This document shows positions 1 to 64,000 of a stretch of 64,000 nucleotides of DNA, in pieces. The notes under the pieces are model-generated. The model had not been told where the DNA came from and searched no databases. It saw only the letters and a list, made by a program, of their open reading frames with translations. Both the position numbers and the translations under genes were made by a program. Source of the stretch: Cognaticolwellia mytili. Lineage in GTDB: Bacteria > Pseudomonadota > Gammaproteobacteria > Enterobacterales > Alteromonadaceae. Position 1 is the stretch's first letter. Every line of letters begins with the position of its first letter. The stretch lies in contig NZ_NBOF01000003.1 of the NCBI RefSeq assembly GCF_002104475.1, positions 434,001 to 498,000 on the forward strand. The letters run 5' to 3'.

Positions 1-468
1 CTAAGTTTTCTAATGCACTGATCATATTGTCAACATCTGCGTCATTAGCAGCAATCGTCACTTTTGCTTTAAATAATTCATGGCCGAAATGTGGAGCGCT
101 TTCTTGGGTGCTGACTAACTTGAGTAAATTGCCACCATTACTGTGAATAGTAGATGAAATTTCCTGCACTATACCAGCTCTGTCATTTGCAGTTAACTCT
201 AAGATTAATTGAGATTCAGTGACCGAAGCTACTGAGGTTGCTTGCTCAATTTGTATTTTAAAATTTTCTAAATCAGCAAGCTCTTTCGATAAAGCAGAGG
301 TAGAACTGTTAGGGCAAACAATTTCAACAACACCTGCAAAAATCCCTGACATTTGATGCAAGCTCGACTTTTGCCAATTGCCTTGATGTTTACCAATTAT
401 ATTAGATAAACTATCAACTATGCCTGGGCGGTCAGCGGTAATAAAAGAAATAATAAGGTGATTCATTG
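1..468 (-). CDS. gcvR: GcvR-like ACT-domain regulator, 3' end cut by window edge
   Basis: The minus strand is open from an ATG at 468 to the window edge (156 codons, no stop seen), so the C-terminus lies outside. The protein begins MNHLIISFITADRPGIVDSL and has a second block reading ELTANDRAGIVQEISSTIHS. Two 'D(R)xGIV' blocks spaced like this are typical of tandem ACT domains of the glycine cleavage repressor GcvR and its relatives. An AAAGGA ribosome site sits just upstream of the ATG. In E. coli GcvR antagonises the activator GcvA in response to glycine; that role is carried over by family only. It could be a generic ACT-domain protein instead, since GcvA and the gcv operon are not in the window. 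Confidence 0.75.
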
Positions 469-523
469 CATGTCCTTTGAAAAATTATGAAAGATTATTC
501 TTACTTAGTTAAAATCTTACTCG

Positions 524-889
524 TTAGTACTCACTACGACTTAGCTGCGATAACTCTTTATGCAACTGCTCATCATCACCTAAGTTAAGTTCAATTAATC
601 GTCGTAATAGACTGACACTATCGATATCAATTCCATTGCATTGTACACCTATCTCACTACCTTCTTGATGAACGATAGCAACATTCATGACGATACTAGT
701 ATCGGTATCATCAAGTTGAAATGACAGTAAGCCGAGTTGACGAGTGAGCGTTAAATTTTTACTGTCGAGGTAAAGCAGAGCTCCATTTAATGAAATGTCG
801 TGAATTTTGGCTTCAAATTGATGTTCATCCACCGTAAGTGTTGCCTGCATTGAAAAGAGAACTCGTGTAAATTGACGTCGATTTTGCAT
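524..889 (-). CDS. PilZ-domain protein (probable c-di-GMP binding)
   Basis: A 121-residue single-domain protein. The N-terminus has the basic RRQFTR motif (the RxxxR element of PilZ domains), followed about 25 residues later by DISLNG, matching the (D/N)xSxxG element. Both c-di-GMP contact motifs are therefore present, and the length is that of a stand-alone PilZ domain. It probably acts as a cytoplasmic c-di-GMP receptor; the output partner cannot be told from sequence. A diguanylate cyclase gene lies 3.3 kb away, but nothing links the two beyond proximity. The ATG at 889 lacks a clear ribosome site. It lies between the gcvR-like gene and ettA, each apparently transcribed separately. Confidence 0.8.
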   Translation of the reverse strand: MQNRRQFTRVLFSMQATLTVDEHQFEAKIHDISLNGALLYLDSKNLTLTRQLGLLSFQLDDTDTSIVMNVAIVHQEGSEIGVQCNGIDIDSVSLLRRLIELNLGDDEQLHKELSQLSRSEY

Positions 890-935
890 GAATTTTAAGC
901 TTGGCCAAGTGATACCTTCAGCATAGCTTGCTTTT

Positions 936-974
936 AAAAAAAAGGCACCTTAATTAACATATTAAGGTGCCTTT
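936..974 (-). terminator. Rho-independent terminator after ettA
   Basis: A perfect 14-bp stem (AAAGGCACCTTAAT, 941-954, pairing with 961-974) with a 6-nt loop. On the minus strand it is followed by a run of T (A run 936-943 on the plus strand). It lies 45 bp past the ettA stop in the right orientation. Confidence 0.88.
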
Positions 975-979
975 ATCTT

Positions 980-1015
980 GTTAATTACTAATCAGTTAAC
1001 TGATTAGTAATTAAC
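980..1015. repeat. Perfect 36-bp palindrome between ettA stop and its terminator
   Basis: Positions 980-997 are the exact reverse complement of 998-1015 (left arm GTTAATTACTAATCAGTT). It begins 4 bp past the ettA stop codon, immediately before the terminator hairpin. A spacer-free palindrome is not a normal terminator shape. It may be a second mRNA 3'-end structure, a binding site, or a scar of template switching. Confidence 0.85.
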
Positions 1016-1018
1016 TAA

Positions 1019-2692
1019 TTAGCCAATCTTTTTGTATTTTATTCTATGAGGTTCAAGTGCCGCAGGGCCCAAGGTTTTTCTTAACCATTCATCATAATCA
1101 GTAAAGTTACCTTCAAAGAAGTTTACTTGGCCTTCGTCGCGGTAATCAATAATATGTGTTGCAATGCGATCTAAGAACCAACGGTCATGTGAAATAACCA
1201 TGGCGCAACCTGGAAATTCTAGAATGGCTTCTTCTAATGCACGTAAGGTTTCAATATCTAAATCGTTGGTTGGCTCATCGAGTAAAAGCACATTACCGCC
1301 AGTTTTCACTAATTTGGCCAAATGCACACGATTACGTTCACCACCAGATAATTGACCTATGATTTTTTGCTGATCAGTACCTTTAAAGTTAAAACGACTA
1401 ACATACGCACGTGCTGGTATTTCATAGGTGCCTATTTGAATGATTTCACTACCTTCTGATATTTCTTGGTAAACAGTTTTTGAATCGTCCATATCATCAC
1501 GGAACTGGTCAACACTGGCTAGTTGTACTGTATCACCAACACTAACGGAACCTGAATCTGGTGATTCAGCGCCTGAAAGCATTTTAAATAACGTTGATTT
1601 ACCTGCGCCGTTAGCACCAATTATCCCGACAATAGCACCTTTAGGAATGCTAAAACTTAAGTCATCGATTAATACTCTGTCGCCATAAGATTTGGTTAAA
1701 TTGTCAACATCAATGACTTTATCACCAAGGCGTGGCCCAGGTGGGATATATAATTCGTTAGTTTCATTACGTTTTTGATTTTCATTACTTGATAATTCTT
1801 CAAAGCGCGCCATACGGGCTTTACTTTTTGCTTGGCGACCTTTTGGATTCGAGCGTACCCAATCAAGCTCATGCTTAATGGTTTTTGCCAAGGCATTTTC
1901 GGTGCGCTTCTCTTGCTCAAGTCTGGCATCTTTTTGTTCAAGCCAATTAGTATAATTACCTTCGTAAGGGATGCCGTGGCCACGGTCGAGCTCTAATATC
2001 CAGCCCGCTACGTTATCAAGGAAGTATCTATCATGGGTAATGGCAACAACTGTACCTGAATAGTCATGTAAGAAACGCTCTAACCAAGCCACTGATTCAG
2101 CATCTAAATGGTTAGTTGGTTCATCAAGTAGCAGCATGTCAGGTTTTTCAAGCAACAAACGACAAAGTGCGACACGACGACGTTCACCACCACTTAATAC
2201 GGCAATTTTTTGATCCCACTCAGGTAAGCGTAATGCGTCAGCAGCACGTTCCAAAACGTTATCAATATTATGACCGTCTTGTGCGTTGATAATATCTTCA
2301 AGTTCACCTTGCTCTTTTGCTAGCGCGTCAAAGTCAGCACCTTCTTCAGCATATTCGTTATACACTTGGTCAAGGCGCGCCATGGCATTTTTAACTTCCG
2401 ATACTGCTTCTTCTACTGCTTCGCGTACGGTTTGGTTTTCATCAAGCTGAGGCTCTTGTGGTAAATAACCAATTTTAGTACCGGTTAACGCGTTAGCATC
2501 ACCTTCAAATTCTTTATCAACACCTGCCATTATGCGCAGTAACGTTGATTTACCTGAGCCGTTTAGGCCCAAAACACCAATTTTTGCACCAGGGAAGAAG
2601 GAAAGAGAAATGTCTTTTAAAATAGTACGCTTTGGTGGAACCACTTTACTAACGCGGTTCATCGAGAAAATAAACTTATCTGGCAATGCCAT
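1019..2692 (-). CDS. ettA: Energy-dependent translational throttle protein EttA (ABC-F)
   Basis: A 557-residue soluble twin-ATPase, close to the 555 residues of E. coli EttA. ABC1 has Walker A GLNGSGKST, signature LSGGERRRVALC and Walker B DMLLLDEPTNHLD. ABC2 has GANGAGKST, LSGGERNRVHLAKL and [13 protein letters not shown]. The interdomain linker, rich in basic residues around KGRQAKSKARMARFEEL, is the P-site tRNA-interacting region of ABC-F proteins. No transmembrane segments are present. EttA binds the ribosomal E site and gates entry into elongation according to the ADP/ATP ratio. An AAAGGG ribosome site lies 7 bp before the ATG. It is monocistronic with its own terminator. Confidence 0.95.
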   Translation of the reverse strand: MALPDKFIFSMNRVSKVVPPKRTILKDISLSFFPGAKIGVLGLNGSGKSTLLRIMAGVDKEFEGDANALTGTKIGYLPQEPQLDENQTVREAVEEAVSEVKNAMARLDQVYNEYAEEGADFDALAKEQGELEDIINAQDGHNIDNVLERAADALRLPEWDQKIAVLSGGERRRVALCRLLLEKPDMLLLDEPTNHLDAESVAWLERFLHDYSGTVVAITHDRYFLDNVAGWILELDRGHGIPYEGNYTNWLEQKDARLEQEKRTENALAKTIKHELDWVRSNPKGRQAKSKARMARFEELSSNENQKRNETNELYIPPGPRLGDKVIDVDNLTKSYGDRVLIDDLSFSIPKGAIVGIIGANGAGKSTLFKMLSGAESPDSGSVSVGDTVQLASVDQFRDDMDDSKTVYQEISEGSEIIQIGTYEIPARAYVSRFNFKGTDQQKIIGQLSGGERNRVHLAKLVKTGGNVLLLDEPTNDLDIETLRALEEAILEFPGCAMVISHDRWFLDRIATHIIDYRDEGQVNFFEGNFTDYDEWLRKTLGPAALEPHRIKYKKIG

Positions 2693-3092
2693 CTAGAAAC
2701 CCTTTGTTGTAAGGAAAATTATATTGACGATATTTTAGGTTAATAACGGCATGATTAGCAAATGGCTTTTAGCATAAGAGCTATCTATCTTTGTCCGTTG
2801 CATTTAATGTTTGTCTAGGTGTGTATTAGAGGATATTGAGATTTGTATGTGTTTTCAGCAAAAGGCTGGTTTTAATGTTAGTAAAGTACAATGAACGAGG
2901 TTTGCTTGCTCCAAATAAGTGAAGCTCTAATGCTGCTAGCATTAAAAACAACCATAAAGCTAAAGTCATCTTACTTTGTGTTGAAAATAGTTGGTGTAGA
3001 CGACTAAACTACATCACTTTCGCCTTAATTAAGTCGATTTTATCTCTGTGCTGAATTATTAAACAAAGGTCAACAGCCCTTAGTGTGAATTC
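2693..3092. other. Intergenic, no gene seen
   Basis: About 400 bp between the ettA start and the 3' end of the next minus-strand gene. It must carry the ettA promoter near 2700-2760. I see no open frame of useful length, RNA gene or strong hairpin in the remainder. Confidence 0.6.
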
Positions 3093-3932
3093 TTAATTAT
3101 ATCGGCTAATGATTTCTTCTAAAATGCCGTTCTTTTTAATGCTTGCTAAACCCTTGTTAAATGCTTGGTATTTTTGTTGATAATTTGTGGCAGCTTTTGA
3201 AATAGCGAGATAATAATTTTCATTTTTCAATGTGCCAGCAGAATCGAATAAGTATTGTTGTTTTGGATGATTTTTTCTTAAAATAAATTGTGCCATTCGT
3301 TTGTCTATTAAGGCAATATCGATTCGCCCTAAAATAAGCTTACGAATGTTTTTTTCATCGTTGAGTACTTGATCTTTTTTTATTTTAAGATGATGAGAAA
3401 AGCTTTTTGGGTAGGCATATTTCTGAACAGTTCCAATTGTAAAAGGAGTTAAATCATTTAATGATTGATAAGTAACCTGCAATGATTTTGCTTTTAGAAA
3501 GACTAATTCAGAATGAGTAAATGGCTTTGAAAATTTAAACCATTGAGTTCTATTATCTGAATGCCATAAAGTGATTCCATCAGCGATACCTTGCTTAGCA
3601 TATTGAAGTGCTCGACCAAATGGTAATATTTCGACATTAAGTTTGTAACCTACACTGGAAAGTGCAGCGGTAATTATTTCAATATTTAGGCCCTTTATCT
3701 CCTCATTTTCATTTTTATAATTATATGGTGGGTATAGAGCAACAACTAGCTTAAAAAACTTATCATTGTTTTTATCGGACTCGATTTGAGTGGCAATTGA
3801 ATTTTTTGTAAAACATAAGCAAATTAAACACAAAATCTGACATATGTTTTTTAGGCGAGATGAGTATGAAAGCATTCTCTTATTATTAGAAGCTATCTTT
3901 TTTAATGATGAGTAATTGAATAGTAATGCCAT
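3093..3932 (-). CDS. Periplasmic solute-binding protein, family 3 (amino-acid-type)
   Basis: 279 residues. A hydrophobic stretch at residues 30-45 (ICQILCLICLCF) followed by SIATQ looks like a signal peptide. It becomes a normal signal if translation starts at Met20 (3875) rather than at 3932, and neither start has a clear ribosome site. The mature part has the SBP_bac_3 layout: LVVALYPPYNY near the start, GLNIEIITAALSSVGY, LPFGRALQYAKQGIADG, and a hinge followed by a second lobe with DIALIDKRMAQF. No permease or ATPase gene adjoins it. Such orphan proteins in marine gammaproteobacteria are often stand-alone sensors or orphan binders; the ligand is unknown. Confidence 0.72.
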   Translation of the reverse strand: MALLFNYSSLKKIASNNKRMLSYSSRLKNICQILCLICLCFTKNSIATQIESDKNNDKFFKLVVALYPPYNYKNENEEIKGLNIEIITAALSSVGYKLNVEILPFGRALQYAKQGIADGITLWHSDNRTQWFKFSKPFTHSELVFLKAKSLQVTYQSLNDLTPFTIGTVQKYAYPKSFSHHLKIKKDQVLNDEKNIRKLILGRIDIALIDKRMAQFILRKNHPKQQYLFDSAGTLKNENYYLAISKAATNYQQKYQAFNKGLASIKKNGILEEIISRYN

Positions 3933-4197
3933 AAGAATATTTTAGTTGCATCTGTTTTTTAAGCTGTAATCATTGCTGATTAAATTGTTAAAAGTATTTA
4001 ATTTTAATAATGTCAATTTTCTCTCATTACATCCTTTGTTTTATTGTTTACAATCAATTGGTTAGGTTGAAAGCTAAATGTTGATAATAAAATATCGATG
4101 ATGTATATGCCTTATTTATTTTGTAACATCACATAAATTATCAGTTTTGATAGAATATAAGGCGTTATCGTATAAATGAAGCTACTTAGCCTGTCTA

Positions 4198-5493
4198 TTA
4201 ATCAATTATTACAACTTGGTTTCTGCCGAGCGATTTCGCTTTATAAAGTGCAACATCTGAACGTGCGTACATATCTTCAAAACAAGTATCTGTGGTTTTA
4301 ATTACTGCAACGCCTAGGCTGATTTTTATTGCTAATTGAATATTATTTGTGATCGAAATGGGGGTTGTATCAATCAGCTTTCGCAATCTTTCAGCAAATT
4401 TTTGACACTGTTCTTTTGGTGTATGAGGAAGTAAAATTAGAAACTCTTCTCCACCAATACGTGCAAGAATATCTTCAGTTCTAATTGTAGGAATAATTAG
4501 ATCTGTAATTTTTAAAAGAGCTTTGTCCCCCATTGGGTGACCGTATTGATCGTTAATATCTTTAAAGTGATCAATATCAATGGATATCACACCAAGTGCT
4601 TGTAAATTTCTTTTAGCACGATTAAATTCGTGTTTTGCATTATCAAAGAAGTAACGACGATTATATAAACCAGTTAATTCATCGGTATTTGCCAGTTTCT
4701 TGAATTTTTCTTTTAAGTGATACAATTCTGTCACATCGGTAGAAAAACCAATTAAAGTTTTATTATTTTCTTCAAAGTCACAAGGAACTTTAATGCTAAG
4801 ATAATGATGAATTTTATTGTCAGCACCTAATGACGTTTCATTAATGACAATTTTTTCACCTTGTTCGAATACTAGTTTATCTGTTTGCCAAAAATGATCT
4901 GCAAACTCTTGCGGGATAACATCAATATCACGCTTACCAATAATATCCTTTGCAGGTAAACCAAAAAGCTCTGCAACTCTACTATTGACATACTTAAAGG
5001 TTCTATTGGAGTCTTTCATATAGATGTAGGCATCGACATTATTTAAAATAACATCAAGCAGATTCTTTTGATTTTTGTTTTCAGTTTCTAAAGTTTTTTG
5101 TGTTGTAATATCTGTTGATATTCCTATCAATCCAATTACTTGATTTTTATCGTTAAATAGAGGTTTTTTAATTGTTTTGTAGGTGTGGATTTTACCCGTT
5201 GATTTGACCGAGTTATTTTCTTCAGATTCGATAGCTACTTTATGCTTAATAACCTTTAAATCGTTCAGACGTAGCTCATCAGAGATTCCAAGATCAAAAA
5301 AGTGGCTATCATCTTTGCCAATAATATCATCTACAGGCATTTGAAATAAATTGGCCACGTCAGAATTGATATATATATATTTGCCGTCCAAATCTTTGGC
5401 GAAAACATAAGCACCTATGTTATCTAATATTTCAGCCATTGATTTCACCTGTAGTAATAACTTTTCGGCATCTTTGTTTTTTTTATCTAACAT
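4198..5493 (-). CDS. Diguanylate cyclase with two PAS domains
   Basis: About 431 residues with no transmembrane segment. PAS1 is at about residues 20-135 (YVFAKDLDGKYIYINSDVA) and PAS2 at about 145-260 (YIYMKDSNRTFKYVNSRVAE), each ending in a GIST/GFSTDV-type PAC strand. A GGDEF domain follows from NTDELTGLYNRRYFF. The active site is RIGGEEFLILL (GGEEF, competent), and RTED five residues upstream is a complete RxxD inhibitory I-site, so an active, product-inhibited cyclase is expected. The open frame can begin at a TTG at 5505. The ATG at 5493 is preferred because GGAAA sits about 7 bp before it. The PAS ligand or cofactor is unknown. Confidence 0.88.
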   Translation of the reverse strand: MLDKKNKDAEKLLLQVKSMAEILDNIGAYVFAKDLDGKYIYINSDVANLFQMPVDDIIGKDDSHFFDLGISDELRLNDLKVIKHKVAIESEENNSVKSTGKIHTYKTIKKPLFNDKNQVIGLIGISTDITTQKTLETENKNQKNLLDVILNNVDAYIYMKDSNRTFKYVNSRVAELFGLPAKDIIGKRDIDVIPQEFADHFWQTDKLVFEQGEKIVINETSLGADNKIHHYLSIKVPCDFEENNKTLIGFSTDVTELYHLKEKFKKLANTDELTGLYNRRYFFDNAKHEFNRAKRNLQALGVISIDIDHFKDINDQYGHPMGDKALLKITDLIIPTIRTEDILARIGGEEFLILLPHTPKEQCQKFAERLRKLIDTTPISITNNIQLAIKISLGVAVIKTTDTCFEDMYARSDVALYKAKSLGRNQVVIID

Positions 5494-5936
5494 ATGTGTT
5501 TCCAATCATTACTATTCATCTATTCCTTTTGCTATTAATTTGAGCTTATTTATAGATATGTGCGCCTAAACTAGAGCTTTAACTTGTTTGGAGGTGCAAC
5601 ATCACTCATCGTCTAATATTTATTAATTTTAAAGTATGGCAAAGAATATCAATAATATACACTCTGAAAGCCTACTTGTAGCGCAATAATGTATTATTTT
5701 GTTAAGTATGATATTTACATTGTATGATGCTGTTAGGTGCTTAAATAACGTTCGACTCTATAGTGGTGAATTTCGGTAAATGGAAATAATACAGAAAGTG
5801 ACTTTAGTAAACATCATTTTACTTACGTGATGATTTGACCTAGTAAGCTATTAAATAGGTGAAATTAAGTCATTTCCAACGATTGATAAAAAAATGTGTA
5901 GGTTATAAGTTGCTGGTGTTAGAAGTAACTGTTAGC
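5494..5936. other. Intergenic, no gene seen
   Basis: About 440 bp of AT-rich DNA between the cyclase start and the CBS gene end. I see no convincing open frame, tRNA or strong hairpin. It should contain the cyclase promoter near its left side. Confidence 0.55.
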
Positions 5937-6389
5937 CTATTTAGAAGGAGCTAGCTTTTCTTTAGTGACTTGAGCCTTTCTGCGATATTGTACTGCAATG
6001 ATTTTAATAATATCACGCCAAGTAACTATGCCTATTGGTTTTTCTTCTTTGCTAATAACAGGGATACAGGAAATTTTATGATCGTAAAACATCAAAACGG
6101 CTTCGTTTAAAGTAATTTCATCACTAGCGGAAATTACGTCTCTACACATAATCAAATGAATTTTTTTATTAAGAATAAAGCTGTCTTGTGGGCTCTCCTT
6201 ACGAGTACCAATTGTTGGGCTAAGGTGTTGCAATAAATCCCTATCATTGATGACACCTGTTAGCTTACCATTATCTGTGATTAAGATATGATGCATATCG
6301 TGAAGTTCGAATAAACTTTTAGCATCACTGAGTGTACTATCCATGTCTAGAGTCACTAAATCCCGACGCATTATTTGGCTAATTGCCAT
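5937..6389 (-). CDS. Two-CBS-domain protein
   Basis: 150 residues made of two CBS domains. The first is at about 5-60 (IMRRDLVTLDMDSTL ... GVINDRDLL) and the second at about 80-140 (VISASDEITLNEAV ... GIVTWRDIIKI). Both end in the 'G(V/I)(I/V)xxRD(L/I)' strand that contacts adenine nucleotides in CBS pairs. There is no catalytic domain, so it is probably a nucleotide-sensing regulatory module. The ribosome site AAGGA precedes the ATG. It is divergent from the pst operon, with about 110 bp between it and the Pho box, but no functional link is shown. Confidence 0.8.
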   Translation of the reverse strand: MAISQIMRRDLVTLDMDSTLSDAKSLFELHDMHHILITDNGKLTGVINDRDLLQHLSPTIGTRKESPQDSFILNKKIHLIMCRDVISASDEITLNEAVLMFYDHKISCIPVISKEEKPIGIVTWRDIIKIIAVQYRRKAQVTKEKLAPSK

Positions 6390-6498
6390 ATCTATTCCTT
6401 ACCGCAAACAACTGCAAACGAAGATGAAATAATATAATAGTGATGACTTCTCGGCAATAGTTAGGCATAAATGACTTAATAGTATGGATTAATTCTTC

Positions 6499-6532
6499 TT
6501 GTCACAAAAGTGTCACACAACTGTCTTATAAT
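6499..6532 (+). promoter_or_regulatory. Pho box and -10 of the pst operon
   Basis: Three 7-bp PhoB half-sites lie in 11-bp phase: TTGTCAC (6499), GTGTCAC (6510) and CTGTCTT (6521). They are separated by 4-bp A-rich spacers (AAAA, ACAA). The third overlaps a consensus -10 TATAAT at 6527-6532. This matches the known PhoB architecture, where the Pho box replaces the -35 element. The pstC start is 44 bp downstream of the -10. Confidence 0.88.
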
Positions 6533-6575
6533 TGCTGCAGTTATAAAAAATCATCATAGTTGAAGGTATTTTTAA

Positions 6576-8813
6576 GTGGCCATTGCTTCCAAGTCAGGAA
6601 ATTATCGTAAGGTTAAAAACTCATTAGCGAAATGGGTGATTACACTGGGCGGTATTAGTGTTCTATTTACTTTGGTTTTGATTTTCATGTACTTACTGTA
6701 TGTGATTAAACCTATATTTGAGTCTGCAAAAGTTGAAGCTCACGCTCAGTTTGCTATTACTGAACCACAAAAGGTTTTATCAACCGGTGTTGATGAGCTA
6801 CAAGAGGTTGCGTATAGTATTACGCAGCAAGGAACTATTAACTTTTATCAATTAGTTGATAGTTCACGCTATAAAGCAGGAGCTAAAATTCACTCACAGC
6901 AGCTTGTCGCTGATGGCGAAAAACTAGTTCAGCTGGTGAATGTTGGCCAAGAGCAAAAGTTACTGCTTGATAGTGCAGGTAATGTGCAACTAATTGCGCC
7001 GAATTTCACCTCAAATTTCGACAGTGGTGAAAGGGTCATTATTCCAAGTGTTCGTTATCCACTGGGTGAAGCATTTCTGCCTGTTGAAGAAAATAATGTC
7101 GCATTGAAAAAACTATCTTTTGCCATGGACGACGAAAAGGCTATTTTTGTTGGTTTTACGCAAGATAATCGACTGATTAAAACTAGCTTTATCGCCGAAG
7201 ATGACTTTAGTTACGACACTGAATTTGAAGCCGAATATGAAGAAATTGATTATTCAGCCAAGTACGTTGATGATATTTTAGTGACGCCAGATTTAGCCAT
7301 GGTATTTATTCGCGAAGCTGATCAAGTTGCTGTGTACTCACTCGATGAAGAAAGTGAATTAAAAGCGACTATCATTCCGCAATTAGCACAAAACAAATCA
7401 TCGCCTAATCATATTACCTCAATGGCATTACTTTCGGGTGGTAGCTCAATTCTACTAGGTGATGATAATGGTCAAGTGAGCCAATGGTTTGAAGTTGCTA
7501 GCAAAGAAGGGCGTGAATTTAAAAATATTCGTCAATTTAAGGTAAGCGACAAAGAGCCAATAACGGCAATTTATACCGAACAATTTCGTAAAAGCTTTTA
7601 TACTGAAACACCTTCTGGTGAAATGGGCATGTTCTATACCACCAGTGAAGCTGATTTATGGCGTGGTCAATTGCATCAGGGCAATGCACGAGCGTTTGCG
7701 ATTGCCCCTCGCGCTGATGGCTTAGTGATATTTTCAGAACAAGAATTATCAATTTTCAGCGTGGAAAATGAGCACCCTGAAGTGACATGGCAAGCGCTGT
7801 GGCAAGAAGTTTGGTATGAAGGTTACCCTGAGCCTGAGTTTATTTGGCAGTCAACGTCAGGCTCAGATGATTTTGAAGCAAAATTTTCTTTAGTGCCTAT
7901 TTCGTTTGGTACGATAAAAGCGGCAATGTACGCCATGATGTTTGCTGTACCTATTGCACTAACGGCGGCAATTTATACCGCTTACTTTATGACCCCAGGT
8001 TTACGCAGAAAAGTAAAACCGACCATTGAATTAATGGAAGCGCTGCCTACGGTTATTCTTGGTTTCTTGGCGGGGCTTTGGTTAGCGCCAATTATTGAAA
8101 TATATTTGCCAGCGATTTTCTTGCTACTTATTTTTATACCGACATCGGTATTTATCACCGCGTTTGCTTGGCACAAACTTCCTAGAGCTTATAAAACTTT
8201 AATACCTGAAACTTGGGCGCCTATTATTTTAATCCCCGCAATACTACTAGCCGGAATTTCTGCTTTTGCACTATCACCTGTACTTGAATTGTATGCTTTT
8301 GGCGGTGATATAAGACAATTTATCACCAATGATTTAGATATCAGCTTTGACCAACGTAATGCTTTAGTTGTTGGTATTGCGATGGGCTTTGCTGTTATAC
8401 CAACCATTTTCTCAATGGCTGAAGATGCTATTTTCAGTGTGCCGAAACATTTAACTAGTGGCTCACTCGCCTTAGGTGCTACGCAGTGGCAAACCTTAGT
8501 TAAAGTTGTATTACTTACCGCAAGTCCTGGCATATTCTCTGCCGTGATGATGGGGCTAGGGCGTGCAGTAGGAGAAACCATGATTGTATTAATGGCGACA
8601 GGTAACACGCCTATTCTTGACTGGAGTATTTTCCAAGGTATGAGAACACTCGCAGCCAATATTGCCGTTGAAATGCCAGAGTCGGAAGTGGGAAGTTCTC
8701 ATTACCGTATTTTATTCCTAGCGGCATTCGTTTTGTTTGTATTCACTTTTGTATTTAACACGCTTGCTGAGTTTATTCGTCAGCGCTTGCGTGAAAAATA
8801 CAGCTCGTTGTAA
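6576..8813 (+). CDS. pstC: Phosphate ABC transporter permease PstC, long form
   Basis: 745 residues, more than twice the ~320 of E. coli PstC. One transmembrane helix at about 18-42 is followed by a ~390-residue non-membrane domain. The permease core lies at about 445-740, with SFGTIKAAMYAMMFAVPIAL, MEALPTVILGFLAGLW and the coupling loop GSLALGATQWQTLVKVV. The long domain is rich in short beta-type repeats (LLSGGSSILLGDDNGQV) that could form a propeller on the periplasmic side; this is inference. Translation starts at GTG with GAAGG 9 bp upstream. It is first in the pst operon behind a Pho box. With PstA it forms the inner-membrane channel for phosphate. Similar long PstC forms are known in marine gammaproteobacteria. 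Confidence 0.92.
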   Translation: MAIASKSGNYRKVKNSLAKWVITLGGISVLFTLVLIFMYLLYVIKPIFESAKVEAHAQFAITEPQKVLSTGVDELQEVAYSITQQGTINFYQLVDSSRYKAGAKIHSQQLVADGEKLVQLVNVGQEQKLLLDSAGNVQLIAPNFTSNFDSGERVIIPSVRYPLGEAFLPVEENNVALKKLSFAMDDEKAIFVGFTQDNRLIKTSFIAEDDFSYDTEFEAEYEEIDYSAKYVDDILVTPDLAMVFIREADQVAVYSLDEESELKATIIPQLAQNKSSPNHITSMALLSGGSSILLGDDNGQVSQWFEVASKEGREFKNIRQFKVSDKEPITAIYTEQFRKSFYTETPSGEMGMFYTTSEADLWRGQLHQGNARAFAIAPRADGLVIFSEQELSIFSVENEHPEVTWQALWQEVWYEGYPEPEFIWQSTSGSDDFEAKFSLVPISFGTIKAAMYAMMFAVPIALTAAIYTAYFMTPGLRRKVKPTIELMEALPTVILGFLAGLWLAPIIEIYLPAIFLLLIFIPTSVFITAFAWHKLPRAYKTLIPETWAPIILIPAILLAGISAFALSPVLELYAFGGDIRQFITNDLDISFDQRNALVVGIAMGFAVIPTIFSMAEDAIFSVPKHLTSGSLALGATQWQTLVKVVLLTASPGIFSAVMMGLGRAVGETMIVLMATGNTPILDWSIFQGMRTLAANIAVEMPESEVGSSHYRILFLAAFVLFVFTFVFNTLAEFIRQRLREKYSSL

Positions 8814-8827
8814 GAAGGGACAGTAAC

Positions 8828-10465
8828 ATGAATAATTGGTTTAAATCTGGCTCTCCTTGGGTTTGGTTGTCAGCAGGCGGTGTAAGCATTAGTTTGATTT
8901 CGGTCATTGGCTTACTGTGGTTAATTGCATCTCGTGGCTTAAGTTATTTTTGGCCTGCCGATATTTATCAGTTTGAAATGACTGATGAGCAGGGGATAAA
9001 CACTACAGTCATCGGTGAAATTTATGATCGTGAAAATATTCCAACGTCACAGCTAGTGCATTTAAATCTTGATTTAGATACCTCAGTTGAATCCATTGAA
9101 CGTCTGCTAATTAAAACCGGTAACCGTGAATTAGTGAGTTTAGACTTTCGCTGGATACTGGTACCACAAATTAGCCAGCAATCATTACCTGAAGACTTAG
9201 TGTTGATAGAACGCCGTACCAATGGCAATTTCTATGGTTATATAGAAAACATTATTCTTGATGGCAGAACTGTTGGATTAGAGAAAATGCCAGAACTGGT
9301 TGAGCGTGTTAGTGAATTCCAAGCAGAAATGGAAGAGCTACAAAAAGTTGATATAGGGGCAATTAACTATCAAATTGAGCGCACACGTTTAAAAGAGCGC
9401 AAACATAAGCTTGATGAAACCTTGACTCCTGAACTGCAGCTTGAGTTTAAAAATACCGTGGCAAGTTTACGTGCTGACTATGAAGTGCTTGAGCACGCGC
9501 TAATGGGCTTGCGAGAAAAAATTTCTCGTGACCAAATAGTGATGCGTGCGATGGACGGCCAGAAAGTTACTATTAATTTTGAAAACATACTTAAAATCAA
9601 CTTTAACAATCAGTTGACTTTGTTTGGCAAGATTAAACTTTTCTTTAGTCAAATAGGCTCATTTATTAGTGATGATCCTCGCGAAGCCAATACTGAAGGT
9701 GGTGTTTTTCCAGCAATTTTTGGTACCGTGTTGATGGTATTGTTAATGACAGTAATTGTTTCGCCATTAGGCGTAGTTGCAGCAATTTACTTACATGAAT
9801 ATGCTGGAAATAATGCCTTAACTAAATTGTTACGTATTGCGGTAATTAACCTTGCTGGCGTACCTTCTATTGTTTATGGCGTATTTGGCTTAGGCTTCTT
9901 TGTTTACATGGTAGGTGGCAGTTTAGACCAATTGTTTTATGCCGAAACACTACCAAGCCCAACCTTTGGCACGCCAGGGGTAATGTGGTCGGCTATTACA
10001 CTAGCTATTTTGACTTTACCTGTAGTTATCGTTTCAACCGAAGAAGGTTTGTCACGTATTCCTTCAGCGATGAGACACGGTAGCTTGGCGCTAGGTGCGA
10101 CGAAAGCTGAAACCTTATGGCGTATTATATTACCTATCGCAAGTCCTGCGATTATGACCGGTATTATTTTAGCAATAGCGCGTGCTGCCGGTGAAGTAGC
10201 GCCACTAATGTTAGTCGGTGTTGTGAAGATGGCGCCAAACTTACCACTTGATGGCAACTTTCCGTTCTTACATTTAGATCGTAAGTTTATGCATTTAGGC
10301 TTTCATATTTATGATGTTGGCTTTCAAAGCCCGAATGTTGAAGCGGCAAGACCACTTGTTTACGCTACGGCATTATTGCTAGTGAGCATTATAGTCGCGT
10401 TGAATATGACGGCAGTGTCGATTCGTAACCGCTTACGTGAAAAGTATCGCATGCTAGAGCACTAG
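8828..10465 (+). CDS. pstA: Phosphate ABC transporter permease PstA, long form
   Basis: 545 residues against ~295 in E. coli. Transmembrane helix 1 is at about 12-35. A ~250-residue insert follows, with a heavily charged, probably coiled-coil stretch at about 155-245 (QAEMEELQKVDIG ... ERKHKLDETL). The permease core starts near 295 (GVFPAIFGTVLMVLLMTVIV), with NLAGVPSIVYGVFGLGFFVY and the coupling loop HGSLALGATKAETLWRII. GAAGGGA lies before the ATG, 14 bp after pstC. It partners PstC as the second channel subunit. The coil probably lies in the periplasm, like the PstC extension, and the two extended domains may have co-evolved. Confidence 0.92.
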   Translation: MNNWFKSGSPWVWLSAGGVSISLISVIGLLWLIASRGLSYFWPADIYQFEMTDEQGINTTVIGEIYDRENIPTSQLVHLNLDLDTSVESIERLLIKTGNRELVSLDFRWILVPQISQQSLPEDLVLIERRTNGNFYGYIENIILDGRTVGLEKMPELVERVSEFQAEMEELQKVDIGAINYQIERTRLKERKHKLDETLTPELQLEFKNTVASLRADYEVLEHALMGLREKISRDQIVMRAMDGQKVTINFENILKINFNNQLTLFGKIKLFFSQIGSFISDDPREANTEGGVFPAIFGTVLMVLLMTVIVSPLGVVAAIYLHEYAGNNALTKLLRIAVINLAGVPSIVYGVFGLGFFVYMVGGSLDQLFYAETLPSPTFGTPGVMWSAITLAILTLPVVIVSTEEGLSRIPSAMRHGSLALGATKAETLWRIILPIASPAIMTGIILAIARAAGEVAPLMLVGVVKMAPNLPLDGNFPFLHLDRKFMHLGFHIYDVGFQSPNVEAARPLVYATALLLVSIIVALNMTAVSIRNRLREKYRMLEH

Positions 10466-10602
10466 TTGTATTTGCCCAACTAGCATAACGCTTAAGAAAA
10501 CTCGTAAAGTGCTTAATTTATTTTTAGCAAATGATTAAGTGCAATGAACAAGATTAACGGCATTATAAGCCCAATGACAAAGTTAGATTTAAAGAGAACA
10601 CT

Positions 10603-11427
10603 ATGATTTCTGTTACGCCAAAAAATTTATCAGAGCACAATGTTAAACTCGATCTTAACAACCTTTCGCCAGAGCAAGTGGCGCTCGAGATTAGGAACCT
10701 AGATTTATATTATGGTAACAAGCAGGCCTTGCAAAACATTTCAATGTCGATCCCAAAAGGGCAAGTAACGGCGTTTATTGGCCCAAGTGGTTGCGGTAAA
10801 TCAACATTGCTGCGTTGTATTAACCGGATGAACGATTTGGTTGATACTTGTAAAATTGAGGGTCAAATTAACCTTCATGGCGAAAATATTTACGACCGTC
10901 ACACTGATGTTGCGGCATTACGTCGTAAGGTTGGTATGGTGTTTCAGCGTCCGAACCCATTTCCTAAATCAATATATGAAAATGTGGTTTATGGCTTACG
11001 TATTACTGGCGAAAACAATCGCCGCGTACTTGATGAAGCGGTAGAAAACGCTTTACGTAGTGCCGCACTTTGGAATGAAGTAAAAGATAGATTACATGAA
11101 AGTGCTTTAGGTTTATCTGGTGGTCAGCAGCAGCGTTTGGTTATTGCCCGTGCGATAGCCATAAAGCCGGAAGTATTGCTACTTGATGAACCAACATCAG
11201 CGCTTGATCCGATTTCAACATTGACTATTGAAGAGTTGATTAACGATTTAAAGAAACAATTTACCGTAGTGATTGTTACGCATAACATGCAGCAGGCTGC
11301 TCGTGTTTCTGATCAAACAGCATTTATGTATATGGGTGACTTAATTGAATATAGTGACACTAACACTTTATTTACTACACCGTTAAAAAAGAAAACTGAA
11401 GATTATATTACCGGCCGTTATGGTTAA
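10603..11427 (+). CDS. pstB: Phosphate ABC transporter ATP-binding protein PstB
   Basis: 274 residues. Walker A is [13 protein letters not shown], the Q-loop region reads [19 protein letters not shown] (the PstB-specific RPNPFP), the signature is [14 protein letters not shown], Walker B is [12 protein letters not shown], and the switch His is in IVTHNMQQA. An N-terminal extension of about 25 residues precedes the usual PstB start. It follows pstA after 137 bp, a longer gap than elsewhere in the operon, with no obvious terminator in it. It energises PstCA. No PstS binding protein gene accompanies the operon, so the receptor must be encoded elsewhere. Confidence 0.95.
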
Positions 11428-11464
11428 TTGACCATAACACTGAAGATAGACAGAGGATTTTACC

Positions 11465-12172
11465 GTGGATAATTTAAATATTGGTCGTCATATTTCTGGC
11501 CAATTTAATGAAGACTTAGAGCGTATTATTAATCATGTTATGCACATGGGGGGATTGGTGGAGAAACAGTTAGCAGATGCATTAACATCAGTTTGCGATG
11601 CTGATGAAGAGCTCGCTAAAAAAGTGCTAGAAAATGATTATCAAATTAACAATGCAGAAGTCAGCATAGATGATGAATGCACACGTATTATTGCTAAACG
11701 ACAACCTGCAGCTGGTGATTTACGTTTAGTGATGGCCATTGTTAAAACTATTACAGACTTAGAGCGTATTGGCGATGAAGCAGGGAAAATAGCGAATGTT
11801 ACGTTAGAAAGCTTGTCGGGTAAGCATAAAGATTTATTGTCAAATTTAGATAATTTAGGTCGCCATGTCTTAACGTTTTTACAATCGACATTAGATGCTT
11901 TTACTCGCATGGATTATGATGCTGCAGTAAAAGTACACAAAAGTGATGATAAAATAGACCGCGAATATGAGGCATTAATGCGCCAGCTAATGACCTATAT
12001 GATGGAAGATCCGCGCTCAATTCCGCAAGTGATGAGTGTGATTTGGTCGGCACGAGCGTTAGAGCGTATTGGTGACCGTTGTCAAAATATCTGTGAGTAT
12101 ATTATTTACTTTGTTAAAGGTAGAGATGTGCGTCATACCACAGCTGAAGATTTTCAGTCACTCTCTAAATAG
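11465..12172 (+). CDS. phoU: Phosphate signalling regulator PhoU
   Basis: 235 residues in two PhoU helical repeats. MGGLVEKQLADAL in the first and FTRMDYDAAVKVHKSDDKID in the second are the E/DxxxD metal-cluster-type segments, with IGDEAGKIA and IGDRCQNICEYI as the paired family signatures. Translation starts at GTG with AGAGGA upstream, 37 bp after pstB. PhoU links the Pst transporter to the PhoR kinase and shuts off the Pho regulon when phosphate is plentiful. PhoB and PhoR themselves are not in this window. Confidence 0.95.
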   Translation: MDNLNIGRHISGQFNEDLERIINHVMHMGGLVEKQLADALTSVCDADEELAKKVLENDYQINNAEVSIDDECTRIIAKRQPAAGDLRLVMAIVKTITDLERIGDEAGKIANVTLESLSGKHKDLLSNLDNLGRHVLTFLQSTLDAFTRMDYDAAVKVHKSDDKIDREYEALMRQLMTYMMEDPRSIPQVMSVIWSARALERIGDRCQNICEYIIYFVKGRDVRHTTAEDFQSLSK

Positions 12173-12290
12173 CAAAGAGACACAATAATTTCAATAATGA
12201 AATATGAGTTCCTGAATTATAAATAGTGGTTATACTTTAAAGCGAACTCTTAATAGCTAATCATTCTATAAACAGCCTGTATCTTGATAT

Positions 12291-12320
12291 AAACCATTTG
12301 AATTAACTTTCAAATGGTTT
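12291..12320 (+). other. Hairpin between phoU and the DUF47 gene
   Basis: AAACCATTTGA (12291-12301) pairs with TCAAATGGTTT (12310-12320), an 11-bp perfect stem with an 8-nt loop, partly extended by GATAT/ATATC. It lacks a good T run. It could be a weak terminator ending the pst operon or an RNA-processing structure. Confidence 0.5.
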
Positions 12321-12371
12321 AATATCCGCGGCGAATAACAATAAAGAGCTTATAGCTCCTGGAAACTAATT

Positions 12372-13052
12372 ATGGCCAGAAATTCAATACTCGGTGTATT
12401 TGCAAAATCACCAATAAAGCCAATAGAAAAACATATTCGATTGGTAACAAAGTGTTGTAATCAACTAGTCCCTTTCTTCGCAGCAATAACTGAGGAAGAC
12501 TGGAGTACCGCAGGAAAAATTCGTACGAAAATATCTAAATTAGAACGTGATGCTGATGATTTAAAGCGTCAAATTCGTTTAGAGCTACCGGGCGGTTTAT
12601 TTATGCCGGTCGATCGTGCTGATTTATTGGAGTTACTAACGCAACAAGACAAAATTGCTAACCGTGCAAAAGATATTGCCGGGCGTATTTTTGGCCGAAA
12701 GTTGACGTTACCAAAGCCGTTACAAGAGCAATTTATCGCTTATGTTGCGCGTAGTGTTGATGCTGCTGAAAAGGCTGCCGATGCTATTAATGAATTGGAT
12801 GACTTATTAGAAACAGGATTTCGTGGTCGTGAAGTTGAATTGGTTAATAAAATGATCAGTCAATTAGATCAAATCGAAGATGATACTGACGGCATGCAAA
12901 TAGCATTACGTAAAGACTTGCTAACAATTGAGAAAGAATTAAATTGTGTCGACGTAATGTTTTTATATCAGATCATTGACTGGGTTGGTGACTTAGCCGA
13001 CCTTGCCGAGCGTGTTGGTGCACGTTTAGAAATACTTTTGGCTAGAAAATAA
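12372..13052 (+). CDS. DUF47/TIGR00153 PhoU-like protein, partner of the phosphate carrier
   Basis: 226 residues, all helical in character and with no membrane segment. Features are KSPIKPIEKHIRLV at the start, LERDADDLKRQIRLELPGGLFMPVDRADLL in the middle (a family hallmark) and DWVGDLADLAERVGARLEILLARK at the end. These mark the TIGR00153/DUF47 family, distantly related to PhoU and almost always encoded beside PiT-family carriers. Here the PiT gene starts 9 bp downstream, so the two are co-translated. It probably regulates the carrier; the mechanism is not established. GGA lies 8 bp before the ATG. Confidence 0.88.
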   Translation: MARNSILGVFAKSPIKPIEKHIRLVTKCCNQLVPFFAAITEEDWSTAGKIRTKISKLERDADDLKRQIRLELPGGLFMPVDRADLLELLTQQDKIANRAKDIAGRIFGRKLTLPKPLQEQFIAYVARSVDAAEKAADAINELDDLLETGFRGREVELVNKMISQLDQIEDDTDGMQIALRKDLLTIEKELNCVDVMFLYQIIDWVGDLADLAERVGARLEILLARK

Positions 13053-13061
13053 GGCTCGTTC

Positions 13062-14327
13062 ATGGATATTATACTCGCAAATGGCTCAACGTTAGTCATG
13101 ATTGCTGCTGCCGTAGGCTTTTTTATGGCATGGGGCATTGGCGCTAACGATGTTGCTAATGCAATGGGAACATCGGTTGGCTCGAAAGCGTTAACAATTA
13201 AACAAGCGATTATTATCGCTATGGTGTTTGAATTTGCCGGTGCATATTTAGCCGGTGGTGAAGTAACGTCAACTATACGTAAAGGTATCATTGACCCTGC
13301 GCTTTTCGTCGACATTCCAGAACTATTGGTTTACGGCATGATCTCAGCATTATTAGCCGCAGCTACATGGTTATTAGTTGCATCCGTTCTTGGTTGGCCT
13401 GTATCGACTACCCACTCGATAGTTGGTGCTATTATCGGCTTTGCTGCTATTGGTGTTAGCCCTGATACTGTTGCTTGGGGTAAAGTCGGCGGTATTGTTG
13501 GCAGTTGGATTATTACGCCACTTATTTCAGGTGTTATAGCTTTCTTAATCTTTAATAGTGCACAAAAGCTTATTTTTGATACAGATAAACCATTAGTTCA
13601 AGCACGCCGTTGGGTACCACTTTATATGTTTTTTGCTGGTTTTGTATTGTCACTAGTGACCATCAAAAAAGGCTTGAAGCATTTAGGCTTAGATATTGAT
13701 TCAACAGACGGCTTTATTTATGCTGCTATTGTTGCCGCTATTGTCGCAATGATAGGTAAATACTTTATCAGTCGTTTGAAGTTTGATGAGTCAGCGGAAA
13801 AAACGACGCATTACGCGAATGTTGAAAAAGTATTTGCTATTTTGATGATAGTAACTGCATGTTGTATGGCATTTGCTCACGGTTCAAATGATGTTGCCAA
13901 TGCGATTGGTCCTTTAGCAGCAGTGGTAAGTATCGTTGATAACGGCGGTGAAATAGCGAAAAAATCAGCGCTAGTTTGGTGGATCCTTCCTTTAGGTGGT
14001 TTCGGTATTGTTGCGGGTCTTGCATTATTTGGCCATAAAGTTATTGCGACTATTGGTCAAGGCATAACACACTTAACGCCGAGTCGTGGTTTTGCTGCGG
14101 AATTGGCTGCTGCTTGTACTGTGGTTATCGCTTCTGGTGCTGGCTTACCTATATCAACAACACAAACCTTAGTCGGTGCAGTGTTAGGCGTAGGTATGGC
14201 TCGAGGTATTGCTGCTATTAACTTAGGTGTGGTACGTAATATTGTTGTATCTTGGGTAATTACATTACCTGTGGGGGCCGGCCTTTCAATTGTCTTCTTC
14301 TGGATAATGAAAGCGACATTTAGTTAG
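13062..14327 (+). CDS. PiT-family inorganic phosphate (or sulfate) carrier
   Basis: 421 residues with about 10-11 membrane helices. The family's duplicated signature is seen twice: GANDVANAMGTSVGS near residue 28 and GSNDVANAIGPLAAV near residue 273, with PVSTTHSIVGAIIG and PISTTQTLVGAVLG as the second matching pair. The middle loop is short, unlike E. coli PitA. PiT proteins are secondary carriers using H+ or Na+. In a seawater organism Na+ coupling is plausible but not shown. It is co-transcribed with the DUF47 gene. Together with the Pst genes it gives a high-affinity plus low-affinity phosphate uptake locus. A strong terminator follows. Confidence 0.9.
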   Translation: MDIILANGSTLVMIAAAVGFFMAWGIGANDVANAMGTSVGSKALTIKQAIIIAMVFEFAGAYLAGGEVTSTIRKGIIDPALFVDIPELLVYGMISALLAAATWLLVASVLGWPVSTTHSIVGAIIGFAAIGVSPDTVAWGKVGGIVGSWIITPLISGVIAFLIFNSAQKLIFDTDKPLVQARRWVPLYMFFAGFVLSLVTIKKGLKHLGLDIDSTDGFIYAAIVAAIVAMIGKYFISRLKFDESAEKTTHYANVEKVFAILMIVTACCMAFAHGSNDVANAIGPLAAVVSIVDNGGEIAKKSALVWWILPLGGFGIVAGLALFGHKVIATIGQGITHLTPSRGFAAELAAACTVVIASGAGLPISTTQTLVGAVLGVGMARGIAAINLGVVRNIVVSWVITLPVGAGLSIVFFWIMKATFS

Positions 14328-14353
14328 CGAACTGATTATAAAATCATCGAGTT

Positions 14354-14380
14354 AAAGCCAGCCAAGTTGCTGGCTTTTTT
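14354..14380 (+). terminator. Terminator after the phosphate carrier gene
   Basis: AAAGCCAGC (14354-14362) pairs with GCTGGCTTT (14369-14377) around a 6-nt loop, followed by T's to 14380. Confidence 0.92.
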
Positions 14381-14429
14381 ATGGCTTATAGCTGATTAAA
14401 ATATTAATTAAAAAAACTCGTAAAATGGC

Positions 14430-14458
14430 TTGCGGGCTTAGTTAAATCACTATATTAT
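14430..14458 (+). promoter_or_regulatory. Promoter of tRNA-Phe
   Basis: -35 TTGCGG (14430-14435), a 17-bp spacer and -10 TATTAT (14453-14458), then a GC-rich discriminator (GTCGCC). The latter is typical of stringently controlled stable-RNA promoters. Confidence 0.7.
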
Positions 14459-14516
14459 GTCGCCTCTTTCGAGACAAAAGCTTAACTATCTAAGCTGTTT
14501 GTTAATTAAGATTAGT

Positions 14517-14592
14517 GCCTTGATAGCTCAGTCGGTAGAGCAGAGGATTGAAAATCCTCGTGTCCCTGGTTCGATTCCGGGTCAAGGCACCA
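14517..14592 (+). tRNA. tRNA-Phe (GAA)
   Basis: 76 nt with encoded CCA. The acceptor GCCTTGA pairs with TCAAGGC and the anticodon loop is TTGAAAA (anticodon GAA). The D arm TAGCTCAGTCGGTAGAGC and T arm CCTGGTTCGATTCCGGG are canonical. It is a single gene with its own promoter. No terminator is seen directly after it; a 9-bp satellite begins 12 nt past the CCA. Confidence 0.98.
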
Positions 14593-14604
14593 TATTTTTA
14601 AGAA

Positions 14605-14836
14605 GTCATCTAAAGCTATCTAAAGCCATCTAAGCCATCTAAGCCATCTAAGCCATCTAAGCTATCTAAGCCATCTAAGCCATCTAAGCCATCTAAGCTA
14701 TCTAAGCCATCTAAGCCATCTAAGCCATCTAAGCCATCTAAGCCATCTAAGCCATCTAAAGTCATCTAAGCTATCTAAAGTCATCTAAGCTATCTAAAGT
14801 CATCTAAGCTATCTAAAGTCATCTAAGCTATCTAAA
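14605..14836 (+). repeat. 25-copy 9-bp satellite (consensus GCCATCTAA) behind tRNA-Phe
   Basis: 232 bp made wholly of units of the form G(C/T)(C/T)ATCTAA, with an extra A in seven units. In order the first three bases are: GTC, GCT, four GCC, GCT, three GCC, GCT, six GCC, then four alternating GTC/GCT pairs. The last eight units form a 19-bp higher-order repeat four times over. Every 9-bp unit holds TAA in one frame, and the other two frames have no start, so it is not coding. A single related motif, CTATCTAAGCT, also lies before the tRNA near 14488. If the tRNA-Phe transcript is not ended early, the array is transcribed as its trailer. Confidence 0.95.
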
Positions 14837-15360
14837 GACCAGATTATTAATATAAAAGACTAATGTAACGAGCAACAATAGTTTATTAAAATAGTATTTT
14901 TAGTAACTCTGAGAAAATCAAATTGTTTTTTAAGTTGAGGCGATGCTAACTCACAACAGAAAGTGCTCATAATAGGGTTTAATCTGTGTATTTATGAACT
15001 TAGTGACAATAACAACATTATCACTATTAGCTAATAATAGGTGAGCATAAAGCTGACTACCTTCATTAAAAGGCAAGTAAAGTCGAGAGTTTTGGTATTA
15101 GTTAGATACCTGAGAATACTTTCTTGATAACTGTTTTTGCAATAATAAAAGAAATACATATGAGTTAGCAAAGGTCACAATTTGAAATATTTCTTACCTA
15201 ACCTGAGCGTGGAATAATAAGTAGGCTTTAATGGCACTAATGTAGACTGTACCTTTGTAATACACTGAAGTTGCAGTGTTTTTATTGTTGCTGTTTCAAT
15301 CTTAGGTTGCTTAGCTAAAGATCGAGAGCGAAGTACAAACTAAAATAAATAGCAAGTAAT
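14837..15360. other. Intergenic, no gene seen
   Basis: About 520 bp between the satellite and the terminator of the PEP-CTERM remnant. It is AT-rich with stops in all frames. I see no RNA gene or significant repeat. Confidence 0.6.
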
Positions 15361-15389
15361 AAAAAAGCACCGATAAATGGTGCTTTTTT
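15361..15389 (-). terminator. Terminator of the PEP-CTERM remnant (bidirectional shape)
   Basis: AAAAAAGCACC (15361-15371) pairs with GGTGCTTTTTT (15379-15389). T runs are present on both strands. It lies 35 bp past the stop of the minus-strand remnant. Confidence 0.85.
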
Positions 15390-15423
15390 ATTACTCGAAT
15401 GTAAGAGGATTAATCAGATTAGC

Positions 15424-15855
15424 TTATTGTCTTTTGGTCTTACGTGATGCTAGTCCTATAATAGCCAATGCGAATATAGCAAGTGTTGATGGCTCAGGTA
15501 CTTCGTTTGTTTTTATATACATAATGTTTTTTAAATTTGGGGTTCTGTTAGTCGTCTGTACTCCATCAGTTTAAACGCTTTCAGATGTATCACCTGAATT
15601 AGAGTTACCAACACCCCAGCTTGTATTATTTACCGGATTTCCTCCGTCACCATTTACAATAAGACCAGCGTCCCAGATACCGTCACCTTGACTAAATGAA
15701 GTCCCTGATGTTGTCCAATCAAAATTATTTTGATTACTGCTATCACTCCACCACCAAGTTCCATTAATTGTAGATTCAACACCATTATGATTAATTAACC
15801 ATTTAACTGCAGAGCCAGTTGTAGCAGACTCTGTGAATCTGTCCTTAATAAACTC
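15424..15855 (-). pseudogene. Decayed PEP-CTERM-anchored secreted protein gene
   Basis: On the minus strand the end of this frame reads VPEPSTLAIFALAIIGLASR then KTKRQ and a stop. This is a textbook PEP-CTERM sorting signal: VPEP, hydrophobic helix, basic tail. Reading upstream in the same frame there is one internal TAA at 15571-15573. The frame is then open back to about 15855 through a Gly/Asn/Ser/Trp-rich extracellular-type sequence (NGTWWWSDSSNQ, SQGDGIWDAGLIVNGDGG). That upstream part has no start codon and no signal peptide. A candidate start, ATG AAA AAT AAG at 15866, is in another frame. The gene has therefore lost its N-terminus by deletion or frameshift and gained a stop before its anchor. 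No exosortase gene is in this window. Confidence 0.85.
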
Positions 15856-15866
15856 TTATTTTTCAT

Positions 15867-16195
15867 GTGTTATAAAACTTCGCTAGTGCTTAAATTTAAT
15901 GGTGTAAAGTAATCCGACATTCAAGCTTTTGTTTTTTAGATGGTTTATTGTTTGTTGAAAGTAACATTATATTGAGAAAGATTGGTAGTTAAGCCTGCTC
16001 ATCGTATTAGAAAAAATTACAAAATATAAGCTTATTGTGATGTGTTGCGTCAGGCTTATAGCATGATGACAAGAAAGAAGCCCCCATAGATAAATACATG
16101 GCTGACTAATAAGAGGTAAAAATATACGAAGTCATTATTTATTGGTTAGTTATCCTCCTTTATCTATAGTTCAAGCTAGCTATTTATCAGTAAGT
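15867..16195. other. Intergenic, no gene seen
   Basis: About 330 bp upstream of the PEP-CTERM remnant and downstream of the Yip1-like gene. It may include the remnant's former promoter. No open frame or RNA gene is recognised. Confidence 0.55.
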
Positions 16196-16223
16196 ATAAA
16201 AATCCCGCTTAAAAGCGGGATTT
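16196..16223 (-). terminator. Terminator after the Yip1-like gene
   Basis: AAATCCCGCTT (16200-16210) pairs with AAGCGGGATTT (16213-16223), with A's at 16197-16202 giving a T run on the minus strand. It lies 38 bp past the stop at 16261. Confidence 0.88.
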
Positions 16224-16260
16224 CTTATTTGCTGTGGGCAATGATAATATAAATCTTTAT

Positions 16261-16860
16261 TTAGCTAACGTATTCAACCGCTAAACCTGAACTAAAGACA
16301 ACAGCACTTACTGCCATTAAAGCAACAATCAGTACTAAGCCGCAGGTTACTACAGAGCTTGAATAAATAAAGCCCTTTTCTTCTGGGATATTCATCATTA
16401 TCGGCACGCCAGAATATAACAAATAAACTGAATAACTCAGCGCTGCTAAACCAGCAAGTGCGACAAACCAAAGCACTGGAAATAATGTGGTTAGTCCAAC
16501 CATTAGCAATGGAGTTGCAGCATATGCAGCTAACTCTAATGACTGTGTGAAGTCAGGTTTTGAGTCAAATGTTTTCGCCATCCACTGAATTAGTGCAGCT
16601 AAAGCAAGTACTCCACAAATTAATCCTGCATACATTGCTATAGACATAAATATAGCGTTAGATTCTGTGAGTTTTATTGGATCACCAGCACCAATAGTCC
16701 AACCGATATGCGCTGCTGCGTAGTAGCCACAAATGGCAGGGATTAGTGAAATTGTTAGGATATGAACCATTGAATACATCAAACTTTCATGACGTTTCTC
16801 GATAGTTTGCCACTCTTTTTTAGGTGCAGTATAAAGCCCCCAAATATGATTTAAAATCAT
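16261..16860 (-). CDS. Yip1-family inner-membrane protein
   Basis: 199 residues with five hydrophobic segments at about 30-55, 70-95, 110-128, 128-150 and 168-195. It opens with MILNHIWGLYTAPKKEWQTI, the 'P..W' entry common to bacterial Yip1/DUF1282 proteins, and has the polar loop KTFDSKPDFTQSLELAAYAATP that typifies the family. It is a membrane protein of unknown role. It appears monocistronic with its own terminator. Confidence 0.75.
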   Translation of the reverse strand: MILNHIWGLYTAPKKEWQTIEKRHESLMYSMVHILTISLIPAICGYYAAAHIGWTIGAGDPIKLTESNAIFMSIAMYAGLICGVLALAALIQWMAKTFDSKPDFTQSLELAAYAATPLLMVGLTTLFPVLWFVALAGLAALSYSVYLLYSGVPIMMNIPEEKGFIYSSSVVTCGLVLIVALMAVSAVVFSSGLAVEYVS

Positions 16861-17073
16861 GATATATACCTCTTTCTGTCCCCAAAAATAATGCAGATTT
16901 ATTTAAAGATCTGCTACTTTTTATACAATCAACATTTTCTATTTTTTATTGTTGATATTATATTTATGTAAGATGGTGAGAGATTCGTCAAGGTCTGTTT
17001 GATAATTAAGCTAAATTAGTTTTTTTTAGCCATCTATCAGTCTGATATAGCAATTATTTCTCAGAAAATGTGA

Positions 17074-17355
17074 TCAGCATACTTTAATACGAACTATTTT
17101 CATAATTTCAATTTCAAAACCTGCTACGACTTCATTGGCTGGATAATAGGTCAAATTGACCTGTTGGTTTTTTAATGATTTGTAGAGTTTCTTACGGCGA
17201 TATTTAAACGGTACATCGAGACCTTTTATCATGATGGTATTAAGAAACCATTCATCAACTTCACGTTGAACATGAGAAACAACCGTTTTTTGTTCACTAT
17301 GGACAAGTGCTTGGTGTCTCTCTGTTAATGCTCTAGCGTCAGTTTTTTTACTCAT
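17074..17355 (-). CDS. Small conserved-type protein of unknown function
   Basis: 93 residues, unrecognised. The N-terminal half is charged and probably helical (TERHQALVHSEQKTVVSHVQ). The rest has a basic patch FKYRRKKLYKSLKNQ and a beta-like end YYPANEVVAGFEIEIMKIVRIKV. There is no signal peptide, membrane segment or cysteine pair, and the single Cys is the last residue. Codon use resembles its neighbours. An AGTAAG-like site near the ATG is weak. It is probably real because of the clean start, but it could be lineage-restricted. Confidence 0.55.
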   Translation of the reverse strand: MSKKTDARALTERHQALVHSEQKTVVSHVQREVDEWFLNTIMIKGLDVPFKYRRKKLYKSLKNQQVNLTYYPANEVVAGFEIEIMKIVRIKVC

Positions 17356-17472
17356 AATACTTACTCTTATTGCCCTAAAAGTATCTATTGGGTTTATTAT
17401 ATTAGCAAATGATGAAATTTTATTTCAGCTAAATGTTTCTTTTTATTTATATCTTTTAAAGAGAAGTTATAA

Positions 17473-18228
17473 ATGAGTTACAAGTTTTTCAGTATTATTT
17501 TATTTGTTTATTTATATTCTGCGTTAGCCAATGCGAAGACTATTATTAGCCCTGAGCATCAAGTTAATTTAGTTGAGGTGTATAGCTCACAGGGATGTAG
17601 CAGCTGTCCACCGGCAGAGCGCTGGTTAGGGCAGTTTATTAATGCACCCAAGTTATTTACTTCATTCATTCCAATTAACTTTCATGTTGACTATTGGGAT
17701 TACTTGGGTTGGAAAGATCCATATGCCAATGCTAAATTTACCAAGCGCCAACGCCGTTATAATATCCTAGGTCATGCAAGAACGATCGCAACACCAGGGT
17801 TTATTGTTAATGGTAAAGGCTGGGAGGGCTGGTTTAGAGGGCAAAATTTACCAATAAATAATGATAAGAAAGTAGGTCGGTTAACGATAAATCTTGAAGA
17901 AGACACTGTCAAAGATATCAGCGTTGCCGATATTAAATTTGCTGCAATAGCTAATGCACCAAATAACGGGCGTGTGCATTTGGCTGTTCTAGCTTTTAAT
18001 CAAAAGACCTCGGTTATACGCGGTGAAAACAGAGGTAAACAACTACCACATGACTTTGTTGTTATTGGTTATGAAACCGAAAAAGCACAGCGAAAAAATA
18101 ATTATTTTACGGCTAAACTAACTTTACCTAATGTAGAGAAATTTCAATCAGTAAAAAAAGCATTAGTGGTTTGGATTTCAAGTGACGAAGACCCAAGCCC
18201 GATACAAGCAGCAGGAGATTGGCTTTAA
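17473..18228 (+). CDS. DUF1223 secreted thioredoxin-like protein
   Basis: 251 residues. A signal peptide covers residues 1-21 (cleavage near ALANA-K). The mature start VNLVEVYSSQGCSSCPPAER carries a CxxC pair in a thioredoxin-like context, followed by HVDYWDYLGWKDPYA and TPGFIVNGKGW, all hallmarks of the DUF1223 family. The protein is periplasmic and probably redox-active; the substrate is unknown. AAGAGAAG precedes the ATG. Confidence 0.85.
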   Translation: MSYKFFSIILFVYLYSALANAKTIISPEHQVNLVEVYSSQGCSSCPPAERWLGQFINAPKLFTSFIPINFHVDYWDYLGWKDPYANAKFTKRQRRYNILGHARTIATPGFIVNGKGWEGWFRGQNLPINNDKKVGRLTINLEEDTVKDISVADIKFAAIANAPNNGRVHLAVLAFNQKTSVIRGENRGKQLPHDFVVIGYETEKAQRKNNYFTAKLTLPNVEKFQSVKKALVVWISSDEDPSPIQAAGDWL

Positions 18229-18499
18229 ATGAATTTAATGTTGGTATATGTAACTGCTCGTGGTGCAAATGTGTTTGTAATTGGTTTTTCATAGCAGACA
18301 CTATTTATAAACGAGTGGCTACCTAAATGTTTTACTTGAACGATAAGCTAATTGCAGCACACCCAATGGCGCAATGTTTTATTTAGTGAAAAAAATTGCG
18401 CAGATCCGAAAACTAGAACTTATTCAGAGATTTTTTTTTAACCTCGCTATACTAGCAGGCCGTTGAGAGTGATAACTAAGTGTCAGGTAGCTTGTAACA

Positions 18500-19297
18500 A
18501 TGAGCAAATCAATTCTTTTTCATACTATTTTCCCGCATAAAACCAGCAGGGTGTGGGTCGTTTTTGTTCATGGTGCTGGTGGTAGTTCAGCGATATGGTT
18601 CCGTCAGCTCAGAGCTTATCAAAAAGAATATAATGTTCTTTTGCTCGATCTTCGTGGCCATGGGAAGTCGGGGCATCTCGTTAAAACGTTTGTTGATGGT
18701 AATTACTCATTCAACAAAGTATCTGAAGATATTATTGATGTTTTAGATCACAACAACATTGCTAGCGCGCATTTTGTTGGTATCTCTTTGGGTACTATTA
18801 TCATTCGTAATATTGCTGAAATTGCCCCTGAATACGTTTCAAGTATGGTTTTAGGCGGCGCTATTACGCGTTTTAACACCCGCAGTAATACCTTAGTGTA
18901 CCTCGGGAATTTCTTTAAGCATTGTTTACCATACATGTGGTTATATCGTTTATTTGCTTTTATTATGATGCCGAGAAAACGCCATAAAGAATCTCGACTT
19001 TTATTTGTTCGTGAAGCAAAACGTTTGTGTCAGAAAGAGTTTCTTCGTTGGTTTAAGTTGGCTATGGACGTTAACCCTTTAATGCATCATTTTAAAGAGA
19101 AAGAAATTGATATTCCTATTCTTTATATTATGGGTAAAGAAGATCACATGTTTCTTGGGCCAGTAAAAGAAATGGTTCAAAAGCATAAAAACAGTTTATT
19201 ACATACAATTAGCAAGTGTGGTCACGTATGTAATGTTGAAAACCCAGATGTTTTTAATCAACACTCATTAGCTTTTATCGCTCGGCAGGGTAACTAA
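18500..19297 (+). CDS. Alpha/beta hydrolase
   Basis: 265 residues with a complete alpha/beta-hydrolase fold signature. The oxyanion loop is FVHGAGGSSAIWFRQL, followed by DLRGHGKSG, the nucleophile elbow GISLG with Ser at about residue 95, the acid in ILYIMGKEDHMF (Asp), and the base in KCGHVCNVENPD (His). The cap region (about 130-200) is basic and aromatic. The substrate cannot be told from sequence. It stands alone between DUF1223 and the ABC/M1 module, with convergent transcription into the shared terminator at 19443. Confidence 0.85.
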   Translation: MSKSILFHTIFPHKTSRVWVVFVHGAGGSSAIWFRQLRAYQKEYNVLLLDLRGHGKSGHLVKTFVDGNYSFNKVSEDIIDVLDHNNIASAHFVGISLGTIIIRNIAEIAPEYVSSMVLGGAITRFNTRSNTLVYLGNFFKHCLPYMWLYRLFAFIMMPRKRHKESRLLFVREAKRLCQKEFLRWFKLAMDVNPLMHHFKEKEIDIPILYIMGKEDHMFLGPVKEMVQKHKNSLLHTISKCGHVCNVENPDVFNQHSLAFIARQGN

Positions 19298-19442
19298 CGT
19301 TTTACTTACAGAAAGTAGAATGATTGATATTAACAAGCAGTGCTTAATTTGTTAGCTTGACTTGTTAATACCATACAGTGTTTTGAAACGTTTGATTGGT
19401 ATAAAAATAGAATTATATAACTAAGAAAGTAGTAAAACAGAC

Positions 19443-19470
19443 AAAAGTCACTAGCATATGTGTGACTTTT
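19443..19470. terminator. Bidirectional terminator between hydrolase and ABC/M1 gene
   Basis: AAAAGTCAC (19443-19451) pairs with GTGACTTTT (19462-19470) around a 10-nt loop. It sits between two converging genes and has short U runs either way. Confidence 0.7.
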
Positions 19471-19490
19471 ATCTAGCTAATAGAAAAGTG

Positions 19491-22400
19491 TTATAGACGA
19501 TAAATATTGTCAGCACTGTCTCTATCAATGAGTTTTACAAAAGGGTCAATCCCAACATATTTAGGTATTTCCTTAACCACCAAATTAATAATGTTCTTAC
19601 CAGTTTTAATTGGGTGTTTATCTAAATAAATAACAATGTTTTCAGCAGATAAATCTTCGGGATCTGCGTTGAATAACCCGATATCAATCATGTCAGAAAA
19701 TTCTTCTTCGGTTTCTAGGCCTTGCCCGTCAGCTCGTTTTAGTGAAGCGTCAACCGTGATTGTGATATCAAATTGTCCATCTTCCCTTTTAGTTGCTTCA
19801 ACGTTAGAGGTTTTAAGATCATAAAGCGTTATATGTTCAAATAAGCTACTTACAAAGGCTTTTTCGCTATCGTTATTCTCTTGATTAATAAATGCCATTA
19901 AGTCTATTGTGGTTGGATATGGTGTGCTTTGATATTTAAATTTAGCAAGAAAATCAGCTAATGCTTTATTTAAACGTTGTTCACCCATTCTATCTTTTAG
20001 CGACATCATGACCACTGAACCTTTGCGATAGTGAATATATTGTTGATTTTCACTGCGCATTAATGGCATTTCTTCAATAACCTCGACACTACGCCCGCGA
20101 AGGTAACGATCTAACTCGTATTTTAAAAATTTACGAATTTTCTCTGGGCCGTATTTTTTCTCCATCACCATTAAAGCAGAATATTGCGATAAACTTTCCG
20201 AAATAATAGCACTACCTTGTACATTGGCAGCGCCTACTTGATGGCCCCACCACTGATGAGCAACCTCGTGCGCCGTTACATAATAAACAGGATCAATGTT
20301 TTCAGGATCTCGTAAATCAGTAATGAAGCCTATATTTTCAGAATATGGCACGGTATTAGCAAAGCTTTGTGCAAACGAGCGATAACCAGGAAACTCAATA
20401 ATACGCATTTGCTTATGCTGATAAGGGCCAAATTGTTTAGTGAAGTAATCAATAGAGTCTCGAACTGATTCAATCATACGGTCGACATTCATGTGATGAT
20501 CTTGGTGATAATAGACTTCAATGTCTATACCTTTATATTGCTCGCTCTTCTTTTTTAAACGTGCAGACATGAATGAATAGAAGTTAACCATTGGTGCATT
20601 CATTTTATAATGAAATATACGGCGACCATTTTCTACCTTTTCACTTTGAATATAACCTGGCGCAATCGCGAATTGGTCTTCACTGGTTGAAACAGTGGCT
20701 TCAAAATCAATAAACGTGACACCTTTGCCAAAGAAGCTTTCATTGTAAAATTTCGATTCTTCTAGCTTATTGGCTCGTTGAATCGGTGCTAAATCACGCT
20801 TTCTACGTTCATGTCTGTCGGTTATTTGCCAGTCTGAGCGATAGCCAAATGTAGGGAAAAGTTCATAGTTATCTATGAAAGTACCATTCTCGACTAAAGT
20901 AAGGTCGTTACCGCCATCAGTAAAGCCTTGATGCTTTCTATGAACCTTTAATTGTCCTGTTCTTGATTCACCTGGTTGTAAAGGCCTATTAAATTCGAAC
21001 CATGCGGTGTTGTATTTATCATTAAACTCTTTAACTTCACCACCATCAATGATGACTTTCCAGTCTTTAGAAAATCGTGGTTGGGAAACTAAAAATCGAG
21101 TGATTTCCTTGTCACTCTTATTAATAACGGTTATATCTGCCGTTGCATTAATACGACGCTCGCTTGGGTATATATCCACTTTTGCATGGGTTTTAATAAT
21201 GGTTGGAATTTCATCATTTCTGTATTGAACATAAGCTTTTTCGTAATCGGAACGAAGATCTTCCAAATCGTCTTGAATAACGAATTCGTTTAATACACGT
21301 GTGTTGTAATGAATATAACTACCTGCACCAACAAATAGAGCTATACCTACCAACAGAGCAACTTTTCCAGAATTACCAATATAATAAGCGATATTTTTGA
21401 TGCGTGCTTTTAAAGACTGAGCAGGGCCCCTATGCCATAATGCGTAAGTCAACACCGATAAAATTATCGACATTCCCAACCAATACAACATATACCATGA
21501 GTGCGTGCCAAGAAAGGTACCATATTTATTAATATCAGAATAGAGTACTTGCGGCGCACCAGAAAACTGGAACATATTGTGATTAAAGCCGAAGTTACTT
21601 AATACAATGGTTGAAATGATGTAAAGAACAAACAGCATCATGCCAACGTACTTATTTGGGCTAACGACCTGCAAAAAGAAGGCAAGTACTGCTGTCATCA
21701 TCAGTGGGATTAAATTAACGTAGCCGAGTCGGATAATATATTGAGATAATTCTAAATTATCATAGCCACGAACTAGTTGGTTTAAAATAGTAACTGAAAT
21801 ACCAAAAACATAGAGTAATGCAAGTACTAAACTAATCGCAATAATTTTTGATAACCAAAATGTAATGTTGTTTACTGGGGCAGAATCAACAATATCACCC
21901 ATACCAGAATCACGCTCACGCCATACAACTTCTGCACTGTAATAGGCTAACACTATCATCATTAACAAGCCCGTTGAGCCAGAAATTAACTGAACCATGG
22001 TTTGTGTAATAGGCCAATTTGGTGTGCCAAATAGTTCTCTTGGGTCAATTAACGGCGCAACCAATGCAAAAACAGTAAACGCACCTAAAACAAGAAATGG
22101 CGCGCTAAAAATAACTTGTTTAATTTCAAATTTAATTCTTAAAAGTAAGTGGGCTGCGGTTTTAACTCCCTGGCTTTTAAAATTTACTTTGTTATTTAGT
22201 ATGTGGTCAGCGTAATCTTCAACCGCTTGCTTTTCTTTTTTCTTGGCTTTGTCTTTGGTCAGCTTTACCTTACGAGTAAAGCCGCCAAATGCGGCCATAA
22301 TTATCATACTTGCTACTAACCATACTATGCGATTTTGCAACAATAATCCGCTAAGCTCAACGGTAGTATTGTTCTTATCAAACATTGTCCAATACCGAGT

Positions 22401-23066
22401 GACTTCGCTAAAAGTGTTGATGGCGAATGGGTCAGCTAATGCAACAATAGTGCGATATTCAGGGTCTGAAAATAACTGCCCGGCAACGGTATATAAAATA
22501 AAAAAACCAACAGCGACAAGGTAGACCGCCATCATGCTTCTAAAACGAATCGCGACAGCATAGAACATACAAGACAATACGAATAGTGTCGGCAGTGCTA
22601 GATAAAAGTAGGCGGTTAAGTAGTAAGTTAAATTTGTGTCACCTAAACGCTCGGTGTCAACCCAACCTGCTAAACTGCCTAATGTGGTACCAATGAATAT
22701 GCCTAGAGGTACAAAAGAAAAAATTGTTGCTACCATCGCAAACGAACCCAAAAAGCGACCAAGCTGGTAGCTGATAGGATTTATAGGTTTACTGTAGAGG
22801 AGCTCAGACATTTTTGTCGTATCATTTCTAGTTGCGGTACTTGCAACAAAATTGACCACCAAAAACATTGAAAAAAGTCCCATAATGACGAGGGTTTGTG
22901 CGATTGAAAAAGGACCGTTATAAAGTACATTACCACCGCCACCAATTTGTACGTTGTCACTTACTGTGGCAAAAAATGTCAGCAAGAAAAAAATCAAGCT
23001 GGTGACATAAAAAGATGGCTGACGAATAAAGTAACGCCATTCAAACATAAACATTTTAGCTAACAT
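19491..23066 (-). CDS. ABC permease fused to M1-family metallopeptidase (module 1)
   Basis: 1191 residues from the ATG at 23066. That start is chosen over 23120 because AAGGAG lies 6 bp before it and it removes overlap with the ATPase gene. The N-terminal ~570 residues hold two sets of about six helices (ABC-2-type permease), separated by a charged linker (VKLTKDKAKKKEKQ). Another helix lies at about 585-605. A large, presumably periplasmic, domain then includes the zinc site HEVAHQWWGHQ and a downstream Glu in SESLSQYSAL, plus YRKG as the M1 tyrosine region. The usual GAMEN motif is replaced by SENIG. This fits an ABC/M1-aminopeptidase fusion. The substrate, possibly a peptide, is unknown. 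Confidence 0.85.
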   Translation of the reverse strand: MLAKMFMFEWRYFIRQPSFYVTSLIFFLLTFFATVSDNVQIGGGGNVLYNGPFSIAQTLVIMGLFSMFLVVNFVASTATRNDTTKMSELLYSKPINPISYQLGRFLGSFAMVATIFSFVPLGIFIGTTLGSLAGWVDTERLGDTNLTYYLTAYFYLALPTLFVLSCMFYAVAIRFRSMMAVYLVAVGFFILYTVAGQLFSDPEYRTIVALADPFAINTFSEVTRYWTMFDKNNTTVELSGLLLQNRIVWLVASMIIMAAFGGFTRKVKLTKDKAKKKEKQAVEDYADHILNNKVNFKSQGVKTAAHLLLRIKFEIKQVIFSAPFLVLGAFTVFALVAPLIDPRELFGTPNWPITQTMVQLISGSTGLLMMIVLAYYSAEVVWRERDSGMGDIVDSAPVNNITFWLSKIIAISLVLALLYVFGISVTILNQLVRGYDNLELSQYIIRLGYVNLIPLMMTAVLAFFLQVVSPNKYVGMMLFVLYIISTIVLSNFGFNHNMFQFSGAPQVLYSDINKYGTFLGTHSWYMLYWLGMSIILSVLTYALWHRGPAQSLKARIKNIAYYIGNSGKVALLVGIALFVGAGSYIHYNTRVLNEFVIQDDLEDLRSDYEKAYVQYRNDEIPTIIKTHAKVDIYPSERRINATADITVINKSDKEITRFLVSQPRFSKDWKVIIDGGEVKEFNDKYNTAWFEFNRPLQPGESRTGQLKVHRKHQGFTDGGNDLTLVENGTFIDNYELFPTFGYRSDWQITDRHERRKRDLAPIQRANKLEESKFYNESFFGKGVTFIDFEATVSTSEDQFAIAPGYIQSEKVENGRRIFHYKMNAPMVNFYSFMSARLKKKSEQYKGIDIEVYYHQDHHMNVDRMIESVRDSIDYFTKQFGPYQHKQMRIIEFPGYRSFAQSFANTVPYSENIGFITDLRDPENIDPVYYVTAHEVAHQWWGHQVGAANVQGSAIISESLSQYSALMVMEKKYGPEKIRKFLKYELDRYLRGRSVEVIEEMPLMRSENQQYIHYRKGSVVMMSLKDRMGEQRLNKALADFLAKFKYQSTPYPTTIDLMAFINQENNDSEKAFVSSLFEHITLYDLKTSNVEATKREDGQFDITITVDASLKRADGQGLETEEEFSDMIDIGLFNADPEDLSAENIVIYLDKHPIKTGKNIINLVVKEIPKYVGIDPFVKLIDRDSADNIYRL

Positions 23067-23076
23067 AGCAAGCTCC

Positions 23077-23952
23077 TTATGTTGCGTTACGATGAGAGTG
23101 AAGCGTAGAAAAATAGACATCTTCTAAATTTGCTGGAGTCGTTTCAAAGCCAGAGGGTGTTTGCTCAGCCATCACGTGAATAATAGTTTGCCCTGCAAAT
23201 AAACGTTTTGAAATAACCGGCATTGACTTTTCAACCTCAATAGCCTCTTGCTGACTCATGGTTTTACGCCAAATTTGTCCGTTAAGTTTCTCTGTTAGTT
23301 CAATTGGATTGCCTTCAAGTAATATTTGGCCTGATGCTAATACTGCCATGTTAGGACATAACTCAGAAACATCATCAACAATGTGCGTAGAGAGAATAAT
23401 GACTTTTTCTTCACCTAAACTGACCAATAAATTATGAAATCTATTCCGCTCTTCAGGGTCTAAACCTGCGGTGGGCTCATCAACCACGAGTAGGTCAGGA
23501 TCGCCTAGTAGGGCCTGGGCAATACCAAAGCGTTGTCTCATTCCTCCTGAAAAGCCACTAACTGCTTTCTTTTTATGCTGATATAAGTTTGTATGTGCTA
23601 ACAAACCATCAACAGCCTCTTTACGCTCGGCTTTATTGCTAACTCCCTTTAATATCGCCATATGATCAAGCAAGTCATAGGCACTAATACGTGGATAGAC
23701 ACCAAAGTCTTGTGGCAAGTAGCCTAGGCGCTGACGCAAACTCTGTGGGTCATCGAGTACATCAATACCATCAAATGTGATTGAACCGCTATCTGCACTT
23801 TGCAGCGTTGAAATAGTTCGCATCAATGAAGATTTACCTGCTCCATTAGGACCTAACAGCCCATACATTCCTTTAGGGATATCTAAAGATACGTTGTTAA
23901 GTGCATGAACACCGTTATCATATGTTTTCGACAACTCTTTAATTTTTAACAT
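23077..23952 (-). CDS. ABC transporter ATPase (module 1)
   Basis: 291 residues. It has Walker A GPNGAGKSSLMR, Q-loop YLPQDFGVYP, signature FSGGMRQRFGIAQALLGDP, Walker B LLVVDEPTAGLDPEERNRF and H-loop LSTHIVDDVSEL. The tail after residue 205 is of the kind found in drug- or bacteriocin-type exporters and ABC-2 systems. It stops 10 bp before its fused permease/peptidase partner, so the two form one operon. It is very close in sequence to the ATPase of module 2 at 26469 (both share NGVxAxxxVSLDI and NRFHNLL), so the modules are paralogues. Confidence 0.92.
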   Translation of the reverse strand: MLKIKELSKTYDNGVHALNNVSLDIPKGMYGLLGPNGAGKSSLMRTISTLQSADSGSITFDGIDVLDDPQSLRQRLGYLPQDFGVYPRISAYDLLDHMAILKGVSNKAERKEAVDGLLAHTNLYQHKKKAVSGFSGGMRQRFGIAQALLGDPDLLVVDEPTAGLDPEERNRFHNLLVSLGEEKVIILSTHIVDDVSELCPNMAVLASGQILLEGNPIELTEKLNGQIWRKTMSQQEAIEVEKSMPVISKRLFAGQTIIHVMAEQTPSGFETTPANLEDVYFSTLHSHRNAT

Positions 23953-24616
23953 TGTTACTCCTTGATTATATTTATTTTTATTATATTAACTAATCATTTC
24001 TTATTGGGTGGATTATTACAAGCGAGATAGGGTTTATTTTGTTACTTCCTGTGTTTTCAGTTATGTGAATAGCAAAACCACTTGAAAATACAGCTTTAGG
24101 TGGCTGAGTGTTGCTATTTTGCTTTCGTTGCTCTGTACTTACGGCTCGCATTAGGCGTTTGTAATATTATCAAGGTATGAAAAATTATGCTTTAATGATG
24201 AGTACTATGCTTGAACAGAAATAGTCGCAAGAAGATTAAAATTAGTTGAAATTTTGAGATTGTTTTACAGCCATTTGCCTTTATTTATATAAAGGCAGAG
24301 TTTTGTTATGTGGTTGTTCCACAGGAAAAGGTGATAAGACGGTAAAAATTTTCAACAAACACTGCTAAAAAAGTTTCACTATTTATTGCCTATATAGAGA
24401 TGGATATTTAGCGTGTGCAGGATGCAGGAGCTGTAAGATACATTTGATCAGAATGACTAGCCTCAATTAAAACGCTTTTGTATTGAACGGAATTTGACCA
24501 CAAAGGTTCAACAGACCTGAGGAAATTTAGTTTTATTGTAAATAATCAAAGGTCTCTAAATATGATTATGATAAAATTTAACTAATCCGAAATGTTATCG
24601 TGAAGAGGTTAATTGA
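23953..24616. other. Intergenic, no intact gene seen
   Basis: About 660 bp between module 1 and the miaE fragment. One small hairpin (TGCCTTTA 24276-24283 with TAAAGGCA 24290-24297) has no proper T run. All frames are broken. The last ~55 bp resemble the region just before the intact miaE (TATGATAAAATTTA against TATGGTAAAGTTGA), so they are probably the fragment's old promoter. No LytTR-like repeats are seen before the module 1 ATPase. Confidence 0.5.
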
Positions 24617-24748
24617 ATGTCGAGCCAAAAATTGTTAGCACCAATTTTTTCATTTCTAAAGTGTTAAACCTAGCGGAAGGAATAGATGGAGCCTGGAAAC
24701 CTAAGTATTGTACTTATTGACCACCTTATTTTTGAGCTAAATGTAAAT
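24617..24748 (+). pseudogene. miaE: 5' fragment of a second miaE, truncated and broken
   Basis: From the ATG at 24617 the plus strand reads MSSQKLLAPIFSFLKC, against MTTEKLLAPIQSFLKC at the start of the intact miaE at 32158 (12 of 16 identical). It then meets in-frame stops at 24665, 24671 and 24683. It resumes in the same frame with NLSIVLIDHLIFELNV against NLPIILIDHLICELKA (11 of 16; about 65% at DNA level over that stretch by hand count). The middle is 9 bp shorter than in miaE. Homology ends about 10 bp before the stop of the convergent lytR gene. Differences are largely synonymous, so it evolved as a working gene in some lineage before being cut off. Confidence 0.85.
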
Positions 24749-24757
24749 ATGTGCAAG

Positions 24758-25480
24758 TTAAGTTATTGACAACAAGTTATTCTCTATTAAATGTCGTATA
24801 TTGCCTTTATATACTCTGCCTATAGGCAGTGAAGTATCATCGAGTTTTATTTCATTAGCACTGATTAATGTCATTGCTTGATGAGCAACAATGTAAGATC
24901 TGTGTATACGGCTAAAATCTTCCTTAGGTAACAGTTTCTCAAAATCTGAAATTTTCATCTGGCTTAATATATGTCGATTTTTTAGATTAACCGACGTGTA
25001 GTTACCTTCAGCTTTAATGTAGTCAATGTCACTCAAGGCTACTTTATGATTTTTCTTCTCATCTTTAATAAAAATACTTTTATCAATAGGTAAATCTGTT
25101 GAGGATGTGGGCTCTGGAATTGTTGATATGTTGCCCATGACTTTTTGAATTGACTTAAAAAAGCGTTCAAAGTTGAAGGGTTTAAGTAAGTAGTCGGCAA
25201 TAGTATATTCGTAGCTTTCTAAAGCATGTTCTTTATGGGCCGAAATAATGATAATTTGTGGCGGATTGGCTAATGTTTTTAAAAACTCAAAACCATTCAA
25301 TTTCGGCATATTAATATCTAAAAAGATTAAATCGACCTGTTGAGTTTTAAGTAAGGGCAGAGCTGACATGGCATTATGGCAATTACCTATTAGTTTCATG
25401 TAATCGAGTTCATCGGCAAACTTTTCAATTAAAGTGTGGGCTATAGGTTCATCATCAATAATTAAGTAGTTTATTTGCAT
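24758..25480 (-). CDS. LytTR-family response regulator
   Basis: 240 residues. The receiver domain is at about 1-120, with acidic DDEP, the phospho-acceptor Asp in LIFLDINMPKLNGFEF, and Lys in YLLKPFNF. The LytTR DNA-binding domain is at about 140-238, with the family sequences DIDYIKAEGNYTSVNL, RIHRSYIVAH and LPIGRVYKGN. It lies 23 bp after the LytS-type kinase gene in one operon. It probably controls the adjacent ABC/M1 module(s). Three phased CGTT repeats between this operon and module 2 are a plausible target. Confidence 0.92.
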   Translation of the reverse strand: MQINYLIIDDEPIAHTLIEKFADELDYMKLIGNCHNAMSALPLLKTQQVDLIFLDINMPKLNGFEFLKTLANPPQIIIISAHKEHALESYEYTIADYLLKPFNFERFFKSIQKVMGNISTIPEPTSSTDLPIDKSIFIKDEKKNHKVALSDIDYIKAEGNYTSVNLKNRHILSQMKISDFEKLLPKEDFSRIHRSYIVAHQAMTLISANEIKLDDTSLPIGRVYKGNIRHLIENNLLSIT

Positions 25481-25503
25481 AATGTTTATTTAGTTGTGGA
25501 CAA

Positions 25504-26283
25504 TTAGGTTAAATCAATCATAACTTTGGCTATATAGCGATTATCTTCTATAAGGCGAGTATATTGATGTTTCTTTGGAAAAAGTAATGTTAAGCGGCGC
25601 GATAAATTTTCAGTCCCTAAGCCACCAAAGGCACGCTTAGCTTTATTTTTATCATGTACCGATTTATCGAAATTATTCTCTATCGTAAAAGTAATTTTTG
25701 TTTTACTTGTTTGTAGTGAAAAAAGAATATACTGGTGTTCTAATTGACTATCAACACCATGTTTAAAAGCATTTTCTAATAAGTTTATAAATAGTAATGG
25801 CGGAATACGTTGTTGGCTATCTTCTATATTTTTCTCAAAATTTATATCGAGTTTGTTTTTATAGCGAATAACATTGAGCTCAATAAAATTTTCTAGATAT
25901 TCAACTTCATCGGTTATTGTTACCGTATTTTTTCGTCCTTCATAAATGGTAAAGCGCATCATTTGTGAAAGCTTGTAGATCACCTCTTGGGTATGTTCAG
26001 ATTTTTCAGCCGCTAAGCCGTATAAATTGTTCAAAGTATTAAAGAAAAAGTGTGGGTTTATTTGGCTCTTTAACAGATTAAGTTCAGACTTTAGTGTTTC
26101 TTCATGTAAGTGCGCAATATGTTGCTGTTGCTTGTAACGGTCATTCAATAAATAAACCAGCGGTATCATTAATGAAAAGGTTAGAAACATGAGCAATATG
26201 TCACGGTTAGCCATTTGATAAATCGCGTAAAGTACCAGTGAATATACTGAAATAAAAAGAATAGTTTTTAATGAAGACTTCAA
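25504..26283 (-). CDS. LytS/YehU-type sensor histidine kinase
   Basis: 259 residues. Two short membrane helices lie at about 7-23 and 29-46, with almost no periplasmic loop. A coil then leads to the His_kinase domain, with phospho-acceptor His in QINPHFFFNTLNNLYGL, N box LLENAFKHG and G box FGGLGTENLSRRL. The tiny sensor region means it probably senses within the membrane or via a partner such as the neighbouring ABC permease, as in bacteriocin- and peptide-sensing systems; this is inference. Translation appears to start at TTG, with AGGTGA four bases before it. It is the first gene of the kinase-regulator operon and is divergent from module 2. Confidence 0.88.
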   Translation of the reverse strand: MKSSLKTILFISVYSLVLYAIYQMANRDILLMFLTFSLMIPLVYLLNDRYKQQQHIAHLHEETLKSELNLLKSQINPHFFFNTLNNLYGLAAEKSEHTQEVIYKLSQMMRFTIYEGRKNTVTITDEVEYLENFIELNVIRYKNKLDINFEKNIEDSQQRIPPLLFINLLENAFKHGVDSQLEHQYILFSLQTSKTKITFTIENNFDKSVHDKNKAKRAFGGLGTENLSRRLTLLFPKKHQYTRLIEDNRYIAKVMIDLT

Positions 26284-26346
26284 ATGTTCACCTATGTTAA
26301 ACCGTAGCAGTAATTATAATTATTGCTTTTAATGACATTTAAACGG

Positions 26347-26396
26347 TACGTTCAACTGTAATTGTTGTCGTTCGTCCACCTTTAAACGTCGTTAGA
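26347..26396. promoter_or_regulatory. Putative LytTR operator: three phased CGTT repeats
   Basis: TACGTTCAA (26347), GTCGTTCGT (26367) and GTCGTTAGA (26388) share a CGTT core at spacings of 20 and 21 bp, i.e. two helical turns on one face. LytTR regulators bind short direct repeats with about this phasing, and the second repeat also resembles the AlgR-type CGTTCGTC. The site lies between the divergent lytS-type and ABC module 2 starts, where autoregulation and control of module 2 would both make sense. Confidence 0.5.
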
Positions 26397-26468
26397 CATT
26401 ACGTCATTTACTTCATTTTTATCAATTGTACACTACGACTATATTAAATCGATACCCAAAGGCAAATG

Positions 26469-27392
26469 ATGTTAACCATAAGAAATTTATCTAAAACATA
26501 TGATAATGGCGTTCAAGCAATCAAGTCAGTTTCTCTAGATATAGAGCCAGGTTTATTCGGTTTGCTCGGTCCAAACGGTGCGGGTAAATCTTCATTAATG
26601 AGAACGATTGCTACTTTGCAACAACCTTCACACGGTCAAATAAGCTTCGATAATAAAGACATCATAGAAAACCCTAATATTATTCGGAACTGTTTAGGTT
26701 ATCTACCACAAGAATTTGGCGTATACCCGAAAGCTTCCTGTTACGACTTACTAAATCATTTAGCGCTTTTAAAAGGAATAACCGATAAAAATGAGCGTAA
26801 CAACCAAATTGAGCAGTTGCTTCATCAAACTAATTTATATGATGCGAGAAACAAAGATGTTAGTTCTTATTCCGGTGGCATGCGCCAACGATTTGGTATT
26901 GCGCAGGCATTGTTAGGTTCGCCTCGCTTGATTATTGTTGATGAACCAACTGCAGGTCTTGACCCACAAGAGCGTAACCGATTCCATAACTTGTTGTGTG
27001 AAATAAGTGAGAACATTGTTGTTATCTTATCTACACATATTGTTGAAGATGTTAGTCAGCTTTGCCCGAATATGGCTATCTTGGTGTCTGGTGAGGTACC
27101 GCTACAAGGTAAACCTGCAGATCTTATTAGTAATATTGAAGGTACCATCTGGAGCAAGATGATCAACAAAGATCAATTAGCGCATTATAAATCTCACTTT
27201 AATGTGATTTCTGAGCGTTTGATCACTGGAAAGACACAAATTAATGTGCAGAGTAACTTTCAACCAGAAATTGGCTTTGAGCCGGTACAAGCGAACTTAG
27301 AAGATGTTTACTTCTCTGTATTACATCAATTAGCTCGTGAAAAGAACAATGCCAAAGCGACTCCAACTACGTTAGGAGGCCAACATGCTTAA
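26469..27392 (+). CDS. ABC transporter ATPase (module 2)
   Basis: 307 residues from the second of two adjacent ATGs (26466 and 26469). The second sits better with the AAAGG site. It has Walker A GPNGAGKSSLMR, Q-loop YLPQEFGVYP, signature YSGGMRQRFGIAQALLGSP, Walker B LIIVDEPTAGLDPQERNRF and H-loop LSTHIVEDVSQL. It overlaps the fused permease/peptidase gene by 8 bp (27385-27392), so the two are translationally coupled. It is a close paralogue of the ATPase at 23077 and has a slightly longer, Thr/Ala-rich tail. Confidence 0.92.
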   Translation: MLTIRNLSKTYDNGVQAIKSVSLDIEPGLFGLLGPNGAGKSSLMRTIATLQQPSHGQISFDNKDIIENPNIIRNCLGYLPQEFGVYPKASCYDLLNHLALLKGITDKNERNNQIEQLLHQTNLYDARNKDVSSYSGGMRQRFGIAQALLGSPRLIIVDEPTAGLDPQERNRFHNLLCEISENIVVILSTHIVEDVSQLCPNMAILVSGEVPLQGKPADLISNIEGTIWSKMINKDQLAHYKSHFNVISERLITGKTQINVQSNFQPEIGFEPVQANLEDVYFSVLHQLAREKNNAKATPTTLGGQHA

Positions 27393-30300
27393 AGAGCTAA
27401 CACAATTTGAACTCAAGTATCACCTTAAACAAGGTAGCTTTTGGGCTGTAACCCTATGTTTTGTTTGGATGGCAGTGCTAATTACCTCTCAGCGTGGCTC
27501 TGCTTTGCTTTTCGCTAATTCAGCTTACGCTATTACGCAAACCATCTTATTTGTCTCTCCAAATATTATATTTGCGCTGTGTGTACTTGCTTCAGCAACA
27601 CTGATACGAGACAGTCAATATAAAATGGAGCCAATAATTTTCACTACGCCGATAGATAAGTTTCAATATCTAGCGAGTCGTTATTTAGGCGTTGTAACGG
27701 CCGCAATGATACTTTTTTTAATTGTCTTTATTGCCATGATGATAAGTTTACTGTTTTTAGATGAGCAATTAATTGGCCCCTTTCATCTAGGTAACTATGT
27801 TTTAGTTTACTGCACCTTCATTCTGCCGAGTATTTTACTATGCTCTTCGGTGGTATTTGCTACCGCAATGTTGTCTAAAAATACGATTACCGTTTATGTG
27901 GCGGGCATTGCTATTTATGTACTTTACATTTTAGTCTCTATTTTAGGTAATTCTCCAATGATGGCATCATCTAATACGCTGTTGAGTGATAGCTCTGGTT
28001 TTGCTGCATTATTAGAGCCTTACGGTTTAATCGCTTTTATGGAACAGTCTGCTTTTTGGACGAGTGAACAACGCAACGTTCTTACACCAGAGTTCTCTGG
28101 CAATCTACTTTTAAATCGTTTGCTATGGTTAGCGGCAAGTGCGGCTTTATTCGCATTCACCTATCATAAATTTACGTTTAGAGTGGTTAAAAAAGCAGAG
28201 AAAAAGTCTTCTGCATCAATTGGTAAAAAGATAAGCCAGACAAAAGTAACTCAGGTAAGGGCATATCAAGCAGTGGTTCCTCAGCAAGACTTTGAAAAGT
28301 TTAATATCGAAATTTGGTTTTCAAAATTCAAGTTGGAATACTTTACCGCGACCAAAAGTAAAACATTCATTATTTTATTACTGGTTACTATGGTTTTTAC
28401 TTTAGGTAACTTAATGGGCAATATTTTTGATGGCCCTATCAATAATGGTCAAGGTTTTTACCCTTTAACATCGATGATACTCGAGCTTTTAATGCAGCCT
28501 CTAACTGATATTGGCATGTTAGTCGCCATTTTTTATTCTGTGGAGTTATATTGGAATGAACGCACTGTAAATATCCATTCGCTCATTGATGTTACTCCAA
28601 CGAGAAACTTAACATTTTATTTAGCAAAGTTAAGCACCGTTATTATGATTTGCTTAACGTTAGTCACGAGTAGCGTGATCACTGCAATCGGTTTTCAGCT
28701 TTCTCAAGGCATATTCGATATTCAGCCTTGGTTGTATTTAATGTTGTATTATTACGTTGGAATACCCTTGCTTTTAGCCGCTTTCTTGGCACTTAGTTTA
28801 CAACGATTAGCTAAAAATAAAGCCTTAGGATTACTCTTTGCTATCGGTATTTTCATCTTGAGTGTTTTTGTGAAAAGCCTTGATTTGGATCACCCCTTAA
28901 CGATATTGGCATACCGCCCTGACTTTTTATTTTCTGATATGGCCGACACTATTTATCATGACGATGCTGTTCATTGGTATAACCTGTATTGGTTGTCTTT
29001 TGGCATTATCATTTCATTCTTAACCGTTAAGTTTTGGCAACGTGGTTCGTCAAATGTATCTCAAAAACTCTCACTGTTTGGTAAAGGGGTATTAAGCAGT
29101 ACTTTCGCTTTATTTTTACTCAGTGGCAGTTATGTCTTTTATCAAACTAATATCTTTAACGAATATTCATCGAAAGAGCAGACATTACAGATGATGGCGG
29201 ATTACGAAACTCAATACGCTAAGTTAGCTGAACAGCCTCAACCGACCGTAATTGATATTAATGTTGATGTAGATATTTATCCTGATGCACGTCGCTATCA
29301 AGCACAAGGGCGTTATATTATCCAGAACCAAACCGATAGTATTATTAGTGATGTTATGGTGTCTATATTTAAGCAAAGCCATATAGAGCAGACTATTAGT
29401 TTCAATGAGGCAGAGCTTGCACGTTATGATGAAAAATATCAAAGCTACTTTTTTCGATTAAACAAACCGATGAAAGCAGGTGAGAAAAGGACACTTAATT
29501 TTAACTTTTCGGTTAGCCATAATGCCTTTGCTGAGCTTGATGGTGAGCACTACGTGACTAAAGGCGGGGCATATATTGAACTGGAAGATATTATGCCGCA
29601 ATTCGGATATGACATGCGTTATGTTATTGATGATGAAGAAGAAAGAGTGAAAAGAGGTTTGCCTCTCGTCAAACTTACTATGCCTACATTTGATATCAAA
29701 AAGGTCAGTGAAGATTGGGTTAATTTTGAAACAACAGTGTCTACCAATAAAATTCAACGAGTGGTTACCGTTGGTCGCTTACAAAGCATGTGGTCGAAAG
29801 GCGATAGAAATTTCTTCCACTATAAAAGCGATAATAAAGTACAGCGTCAATTAGCGTACACCTCTGCAGAGTTTGAGCGGGTTAGTGAATCATACAATGG
29901 TATTGAAATTAATTTATTTCATAGCCCTGAGCATGATCAAGATAACCATTTTACACTAGAAGCGCTTAAACAAACGATGGACTACTTTAGCGAGAACTTT
30001 GGCGCTTATCGCGCAAACCAATTTACTATTGTAGAGTTACCTTATTTTTCTAGTGCTCAATCATTCGGTAGTGCACAGCCAGATATGTACCTTGGTGTAG
30101 AAAATCGCTTTTTCAATCTCGACAATCGGAATGTCGATATTTCTGAGTTTAACCCTTTGTTACGGGGTGTTTCTCATGAGTTCTCTCATCAATATTGGGG
30201 AGGGTATATCGATCCAAATTATGTTGGAGGTTATGCCTTATTAACAGAAACGTTAAGTAAGTATAGTGAGCTAGTGCTCGCCAGAAAGGTTTATGGTGAG

Positions 30301-30954
30301 TATTCAACTAACCTTGAAGTTCATCTGTCACTTGACCGTTATTTACGTACTAGACCATATAGCAACAATATAGAAAAACCCCTATTTTCAACAGGAATGG
30401 AACCGCATATCTATTATGCGAAAGGAAAACAAACAATGCATGCTTTACTGGATTTATTGGGTGAAGAGAAAATAAATAAAGCATTGCGAGGGTTATTAAA
30501 GAATCATGGTTACCCGAGTAAACCAACATCACTCGATTTATTGAATGAGTTTTATTTAGTGTCAGACGATAACCAAAAAGTGATGATTGATGATTTATTC
30601 AAACGCGTGGTTTTTCATGATTTTGCATTACACAGTGCTAAAAGTGTTCAACTAGCTAATGGTTTGTATGAAATTGAAATTGATATCAGTACCCTAAAAT
30701 TGGTGTTAGATCCGCAATCTAATACAGAGCAAAAAGAAGCGATTAACGACAGCTTAGATATTGCTTTGTACGAAGGCTTTCCGGAAGTGGACAATGCCAA
30801 TATGTTACAGAATCAAAAAGTAACATTTAATAAAGATCGCACTTCGATTACCTTACAGACTAAAGCGAAACCCAGTCATGTCAGTATTGATCCTAATCGG
30901 TTCCGTATCGATAGAAACCTTGTCGATAATGTTTTAACCGTCGAGTATCAATAA
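27385..30954 (+). CDS. ABC permease fused to M1-family metallopeptidase (module 2)
   Basis: 1189 residues with the same plan as module 1: two blocks of membrane helices in the first ~570 residues, a linker with KKAEKKSSASIGKK, a helix near 570-590, then a large soluble domain with the zinc motif HEFSHQYWGG and Glu in LTETLSKYSEL at the same distance as in module 1. IYYAKGK matches the M1 tyrosine region. The upstream substrate-binding segment differs: QSFGSAQPDMYLGVENRFF replaces the SENIG region of module 1. Outside the motifs the two copies are clearly diverged, so this is an old duplication or two separate acquisitions. Confidence 0.85.
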   Translation: MLKELTQFELKYHLKQGSFWAVTLCFVWMAVLITSQRGSALLFANSAYAITQTILFVSPNIIFALCVLASATLIRDSQYKMEPIIFTTPIDKFQYLASRYLGVVTAAMILFLIVFIAMMISLLFLDEQLIGPFHLGNYVLVYCTFILPSILLCSSVVFATAMLSKNTITVYVAGIAIYVLYILVSILGNSPMMASSNTLLSDSSGFAALLEPYGLIAFMEQSAFWTSEQRNVLTPEFSGNLLLNRLLWLAASAALFAFTYHKFTFRVVKKAEKKSSASIGKKISQTKVTQVRAYQAVVPQQDFEKFNIEIWFSKFKLEYFTATKSKTFIILLLVTMVFTLGNLMGNIFDGPINNGQGFYPLTSMILELLMQPLTDIGMLVAIFYSVELYWNERTVNIHSLIDVTPTRNLTFYLAKLSTVIMICLTLVTSSVITAIGFQLSQGIFDIQPWLYLMLYYYVGIPLLLAAFLALSLQRLAKNKALGLLFAIGIFILSVFVKSLDLDHPLTILAYRPDFLFSDMADTIYHDDAVHWYNLYWLSFGIIISFLTVKFWQRGSSNVSQKLSLFGKGVLSSTFALFLLSGSYVFYQTNIFNEYSSKEQTLQMMADYETQYAKLAEQPQPTVIDINVDVDIYPDARRYQAQGRYIIQNQTDSIISDVMVSIFKQSHIEQTISFNEAELARYDEKYQSYFFRLNKPMKAGEKRTLNFNFSVSHNAFAELDGEHYVTKGGAYIELEDIMPQFGYDMRYVIDDEEERVKRGLPLVKLTMPTFDIKKVSEDWVNFETTVSTNKIQRVVTVGRLQSMWSKGDRNFFHYKSDNKVQRQLAYTSAEFERVSESYNGIEINLFHSPEHDQDNHFTLEALKQTMDYFSENFGAYRANQFTIVELPYFSSAQSFGSAQPDMYLGVENRFFNLDNRNVDISEFNPLLRGVSHEFSHQYWGGYIDPNYVGGYALLTETLSKYSELVLARKVYGEYSTNLEVHLSLDRYLRTRPYSNNIEKPLFSTGMEPHIYYAKGKQTMHALLDLLGEEKINKALRGLLKNHGYPSKPTSLDLLNEFYLVSDDNQKVMIDDLFKRVVFHDFALHSAKSVQLANGLYEIEIDISTLKLVLDPQSNTEQKEAINDSLDIALYEGFPEVDNANMLQNQKVTFNKDRTSITLQTKAKPSHVSIDPNRFRIDRNLVDNVLTVEYQ

Positions 30955-31012
30955 GCTAAATTTCAAAATGTAACTTATTGATTTAAAAGCATCCCTATAG
31001 TGATTTTGAAGC

Positions 31013-31040
31013 CTCTGTAAAGACCTAAACCTTTACAGAG
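31013..31040 (+). terminator. Hairpin after module 2 (possible terminator)
   Basis: CTCTGTAAAG (31013-31022) pairs perfectly with CTTTACAGAG (31031-31040) around an 8-nt loop, 59 bp after the stop. There is no strong T run, so Rho-independent action is uncertain. Confidence 0.5.
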
Positions 31041-31114
31041 ACTCCTGTTACTTGTTCCATTCTCTATAATAGGAATTAATATAAAGTATATTAAACGATT
31101 GTGTTTTTTTATGG

Positions 31115-31972
31115 TTGACAGTGATTGTGTTTAACGTCAACGCGCAAACACTCGAAGATGCGAAAAAAGCATATTTTCATCGTGATTATCAGCGAGCAAA
31201 AGCAATTATCATTGATCTGAACGCAAATCAGGCTGACAATAAACTAATAATGTCTGAGTTAGCAATGTTAACAATAGCAGCTGATATACGTAGTAACGCT
31301 GATGGAGCCGATGATGATTTGGAGGCTTTGCTTGCAAGCCAGCCTAATAATGAAAATTTTCATTATTAGGCTGGAATATTGTGGTATCACTATGCAAAAA
31401 ATTCGTCAATATTCAGTAAAATGTCAATTTATAAAAAACATGTCATTGCTAACATTAAAATGACGAAACTAGCGCATTAAAATTAACGTTATCAATATGT
31501 TGCGGCAAACGCTTATGATCAACCTTCAATGATAGGCGGTGATAGTGATAAGCAAAAGCCAATTGTTGATAAACTCATGGTAAACAACTCCGTATTCGCA
31601 CAAATGGCGATGATGGATTATCTACAAAATACGCGAGATAAAATAAATGGTTTTTCTTTGATCAAGCAAGTTTCAATAACATTTAAAGATAATATTGAAG
31701 TACTCGAAAGGGCAGCTCAATTACTGTGGGCATTTGACGAAAAAGAACAGGCAGGGGCATTATTTAGTGCTGCTTGTTTGCTACCTCCAGGAGAATTTTA
31801 AGCTTATGAAAAGTGGGGTGATACTTGTATATTAAGTGCATATTTTGCCGTTGATGGTGTCATCCAAAAAGAAACAGGATTTATCTCTATTCAGCGGGTC
31901 ATTAACTTTACTGATGTTAATGATAAAGAATCAAAATATGCTTTGTCGCTTAGAAAAAAATTATTGCCATAG
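31115..31972 (+). pseudogene. TPR-like secreted protein gene with four in-frame stops
   Basis: One frame runs from 31115 to the stop at 31970-31972 (285 codons), broken only by TAG 31367, TAA 31478, TAA 31484 and TAA 31799, with no frameshift inside. It begins after a signal-like stretch (LTVIVFNVNAQ) with LEDAKKAYFHRDYQRAKAII, which looks like a TPR-type helix pair. Later segments GILWYHYAKNSSIFSKMSIY, RYQYVAANAYD, ERAAQLLWAFDEKEQAGALF and AYEKWGDTCILSAYFAVDG continue the same protein. No good start codon exists. ATA at 31081 begins a signal-like KYIKRLCFF in another frame, separated by a T-run, suggesting a lost ATG plus slippage. It may be a module 2 companion. Confidence 0.8.
31339..31374. 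repeat. Perfect 36-bp palindrome inside the TPR pseudogene
   Basis: CCAGCCTAATAATGAAAA (31339-31356) is the exact reverse complement of 31357-31374, with no spacer. Its right arm contains the TAG that first breaks the pseudogene frame. Perfect palindromes of this sort can arise by correction of a quasi-palindrome through strand switching. Confidence 0.9.
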
Positions 31973-32157
31973 CCGTTTTTTAGGATAATCTGTTTTTACT
32001 GAGATGCAATTTCATTGGGAAATATTTTTTAGACCATTTTATTGAACATTAAAATGAGTAACCACTTACTTTTCGTGTAAAAATTACAATACTCTTTTAT
32101 TACGTATGGTAAAGTTGAGAGCAATTTGAAACAAATTTTAGTGATTTACTCTTTATC

Positions 32158-32937
32158 ATGACGACTGAAAAATTATTAGCGCCCATACAATCATTCCTAA
32201 AATGCGAAACACCACAAGCGTGGATTGATGAAGCTGTTAAGAAGAAAAACTTACCAATCATATTAATTGATCACTTAATATGCGAACTAAAAGCAGCGCA
32301 ATCAGCAATGTTTTTAATTCGTAAATATGTTGTTGATAAAGCAAGCGGTGATGTGCTTCTTGCATGGCTACAGCCATTTGAAACGCTTATTTATAAGCGT
32401 GAAGGTGATTGGCGTACGCTTGCTGCAAAAAATAAATTAACTAAATCAGTCATTCCAAAAGCTGATTCGTCTTATGGCCAAAGCCTAATTGATAAAATGG
32501 TCTTGCTGATCAAGGAAGAGTTACATCACTTTTATCAGGTATTAGAGATAATGGATGAATACGGTATTGAGTATCGCAGTATTACACCATGCCGTTATGC
32601 AAAAGGGCTATTGAGACAGGTGAAAACATTTGAGCCTGATGCACTTATCGATAAATTAATTGTTGGCGCTTATATCGAAGCGAGATCTTGCGAACGCTTT
32701 GCTAAACTTGCGCCACATGTTGATAAACGCTTAGGTGATTTTTATATTTCGTTATTGCGCTCAGAAGCACGTCATTATCAAGATTACTTAACGTTAGCAA
32801 AAGAAATTGCCGGTCCAGAGCAAGCTGAAAAAGTCGATAACCGAATTGCTCATTTTGCAGAAGTTGAAGCAAAATTAATGACTAGCCCTGATAACGATTT
32901 TAAATTTCATAGTGGTGTACCGACGAACATAAGTTAA
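32158..32937 (+). CDS. miaE: tRNA-(ms2io6A)-hydroxylase MiaE
   Basis: 259 residues with a ferritin-like diiron fold. Candidate iron ligands are seen in ELKAAQSA, KEELHHFYQV (ExxH), YIEARSCERF and SEARHYQDYL (ExxH), in the usual four-helix order. MiaE hydroxylates the isopentenyl group of ms2i6A37 in tRNAs that read UNN codons. The substrate would include the tRNA-Phe (GAA) encoded at 14517. The length equals the family norm. A broken 5' copy of the same gene lies 7.5 kb upstream at 24617. No clear ribosome site is seen before the ATG. It is monocistronic. Confidence 0.93.
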   Translation: MTTEKLLAPIQSFLKCETPQAWIDEAVKKKNLPIILIDHLICELKAAQSAMFLIRKYVVDKASGDVLLAWLQPFETLIYKREGDWRTLAAKNKLTKSVIPKADSSYGQSLIDKMVLLIKEELHHFYQVLEIMDEYGIEYRSITPCRYAKGLLRQVKTFEPDALIDKLIVGAYIEARSCERFAKLAPHVDKRLGDFYISLLRSEARHYQDYLTLAKEIAGPEQAEKVDNRIAHFAEVEAKLMTSPDNDFKFHSGVPTNIS

Positions 32938-33097
32938 GAATACAGCAATCTGTCCAACTAACGTTTTAGGTAACAAATTATGAATATTGGTGCTTACAAT
33001 TTTTAATTACAACTATAAATCGCTACTATGCGAACAGGCGTTATTAATACGCGTTCTATTCACATAAGAATTACTATAATAATAAGGAAAATATAGC

Positions 33098-34984
33098 ATG
33101 CGTTCTATGATTGCACTGGTTGGAGCTGTGGCCTGTTTATCTGCCTGCCAACCGAATAGCTCAACACCTACTTCAACCACACAACCTTCTGTAGCTGAAG
33201 CGTCAGTAACTCAAACGGCTCAGAAAAATAAACTAAGTGAATCACAACGCTTAAATGAATGGTTTGCAATTAAATATGAAGAGCAATTGCAAAGTAGCCC
33301 TATCATGTTGACGTTTTTAGGGCGTAAAGAAAAATACGACCAAATGAACGATATGTCAGAAGCATTTGAAAAAAAGCATTTAGCATGGCAAGCAAAAACA
33401 GTTGAAGAGTTAAAGTCTAGCTTTGATTACAACAAGCTAACCGCTGAAGCGAAAATTTCATACGATATTTGGGTTTATCAAAATGAAAAGGACCAAGCCG
33501 GTCAAGCGTTTAACAAAAACGGCTATATTTTTACGCAGTTTAATGGTATTCAAGCGTTTGCCGCGCAATTTTTAATTAACTTTCACCGTGTTGATGAGTT
33601 AAGTGATATGCAAGCGTACATTAAGCGTATTGGCGGTGTAAGTACTGCAATTGACCAATTATTAGTACGCGCAAAAGAAAATGCTGAAGCGGGTACTCGT
33701 CCACCTAAATTTGCTTATGAAGGTGTAATTGAACAGTCTAATAACTTGATTTCCGGCCTGCCATTTTCAACAGCTGAAGATGCAACAGACTCACCGCTTT
33801 GGATGGACGTACAAAGAAAAATCAAAGGTTTAGTTGATGCTGAAAAAATTACTGCAGAGCAAGCTAAAACGTTAAAAGCAGAGGCAAAAGCACAACTACT
33901 TAAGGCATTTTTGCCTAGTTACCAAGCACTAATTGCTTGGTTTGAAAGTGATATTGTAAATACTGTTAGCAACCCTACAGGTGTTTCTACGCAAAACAAT
34001 GGTAAAGCTTTCTATGACCATATGATCGGTGTTTCAACAACGACTGATTTGTCAGCCGTTGAAATTCATGAAATTGGCTTACAAGAAGTTGCTCGTATCA
34101 CCAATGAAATGATCGCGATTAAAGAGCGCGTTGGTTTTGAAGGTGATTTACAAGCATTCTTCAATTTTATTAAAACCGATGAGCAATTCTTTTATCCAAA
34201 TACTGATGAAGGCCGTGAAGGTTATATTACTGACACTGACGCATACCTAAGTGTTATCAATAAACTACTACCAGAATATTTTGGTATTTTACCAAAAGCT
34301 GATTTAGTGGTTAAACGTGTTGAAGCATTCAGAGAGCAAGACGGTGCGGCGCAACACTACAACCCTGGTACGCCAGATGGTAGTCGTCCAGGTGTTTATT
34401 ATGCACATTTATCTGATATGTCATCAATGCCAAAAAATGAAATGGAAGGTGTTGCTTACCATGAAGGTAACCCTGGGCATCATATGCAAATATCAATTGC
34501 GCAAGAGCTAACCTCAGTACCGCAATTTAGAACGCAAGCAAGTTTTACGGCTTATAGTGAAGGTTGGGGCTTATATGCAGAACTATTGGCAAAAGAAATG
34601 GGCGCATATGAAAATGACTTTTCTGACTTTGGCCGTTTAGTGAATGAAATGTGGCGTGCTGTACGTTTGGTTGTTGATACTGGCTTACACACAAAAGGTT
34701 GGACTGAAGAGCAAGCTATTGCTTATTTTAAAGAAAAAACCCCGATTGCAGAAGAAGCTATTATTTCTGAAGTACGTCGTTACTTAGTATTACCTGGTCA
34801 AGCAACTTCATACAAAATTGGTATGTTAAAAATTATTGAGCTGCGCGAAAATGCTAAAAAAGCACTTGGTGACCGTTTCGATATTAGAGGCTTCCACGAT
34901 ACTATTTTAGGTGGTGGTGCAATGCCATTAGCCATTCTAGAACGTCGCGTTAACGACTGGGTTAATAGCGAAATGGCTAAATAA
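33098..34984 (+). CDS. DUF885 lipoprotein, probable metallopeptidase-like
   Basis: 628 residues. The lipoprotein signal reads MRSMIALVGAVACLSACQPN (lipobox LSAC). A Ser/Thr-rich linker (NSSTPTSTTQPS) leads to the DUF885 domain. The conserved C-terminal block has EGVAYHEGNPGHHMQISIAQ, giving the His-Glu and His-His pattern of the family, then FTAYSEGWGLYAELL and EVRRYLVLPGQATSYKIGML. DUF885 proteins are thought to be zinc-peptidase-like; the exact activity is unproven. It is probably anchored at the periplasmic face of a membrane. AAGGAAA lies upstream of the ATG, and a strong terminator follows. Confidence 0.88.
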   Translation: MRSMIALVGAVACLSACQPNSSTPTSTTQPSVAEASVTQTAQKNKLSESQRLNEWFAIKYEEQLQSSPIMLTFLGRKEKYDQMNDMSEAFEKKHLAWQAKTVEELKSSFDYNKLTAEAKISYDIWVYQNEKDQAGQAFNKNGYIFTQFNGIQAFAAQFLINFHRVDELSDMQAYIKRIGGVSTAIDQLLVRAKENAEAGTRPPKFAYEGVIEQSNNLISGLPFSTAEDATDSPLWMDVQRKIKGLVDAEKITAEQAKTLKAEAKAQLLKAFLPSYQALIAWFESDIVNTVSNPTGVSTQNNGKAFYDHMIGVSTTTDLSAVEIHEIGLQEVARITNEMIAIKERVGFEGDLQAFFNFIKTDEQFFYPNTDEGREGYITDTDAYLSVINKLLPEYFGILPKADLVVKRVEAFREQDGAAQHYNPGTPDGSRPGVYYAHLSDMSSMPKNEMEGVAYHEGNPGHHMQISIAQELTSVPQFRTQASFTAYSEGWGLYAELLAKEMGAYENDFSDFGRLVNEMWRAVRLVVDTGLHTKGWTEEQAIAYFKEKTPIAEEAIISEVRRYLVLPGQATSYKIGMLKIIELRENAKKALGDRFDIRGFHDTILGGGAMPLAILERRVNDWVNSEMAK

Positions 34985-35010
34985 CTTATTTATTTGGTAA
35001 AGCGATCAAT

Positions 35011-35041
35011 AAAACGCCTAAGCAAATGCTTAGGCGTTTTT
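35011..35041 (+). terminator. Terminator after the DUF885 gene
   Basis: AAAACGCCTAAGCA (35011-35024) pairs with TGCTTAGGCGTTTT (35027-35040), a 14-bp perfect stem followed by T. A flanking A run lets it work in both directions. Confidence 0.92.
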
Positions 35042-35106
35042 GTATTCAGGAAGAATAGTATATGGCGCTCACATGGACGTGAAAAAATGAAGATATTCAG
35101 AGCAGT

Positions 35107-35311
35107 AAATAACCTGAACTCGGGATAAGCCATTCCACACAGCAACGCTATTTTAGCGGCTCTCCGCGTTATTTCCACGACCAATAGCACGCTATTGGAT
35201 ACGTGAAAATGCCTTGATAACCACTAAACTATCATTACTGTGCACAGAGATTAACTTATCGAAATGATTTCAATTAGTTATGAAATTCATTATCCCGAGT
35301 TCAGGTTAAAT
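35107..35311. mobile_element. MITE-like element, 197 bp, 18-bp terminal inverted repeats
   Basis: AACCTGAACTCGGGATAA (35111-35128) recurs exactly inverted at 35290-35307. The pair is flanked by AAAT on both sides (35107-35110 and 35308-35311), a likely 4-bp target duplication. The inside holds an imperfect hairpin centred on CCAATAGC-AC-GCTATTGG (35181-35198) with further pairing outside it. No transposase is encoded. The size, ends, duplication and internal hairpin fit a non-autonomous element mobilised by a related insertion sequence. It sits in the gap between the DUF885 terminator and the lpxH stop and breaks no gene. I cannot name the parent family. Confidence 0.82.
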
Positions 35312-35317
35312 AGACTT

Positions 35318-36088
35318 TTATTGCTTGTTTAATTCAAATGGACTATTCATTAATTCGATCGAATCGGGCGTCGCTTTTAACCACGCTCCTTGTTCGTACC
35401 AATCACCCAGTACAATACGCTGGGCGGCTTGATTACTGACAACAATGTCATGGATGTCAGGGCGATGAGTATGGCCATGAATCATTAACTGACTTTGATA
35501 CTGGCTCAAGCAGTCTACTACTTCACTTTCAGTAACATCCATAATATCTTGTGATTTCATTGCTGTTGCTGACGCACTTTGGTCGCGATAATTACTGGCG
35601 ATTTTTCGTCGAACACTTAGCGGTAAACTTTTAATGATGGCTTGCCACCACCAACTTCGAGATTTTTTACGAAATTTTTGATAACCAACATCACGCGTAC
35701 ATAGTGTATCGCCATGCATGATAACCACAGGTTTGCCGTATAAGTCGATTAAGGTGATTTCGGGTAGTAATTCCATACCTGATTGCTTTGCAAATCGTTT
35801 ACCGAGCAAAAAGTCACGATTACCATGAATAAAGTAAATTTTACAACCAAGGTTTGAAAGGTTTTTTATTGCTTGGGATATTTCTAATATAAATGAACTG
35901 TCGTCGTCATCACCGACCCAATATTCAAACAAATCACCAAGAATATATAAAACTTCGGCTTTGGGTGCATCATTTTGTAAAAAAGATAAAAAACAGGCCG
36001 TAATATCGGGCCTGTTTTGGGCTAGGTGTAAATCAGCAATAAAGTAAGTTAATGCTGATTTATTGACCTTATGAGAAGATTCGCTCAT
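35318..36088 (-). CDS. lpxH: UDP-2,3-diacylglucosamine diphosphatase LpxH
   Basis: 256 residues. The calcineurin-like metal motifs appear in order: FIADLHL (DxH), LGDLFEYWVGDDD (GD), FIHGNRDFLLG (GNxD), MHGDTLC (HGD) and IHGHTHRP (GHTH). LpxH releases UMP from UDP-2,3-diacylglucosamine to give lipid X, the fourth step of lipid A synthesis, at the inner-membrane surface. It follows ppiB by 24 bp on the same strand, the same ppiB-lpxH pairing as in E. coli. The MITE-like element begins 7 bp past its stop. Confidence 0.94.
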   Translation of the reverse strand: MSESSHKVNKSALTYFIADLHLAQNRPDITACFLSFLQNDAPKAEVLYILGDLFEYWVGDDDDSSFILEISQAIKNLSNLGCKIYFIHGNRDFLLGKRFAKQSGMELLPEITLIDLYGKPVVIMHGDTLCTRDVGYQKFRKKSRSWWWQAIIKSLPLSVRRKIASNYRDQSASATAMKSQDIMDVTESEVVDCLSQYQSQLMIHGHTHRPDIHDIVVSNQAAQRIVLGDWYEQGAWLKATPDSIELMNSPFELNKQ

Positions 36089-36112
36089 AGAGTTTTCGTC
36101 GTTAATCTAAAA

Positions 36113-36604
36113 CTACGCTACGATTGTTTCTTCGATCAAAATTTCTTCTTTTGGTACATCGTCATGAAAACCCATACGACCGGTATCAACTAACGTCATT
36201 TTGTCGACAACATCCATACCTTCAACAACTTTACCAAATACACAGTAACCCCAGCCTTGCACGTCTTCACTTTTAAAGTTAAGGAAATCGTTATCAGCTA
36301 AGTTAATGAAAAACTGTGCTGATGCTGAATGTGGGTCTTGAGTACGTGCCATGGCTAAAGTACCACGAGCGTTGGTTAAGCCATTATTTGCTTCGTTTTC
36401 AATGCTTGCACGCGTGTCTTTTTCGCCCATACCTGAAGCAAAACCGCCGCCTTGTGCCATAAAACCTTTAATTACACGGTGAAAAATAGTGCCGTTGAAG
36501 AAACCATCTTCAGCGTATTGTTGAAAGTTTTTAGCAGTAACAGGTGCGTTGTCAAAATCTAGTTCGATTTGAATATCGCCTAAAGTTGTTTTAAATGTGA
36601 TCAT
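36113..36604 (-). CDS. ppiB: Peptidyl-prolyl cis-trans isomerase B (cyclophilin)
   Basis: 163 residues, the E. coli PpiB length. Cyclophilin active-site motifs are [13 protein letters not shown] (catalytic Arg), [18 protein letters not shown] and [16 protein letters not shown]. There is no signal peptide, so it is the cytoplasmic cyclophilin rather than PpiA. It is first in the ppiB-lpxH pair and divergent from cysS across a 212-bp promoter region. Confidence 0.94.
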
Positions 36605-36664
36605 TTGAGCTCTCGTAAATAAGAAAGAAATTTAATTGCGCGAATTGTAACTTAATCAATTGAA

Positions 36665-36703
36665 TATTTCTCGGCAAAATTTCATTGGCTATTTCTCGGC
36701 AAA
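36665..36703. repeat. 14-bp direct repeat in the ppiB-cysS promoter region
   Basis: TATTTCTCGGCAAA occurs at 36665-36678 and again at 36690-36703, 25 bp apart start to start. The position between divergent genes suggests an operator or a small duplication. TTCTCGGCAA also appears once near 6450, before pstC, so it may be a common local word. Confidence 0.5.
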
Positions 36704-36816
36704 TTTAACCAAGCTAATGATTCACAGCAATACATGGGGTACAATTGCGCTAATTCTCGCTGTGAGAATGTTAGAACTCAATTAAGTATTCATATTACAT
36801 AGGAAAAAGTGCCGTT

Positions 36817-38199
36817 ATGTTACAAATTTATAATACCTTAAGTAGGAAAAAAGAAGTTTTTAAGCCAATCACTTCCAATAAGGTAGGTTTGTATGTTTGT
36901 GGTATTACCATTTATGACCGTTGCCATATTGGTCACGCGAGAACCTATGTAGCATTCGATATTATCGCGCGATACTTTAAATATTTAGGTTACGATTTAA
37001 CGCATGTTAGAAACATTACTGATGTTGATGACAAGATTATTAAGCGCGCTAATGAAAATGGTGAAAGTTGTGAGTCGTTAACGTTACGTATGACTGAACA
37101 AATGTATCAAGATTTTGATGATCTTAATATTATGCGCCCAGACATTGCGCCGACAGTTACTGGCCATATGGACGAAATCATCACCTTAGTTGCCCGTCTT
37201 ATTGAACGTAAACACGCTTACGTTGCCAGTAATGGTGATGTGTTATTCGATGTTAGTAGTTTTAAAGATTACGGTAAACTAAGCTTACAGAATTTAGATA
37301 TGCTGCAAGCGGGCGCTCGTGTTGACGTTGATGAAGCTAAAAATAGCCCATTAGATTTTGTTTTATGGAAAATGGCTAAACCAGATGAGCCTAGCTGGGA
37401 ATCTCCATGGGGCAAAGGTCGTCCAGGTTGGCATATTGAATGTTCAGCGATGAACAGTAAGCACTTAGGTGAGCATTTTGATATTCACGGCGGTGGCTCA
37501 GATTTACAGTTTCCACATCATGAAAATGAAATAGCACAATCATGCTGTGCTTATGATACGCCATACGTAAATTACTGGATGCATGGCGGTATGGTACAAA
37601 TTAATAAAGAAAAAATGTCAAAGTCATTAAACAACTTTTTCACTTTACGTAGCGTACTGGATGAATATGACGCGGAATCTGTGCGTTTCTTTTTAACTTC
37701 TAGCCATTACCGTAGCCAGTTGAATTATTCACAAGATAATTTAACGCAAGCACGTGCAAGCTTAGAGCGAATTTACACCGCTTTACGTGATGTTACGCCA
37801 ATCAAGGTTGAGCTAAAAGGCAACGAATACGTTGAACGTTTTGAAAAAGCCATGAATGATGATTTCAATTGTCCTGAAGCAATGCCAGTATTATTTGAAT
37901 TAGCAAAAGAAATAAATCGTGTTAAAGCTGACGATGCTACAGCAGCCGGTAAACTTGCCTTTATTCTTGTTTCATTAGGTGAAGTTTTAGGTGTTGCGCA
38001 AAATTCACCTGAAGACTTTTTACAAGGTGGAAGCGGTGATACCGATGAAGTAGCAGAAATTGAAGCGTTAATTGTGCAGCGTAATGAAGCTCGTGCTAAT
38101 AAAGACTGGGCAATGGCTGATGATGCTCGTGATAAGTTAGCAGCATTAAACGTTATATTAGAAGACAGTGCAGGTAAAACGACTTGGCGTAAAGGCTAA
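36817..38199 (+). CDS. cysS: Cysteine-tRNA ligase
   Basis: 460 residues, the family length. The class I signature is CHIGHARTY (HIGH) and the catalytic loop is [11 protein letters not shown] (KMSKS). Zinc ligands are in [17 protein letters not shown] and [10 protein letters not shown]. The C-terminal anticodon-binding part ends KAWRK-like ([11 protein letters not shown]). It charges tRNA-Cys. AGGAAA lies about 12 bp before the ATG. Confidence 0.96.
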
Positions 38200-38213
38200 A
38201 AGCACTGATATAA

Positions 38214-38245
38214 TTGCGGTAATGTGTCACTTAGCATTACCGCAA
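38214..38245. terminator. Hairpin between cysS and the sterol desaturase gene
   Basis: TTGCGGTAATG (38214-38224) pairs with CATTACCGCAA (38235-38245), an 11-bp stem with a 10-nt loop, 14 bp after the cysS stop. It has no T run, so it may be a weak terminator or an mRNA 3'-end stabiliser between converging genes. Confidence 0.5.
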
Positions 38246-38350
38246 ATTGTACAATTAATAGAATTGACTATTCTTTATGTATGCATATTATCTAAACTAA
38301 TATTTATTTTTTATTGCTGCACGAGTGAACTTAGCTGAAAATATTTTATT

Positions 38351-39952
38351 TCACGGTAACTTTTGCTCAATTGCTATTCGTAGACGCTCTAATGCTTTCT
38401 CTGACTTTATTTCTACCTGTGATTTAAAATACAACGCATTTATCGCGACTAATGCGGCGTTAGGTAAAGTGTAATCCAAAGTTCTTTCAAACTCAGTATT
38501 TCCTCCCAATGCCCGCACACGATATTGCAGCTTAATACTGGCACCATTAGTTTGATTCTCAGCGTGAGCAATCCAACGTTCATCACTACTTTCCACTACC
38601 TGCCAAATTAAATTGTTTTGGCCCAAAGCTGTTTGAATATCCTCTTCAAATGTATCTCCTTGTTTAAGTGGCTGCATCGAATCGACATATACCGTTGAAG
38701 ATTTCGAATGCCAATCTGACCATAACGCCGGTGAACTAGCATAGGCCAATACTTGTGCGGGAGATTTGTTCATCACAATGGTGTCGACAATATGACTGGT
38801 AGAAGTGCTAAACCATAACGTACTCGCCAACCAAAACATGATAGGTAAACGGGCTATTTCCAAGATAGCAAAGCGCGTTTTTCCCTCTAAAAAATCGTTA
38901 ATGACCACAAGTCCATAAACCATTGTCATAGTGCCTAATGTCAAAGTTATCGCTGGTAGTGTTGGTGCCAAAAATATAAACATCATGGCAACTAGGACGA
39001 TACATAACAGGGAGAAGCCACTATAAATTTTTGTCATGGTGCCGACTTGTGGATCATATTTTTTACGTACGGCACAGCCGGTCTTTTGTAGCGGTTTTTT
39101 CACATAACTTTGCTTTCTGCAATCTTCTGGGCGCCAGCCTGTCGATTTAAACCACAGGCCTATTTTATTGCGCCATGAGCGGGTATGTAGGCTATCTTTT
39201 GCTAACATTGTCCAATGCTGAAAATTTGCCTTAATTGGATTTAAGGTGTTTAACGGTAGCGTGGTACCGTAATGACAAGGCTCACTGGTTAGTTCAGCTT
39301 GCCAGGTTGAAAACATTCGGTCCCATATCACCAACGTACCGCCATAGTTGCGGTCAACATAAATTGGGTTTTTAGCGTGATGAACGCGATGACTAGACGG
39401 TGTGGAAAATATACCTTCCAGCACAGGAACTCGCTGTACTGCTTGAGTGTGCAACCAAAATTGATAAATTTTTAATAAAACAAACAACACTAAAAATACC
39501 GCTGGTGGACAGCCTAAAATGGCTAATGGTAAATAAAACACCCAAGAAAACCCATATTGAAATGCACTTTGTCTTAATGCCGTAGTTAAATTATATTCTT
39601 CACTTTGGTGATGGCCAACATGAGCTCCCCACAGAATGTTAATTTCATGCGCCATGCGGTGAAAAGCGTAATAGCACAAGTCCACGGCAAAAAAGAACAA
39701 CAACCAAGTAACGGGATCTTGGCTAGTAAAATCAAATATTCTGTAATTTTCTGACAAATAAATGAATACGGCGAAGGTGTAAGCTTTCAGCAATGCATCT
39801 GAAATCAACAAACATAATCCCATAGTCAAACTGGTTACTGTGTCATTATAACGATGCAGGTTTCTGCCTTTTAATCTTAAAAATAGATACTCAATGGCCA
39901 TGAATATTATAAACAGCGGTATTGCTAACCCGTTTATATTGTAGTCACTCAT
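38351..39952 (-). CDS. Sterol desaturase-family hydroxylase fused to an SRPBCC domain
   Basis: 533 residues. The N-terminal half is a fatty acid hydroxylase/sterol desaturase membrane protein, with several helices and the three His boxes HRMAH, HVGHH and SSHRVHH. A second membrane block lies at about 310-400. The last ~130 residues, from about 400, form a soluble SRPBCC/polyketide-cyclase-like lipid-binding domain (SPAQVLAYASSPALWSDWHS near its start; FERTLDYTLPNA near its end). The diiron oxygenase half probably hydroxylates or desaturates a lipid and the C-terminal half may bind it; the substrate is unknown. It is divergent from an AraC regulator, which probably controls it. Confidence 0.82.
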   Translation of the reverse strand: MSDYNINGLAIPLFIIFMAIEYLFLRLKGRNLHRYNDTVTSLTMGLCLLISDALLKAYTFAVFIYLSENYRIFDFTSQDPVTWLLFFFAVDLCYYAFHRMAHEINILWGAHVGHHQSEEYNLTTALRQSAFQYGFSWVFYLPLAILGCPPAVFLVLFVLLKIYQFWLHTQAVQRVPVLEGIFSTPSSHRVHHAKNPIYVDRNYGGTLVIWDRMFSTWQAELTSEPCHYGTTLPLNTLNPIKANFQHWTMLAKDSLHTRSWRNKIGLWFKSTGWRPEDCRKQSYVKKPLQKTGCAVRKKYDPQVGTMTKIYSGFSLLCIVLVAMMFIFLAPTLPAITLTLGTMTMVYGLVVINDFLEGKTRFAILEIARLPIMFWLASTLWFSTSTSHIVDTIVMNKSPAQVLAYASSPALWSDWHSKSSTVYVDSMQPLKQGDTFEEDIQTALGQNNLIWQVVESSDERWIAHAENQTNGASIKLQYRVRALGGNTEFERTLDYTLPNAALVAINALYFKSQVEIKSEKALERLRIAIEQKLP

Positions 39953-40017
39953 GTTTCATTCTCAGTTATTATTAATTTTCATAATACGTAGTATCACTTT
40001 ATTTATGCTATAGCGCA

Positions 40018-40047
40018 TTGACAAAAATAACGTAAAATAGACATAAT
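40018..40047 (+). promoter_or_regulatory. Candidate promoter of the AraC-type gene
   Basis: TTGACA (40018-40023), an 18-bp spacer and CATAAT (40042-40047), 50 bp before the start codon. The match to the sigma-70 consensus is good at both boxes. Confidence 0.6.
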
Positions 40048-40096
40048 ACGACATAGGTGACTATGGAATTAATTCGTAACTTGTAAGTTTGGTTTT

Positions 40097-41125
40097 ATGA
40101 AATACCATTATATAGAAGGTGAGTGGATCAACGCCCTCATGAGTATCTTTACCAACTTAGGCCTAGATACTGAGCAAATTACTAACAACATAGAAGGTTT
40201 CGATGCCGGACGGCTACTGACAGGTTATCGCTTAGAAGTTAGTACCGCTAGAAAGGTGTGGCATCGAGCTGACGAGTTGGCAAAAGATCCTCTGCTAGGG
40301 CTTAAAATCGGTTCAGTGCAAAATTATCGCGCTATTGGCGTACTAGCTCCCGTTATTTGGCACAGCCCCAATGTGCGTTCAGCATTACAAAATTTAGTAA
40401 AATTTCAAAGCTTAATTAGTGAAAGTGGTAGCTTCCACTTTGATGAGAATCCAGAGGGTAGCGAAAAAGCAATATATTGTGAGTATATCGCCGAGCCGAG
40501 TAGTATACCGGTTAATACTCACCAAGTATTAGCTGTTGTTGTTGGCACTATAGGAATAATCAGAGCCATTTCAAATAATATGGTGGATATCAAACGACTT
40601 TATGTGCCGTCAAGTTTAAGCGCGCGTTTGTTAGCTAAGAATCTGGGTTGTGACGTTGTCAATCGAACTGGAAATTTTGCCATATGTTTTTCCACGCAAC
40701 AATTTGACCAGCCACTTTTAGGTTGCGACATTAGCCTTTACCGAATAAATATCGCCTATGCAGAAGAATTACTAAGCGCTAAAAGGTCAGGTGTTGCGCT
40801 AATAGATTCAATAAAAGAGCTAATTGAGAGTGGTGGATTTTCTCATACAAGTATTGAATTTGTAGAATTGTCGTTAGGTTTACATAAGCGTACCCTACAA
40901 CGAAATTTGTTTGAACACGGCACAAGTTTTCGTCAACTTAAAGAAGAGGTATTAAAAGTCCAAGCAGTAAACTTACTGCTCAGTGAGAAATTTGAGATTG
41001 AAGCCTTGGCAACACACTTGGGCTATTCAGAACCTAGTGCTTTTCATCGCGCCTTTAAATCTTGGTTTGACGTTACCCCAAGAAAATTTTGTCGAATGAA
41101 TCACTACCATACTCACACAACTTGA
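40097..41125 (+). CDS. AraC-family regulator with arabinose-binding-like N-domain
   Basis: 342 residues. The N-terminal ~200 residues match the layout of the PF12625-type ligand domain (LLTGYRLEVSTARKVW; DPLLGLKIGSVQNYRAIGVL), common in OruR/ArgR-type activators. The C-terminal ~90 residues hold two helix-turn-helix motifs: FVELSLGLHKRTLQRNLFEH and the AraC signature LATHLGYSEPSAFHRAFKSW. It is divergent from the sterol desaturase-SRPBCC gene, 144 bp apart. A lipid or steroid-like inducer is plausible but inferred only from that neighbour. Confidence 0.87.
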   Translation: MKYHYIEGEWINALMSIFTNLGLDTEQITNNIEGFDAGRLLTGYRLEVSTARKVWHRADELAKDPLLGLKIGSVQNYRAIGVLAPVIWHSPNVRSALQNLVKFQSLISESGSFHFDENPEGSEKAIYCEYIAEPSSIPVNTHQVLAVVVGTIGIIRAISNNMVDIKRLYVPSSLSARLLAKNLGCDVVNRTGNFAICFSTQQFDQPLLGCDISLYRINIAYAEELLSAKRSGVALIDSIKELIESGGFSHTSIEFVELSLGLHKRTLQRNLFEHGTSFRQLKEEVLKVQAVNLLLSEKFEIEALATHLGYSEPSAFHRAFKSWFDVTPRKFCRMNHYHTHTT

Positions 41126-41370
41126 AGTTGCATCTAAGAGTTAAACTAGGAAAGGCCAAAAGGTACCAGTTAATTATGAACAACAACATTGAGATTATTA
41201 GTCGATAAAGTCTTTGTTGCATACCGCTATTTAATGTTGTGAATATCTCAGGGATAGAGAAATTATAAATTAAAAGAGTGCTATTAGAATGCTAGTATTT
41301 GGTTGGGATTGAAATTCTAACCCGCAGAGCCGTATTTCGGCTGCTGCGAGTTAATAAATAGTGAAAGGTA

Positions 41371-42228
41371 CTAGTTACTATGAAATTCATTACAGGCGAT
41401 AAAAGTATTTTCAATTAAACTTGCTACTGTCATAGGGCCAACACCGCCAGGTACTGGTGTAATATGACTAGCACTCTCTTTGGCTTTTGCAAAGCCTACG
41501 TCACCAACAAGTTTGCCATTATCTAAGCGATTAATACCAACATCGATCACGATAGCACCTTTTTTTATCCATTCTCCGGGAATAAACTCCGGTTTACCGA
41601 CCGCAACAACTAATAAATCAGCATTACGAACTTTATTTTCCAGATCTTTAGTGAAGCGGTGAGTTGTTGTTACAGTACAGCCAGCAAGTAAAAGTTCTAG
41701 TGTCATTGGGCGGCCAACAATATTTGAAGCACCAACAACTACAGCCTCTAAACCATGAGGCTCCGCGCCAGTAGATTTTATTAATTCGATAATGCCTTTA
41801 GGTGTGCAAGGTCGAAGTCCTGGCTGTCTTAAAGCTAGCTTTCCCACATTATTGGGATGAAAGCCATCAACATCTTTCTTTGGATTAATATGCTCAATAA
41901 TTAAGTTTGCATCTAATCCTTCTGGTAATGGAAGCTGCACGAGAATGCCGTCGATAGCACTATCATTATTTAATTCATCAATTAAGTTAAATAATTCGTC
42001 TTGTGAAGTCGTCGCGGCTAAGTCATATGAACGTGAAACAAAACCTACTTCTTCGCAAGCTTTACGTTTACTACCAACATAAACTTGTGATGCAGGATCT
42101 GAACCGACTAAAATTACCGCCAATCCCGGCGCACGTAGTCCGTTCTCAACACGTTTAGTTACTTTATCTTTAATCGAATGGCGTAATTGTTGCGCGATTA
42201 GTTTACCGTCAATAAGAGTTGCAGTCAT
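41371..42228 (-). CDS. folD: Bifunctional methylenetetrahydrofolate dehydrogenase/cyclohydrolase
   Basis: 285 residues. Motifs are [15 protein letters not shown] (catalytic Lys), [28 protein letters not shown], the dinucleotide-binding [13 protein letters not shown] and the C-terminal [14 protein letters not shown]. It converts 5,10-methylene-THF to 10-formyl-THF using NADP. GAAG precedes the ATG. It lies alone, back-to-back with the tRNA operon promoter region. A bulged stem (CGCAG/CTGCG around AGCCG-CGGCT, 41319-41350) downstream may be its terminator. Confidence 0.95.
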
Positions 42229-42438
42229 AATTCTTCACAATGGGCTAAAAAACGTTGTTATTTTCGCACAATAGAAAAGTTATTTGTAGAAAATAAGACT
42301 ATTGATTATCTAAAACTTATTTCCTAGCTGTAAGTGGTGATATAATAATCATTCTTTGTGTTTTCTTGTCAATAATAGTGTTATTTTAATCAAGATGCTG
42401 TAAAAGTGAGCGAACGAACATTTATTTAAAAAAAGTGT

Positions 42439-42467
42439 TTGACGCGCAACGGGCAACTAGGTAATAT
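42439..42467 (+). promoter_or_regulatory. Promoter of the Pro-Arg-His-Pro tRNA operon
   Basis: TTGACG (42439-42444), a 17-bp spacer and TAATAT (42462-42467), then the GC-rich discriminator CCGCCCCCG. The combination is typical of strong, stringently controlled stable-RNA promoters. Confidence 0.82.
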
Positions 42468-42507
42468 CCGCCCCCGTTGAGAGAGCAAGCTTTCTTAACG
42501 AATATGT

Positions 42508-42584
42508 CGGTGATTAGCGCAGCTTGGTAGCGCACTTGGTTTGGGTCCAAGGGGTCGCAAGTTCGAATCTTGCATCACCGACCA
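42508..42584 (+). tRNA. tRNA-Pro (TGG), copy 1
   Basis: 77 nt with encoded CCA. The acceptor CGGTGAT pairs with ATCACCG, and the anticodon loop is TTTGGGT (anticodon TGG). It is first in the operon and identical in sequence to the copy at 42847. Confidence 0.97.
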
Positions 42585-42655
42585 CTTTTTTTTATTTTTT
42601 ATGGAAGAAAGTGTAAACTTTAATGTAAAGTTTATTTAGCATCTGTAGGCAATGT

Positions 42656-42732
<77 letters not shown>

Positions 42733-42738
42733 TACAAT

Positions 42739-42815
42739 GGTGGCTATAGCTCAGTTGGTAGAGCCCCGGATTGTGATTCCGGTTGTCGAGGGTTCAAGTC
42801 CCTTTAGCCACCCCA
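42739..42815 (+). tRNA. tRNA-His (GTG)
   Basis: 77 nt including the encoded extra G at -1 (42739) and CCA. The acceptor GTGGCTA pairs with TAGCCAC with discriminator C, as expected for tRNA-His. The anticodon loop is TTGTGAT. It is 6 nt after tRNA-Arg. Confidence 0.97.
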
Positions 42816-42846
42816 TTTTTTTGTATGTGTTTAGTAAAAAGTATAT

Positions 42847-42923
42847 CGGTGATTAGCGCAGCTTGGTAGCGCACTTGGTTTGGGTCCAAGGGGTCGCAAG
42901 TTCGAATCTTGCATCACCGACCA
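42847..42923 (+). tRNA. tRNA-Pro (TGG), copy 2
   Basis: 77 nt, identical base for base to copy 1 by eye. Flanks differ apart from a few bases (AT before, CTTT after), so the duplication covers little more than the gene. No strong terminator is seen behind it. Confidence 0.97.
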
Positions 42924-43034
42924 CTTTCTTTTCAAAATTCTTTAACGAAACTCTTAAAAATTCATTCAAAATAACTTTATTAAGCTTTAATTAGTTTCAT
43001 TTTTAATAAAATTCAATTTTTTTTCGTTCATTAC

Positions 43035-43063
43035 TCGACTCTTGTTTCAAGCACCGCTATAAT
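43035..43063 (+). promoter_or_regulatory. Candidate tig promoter
   Basis: TCGACT (43035-43040), a 17-bp spacer and a consensus -10 TATAAT (43058-43063), 160 bp upstream of tig. This leaves a long 5' leader. Confidence 0.6.
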
Positions 43064-43138
43064 TTCGCGTCATTATTTTAATCTGAACATCTTTATTCGG
43101 ATTTTCCGAGCTTTGCTAGTAAATACTGGCAAGCTGAA

Positions 43139-43165
43139 AATATTACTTTAAATAAAAGTAATATT
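43139..43165 (+). other. Perfect hairpin in the tig leader
   Basis: AATATTACTTT (43139-43149) pairs with AAAGTAATATT (43155-43165) around a 5-nt loop, within the tig 5' leader and 58 bp before the ATG. It is AT-only in character with no T run, so it is not a terminator. It may affect mRNA stability or cold response. Confidence 0.5.
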
Positions 43166-43223
43166 GAATATATTAGATGCGTTAATAAGAAGCGTACTTA
43201 CGCTAAGTTTTTGAGGTAATTAA

Positions 43224-44531
43224 ATGCAAGTTTCAGTTGAGACTACAGAAGGTTTGGGACGTCGTATTTCGATTTCAGTTCCTGCCGAAACAGTAGATGT
43301 TGAAGTTAAAAATCGTCTTCGTCATATAAGCAAGACCCAGCGTATTAATGGTTTCCGTCCTGGTAAAGTACCAGCATCAGTTATTCAAAAGCGTTACGGT
43401 CAATCAGTTCGTCAAGAAGTTGCAGGTGAATTAATGCAACGTAACTTTGTTGACGCGATTGTTGCTGAGAAACTAAACCCAGCAGGTCGCCCTGAATTTG
43501 TTGCTAAAAGCAATGAAGATGGTAAAGCGCTTGAATTTGAAGCAACGTTTGAAGTTTACCCTGAAGTAGCTTTAAAAGATTTAGACAAAATTGCTGTTGA
43601 ACGTCCAGCTGTTGAAGTGACTGATGAAGATTTAGACGAAATGTTTGAAACTTTACAAAACCAGCACAAAACATGGAAAGAAAACAAACGCAAAACTAAA
43701 AAAGGCGACAAGCTAACTATTGATTTCAATGGCCGTGTTGATGGCGAAGAATTCGAAGGTGGCAAAGCTGAAGGTTTTGACCTTGAACTAGGTTCTGGTC
43801 GTATGATCCCTGGTTTCGAAAAAGAAATTACGGGCATGAAAGCTGGCGATGAGAAAACAATCACAGTAACTTTCCCTGATGACTACCATGCTGAACAGCT
43901 TAAAGGTAAAGACGCAGAGTTTGATATTGTTGTTCACAAAACTGAAGGTCCAATTCTACCTGAAATTGACGAAGAGTTTGCGAAATTGTTCGGTGTAGAA
44001 GAAGGTGGTGTTACAGCACTTCGTGAAGAAGTTGGCAAAAACATGGCCCGCGAACTTAACCAAGCTGTTAAAGCTAAGGTTAAAGAGCAAGTTATTGAAG
44101 GTCTACTTGAAGTAAGTGAATTAGACGTTCCTGCTGCTTTAGTTGAGCAAGAGATTGAAGTACTACGTAAGCAAGCAATGCAACGTTTTGCTGGCCAAAT
44201 GGATCCGAATAACTTACCAGAATTACCAGCTGAGATGTTCGAAGAACAAGCTAAGCGTCGTGTAAAAACTGGTTTGCTTTTAGGTGAAGTAATCAAAGTT
44301 AACGAATTAAAAGTTGACGAAGCTAAAGTAAGTGAACTTATTGAGTCAGCGGCTTCTGCTTATGAAGACCCATCTGAAGTTATCGAGTACTACAAAACTA
44401 ACAAAGAACTTGCTCAACAAATGCAAAATGTTGCATTAGAAGAGCAAGCGGTAGAATTGTTACTTGAAAGTGCTAAAGTGTCAGACAAAAAAGCAAGTTT
44501 CAAAGATATCATGAATCCTGAAGGTAAATAG
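43224..44531 (+). CDS. tig: Trigger factor chaperone
   Basis: 435 residues. The N-terminal ribosome-binding domain has [17 protein letters not shown], holding the ribosome-docking signature. The FKBP-type PPIase domain is at about 155-240 ([28 protein letters not shown]), and the helical C-terminal arms follow. It holds nascent chains at the ribosome exit. GAGGT lies 7 bp before the ATG. It is followed by clpP after an attenuator-like terminator, the standard tig-clpP-clpX-lon order. Confidence 0.97.
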
Positions 44532-44568
44532 ACCTTTTAGATTGACATTCTGTTGAGCAATCGCTTAA

Positions 44569-44602
44569 ATGGCTTATATGGGGACATATGAGCCATTTTT
44601 TT
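44569..44602 (+). terminator. Terminator/attenuator between tig and clpP
   Basis: ATGGCTTATATG (44569-44580) pairs with CATATGAGCCAT (44585-44596) with a single wobble position and a GGGA loop, followed by seven T's. It lies 37 bp after tig and 17 bp before the clpP start, so clpP must have some read-through or its own promoter within tig. Confidence 0.8.
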
Positions 44603-44619
44603 ATCAAAAGGAAAGTTAG

Positions 44620-45258
44620 TTGTTTACTTCTCACAATAATTCTCACGATTTAACCAGTATTACCGAAAGTGCTTTAGTACCTATGGTTGTTGAGCAAACC
44701 GCAAAAGGTGAGCGCTCTTACGATATTTATTCAAGACTACTAAAAGAACGTGTTATCTTCCTTTGTGGTCAAGTTGAAGACCATATGGCGAACTTAATTG
44801 TTGCGCAAATGCTGTTTTTAGAATCAGAAAGCCCAGATAAAGATATTTACCTATACATTAACTCGCCAGGTGGCTCAGTTACTGCGGGTATGGCTATTTA
44901 TGATACCATGAAATTCATTAAGCCAAACGTTAGTACTGTATGTATTGGCCAAGCGGCTAGCATGGGCGCATTCCTTCTATCAGGCGGTGAAAAAGGCAAG
45001 CGTTACTGTTTGCCAAATGCTCGAGTTATGATTCACCAACCACTAGGTGGCTTCCAAGGTCAAGCGTCCGATTTTGAAATTCATGCTAAAGAAATTTTGT
45101 ACATTAAAGAAAAACTTAATCGCCTAATGGCTGAGCACACTGAGCAACCATTAGATAAAGTATCTGAAGATACTGACCGTGATAACTTCTTAAGTGCAGA
45201 AAGTGCAGTTGAATATGGCCTAGTTGATGCCATATTAGAACAAAGAATCGATAAATAG
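44620..45258 (+). CDS. clpP: ATP-dependent Clp protease proteolytic subunit
   Basis: 212 residues from a TTG start with AGGAAA about 9 bp upstream; no ATG is available nearby. The catalytic triad is Ser114 in [11 protein letters not shown], His139 in VMIHQPLGG and Asp188 in [22 protein letters not shown] is the oxyanion strand. It forms the tetradecameric chamber served by ClpX, encoded next, and by ClpA elsewhere. Confidence 0.96.
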
Positions 45259-45363
45259 CGATCTTCTTCGTTACTCGCGTTGTTATTTACGCGATTTGTG
45301 AAATACTAATGACTATTAGTGTTAAAAACAGTTTGTAAAAAATTTAAATATTAGAGGTACCGT

Positions 45364-46641
45364 ATGACCGATATGAAAACAGGTGACGGTGATGACGGTA
45401 AGTTACTGTATTGCTCATTTTGTGGTAAAAGTCAGCATGAAGTACGCAAGTTAATTGCTGGTCCTTCAGTCTTTGTTTGTGATGAATGTGTCGAGCTTTG
45501 CAACGATATTATTCGAGAAGAAATTAAAGAAATTGCGCCTAAGCAAGATAAAGAAAGCTTACCAACGCCAATTGAAATTCGTGAAAGCTTAGATGACTAT
45601 GTTATCGGGCAAGAGCACGCCAAAAAAGTTCTCGCGGTAGCGGTGTATAATCATTACAAACGCTTGCGTAACGGCGACTCTCATAATGGGGTTGAATTAA
45701 GTAAAAGTAATATTTTACTTATTGGCCCAACAGGTAGTGGTAAAACACTATTAGCGCAAACATTAGCACGCTTACTTGATGTGCCATTTACCATGGCAGA
45801 TGCAACAACATTAACTGAAGCAGGTTATGTTGGTGAAGATGTTGAAAACATTATTCAGAAGTTATTACAAAAATGTGACTACGACGTTGAGAAAGCTCAG
45901 CGTGGTATTGTTTACATTGATGAAATTGATAAAATTTCACGTAAGTCTGATAACCCATCAATCACACGTGACGTGTCTGGTGAAGGTGTTCAACAAGCAT
46001 TATTGAAATTGATTGAAGGTACGATTGCTTCTGTACCACCTCAGGGGGGTCGTAAGCATCCACAGCAAGAGTTCTTGCAAGTTGATACCTCTAAAATTTT
46101 ATTTATTTGTGGCGGCGCATTCTCCGGTCTTGATAAGGTTGTTGAACAACGTTCTCATACCGGTACAGGGATTGGTTTTGGTGCGACGGTTCGTGGTAAA
46201 GATGATGAAAAGACCTTAACTCAGCGTTTTCAGGATGTAGAACCTGAAGATCTAGTTAAGTATGGTTTGATCCCTGAGTTTATTGGTCGCTTACCCGTTG
46301 TTGCAACATTAACAGAATTAGACGAAGCGGCACTTATTCAGATTCTGCAAGAACCAAAAAATGCCTTAACTAAGCAATTTACCGCTCTTTTTGATATGGA
46401 AAAAGTGGAACTTGAGTTTAGAGATGATGCGTTAAAAGCGATTGCTCATAAAGCTATGGTTCGCAAAACGGGAGCTCGTGGTTTACGCTCTATTGTTGAG
46501 AGTGTATTACTTGAAACAATGTATGAACTGCCTTCAATGGAAAATGCTGCAAAGGTTGTTGTAGATGAAACCGTTATTAAAGGTGAGTCAAAACCGATTA
46601 TTATTTATGAAACGCAACAAGATAAAGCGTCTTCCGAGTAA
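45364..46641 (+). CDS. clpX: Clp protease ATPase subunit ClpX
   Basis: 425 residues. A C4 zinc finger opens the protein ([14 protein letters not shown] ... CDECVELC). The AAA+ core has Walker [13 protein letters not shown], Walker [11 protein letters not shown] and pore loop GYVGED. The ClpP-contact loop is IGFGATVR, and sensor 2 is [10 protein letters not shown]. It unfolds tagged substrates for ClpP. GAGGT is well placed before the ATG. A strong terminator follows. Confidence 0.97.
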
Positions 46642-46684
46642 CGATTAGAGCATAAACCTACTCGGTTTAGTGATAAAGTAATAT

Positions 46685-46724
46685 AAAGTGGCGTTAGTCT
46701 TGATGATTAACGCCACTTTTTTTT
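46685..46724 (+). terminator. Terminator after clpX
   Basis: AAAGTGGCGTTA (46685-46696) pairs with TAACGCCACTTT (46708-46719), an 11-nt loop, then T's to 46724. Confidence 0.92.
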
Positions 46725-46812
46725 GTTCATCAGTTGAAAGTAATATCAAACGCCCCATATACAAATACATATCCTTGTAATCACATCATACTATTCACCG
46801 AGAGAGTAACCA

Positions 46813-49161
46813 ATGACTAAAGAGTTATCTGGCGTAGTTGAAATTCCCGTATTAGCTTTGCGTGATGTTGTTGTCTATCCGCAAATGGTGATCCCATTAT
46901 TTGTTGGTCGCGAAAAATCGATTCGCTGTTTAGATATTGCCAATGAAAACGATAAGCAAATTTTTCTTGTTGCTCAAAAAGATGCTGCAGTTGACGACCC
47001 GACACAAGATGACCTGTATCAAACAGGTACCATTGCTACTATTTTACAAATGCTTAAATTGCCTGATGGTACTGTTAAGGTGCTAGTTGAGGGAGCACGA
47101 CGCGCAAGTATTAGTGAGTTTGTTGAAACTGAAGAATACTTTACAGCTAATGCAACCTATCTAAGTGTAGAAGGCGAACCTGACGATAGTACTGAAGTGT
47201 TAATTCGTTCAGCTATATCTCAGTTTGAAGGCTATGTAAAACTGAACAAAAAAATTCCACCAGAAGTATTAACCTCTGTTTCAGGTATTGATGATGCTGA
47301 ACAGTTGGCTGATACCATGGCTGCACATATGCCATTAAAGCTAGTTGATAAGCAGAAAGTGCTTGAAATCATTAATGTGTCAGAACGTCTTGAATTTTTA
47401 ATGGCGTTAATGGAAGGTGAAATCGACTTATTGCAAGTTGAGAAAAAAATTCGTACTCGCGTTAAAAAGCAAATGGAAAAGAGTCAACGCGAGTACTATT
47501 TGAATGAGCAAATGAAAGCGATTCAAAAAGAATTAGGTGATGATGAAGAGGGCACTAACGAAGTTGAGCAAATTGAAAAGCAAATTGAAGCAGCTCAAAT
47601 GCCAAAAGAAGCCAAAGAAAAGACCTTAACGGAATTGAAAAAGCTGAAAATGATGTCACCAATGTCAGCAGAAGCAACGGTAGTTCGCAGTTATATTGAT
47701 TGGATGATCAGCGTACCTTGGAAAAAGCGCAGTAAGTTGAAGCGTAACCTTAAGCTTGCACAAGAAGTTTTAGACAAAGATCATTACGGTCTTGATAAAG
47801 TTAAAGAGCGCATTTTAGAGTATTTGGCCGTTCAGCAACGTGTTAGTCAATTAAAAGGGCCAATTTTATGTTTAGTTGGACCTCCTGGCGTTGGTAAGAC
47901 CTCTCTAGGGCAGTCTATTGCGCATTCAACGGGTCGTAAATACGTTCGTATGGCATTGGGCGGTGTACGTGATGAGGCTGAAATTCGTGGTCATAGAAGA
48001 ACTTATATTGGCTCATTACCGGGCAAGTTAATTCAAAAAATTGCCAAAGTAGGGGTTAAAAACCCACTATTCTTACTTGATGAAATCGATAAAATGGCCT
48101 CCGATATGCGAGGTGATCCTGCCTCCGCTTTATTAGAGGTGCTAGATCCAGAGCAAAACAGCAGTTTCAATGACCATTACCTCGAAGTTGATTATGATTT
48201 ATCTGATGTGATGTTTGTTGCTACATCTAATAGTATGGATATTCCTGGGCCATTGCTTGACCGTATGGAAGTGATTCGTCTATCTGGTTATACCGAAGAC
48301 GAAAAGCTAAATATTGCCAAAAGCCATTTAGTTAATAAACAAATTGAACGTAATGGCTTAAAGAGTAAAGAAATTACCATTGAAGATAGCGCCATTATCG
48401 GCATTATTCGATATTACACTCGTGAAGCGGGTGTTCGTGCGCTAGAACGTGAAATTTCTAAATTATGTCGCAAAGCTGTCAAAGCCATTTTACTAGAAAA
48501 AGATATAAAGCAGGTTATGATTAATCAAGATAACCTATCTGACTATCTTGGTGTCCAGCGTTTCGATTACGGTAAAGCAGATGACGAAAATCGAGTTGGT
48601 TTAGTTACAGGCCTAGCGTGGACGCAAGTTGGTGGTGAATTATTAACTATAGAAACAGCTTCAGTACCTGGTAAAGGGAAGCTTAGCTACACAGGTTCTC
48701 TTGGTGATGTTATGCAAGAATCTATTCAAGCGGCGATGACTGTTGTTCGAAGTCGCACTGAAAAACTACGCATTAATGAAGATTTCCATGAAAAACGTGA
48801 TATTCATGTTCATGTTCCTGAAGGGGCTACGCCTAAAGACGGACCAAGTGCTGGTGTTGGTATGTGTACCGCTTTGGTATCAAGTTTAACTGGTAACCCT
48901 GTAAAAGCTGATGTTGCTATGACGGGGGAGATCACTTTACGTGGTGAGGTACTTGCTATTGGTGGTTTGAAAGAAAAGCTATTAGCGGCTCATCGTGGCG
49001 GCATTAAAACGGTTGTTATTCCTAAAGATAATGAACGTGATCTGAAAGAAATTCCAGACAATGTTAAAGCTGACTTAGCCATTCATCCTGTTAAATGGGT
49101 TGATGAGGTACTTGCATTAGCTTTAGAGCATCCTGTTGATAAATGGCAATTAGGTAGCTAG
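46813..49161 (+). CDS. lon: ATP-dependent protease La
   Basis: 782 residues, E. coli Lon size. The N-domain opens with [21 protein letters not shown] coiled linker includes [18 protein letters not shown]. The AAA+ module has [15 protein letters not shown] and [12 protein letters not shown]. The protease domain has the catalytic Ser in [12 protein letters not shown] and the Lys in [14 protein letters not shown]. It degrades misfolded and regulatory proteins. GAGAG precedes the ATG. A weak GTTTGAAAA/TTTTCAAAC stem (about 49214-49246) follows the gene. Confidence 0.97.
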
Positions 49162-49452
49162 ATGAGTGGAAAAGCGACATTTTCTGCCGAAAAATTGAAA
49201 AAAATAGTAAAAAGTTTGAAAAAAACGCAATTAACGCTTTTCAAACGCTGAAACTATGGTAAGTTAATGACGCTGATAACGCTAGAGCCCATATACATAA
49301 GGGGCTTTAGTAAAGATAAAAATAATTTTCAATATTTTTAGTTTTCTTTAACTCAGTGCTTGATGTTCAAAAAGAAGCTTGGTATAAAAGTTTCCGCAGG
49401 ACGCTAAAACATGAGATAGCGCTGAATAATAACAATTGAAGGGGAATACACT

Positions 49453-49725
49453 GTGAATAAATCTCAATTAATCGAGAAGATTGCTGCTGGTGCTGACATT
49501 TCTAAAGCTGCGGCTGGCCGCGCGTTAGATTCATTTATCGAAGCAGTTACAGAAGAGTTAAAAGGCGGCGAGCAAGTTGCATTAGTTGGTTTTGGTACTT
49601 TCTCAGTACGTGACCGTGCTGCACGCACTGGTCGCAACCCACAAACTGGTGCGACTATTGAAATCGCAGCAGCTAAAATTCCATCTTTTAAAGCTGGTAA
49701 AGCACTTAAAGATGCATGTAACTAA
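49453..49725 (+). CDS. hupB: DNA-binding protein HU-beta
   Basis: 90 residues, the HU length, starting at GTG with AAGGGG upstream. It has [20 protein letters not shown], the body [20 protein letters not shown], and the DNA-intercalating arm GRNPQTG with the invariant Pro. HU-beta directly follows lon, as in E. coli. It is nucleoid-associated and bends DNA. It is followed by a good terminator. The ccm genes separate it from ppiD, which is adjacent to hupB in E. coli. Confidence 0.96.
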
Positions 49726-49751
49726 TCTTAGCCTTTGCTGAAGATTATAAA

Positions 49752-49782
49752 TTAAGCCGCTTTATAGCGGCTTAATTGTTTT
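49752..49782 (+). terminator. Terminator after hupB
   Basis: TTAAGCCGCT (49752-49761) pairs with AGCGGCTTAA (49766-49775), a 4-nt loop, then TTGTTTTT. Confidence 0.92.
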
Positions 49783-50209
49783 TATAACGTGAATACATAT
49801 ATCATCAACACCTTCCGCATTAGACATCGACATAAATATTTCACTACTTCCCCATTTTCTTCTTAATAGTATTCCTGTGACTTAAATCATATTTACTAAT
49901 TTTGACCTCGGTCAACCTTTACGTTGAAGCTAGACAAGAGACGTTAGCACGATAGCATTTTAGTGTTATATTACGCTCACTTTAGAGTTAACATTGCAAA
50001 AACGAAGCAATAAGAACTTTGATGGTTGAAAGTAATAATACTTCTTAGTTATAGATAAGCATTATTACAATGTATAACTAGGAAAAATGTCACAGAGTTG
50101 TTAACCTTGCATCGCGTAAACTAGCAATGCGTGTTGAGCAGTGTTATTCCGTTTCGCCAAGCATTTTAGAAGCGTTTTATTTGATAATCATAGGTATAAA
50201 TTAATTATT
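49783..50209. other. Intergenic before ccmI, with an FNR-like palindrome
   Basis: About 430 bp without a gene. TTGACCTCGGTCAA (49902-49915) is a perfect two-fold site of the FNR/CRP-family shape (TTGA-N6-TCAA), differing from E. coli FNR by C/G at the inner positions. It lies about 300 bp before ccmI, so any control would have to act on a promoter within this stretch. Nothing else was recognised. Confidence 0.45.
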
Positions 50210-51466
50210 ATGACTACATTCTGGCTGGCAATGCTATTTTTTATAGTGATTGCATTACTCATTGTATGGCGAATTTTTGCGGCTCCTAAAAATACTATTG
50301 GTGCAGAAAACACCAACATCCGTCAAGAAACTAATGTCACTCTTTATCATGAACATTTGGCTAATTTAGAAAATGACTTGGCTGAAGGTAGTATTGAACA
50401 AGAAAGCTATACTCAGCTAAAAGCTGAGTTAGATAAAACGCTTGTACAAGATGTTGATCCTAATCAAGCACAAGCAGAAATGAATCAAAGACGATCAATG
50501 CTGTGGCCACTTGCTATTGGACTCGCGATTATCAGCTTGAGTTTATCCACCTATATGACTTTTGGCGCTTATCCACAACTTAGTTCACCAATGGCGTTGA
50601 ACGAAGATCCACATGGCCAATTACCACCTGAGCAAATGCTCGCGGTGCGTTTACAACAACTGGAAGCTGATGTAGAGAAAAACCCGAAAAATACCCAAGC
50701 ATGGTTTAGTCTAGGTCAAGCATATATATCTGCTGGTGAGTTTGACAGTGCTATCAAAGCGTTTGACACCGTTATGGAAGAAGTTGGAGAATATGCTGAA
50801 TTGCTAGGGCCAAAAGCTCAAGCTATGTACTACAAAAATGATCAGCGTATCAATAGTGAAATACAGATTGTTATTGATAAAGCCCTTGCACTTGATGCCT
50901 TAGATGCATCGACAAATATTTTATTGGGCATGGATAGCTTTAGTAACAGCGACTTTGCTAATGCGGTAAAATATTGGGAAACTGTATTAAATAGCGGTCG
51001 TCCAGGTATTAGTGTCCAAGCCCTAACAGGAGCGGTTGAAGAAGCTAAAAACCAAATGCGTATTAGTGGCGAAATGGCAGCTTCTGGAGTAGAAAGTGTT
51101 GTTGATGATTCATTACCGCGAATAGTTGTTAACGTTGCTTTAGCGCCAAATGTGCAAGAAGTGTTGATGAATAGTGAAGATAAGACAGTCTTTATTTATG
51201 CGGTTGCGGCCAATGGACCACGTATGCCGTTAGCGGCAGTGAAAATCAAAGCCAGCGATTTACCGACTAGTATCACCTTAGATGACTCGCAAGCAATGAC
51301 GCAACAAATGAAATTAAGTAGTGTTGACAGAGTAAGTGTTTATGCGGTTGTTTCTATGAAAGGTAGCGTAGGTATTAAGCCTGGCGATTTTAAAGCAGAA
51401 TTACTTGATATTGCGACAATACAAAAAGACGCATTAACAATGGAAATATCGACTCAAGTGCAGTAG
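50210..51466 (+). CDS. ccmI: Cytochrome c maturation protein CcmI
   Basis: 418 residues from the ATG at 50210. The open frame extends upstream to 50141, but that start would put a basic tail before the membrane helix. TM1 is MTTFWLAMLFFIVIALLIVW and TM2 is at about residues 98-118 (LWPLAIGLAIISLSLSTYM), with a leucine-zipper-like cytoplasmic loop between. The periplasmic part has TPR repeats (NTQAWFSLGQAYISAGEFDS; AKALALD-type helices) and a beta-rich C-terminal domain. CcmI presents apocytochrome c to the CcmF/CcmH haem ligation complex. It is first in a ccmI-F-G-H cluster, whereas in E. coli this function comes last. Confidence 0.88.
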   Translation: MTTFWLAMLFFIVIALLIVWRIFAAPKNTIGAENTNIRQETNVTLYHEHLANLENDLAEGSIEQESYTQLKAELDKTLVQDVDPNQAQAEMNQRRSMLWPLAIGLAIISLSLSTYMTFGAYPQLSSPMALNEDPHGQLPPEQMLAVRLQQLEADVEKNPKNTQAWFSLGQAYISAGEFDSAIKAFDTVMEEVGEYAELLGPKAQAMYYKNDQRINSEIQIVIDKALALDALDASTNILLGMDSFSNSDFANAVKYWETVLNSGRPGISVQALTGAVEEAKNQMRISGEMAASGVESVVDDSLPRIVVNVALAPNVQEVLMNSEDKTVFIYAVAANGPRMPLAAVKIKASDLPTSITLDDSQAMTQQMKLSSVDRVSVYAVVSMKGSVGIKPGDFKAELLDIATIQKDALTMEISTQVQ

Positions 51467-51617
51467 TCGTTTTGAAGAATAAATGCCGAAAACTGATTTA
51501 AATAATATTTTCGACATGACTTAGTTACATAATATTTGACTTGAAACTAGTGATCACTAAGTAAAGTTAGTTAGACTTAGCGCTATAATGTTTTGACATT
51601 AATTGACAGGAATTATC

Positions 51618-53603
51618 ATGATCCCAGAGCTCGGCCATTTCGCCCTCATTATCGGATTAGCGTTTGCTTTATGTTTGAGCATCGTACCGCTAATTGGCGT
51701 AGCGCAGAATAATCAACAACTGATAAACAGTGCCAAACCTTTGAGTTTTGGTTTGTTTCTATTTTTAACTATTAGTATTTGCTTATTAGCCTATAGTTTC
51801 ACGGTTGATGATTTCTCAGTTAAATATATCGCCAATCACTCGAATAGTTTATTGCCTTATTACTTTAAAATTAGTGCTGTTTGGGGCGGACACGAAGGTT
51901 CAATGCTGTTTTGGGTATTTGCTTTAACTGCATGGACGTTTGCTGTAGGTGTTTTTAGTAAACAATTAGAGCGGGAATTTGTTGCGCGCGTGTTAGCCGT
52001 TATGGGCATGATTGCTGTTGGTTTTATTTTATTTACCATATTGACTTCAAATCCTTTTGAACGTTTATTACCTAACTTTCCAATGGAAGGGCGAGATTTA
52101 AATCCATTGCTACAAGATATTGGTTTAATTATTCATCCGCCAATGTTGTATATGGGCTATGTTGGTTTTTCTGTCGCTTTTGCTTTTGCAATTGCTGCTT
52201 TGATGTCGGGTAAAATGGATGCAGCGTGGGCGCGTTGGTCGCGCCCTTGGACTGTTGCTGCATGGTCATTCTTATCTATTGGTATCGCACTAGGCAGCTG
52301 GTGGGCTTACTATGAACTTGGCTGGGGTGGCTGGTGGTTTTGGGATCCGGTAGAAAATGTTTCATTTATGCCTTGGCTTGCTGGTACTGCGTTAATTCAT
52401 GCGCTAGCTGTGACAGAGCAACGTAATACTTTTAAGCACTGGACATTATTACTGGCGATATTTACTTTCTCGTTGAACTTATTAGGCGCTTTTTTGGTTC
52501 GTTCAGGAGTCATCACCTCGGTACATTCATTTGCTGTTGATCCAGGACGAGGTTTTTACTTACTGATTTTACTTGCTTTAGCTGTTGGTGGTTCATTAAC
52601 TCTTTACGCACTTCGGGCAACTAATGTTAGTAGTCCAAGTCGTTTTACTGCGTATTCGCGTGAAAACACAATTTTAATCGCGATGTCGATATTAGTGACA
52701 GCCACGGTAACTATTTTAATCGGCACTTTATACCCGCTTATTATTGATGCTCTGGGTATGGGAAAAATATCTGTTGGTGCGCCATATTTTAATGCGGTAT
52801 TTATTCCTATGATGATAGCGTTATTTGTTTTTATGGGCATTGGACCTCTTATTCGATGGAAAAAGGCACGTAAGGGCGAGTTATCTAAGCATTTAAATCT
52901 AATTTCTATCTTCAGTGTTTTGTTTGGTGCTGCTTGGCCGTTTATGTTCGGTGGTGAATTTAACTTTATGGTCTTTGTTGGTATGACATTAGGCTGTTGG
53001 ATCACATTGGCGGTTTTAAAAGATCTCTTCAATAATGCTAAACAAGCAGATGGACGTTGGAAATTTTCGGCAGTACCATTAAACCATATAGGTATGGCTG
53101 TTGCGCATGCGGGAATTGCTGTAACCGTTATTGGTGTGACTATGGTGTCAAGTTACGAACATGAAGTAAATGTTAGAATGTCACCGGGAGAGTCTGTTGA
53201 TTTATCTGGTTATAGCATTGAGTTTGCGGGTACAAAAAATGTTGTCGGTCCAAATTATACAGCAATACAAGGGCAAATTAATGTTTCCTTAGATGGCGAA
53301 TTTGTGACTTTGCTAAATCCTGAACAACGTACTTATAAAGTGCAAACAATGGGGATGACAGAGGCTGGCATTCATACAACGTTATGGCGTGATATTTATG
53401 TTGCCTTAGGTGACCCATTAGGGCAAAACTCTTGGTCAATGCGTTTATATTATAAACCATTTATTGTGTGGATATGGTTAGGTGGCTTCTTTATGGCATT
53501 AGGTGGCTTGTTGGCTATTTTAAGTAAGCGTTACCGTAAGCGTGTTCTCGCAGCTGAGCATAAACAAAATCAAATTAACCCTTCAGTTTTACAAGAGGCT
53601 TAA
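51618..53603 (+). CDS. ccmF: Haem lyase subunit CcmF
   Basis: 661 residues from the ATG at 51618. AGGA lies 8 bp upstream, so the TTG at 51603 is not needed. There are about 14-15 membrane helices. The haem-handling WWD motif is WWAYYELGWGGWWFWDPVEN, followed by histidines in FMPWLAGTALIHALAVTEQR. VWGGHEGSMLFWVF and the second conserved His region HPPMLYMGYVG are also present. It attaches haem b from CcmE to the CXXCH motif of apocytochromes. It is followed 4 bp later by ccmG. Confidence 0.96.
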   Translation: MIPELGHFALIIGLAFALCLSIVPLIGVAQNNQQLINSAKPLSFGLFLFLTISICLLAYSFTVDDFSVKYIANHSNSLLPYYFKISAVWGGHEGSMLFWVFALTAWTFAVGVFSKQLEREFVARVLAVMGMIAVGFILFTILTSNPFERLLPNFPMEGRDLNPLLQDIGLIIHPPMLYMGYVGFSVAFAFAIAALMSGKMDAAWARWSRPWTVAAWSFLSIGIALGSWWAYYELGWGGWWFWDPVENVSFMPWLAGTALIHALAVTEQRNTFKHWTLLLAIFTFSLNLLGAFLVRSGVITSVHSFAVDPGRGFYLLILLALAVGGSLTLYALRATNVSSPSRFTAYSRENTILIAMSILVTATVTILIGTLYPLIIDALGMGKISVGAPYFNAVFIPMMIALFVFMGIGPLIRWKKARKGELSKHLNLISIFSVLFGAAWPFMFGGEFNFMVFVGMTLGCWITLAVLKDLFNNAKQADGRWKFSAVPLNHIGMAVAHAGIAVTVIGVTMVSSYEHEVNVRMSPGESVDLSGYSIEFAGTKNVVGPNYTAIQGQINVSLDGEFVTLLNPEQRTYKVQTMGMTEAGIHTTLWRDIYVALGDPLGQNSWSMRLYYKPFIVWIWLGGFFMALGGLLAILSKRYRKRVLAAEHKQNQINPSVLQEA

Positions 53604-53607
53604 ATTA

Positions 53608-54156
53608 GTGAAAAGTATTATCCGTTTTATACCATTAATTTTATTTGTTCTATTGGGTGTGTTGTTATACAGAGGATTGTTTTTAAATCCACAAGCTATG
53701 CCATCAGCAATGATAGGTAAGCCTTTGCCAGATTTTACAATGCCGATGTTAAAAGCAACACAAAAGCAAGTAGGCAGAGATGACCTTAAAGGCAATATCG
53801 TTCTGCTTAATGTTTGGGCAACATGGTGTATTCAATGTAAATATGAACACCCTTATTTGCTTAATATATCTCGTAATCCACGAGTTAAATTGTACGGTCT
53901 CAACTTTACTGATGAGCATAGTTCGGCGATACAGTGGTTAAAAGAATATAAGGACCCATATGTGTTTTCAATTTTTGATGAGCAAGGTGCGTTAGGTTTA
54001 GATATTGGCGTATTTGGTGCTCCTGAAACTTTTGTTATTGATCACACTGGTATTATTCGCAAGCGATTCGCGGGCCCGATCAATGATATGATTTGGAAGA
54101 AAGAATTTCTGCCTTTGATTGAAGTAATTGAAGCAGAAATGGCGCAGGGAGCGTAA
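53608..54156 (+). CDS. ccmG: Thiol:disulfide interchange protein CcmG/DsbE
   Basis: 182 residues from GTG at 53608, with AGAGG 9 bp before. The longer open frame from 53542 lies inside ccmF and is rejected. An N-terminal membrane anchor (FIPLILFVLLGVLLY) is followed by the thioredoxin fold with LNVWATWCIQCKYEHPYL (CxxC) and the cis-Pro loop FGAPETFVID. It keeps apocytochrome cysteines reduced in the periplasm and works with CcmH. It is 4 bp after ccmF and 1 bp before ccmH. Confidence 0.94.
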   Translation: MKSIIRFIPLILFVLLGVLLYRGLFLNPQAMPSAMIGKPLPDFTMPMLKATQKQVGRDDLKGNIVLLNVWATWCIQCKYEHPYLLNISRNPRVKLYGLNFTDEHSSAIQWLKEYKDPYVFSIFDEQGALGLDIGVFGAPETFVIDHTGIIRKRFAGPINDMIWKKEFLPLIEVIEAEMAQGA

Positions 54157-54157
54157 T

Positions 54158-54679
54158 ATGCAATTAACCATGCAAGCTAATATCAATAACACAGCTTTAA
54201 GCTTATTGCGTTTTTTACGCTTAGTGTTGAGTGTTTTGTTGTTAAGTGTCTTATGGAGTGCGAATGCAGCCGCCGGTCCTGTCGAAACATTTAAGTTTAA
54301 GGATGAAGCAACAAAATTACGCTTTCAAGTGCTATCAAAAGAATTACGTTGCCCGAAATGTCAAAACCAGAACCTTGCGGATTCAAATGCAAAAATAGCG
54401 GTCGATTTGCGTAAAAACCTATACAACTTATTGCAAGAAGGTCAGACGGATCAGGAAATTATTGATTTTATGGTGTATCGCTATGGCGACTTTGTTTTAT
54501 ATCGTCCTCAATTGAAAAAGCAAACTTATATACTTTGGTTTGGCCCATTGGCAATATTATTAAGCTTTGCGGTAGGCGTAGTTTTTGTACTAAGAAGACG
54601 TACTAAAATTAAAGATAATGAGCTAGACCTTTCTTCTAAAGAACAAGCTAATTTAGACGATATATTAAATAAGAAGTAG
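54158..54679 (+). CDS. ccmH: Cytochrome c maturation protein CcmH
   Basis: 173 residues from the ATG at 54158, with GGGAG upstream; the frame from 54128 overlaps ccmG and is rejected. The signal peptide ends at NAAAG. The redox motif is LRCPKCQNQNLADSNA, the CcmH hallmark, followed by FMVYRYGDFVLYRPQL, a C-terminal helix at about 125-145 and a charged tail. It is the short CcmH form without a TPR tail, which is supplied here by the separate CcmI. It reduces apocytochrome disulfides for haem ligation. The ccmA-E genes are not in this window. Confidence 0.94.
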   Translation: MQLTMQANINNTALSLLRFLRLVLSVLLLSVLWSANAAAGPVETFKFKDEATKLRFQVLSKELRCPKCQNQNLADSNAKIAVDLRKNLYNLLQEGQTDQEIIDFMVYRYGDFVLYRPQLKKQTYILWFGPLAILLSFAVGVVFVLRRRTKIKDNELDLSSKEQANLDDILNKK

Positions 54680-54773
54680 TTTTATTAACAATGTTTGCTT
54701 CTAAATGAATTATTCAATTGTGCAATTAGGGTCTATAAACGCTTTAGCGTAATGCCACTAAGAATTAACTATC

Positions 54774-54808
54774 AAGAGTAAGCCATATTTTATGACTTAC
54801 TCTTTTTT
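54774..54808 (+). terminator. Terminator after ccmH
   Basis: AAGAGTAAG (54774-54782) pairs with CTTACTCTT (54796-54804), with CATA/TATG pairing inside, then T's. Confidence 0.85.
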
Positions 54809-55122
54809 ATATTAAATATAAAGTGGGAGTATTAAAGCATATAAATAGAGAAGTAAGGGGAGATTTTGCTGCATATTTAACCGTTATTTCATCGTGATAG
54901 TAAAAGAGTTTCATTTTGATAACTATTGGGCTAACATGCCCGTTCAAATTGCGACTTTTAAGCCTATAACATAGTAAAGTAGCCTAGTTAAACTCGATGT
55001 TAATTTGTACAATTATCGCGTTGTAACAAAGCAAAATGCTATTTTCTGGTAAAATAGCGGTATATAAATATTGCAACTAAAGTCGCCCGGAAAGTACAAC
55101 TCCCTCGTGTAAAGAGATAAAG
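54809..55122. other. Intergenic before ppiD
   Basis: About 310 bp without an open frame. It should hold the ppiD promoter. A TAAAATAGCGGTATATAA stretch near 55051-55068 could include the -10, but the assignment is weak. Confidence 0.5.
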
Positions 55123-57030
55123 ATGTTAGAAGATATTCGAGAAAGCTCTCAAGGATTAACCGCTAAGATTATTCTTGGTTTTATTATTTTAACTTTCGCC
55201 GTAGCCGGTATTGGTAGCTATAGTAACTCAGTTGATACGTCAGTAGCTGATGTAAATGGCGAAAAAATATCACAAGATGAGTTCAATAAAGCTTATCAAG
55301 CGCAGCGTAATCGCATGGCGCAGCAGTTTGGTGATATGTTTGAAACGCTTTCAGCAGATGCAAGTTACATGAGTAATTTTCGTCAGGGCGTATTAGATAA
55401 CTTAATTAACCAAAAACTTGTTGATCAAAATTCAGATGCTTTAGCTATTCGCGTAGCCGATGAGCGAATTAAAGATACTATTCGTAACATGGCTGAATTC
55501 CAAGTAGATGGAACCTTTGACAACAATCGTTATTTGGCGATGATCAATCAAGCTGGTTTTTATCAATCATCAGATTTCCGTGATTATTTACGTGTTGAAA
55601 TGATACGTCGCCAATTAACACAAGCTTTGGTGTCAAGTGAGTTCAGCCTACCTTACCAAGAAGGTATGTTTACTACGTTGCAAAATCAGCATCGTGATAT
55701 TCGATTTGCCACTATTACTTCCGAACAATTTAAAGCTGATATTGAATTGAGTGAAGAAGAAATTAATCAATATTATTTAGCTAATAAATCGCGCTTTGAA
55801 AATCAAGAAAAAGTAAAGGTTAACTATATTTCGCTAGATGTAAATGATATTGCAGCGACAGTTTCATTAACCGATGCTGATGTTGAAGCTTATTATAATG
55901 ACAACATTAGTCGTTACCGTGATGATGAGCAGCGTCGTGTTGCTCATATTTTGGTTGAATTTGGTGATGATGAAGCACAAGCTAAAGCATCTGCAGAAGC
56001 ATTACTTGCTAAAGTTAATGCTGGTGAAGATTTCGCAACACTTGCGACAGAAAACTCTGCAGACACTTTCAGTGGCGAGAATGGTGGTGATTTAGACTGG
56101 ATTGAAGCAGGTGTTATGGATGAAGCGTTTGATAATGCTGCATTTGCATTGTCAGGAGTTGGTAGTGTTAGTGAAGTGGTTAAAACTGAATTTGGTTTTC
56201 ACATCATTAAACTAACTGACTATAAAGCAGAGAAAGTACAAAGTTTAGCTGACGTGCGAGAAGCGTTAATTGTTGAAGCTAAAAGCGAAAAAGCACAAGA
56301 TAAGTTTTTTGAGCTTCAACAAGAAGTTGCTCGTTTAAGCTTTGAATTTCCTGATAGCTTAGAAGACGCCGCTAGTGTGATTAACGCTACTGTTAAAACT
56401 TCTGATTGGTTAACACGCGGTTCAAATGTAGAACCATTTAACGGTAGTACAGCAATTGAAGCTGCATTTTCAGATATCGTACTTAGTGAACAATTAAACT
56501 CTGATATTATTGAAGTAAATGATAGTTTAGCGATAGTTTTGCGCTTAAATGAATACCAAGAAGCGAACGTAAAGCCGCTTGCAGAAGTGACGATGCAAAT
56601 TAAAAACATATTGATTGCGCAAAAAGCCTCTGAAAAAGCACAAACAGTTGCTGATGAGTTATTAATTGCGTTTAAGTCAGGTAATGATATCACTGAGCAA
56701 TTATCAGCGATTGGCGCAACGATGGAAGCTAAAACTGCTGTTACTCGAGTTGGTAGTGGCTTAGATGCAAGCTTAGCGCGTGAAGCGTTTAAATTACCTC
56801 GACCAAGTGAAAGTGGAGTATCTGCTGCAACCGTGAATTTAAGTAATGGTGATTTAGCCGTATTAGAAGTACAAGCGGTAAATGTTGGTGAAGCTAAAAG
56901 CTCTCCAAATTTAACGCAGCAATTAACACAACAGTTAGCTCAAGCTGCTTACTTAAGTTATGTAGAATCATTGAAAACTGATGCTGAAATCATTCGTCGC
57001 GAAGTGGCAGCACCTACATCACAATATTAG
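55123..57030 (+). CDS. ppiD: Periplasmic chaperone PpiD
   Basis: 635 residues, close to E. coli PpiD (623). One N-terminal membrane anchor (AKIILGFIILTFAVAGIGSY) is followed by a SurA_N-like chaperone domain with VNGEKISQDEFNKAYQ, then a parvulin domain at about 265-365 (RVAHILVEFGDDEAQ; GENGGDLDWIEAGVM; TEFGFHIIKL), then a second chaperone-like half. It is anchored at the SecYEG exit and helps secreted proteins fold. It ends the lon-hupB-(ccm)-ppiD stretch. Confidence 0.94.
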   Translation: MLEDIRESSQGLTAKIILGFIILTFAVAGIGSYSNSVDTSVADVNGEKISQDEFNKAYQAQRNRMAQQFGDMFETLSADASYMSNFRQGVLDNLINQKLVDQNSDALAIRVADERIKDTIRNMAEFQVDGTFDNNRYLAMINQAGFYQSSDFRDYLRVEMIRRQLTQALVSSEFSLPYQEGMFTTLQNQHRDIRFATITSEQFKADIELSEEEINQYYLANKSRFENQEKVKVNYISLDVNDIAATVSLTDADVEAYYNDNISRYRDDEQRRVAHILVEFGDDEAQAKASAEALLAKVNAGEDFATLATENSADTFSGENGGDLDWIEAGVMDEAFDNAAFALSGVGSVSEVVKTEFGFHIIKLTDYKAEKVQSLADVREALIVEAKSEKAQDKFFELQQEVARLSFEFPDSLEDAASVINATVKTSDWLTRGSNVEPFNGSTAIEAAFSDIVLSEQLNSDIIEVNDSLAIVLRLNEYQEANVKPLAEVTMQIKNILIAQKASEKAQTVADELLIAFKSGNDITEQLSAIGATMEAKTAVTRVGSGLDASLAREAFKLPRPSESGVSAATVNLSNGDLAVLEVQAVNVGEAKSSPNLTQQLTQQLAQAAYLSYVESLKTDAEIIRREVAAPTSQY

Positions 57031-57088
57031 TTAGCACACTTTTTTAAAGTGAGTTGATCAAAGTTATAGACAGCTAATGTCGCATTTT

Positions 57089-57114
57089 AAAACCAGCCAA
57101 TAGGCTGGTTTTTT
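57089..57114 (+). terminator. Terminator after ppiD
   Basis: AAAACCAGCC (57089-57098) pairs with GGCTGGTTTT (57103-57112) around AATA, then T's. Confidence 0.92.
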
Positions 57115-57478
57115 GTTTTCTAAGTCATTGAAGAGGCTCTCTGATGGTATTTGTTATCGTAATAGCATTCGAGCTTTATTTTAATGAAAATAACAATAAT
57201 TGCAGATGTTAATACCTAGAATGCTACATCGCTTACTTTAGCTAACATACATGCATTGATAGCTTAGCTATAGTGCTGAGGTTGTGGGTAGGTTCTGAGG
57301 GTGCCAGGGGCCATAGCACGCAATTGAGTATAGTGACGATAACCAACGTTCAAACATTATCGATTCTTCATGCTAGAGGTAGCATTGATTACATTAGATA
57401 TATCTCACGTCTTCGGTGCAACGTTTTTGAACGCTATCTAGCTCTTAGCTAGCTGCTTTAGAAATTTAGCCGCCAAAT
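57115..57478. other. Intergenic between converging ppiD and sapF
   Basis: About 365 bp with no open frame I can support and no clear terminator for the minus-strand sap operon. A short AGCTAGCTAAGAGCTAG imperfect palindrome lies near 57437-57453. Confidence 0.5.
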
Positions 57479-58264
57479 TTATCGGTGCAATAATTGAAAG
57501 TGTTGACTCATTATTAGTTTTTTAGTGTATTTATGTTTAGGCTGCTGCAATATTTCGTTGGTTTTTCCTACTTCTAACACCTCACCCTTACACAGCACAA
57601 TCATTTCATCACTAAAGTGTCTAACAATCCCTAGGTTGTGCGAAATTAAAATAAAAGCAAGGCCCATTTGTTGTTGTAAATCTAGCAGTAGATTGATCAT
57701 TTGAGAACGTAAAGAGGGGTCAAGTGATGCAAGTGCTTCATCAAGAATAATTACTTGAGGTTTTAATATAATGGCACGAGCTAGTGATATACGCTGTTTC
57801 TGGCCACCAGAAAACATATGCGGGTAAAAACTCATGTGATCTGCTAACAAACCAACCTTTTGTAATGTCCCTCTTATCAGCTGATGGCGGGCCGCTTCAT
57901 CCAAGTCAGTGTTGAGCTGCAAGGGTTCATCAAGTAATTGCTCGATAGTCAAACTAGGGTTCAAGGTTGTACCAGAGTCTTGAAATATCATTCGCACATG
58001 CTGACAACGTTGTTTAAAATTTCCAGGCTCTAATGTTTGCCCATTCAGACGAATATGGCCTGTTGTCGGTAACTCAGCACCAACAAGAAGCTTTGCAAGT
58101 GTAGACTTACCTGAGCCTGTTTCGCCAACAATAGCTAAAGTTTTATGGGCCATAATATCAAATGATATTGGTGCTAATGCGGCAACACTTTTACGATTTA
58201 ACCAATAATTTTTATCTTTGTAACTTTTACTGAGATTGATAACTTGTAATAGCACTTTACTCAT
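57479..58264 (-). CDS. sapF: Peptide/polyamine ABC transporter ATPase SapF
   Basis: 261 residues. It has Walker A GETGSGKSTLAKLL, Q-loop MIFQDSGTTLNPSLT, signature FSGGQKQRISLARAIIL, Walker B QVIILDEALASLDPSL and H-loop LISHNLGIVRHF. It is of the OppF/SapF type. It overlaps sapD by 4 bp and is last in the operon. In E. coli SapBCDF has been reported as a putrescine exporter, while in pathogens SapA-F is linked to antimicrobial-peptide resistance; which applies here is unknown. Confidence 0.92.
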   Translation of the reverse strand: MSKVLLQVINLSKSYKDKNYWLNRKSVAALAPISFDIMAHKTLAIVGETGSGKSTLAKLLVGAELPTTGHIRLNGQTLEPGNFKQRCQHVRMIFQDSGTTLNPSLTIEQLLDEPLQLNTDLDEAARHQLIRGTLQKVGLLADHMSFYPHMFSGGQKQRISLARAIILKPQVIILDEALASLDPSLRSQMINLLLDLQQQMGLAFILISHNLGIVRHFSDEMIVLCKGEVLEVGKTNEILQQPKHKYTKKLIMSQHFQLLHR

Positions 58265-59253
58265 GAATAATTATCCTTCAAAGGAAAGTGACAACTGACT
58301 TGCTGACTATGAAAGTTTTTAATTTTAGGCGCCCGTACACATTTTTGTTGTGCTCGAGGGCAACGCGGTCCCAATCGACAGCCTATGGGTAAATGCTGTA
58401 AAACTGGAATGCTGCCAGGTAATGTCATCAAGCGTGACTTACTTGGAATTTGCATGTTGGCTTTTGGGCTACTATCGACTAGTGCGCGAGTATACGGATG
58501 ATACGGTTGACTAAATATTTGCTCTGTTGTACCCGCTTCAACAAACTGCCCACTGTACATTACCGTAATTGAATTAGTCCAATGAGTGACATTTTCTAAG
58601 TCGTGGCTGATTAATAATATTGACATATTTTTAAGCTGATTAAGGCTGGCCAACAATCGAAATATTTGCCCTTGATTGGTACTTTCCATCGCCGCTGTCG
58701 GCTCATCTGCAATGAGCAAAATAGGGCGACGTGCTAACGCCATTGCTATCATTACACGTTGACATAGCGCATCAGTAAGTTGGTGGGGAAAGCTTTTTAC
58801 ACACACTTCATGCTTTTTGATACCAACTTTATGCAACAACGTAATCGCGGCTTGTTTTCGTTGTTGCCTTTTTTGCCAAAAAAATCCGGTAAGTTGCTCA
58901 GTATCAACCGCCTCTTCTAATTGTTCGCCGATAGTCGTTGTTGGATCTAAGCAAGCCATAGGTTCTTGAAATATCATCGCAACATCTTTGGAAATGATGA
59001 CCTTTCGTTCTTCGGGCGATAAACGCATGAGATCTTGGCCACGCCAATGAAAGCGGTCAGCATCCACTTTCCATTTATCATCTAATACCCCAACAATTGC
59101 TTGTGCCAAAAGTGACTTTCCAGAGCCTGACTCACCCACTAGCCCACGCACTTCACCTTCTTTCATGGTTAGGTTAACGCGGTCAACGGCTAATATTGGT
59201 TTAGTAGCTGTTTGAAGTTCGATTGAAAGATTACGAATATCAATTAAATTCAT
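58261..59253 (-). CDS. sapD: Peptide/polyamine ABC transporter ATPase SapD
   Basis: 330 residues. Walker A is GESGSGKSLLAQAI and Walker B ILLIADEPTAAME. The signature is altered: FPHQLTDALCQRVMIAMALA replaces LSGGQ, a recognised peculiarity of SapD (E. coli has a comparable degenerate form). The C-terminal oligopeptide-type motif LPIGCRLGPRCPRAQQKC, with clustered cysteines, is conserved. One of the two ATP sites in the SapD/SapF pair is therefore probably weak or regulatory, with SapF supplying the canonical signature. Confidence 0.93.
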   Translation of the reverse strand: MNLIDIRNLSIELQTATKPILAVDRVNLTMKEGEVRGLVGESGSGKSLLAQAIVGVLDDKWKVDADRFHWRGQDLMRLSPEERKVIISKDVAMIFQEPMACLDPTTTIGEQLEEAVDTEQLTGFFWQKRQQRKQAAITLLHKVGIKKHEVCVKSFPHQLTDALCQRVMIAMALARRPILLIADEPTAAMESTNQGQIFRLLASLNQLKNMSILLISHDLENVTHWTNSITVMYSGQFVEAGTTEQIFSQPYHPYTRALVDSSPKANMQIPSKSRLMTLPGSIPVLQHLPIGCRLGPRCPRAQQKCVRAPKIKNFHSQQVSCHFPLKDNYS

Positions 59254-60146
59254 TAGTTTTCCTTGCGCACTTTCAGGGCATGGCGCATGCCTTCACCAAC
59301 TAAGTTCGTTGCGATAACCGAAAATAAAATAGCTAAACCTGGCAGGTAAACCGTCCAAGGGGCGATATAAAATAAGTCGATGCCGTTGGCTAACATTGCC
59401 CCCCATTCTGGCATTGGAATTGGGGCACCCAGCCCTAAAAAACCTAAAGCGGCAATATCAAGAATGGCTGCGGATTGAGCTAATGTTGCTTGACTGATAA
59501 GTTTTTCGATGATGTTGGGAAATACAGAATAGCGTAGAATTCGAAAAGAGTTCGCGCCGTCTAATCGTGAGGCTAAAACGTAATCTTTTGTGAACTCTTC
59601 TTTGACTGCATTACGAGTAATATGGACAAATTGCGGGATTAAAACCATGATGATAGCCCATAAGGTATTCTCTAAACCGGGGCCAAGTATAGCGACAATA
59701 ACAATTGCTAATAACAAGGACGGGATTGATAAAATAACGTCAAGAAAATGATTAAGAAAGCTCGATTTAACCCCCTTAGTTAAGGCCGATAGCGAGCCAA
59801 TAATCACTCCGATAATTAACGATGCCATAACAACGATTATACTTAAGCCAAAAGTTAACGATGTACCATGAATTAAACGAGAGAGCATATCTCGACCAAG
59901 ATTATCAGTGCCTAATAGAAAGCTCACATTACCGTCATTGCTCCATGCAGGGGGAAGCAATAAATCATTTAAATGGTTTTCGACTGGTGAGTAGGGAGTA
60001 ATTAAACTGGATAATATTGCCAGAACAATTAAAAACAGAAAACAACCAAAACCAATGACAACAACTGGTGGTTGCTTAAAGTTATGCCACAATTGCATTA
60101 GCGGTGTTGGAAACTCCTCTTCTTGGTATATTTTATCACGCGCCAT
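59253..60146 (-). CDS. sapC: Peptide/polyamine ABC transporter permease SapC
   Basis: 297 residues, DppC/SapC type, with six helices. The N-terminal cytoplasmic segment QLWHNFKQPPVVVIGF is followed by the periplasmic loop LLGTDNLGRDMLSRLIHG (family motif) and the coupling loop ASRLDGANSFRILRYSVFPN. It overlaps sapB by 11 bp and sapD by 1 bp. Confidence 0.92.
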   Translation of the reverse strand: MARDKIYQEEEFPTPLMQLWHNFKQPPVVVIGFGCFLFLIVLAILSSLITPYSPVENHLNDLLLPPAWSNDGNVSFLLGTDNLGRDMLSRLIHGTSLTFGLSIIVVMASLIIGVIIGSLSALTKGVKSSFLNHFLDVILSIPSLLLAIVIVAILGPGLENTLWAIIMVLIPQFVHITRNAVKEEFTKDYVLASRLDGANSFRILRYSVFPNIIEKLISQATLAQSAAILDIAALGFLGLGAPIPMPEWGAMLANGIDLFYIAPWTVYLPGLAILFSVIATNLVGEGMRHALKVRKEN

Positions 60147-61164
60147 GACGGGGCTCCCGAGCTAATGGGTTAAGGGCAGCATAAACAAAGTCGATAATAA
60201 TATGAACAATAAAGATAAAAGTTGATAGAACAATTAAGCCGCCTTGAATAGCTGTGTAATCTCGTTGATAAATACTTTCAATTAACCAGCGCCCGATGCC
60301 CGGCCAACTAAATATCACTTCAGTTACCATTGCAATTGTTACTAGATTGGCAAATTGTAAACCAACGTCACGAATAACCTTTATAAAAGCATTACGCATC
60401 GCGTGTCGATATATGATCTGCCAAAAGGTTAATCCTTTTGCTTTTGCCGCTTTAATATAGTGAGTTTCCAATACTTCAAGCATTGCCGTACGTGCCAAGC
60501 GCATAAATATAGTAGCTGGAGCAAGTGCGACAACTATCACCGGTAAAATAAGATGACGAGTTGCATCAATAAAAGCCTGCCATTTGTATGGACTATCACT
60601 TAGCAAAATATCAATAAGTTGCAAGCCTGTGACATGTTCAATTTCAAATAAAAGACTAATTTGCCCTGCAGAGGGTAGCCAACCTAACTGTATAGAAAAG
60701 ACTAATATCGCCAGTATTCCTAGCCAAAAAACTGGCACAGAATAACCAATCATGGCAACGCCCAAAATAATATTATCAGGTGTTTTACGATGATAAATAG
60801 CGGCAAAAAATCCAATAGGAATTCCGACAAACATTGCGACTAATAGTGCAACACTAGTAAGTTCAATGGTCGCAGGTAAGCGGTTAAAAATTTCAGTGGC
60901 AACGGGCAGGTGGCTTGCCATTGAATAGCCCATATCACCGTGAAATAAATGACTAACATAGTTAAAGTACTGGGTAATAAAGCCAGCTTGATGCTGATAT
61001 TCATTTGCTAAAACAGCCAACTGTTCTGGTGTTGCATTAATTTGACCTGTTAAATTGACTAGTTGCTCACCAGGGAATAAAAAACTTAAGCTAAAAGACA
61101 AAATAGTTAATAGCAACATAGTGAAAAAGAATAAATTAAAGCGACGTAACGTAAAAATAAACAT
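60136..61164 (-). CDS. sapB: Peptide/polyamine ABC transporter permease SapB
   Basis: 342 residues, DppB/SapB type. TM1 is FFFTMLLLTILSFSLSFLF. The periplasmic region has HLFHGDMGYSMASHLPV, followed by IELTSVALLVAMFVGIPIGF and the coupling loop YIKAAKAKGLTFWQIIYRHA. The final helices end RDYTAIQGGLIVLSTF. It starts 1 bp after sapA and pairs with SapC as the channel. Confidence 0.92.
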   Translation of the reverse strand: MFIFTLRRFNLFFFTMLLLTILSFSLSFLFPGEQLVNLTGQINATPEQLAVLANEYQHQAGFITQYFNYVSHLFHGDMGYSMASHLPVATEIFNRLPATIELTSVALLVAMFVGIPIGFFAAIYHRKTPDNIILGVAMIGYSVPVFWLGILAILVFSIQLGWLPSAGQISLLFEIEHVTGLQLIDILLSDSPYKWQAFIDATRHLILPVIVVALAPATIFMRLARTAMLEVLETHYIKAAKAKGLTFWQIIYRHAMRNAFIKVIRDVGLQFANLVTIAMVTEVIFSWPGIGRWLIESIYQRDYTAIQGGLIVLSTFIFIVHIIIDFVYAALNPLAREPRHGA

Positions 61165-61165
61165 A

Positions 61166-62779
61166 TTAGTTTTTTGTTACTCCATTGAAGTCTATACCGC
61201 CAATAGAGCGTAAAAGCTTGCCATTCACTGAGTTTGCTCTTGCTTGGTATCTTTTTGAATGCGCAATGGGTATCAGTGGCACTTCTTCATTAATTAGCTT
61301 AAGTGCTTTTGAGTAGAGCGCTTTACGACTATTAATGTTATCTGTTTGTAAGGCACTTTGAATAAGTTGGTCAAAGTCTTGGTTACACCAAAAGGTTCTA
61401 TTACTGCCTGTTACTGACGACACGCAACTGAGTAATGTAGAGAAAAAGTTATCAGGATCTGGATGGTCAGCTGACCAACCGAGCAAAACACTTTGATGCT
61501 CACCTTCAGATATTTTTCGCAAAAACGTTGACCATTCGTAATCAGAAACAATATCTACTTTAATGCTAATTTTTTGCAAATCGGCTTGAATAAGTTTAGC
61601 CATGGTGACCGCATCTGGGTTGTAAGCGCGTTGCACTGGCATTGCCCACAAGTCCATTACAAAACCATCTGGATAACCCGCTTGAGCCAGTAAACTTTGT
61701 GCTTTTGAAATTGAGTATTCTTGGCTTTCAATAGTGTCGTCATAAGCCCATGATGAATTTGGGATCAAGCCATTGGCAATATCTGCCTGGCCAGTATATA
61801 CCGTTTCAAGAATTGCTTGCTTATTTATCGCGTAAGATATTGCTTTTCTAACCAATGGGTTATCAAATGGCGGCTTAGTGGTGTTAAAGCCAAAGTAGCC
61901 GACATTAAATGAGGTGACTGACTCTAAAGCCAAGCCAGGATGCTGCTTAATTTTTTCATGGGCAATAGGGTAAGCAATAACATCGCACTCACCGGCTAAA
62001 AGTTTTGTTAAACGCCCAGTATCTCTTGGCGTAATGTCATAAACTAACTGTTTGAGCTGTGATTGTTCTTGCCAATATTTTGAATGTGGTTCAAAGCGAA
62101 TAAAAGCCCCTGAACTGTATTGCTTGAATTTAAAAGGGCCGGTGCCAATGGGAAACATATCAATTTCTTGCATAGCATTTAGTTCGATTAAATGTTCTGA
62201 ATATTCTTTTGATAAAATAACCGCTGAGTTGCCACCAATATTCGCGAGAAAAGAACTATCAGGTTGTGACAATTTAAAACGAACGGTGTGGTCGTTTATT
62301 TTCTCAACACTCTCAATTAAATCATCTAATTGGGCATTTTGAAAAAATGGATATTTACCACCAGACACTTCATGATATTCATTCACAGGGTCAAGCATAC
62401 GATTGAAACTGAACAATACATCATCAGCATTTAGTGCTCTGGTTGGAATAAAATAAGCTGTTTGGTGAAAGTTGACGTCCTTGCGTAAATAAAAAGTCAC
62501 CATTTTACCATCGCGTGTTACGTGCCATGATTTAGCTATTGCAGGAATAATGGAGTTGTCATTCGGATCAAATTCAATCAAACGATTGTACAATTGGTTT
62601 GATGTTGCATCGATAGTGGTGCCAGACGTTACCAATTGAGGATTGAAACTTTCTGGCGCGCCTTCACTACAATAAATAATGCTTTTTTCGCTCAATAACA
62701 GCGTTTCATTTGTGTCACAGCCAAATAGTGTTGAAAATGCTATTAATGACAAAAAGTATGAAAATTTTGAATAGGACAT
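61166..62779 (-). CDS. sapA: Periplasmic solute-binding protein SapA, as a lipoprotein
   Basis: 537 residues, SBP_bac_5 family. The signal ends in LIAFSTLFGCDTNE, whose LFGC looks like a lipobox, so the protein is probably membrane-anchored rather than free. Family motifs are IIYCSEGAPESFNPQLV, GTGPFKFKQYSSGAFIRFE, NTTKPPFDNPLVRKAISYAI and LLGWSADHPDPDNFFSTLLS. It is the receptor of the SapBCDF transporter. It starts 6 bp after pspF, so the six genes form one unit. Confidence 0.92.
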   Translation of the reverse strand: MSYSKFSYFLSLIAFSTLFGCDTNETLLLSEKSIIYCSEGAPESFNPQLVTSGTTIDATSNQLYNRLIEFDPNDNSIIPAIAKSWHVTRDGKMVTFYLRKDVNFHQTAYFIPTRALNADDVLFSFNRMLDPVNEYHEVSGGKYPFFQNAQLDDLIESVEKINDHTVRFKLSQPDSSFLANIGGNSAVILSKEYSEHLIELNAMQEIDMFPIGTGPFKFKQYSSGAFIRFEPHSKYWQEQSQLKQLVYDITPRDTGRLTKLLAGECDVIAYPIAHEKIKQHPGLALESVTSFNVGYFGFNTTKPPFDNPLVRKAISYAINKQAILETVYTGQADIANGLIPNSSWAYDDTIESQEYSISKAQSLLAQAGYPDGFVMDLWAMPVQRAYNPDAVTMAKLIQADLQKISIKVDIVSDYEWSTFLRKISEGEHQSVLLGWSADHPDPDNFFSTLLSCVSSVTGSNRTFWCNQDFDQLIQSALQTDNINSRKALYSKALKLINEEVPLIPIAHSKRYQARANSVNGKLLRSIGGIDFNGVTKN

Positions 62780-62785
62780 AGCTAT

Positions 62786-63889
62786 TTATTCTTCTTCAGC
62801 ACCACTAGAATCAAGCAGGTTATATTTTTTTAAGTAACCTCTTAATTGATGATAGGTCAATTCAAGTGCGTCTGCGGTTTTCTTTTGATTATATTGGCAA
62901 TTAGCTAAGGCAGACTTGATCAAATCGACCTCATAGTTCTGTGATAAATTCTTTAATGATAATGGAAACTCAAAAGTGCTGGCTAATGGCTGTATTATTT
63001 GCTCAACTTTAGTTGGAGCTTCGGCAGTTGTATTATCTACATTAGCTACTGGTACAGCTGGACCTGTAACGATGCGATCTTGAGTTTTTATACGTTTCGA
63101 CGGTCGATATGGTGATTCAAATGGGTCAATCACTAGTTCATGTACAGGTAAGTGCGGGTTGTTACAGCGATAAACACTGCGTTCAACCACGTTTTTAAGT
63201 TCACGAATATTTCCTGGCCAGTGATATTCTAATAATGCGCGTTTGGCTTTTTCGGTGAAACCACTGAAAAGTTCAAACTCTAATTCTCGCGCCATGTTAA
63301 TAGCAAAGTGCTCAGCAAGCACTAATATATCGTCTAAGCGTTCACGTAATGGCGGCAAGGTGATAACATCGAATGCTAATCTATCGAGTAAATCTGCGCG
63401 AAACTCACCCGCTTCAGCCATTGAGGGTAAATCTTCATTAGTGGCGGCAATTAATCGAGCATTAGTTTTAATGGTTCTAGAACCACCTACGCGTTCAAAC
63501 TCACCATATTCGACCACTCTGAGGAGTTTTTCTTGTATTAAGCCTGTGGTATTCGCAATTTCATCAAGAAACAAGGTGCCGTTATCAGCACGTTCAAATC
63601 GTCCTTCATGACGTTTGCTGGCGCCCGTAAAAGCGCCACTGTCATAACCAAATAACTCACTTTCCAGTAAGTTTTCATTTAACGCGGCACAATTAAGCTT
63701 TAAATAATTTTGATCCCAACGTTTTGATAAGTAGTGCAAACGGGCGGCGACTAGCTCTTTACCTGTGCCTCGTTCACCTATAATAAGTACAGGTTTGCTT
63801 AAAGGAGCAATTTGTGAAATCTGCTCAAGTACTTCTAAAAAACTGTTGGATTGACCAATGAGATTATCTTGTTGCTTAAAACGTGTCAT
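62786..63889 (-). CDS. pspF: Phage-shock operon activator PspF (sigma-54 enhancer-binding)
   Basis: 367 residues, a little longer than E. coli PspF (~325). It has no N-terminal sensor domain: the AAA+ domain starts at about residue 8 (LIGQSNSFLEVLEQI). It has Walker A GERGTGKELVA, the sigma-54 contact loop GAFTGA, Walker B GTLFLDEI, and WPGNIRELKNVVER. A linker with extra polar residues (about 265-315) precedes the Fis-type helix-turn-helix NQKKTADALELTYHQLRGYL. PspF is held by PspA and drives the psp genes, expected just past the right edge. pspF leads the sapABCDF genes on the same strand. Confidence 0.93.
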   Translation of the reverse strand: MTRFKQQDNLIGQSNSFLEVLEQISQIAPLSKPVLIIGERGTGKELVAARLHYLSKRWDQNYLKLNCAALNENLLESELFGYDSGAFTGASKRHEGRFERADNGTLFLDEIANTTGLIQEKLLRVVEYGEFERVGGSRTIKTNARLIAATNEDLPSMAEAGEFRADLLDRLAFDVITLPPLRERLDDILVLAEHFAINMARELEFELFSGFTEKAKRALLEYHWPGNIRELKNVVERSVYRCNNPHLPVHELVIDPFESPYRPSKRIKTQDRIVTGPAVPVANVDNTTAEAPTKVEQIIQPLASTFEFPLSLKNLSQNYEVDLIKSALANCQYNQKKTADALELTYHQLRGYLKKYNLLDSSGAEEE

Positions 63890-64000
63890 TTACTGACCCA
63901 ATAATTGGTTTATTTCACTAACAAATAGTGTATTTTATTAATAGCTTAGATAGAAGTGTTTTTTTAATTAATAATATTCCTTTAATTTACAATGTTTTAT
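63890..64000. other. Upstream region of pspF, reaching the window edge
   Basis: 111 bp, very AT-rich. In relatives this interval holds the divergent pspA sigma-54 promoter. I see no clear -24/-12 GG...GC pair in the part available, so that promoter is probably beyond 64000. Confidence 0.4.

Follow-up and report, generated by a model that had tools for sequence, protein, structure and literature searches.

The window considered here, a stretch of 64,000 nucleotides from the genome of Cognaticolwellia mytili, carries a tRNA-Phe gene that is followed on the same strand by a long array of 9-bp units. The gene, its upstream signals, and the array are laid out as follows.

14430-14458, + strand: putative tRNA-Phe promoter, TTGCGG-17-TATTAT, ending 58 nt upstream of the tRNA and recognized from conserved promoter-like hexamers
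14486-14496, + strand: lone CTATCTAAGCT in the tRNA leader, seen in the sequence
14517-14592, + strand: tRNA-Phe (GAA), located by ARAGORN and Rfam, with one further tRNA-Phe copy found elsewhere in the genome
14605-14836, + strand: array of 25 contiguous 9-bp units, G(C/T)(C/T)ATCTAA(A), from a unit-by-unit parse
14761-14836, + strand: four copies of a 19-bp unit pair (a GTC unit and a GCT+A unit), making up the last eight units of the array, from the same parse

The tRNA is identical in each of 17 genomes of the genus, and the second copy in the window's own genome is found at G000:C16:371006-371081. Promoter-like hexamers (TTGCG(G/A), 17 nt, TA(T/C)TAT) are kept at tRNA-Phe in all 17 of these genomes; a generic promoter scan did not list positions 14430-14458, where its first hexamer matched at only three of six positions. 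A lone repeat word ahead of the tRNA had been reported in a preliminary description of the locus, and it is indeed present in the leader; it is absent from the corresponding position in the relative G056, which is 93.6% identical to the window over 8312-14596. Elsewhere in the window, a tRNA cluster (Pro-Arg-His-Pro, 42508-42923) includes two tRNA-Pro(TGG) genes.

The array and its linkage to tRNA-Phe

The first unit of the array begins 12 nt after the CCA of tRNA-Phe. Described by their second and third bases, with +A marking an extra A, units 1-17 run in the order TC+A, CT+A, four CC, CT, three CC, CT, five CC, and CC+A, and the last eight units consist of TC followed by CT+A, four times over. 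Variation between units is confined to C/T at bases 2 and 3 and the optional extra A. Tandem Repeats Finder (TRF), run on the window, places a repeat of period 9 at 14603-14835 (25.2 copies, score 328), the next of its 10 rows scoring 61, and a two-unit pattern allowing up to two mismatches has 22 occurrences in the window, where shuffles predict 0.8; 18 of the 22 are exact and lie in the array. The number, sequence, and placement of the units given in the preliminary description are upheld by the parse, TRF, and ARAGORN, and the parse agrees equally with its account of the varying positions and of a 19-bp higher-order repeat present four times. The copy number is that of the assembly, which comprises 42 contigs. 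In the six frames through the middle of the array, stop-to-stop stretches measure 2 to 54 aa and are of low complexity; the array was rejected as coding sequence on these grounds and is noncoding as far as visible, as had been stated before. At gathering scores, Rfam recognizes no family in the region except tRNA.

Among 196 genomes of the family and 17 of the genus, an array behind tRNA-Phe was found in the window's own genome only. None of the 16 other genus genomes has it at this tRNA-Phe copy, and a three-word pattern detected none behind tRNA-Phe in the 195 other family genomes; in the window's genome, CATCTAAGCCATCTAAG is confined to the array (nine overlapping matches). The preliminary description had raised the prospect that the unit always stands behind tRNA-Phe, and the search of family genomes gave this link in the window's own genome alone. 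A conserved tRNA-linked repeat was rejected, the arrangement being present in one genome only among those searched, and there is thus no conservation that would argue for selection on the array.

An integrated element and its probable remnant behind tRNA-Phe

tRNA-Phe is followed by a strict intrinsic terminator in 14 of the 17 genus genomes, at a distance of 4-67 nt from the CCA to its start; the window, G143, and G202 have none within 400 nt of the gene. In G143, an element of approximately 7.1 kb (L078:4843-11993) is inserted at the 3' end of tRNA-Phe. It begins with a gene for a 412-aa tyrosine integrase that has catalytic, core-binding, and arm-binding domains (PF00589, PF13356), followed by further genes, a YagK/YfjJ-type gene (Pfam PF11726), and a second copy of the attachment core GGGTCAAGGCACCATAT, identical to that at the tRNA end; beyond this attR site come a terminator resembling that of the relatives and then trhO. 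The YagK/YfjJ protein of the element had no match at E 1e-5 among 50,697 phage records, and of five element proteins only the integrase matched PHROGs; the element was rejected as a known phage on these two results and is possibly a satellite. The window carries the following features on the same plan.

14579-14595, + strand: attachment core GGGTCAAGGCACCATAT (attL), the same core as at both ends of the G143 element
14837-14934, + strand: what is left of an integrated element's left arm, from alignment to the G143 left arm
14932-15209, + strand: ruined gene of the YagK/YfjJ C-terminal (replication-type) family, from matches to L078:8624-9199

The stretch 14827-14935 aligns to the G143 left arm with a score of 68, a value that none of 1000 letter shuffles reached, and identity rises to 81% over 14866-14907; with the G202 arm, the alignment of the same stretch scores no better than chance (reached by 119 of 1000 shuffles). 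The ruined YagK/YfjJ gene is 69-71% identical in DNA to its G143 counterpart, gives broken tblastn matches (best E 3e-6), and is interrupted by stops and frame breaks. The G143 integrase found no tblastn match in the window at E up to 1, and a search of the window's genome with up to one mismatch returned a single GGGTCAAGGCACCATAT core and no second one that could serve as attR. Since only one att core was found, the window holds a remnant and not an element. Counting the window's own, 4 of 295 family genomes contain DNA similar to this remnant.

The far side of the former element is not in its expected place. A hairpin of the G056 type, the native terminator, was not found in the window's genome, and trhO is next to a purF-like gene, so named by eye, on a separate contig (C12); an attR beside trhO was considered and rejected, no att-like scrap being present in the 4-kb locus (L096). 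The match between the window and G056 ends at 14596, and the 34 kb that follow it in G056 contain no further match to window positions 14597-40000. The next gene after tRNA-Phe in the window, Yip1 (16261-16860), is 1.7 kb behind the tRNA, and in relatives with the two genes on a single contig the corresponding distance is approximately 28 kb in G163, 34 kb in G203, 60 kb in G201, 121 kb in G143, and 143 kb in G056, the two genes being megabases apart in G007 and G198. Judged by these comparisons of gene order, 14592-16261 is a rearrangement border. With attR and the native terminator not found, trhO elsewhere, and the Yip1 distances altered, the loss of the terminator would not be reversible by excision. 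Between the tRNA and Yip1, positions 15417-15520 on the minus strand look by eye, from the motif, like the ruined end of a PEP-CTERM protein gene. In G202, the 60 nt that follow the CCA are, by eye, similar to the G143 arm, and the DNA before trhO (L080:3620-4476) contains a single gene longer than 100 aa (258 aa) and no hairpin terminator; it may be another element remnant behind tRNA-Phe.

Insertion of an element at the 3' end of tRNA-Phe, displacement of the terminator, and later decay in the window's lineage are strongly indicated by the sequence comparisons. A tyrosine-integrase element would have attached at the end of the gene and moved the intrinsic terminator to its own far side, and in the course of decay attR and the native terminator would have been lost. 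Slippage or unequal exchange would have enlarged a short segment at the beginning of the left end, 12 nt behind the CCA, to 25 units, with the last eight arising as four unit pairs. The array lies between the att core and the recognizable left arm, and the terminator in 14 of the 17 genomes, the intact element in G143, and the remnant in the window together indicate that it probably came from the left end of a dead element, an origin that we regard as very likely. The array itself most likely grew by slippage within the transcribed part of that end. The preliminary description had overlooked this setting: the tRNA trailer is most likely what decay has left of the left end of an element whose integration had moved the terminator away from the gene.

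The seed of the array is less easily assigned. The 34 nt from the CCA into the first units resemble the G143 and G202 arms at chance level (208 and 75 of 1000 shuffles as high, respectively). A less favored possibility is that the array grew from the native trailer of tRNA-Phe, in which ATCTAAAGCC stands just upstream of the terminator hairpin in G203, G119, and G199; the DNA immediately behind the array is, however, element arm, and for this reason a seed supplied by the element is preferred.

Termination of the tRNA-Phe transcript

Two further features, both from a terminator scan, bear on where transcription of tRNA-Phe may end.

15262-15279, + strand: first terminator-like site on this strand after the tRNA, weak (6 pairs, 3 G-C)
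15353-15397, listed on the minus strand: strong hairpin with A- and T-tracts

No + strand terminator-like site is listed between the CCA and 15262, in agreement with the preliminary description, which had seen no terminator between the tRNA and the array. Since the promoter-like hexamers are kept in all 17 genomes and no such site precedes 15262, the array is very probably contained in the primary transcript of tRNA-Phe, as had been predicted. The hairpin at 15353-15397 probably stops transcription in both directions; given the weak site and then this hairpin, the trailer would, without Rho, be approximately 670-800 nt long.

The reading that we prefer, with a probability of about 0.4, is that the array has taken over from the lost hairpin as an improvised Rho-dependent terminator. 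The tRNA-Phe transcript would run on into the array, Rho would load on the array RNA, transcription would end within or after the array, and ribonucleases would then trim the trailer back to the CCA. If the origin proposed above is granted, the odds on the Rho step are roughly even. The genome has a Rho gene that scores over the curated cut-off. In the part of the literature account available here, rut sites are characterized as C-rich, G-poor, and unstructured with YC repeats, and tRNA genes are included among those regulated by Rho-dependent termination (PMC9160355). Loading of Rho is proposed because the array RNA is C-rich, G-poor, and nearly unstructured, with YC spacing that suits the Rho hexamer. 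The array contains 63 C and 25 G in 234 nt, and the trailer from 14593 to 14860 folds at -14.4, compared with -33.3 +/- 3.9 for shuffles, all 200 of which fold at least as well. None of 426 sampled 234-nt windows is as unstructured as the array, and none has an equal C/G ratio. Ranked by area among 2667 C>G bubbles on both strands of the window, that of the array is fourth and the largest on the + strand; ranked by peak C-minus-G it is seventh, with four + strand bubbles above it. YC steps number 43, and 10 of them form a chain with intervals of 9-13 nt, which none of 637 other windows matched. Both sequence properties by which Rho-dependent terminators were judged, C-rich, G-poor, unstructured RNA of approximately 80 nt or more and YC steps at 9-13 nt spacing, are found in the array.

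Control arrays tell against this reading. When tandem arrays were built from random 9-mers of the window, 75 of 1000 equaled the array jointly in C-minus-G, YC count, and unstructuredness, and 18% had as little structure as a perfect array built from the unit. Another 13 places in the window satisfy the C/G and YC limits applied to the array, so that rut-like places are not rare. It also counts against the Rho reading that, in the same partial account, the strength of rut binding does not set the efficiency of termination in vivo (PMC9160355). A C>G bubble directly behind the CCA is large in G202, which has no hairpin, large in G196, where the hairpin is present, and small in G143, with its intact element and no strict intrinsic terminator; a lost hairpin and a C>G bubble are thus inconsistently associated. 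The more elaborate proposal that a young Rho-dependent terminator is in the making, in which the unit count would fix the share of transcription that escapes, making termination tunable by copy number, is rather improbable.

A close rival to termination by Rho, and itself quite possible, is that the array arose from the dead element in the same way and has no effect, transcription ending at a later hairpin; the trailer is discarded in tRNA maturation, and the products of slippage would therefore be tolerated. The main evidence for such a neutral satellite comes from relatives: in G200 (L048), an unrelated 15-bp repeat in four copies stands between the CCA and the intact terminator of tRNA-Phe, and in G196 (L049) a 50-bp minisatellite of 4.7 copies with 95% matches lies beyond the terminator. 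Repeats evidently grow here without a lost terminator, which favors a permissive, discarded trailer. Two short, weak arrays also lie beyond the tRNA-Phe hairpin in G007. The confinement of the array to one genome among those searched, the second tRNA-Phe copy, and the 75 equally rut-like random arrays are all in keeping with neutrality, but the array sits in one of only three tRNA-Phe copies that lack a hairpin, and its bubble heads the + strand of the window by area. Variation in copy number between cells could alternatively tune termination and with it tRNA-Phe output or read-through, as in a contingency locus. A long, near-uniform array with 19-bp pair amplification would be the kind of tract that changes length, yet the second tRNA-Phe copy tells against such a role, which appears quite unlikely; the comparison set includes one genome per species.

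Two remaining interpretations assign the array to binding of proteins. As amplified sites in attL, for example arm-type integrase or excisionase sites, the units would lie in the left end, where arm sites of an integrase are expected, and by eye they loosely resemble the reverse complement of TTTAGTAAC words in the G143 arm. The arms of G143 and G202 have no such array, however, the TTTAGTAAC word occurs once behind the array and is absent from its units, and 25 sites are far beyond what an arm needs, which makes this explanation decidedly unlikely. The preliminary description had viewed the repeated CUAAG words as a sponge for an RNase or protein or as a device for processing tRNA-Phe. Probable transcription of the array with the tRNA would be compatible with this, but no array was seen behind tRNA-Phe in any relative searched, Rfam at gathering scores finds only tRNA there, and no result spoke for a sponge or RNase-binding array; of the explanations considered, it is the least probable.

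Known systems and similar words elsewhere

The locus combines features that are individually familiar. Repeats are found right behind the tRNA gene of E. coli tyrT, where they are long (about 178 bp) and contain tRNA-like pieces, and the E. coli tyrosine tRNA gene reportedly has a Rho-dependent termination site, to go by the title of a 1978 study by Kupper and colleagues. The likeness lies in repeated DNA directly behind a tRNA gene and in termination by Rho, which is proposed here, whereas the unit in the window is 9 bp and unrelated to tRNA. The comparison with tyrT drawn in the preliminary description was thus apt, by way of a route that it had not stated. Bacterial minisatellites (VNTRs) share the short uniform tandem units, the higher-order pairs, and the presence in one genome, and the array differs from them in lying within what is probably the trailer of a tRNA. 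ICEKp1 and several other ICEs displace the tRNA terminator, and transcription from the tRNA promoter enters the element, according to the portion of the account available here (PMC13023037). On that description, elements of this type resemble the G143 and window arrangement in their insertion at the tRNA 3' end, the integrase reading away from the tRNA, the terminator at the far end, and entry of tRNA transcription (PMC13023037); in contrast, the element in the window is decayed, with integrase gene and attR not found and a 25-copy array behind the tRNA, and co-transcription is predicted. Among the open-access papers listed, judged by titles and abstract beginnings, none dealt with tandem repeats in Colwellia tRNA trailers or with Rho together with tandem repeats behind tRNA genes. 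Within that scope, the combination of a dead element, a tRNA without a hairpin, and a 25-unit trailer array is apparently undescribed.

That elements at tRNA 3' ends remove the tRNA terminator is already known (PMC13023037), and the present locus makes testable what becomes of a tRNA once such an element dies. The tRNA-Phe gene offers a comparison series for this, with a hairpin in most relatives, a live element in one, and a remnant with an array in another. An array that stops transcription would show how a simple repeat can give rise to a Rho-dependent terminator, and one without effect would be an ordinary satellite in a discarded trailer.

Similar words occur elsewhere in other settings. 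A less strict pattern, three ATCTAA words, matched 6 of 196 family genomes, that of the window counted, and the five other genomes have no tRNA at the loci concerned (one each, 3 kb). The loci of G097 and G150 are coding-like by eye, and in G088 (L014) approximately six copies of TTGCATTAGA separate, again by eye, a hairpin from the end of a groEL-like gene. The ATCTAAGYYATCTAAGYYATCTAA pattern gave 11 stretches in 84,980 species genomes, a set in which the window's own genome is perhaps not included. Eight of these are inside stop-to-stop open stretches of at least 160 aa, and three (L083 of Colwellia polaris, L090, and L091) have no open stretch longer than 59 aa; no tRNA was found around any of the 11 (6-8 kb each). 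A viral collection yielded four pattern matches, all in open stretches of at least 247 aa and none with a tRNA. The proposal in the preliminary description that the array forms a system with tRNA-Phe is not sustained, since a single genome among those searched has the array behind tRNA-Phe, and the small arrays of similar words found elsewhere are not accompanied by a tRNA in the stretches examined. The arrays of L083 and L091 resemble that of the window in having short units and no long open frame, and that of L014 in having short units behind a gene, by eye groEL-like; all three differ from it in their units, in having fewer copies of each, and in having no tRNA in the examined stretch. In L091, from Bavariicoccus seileri, a long field of AATCTAAAT-like and TCTAAGCTA units extends outside any long open frame.
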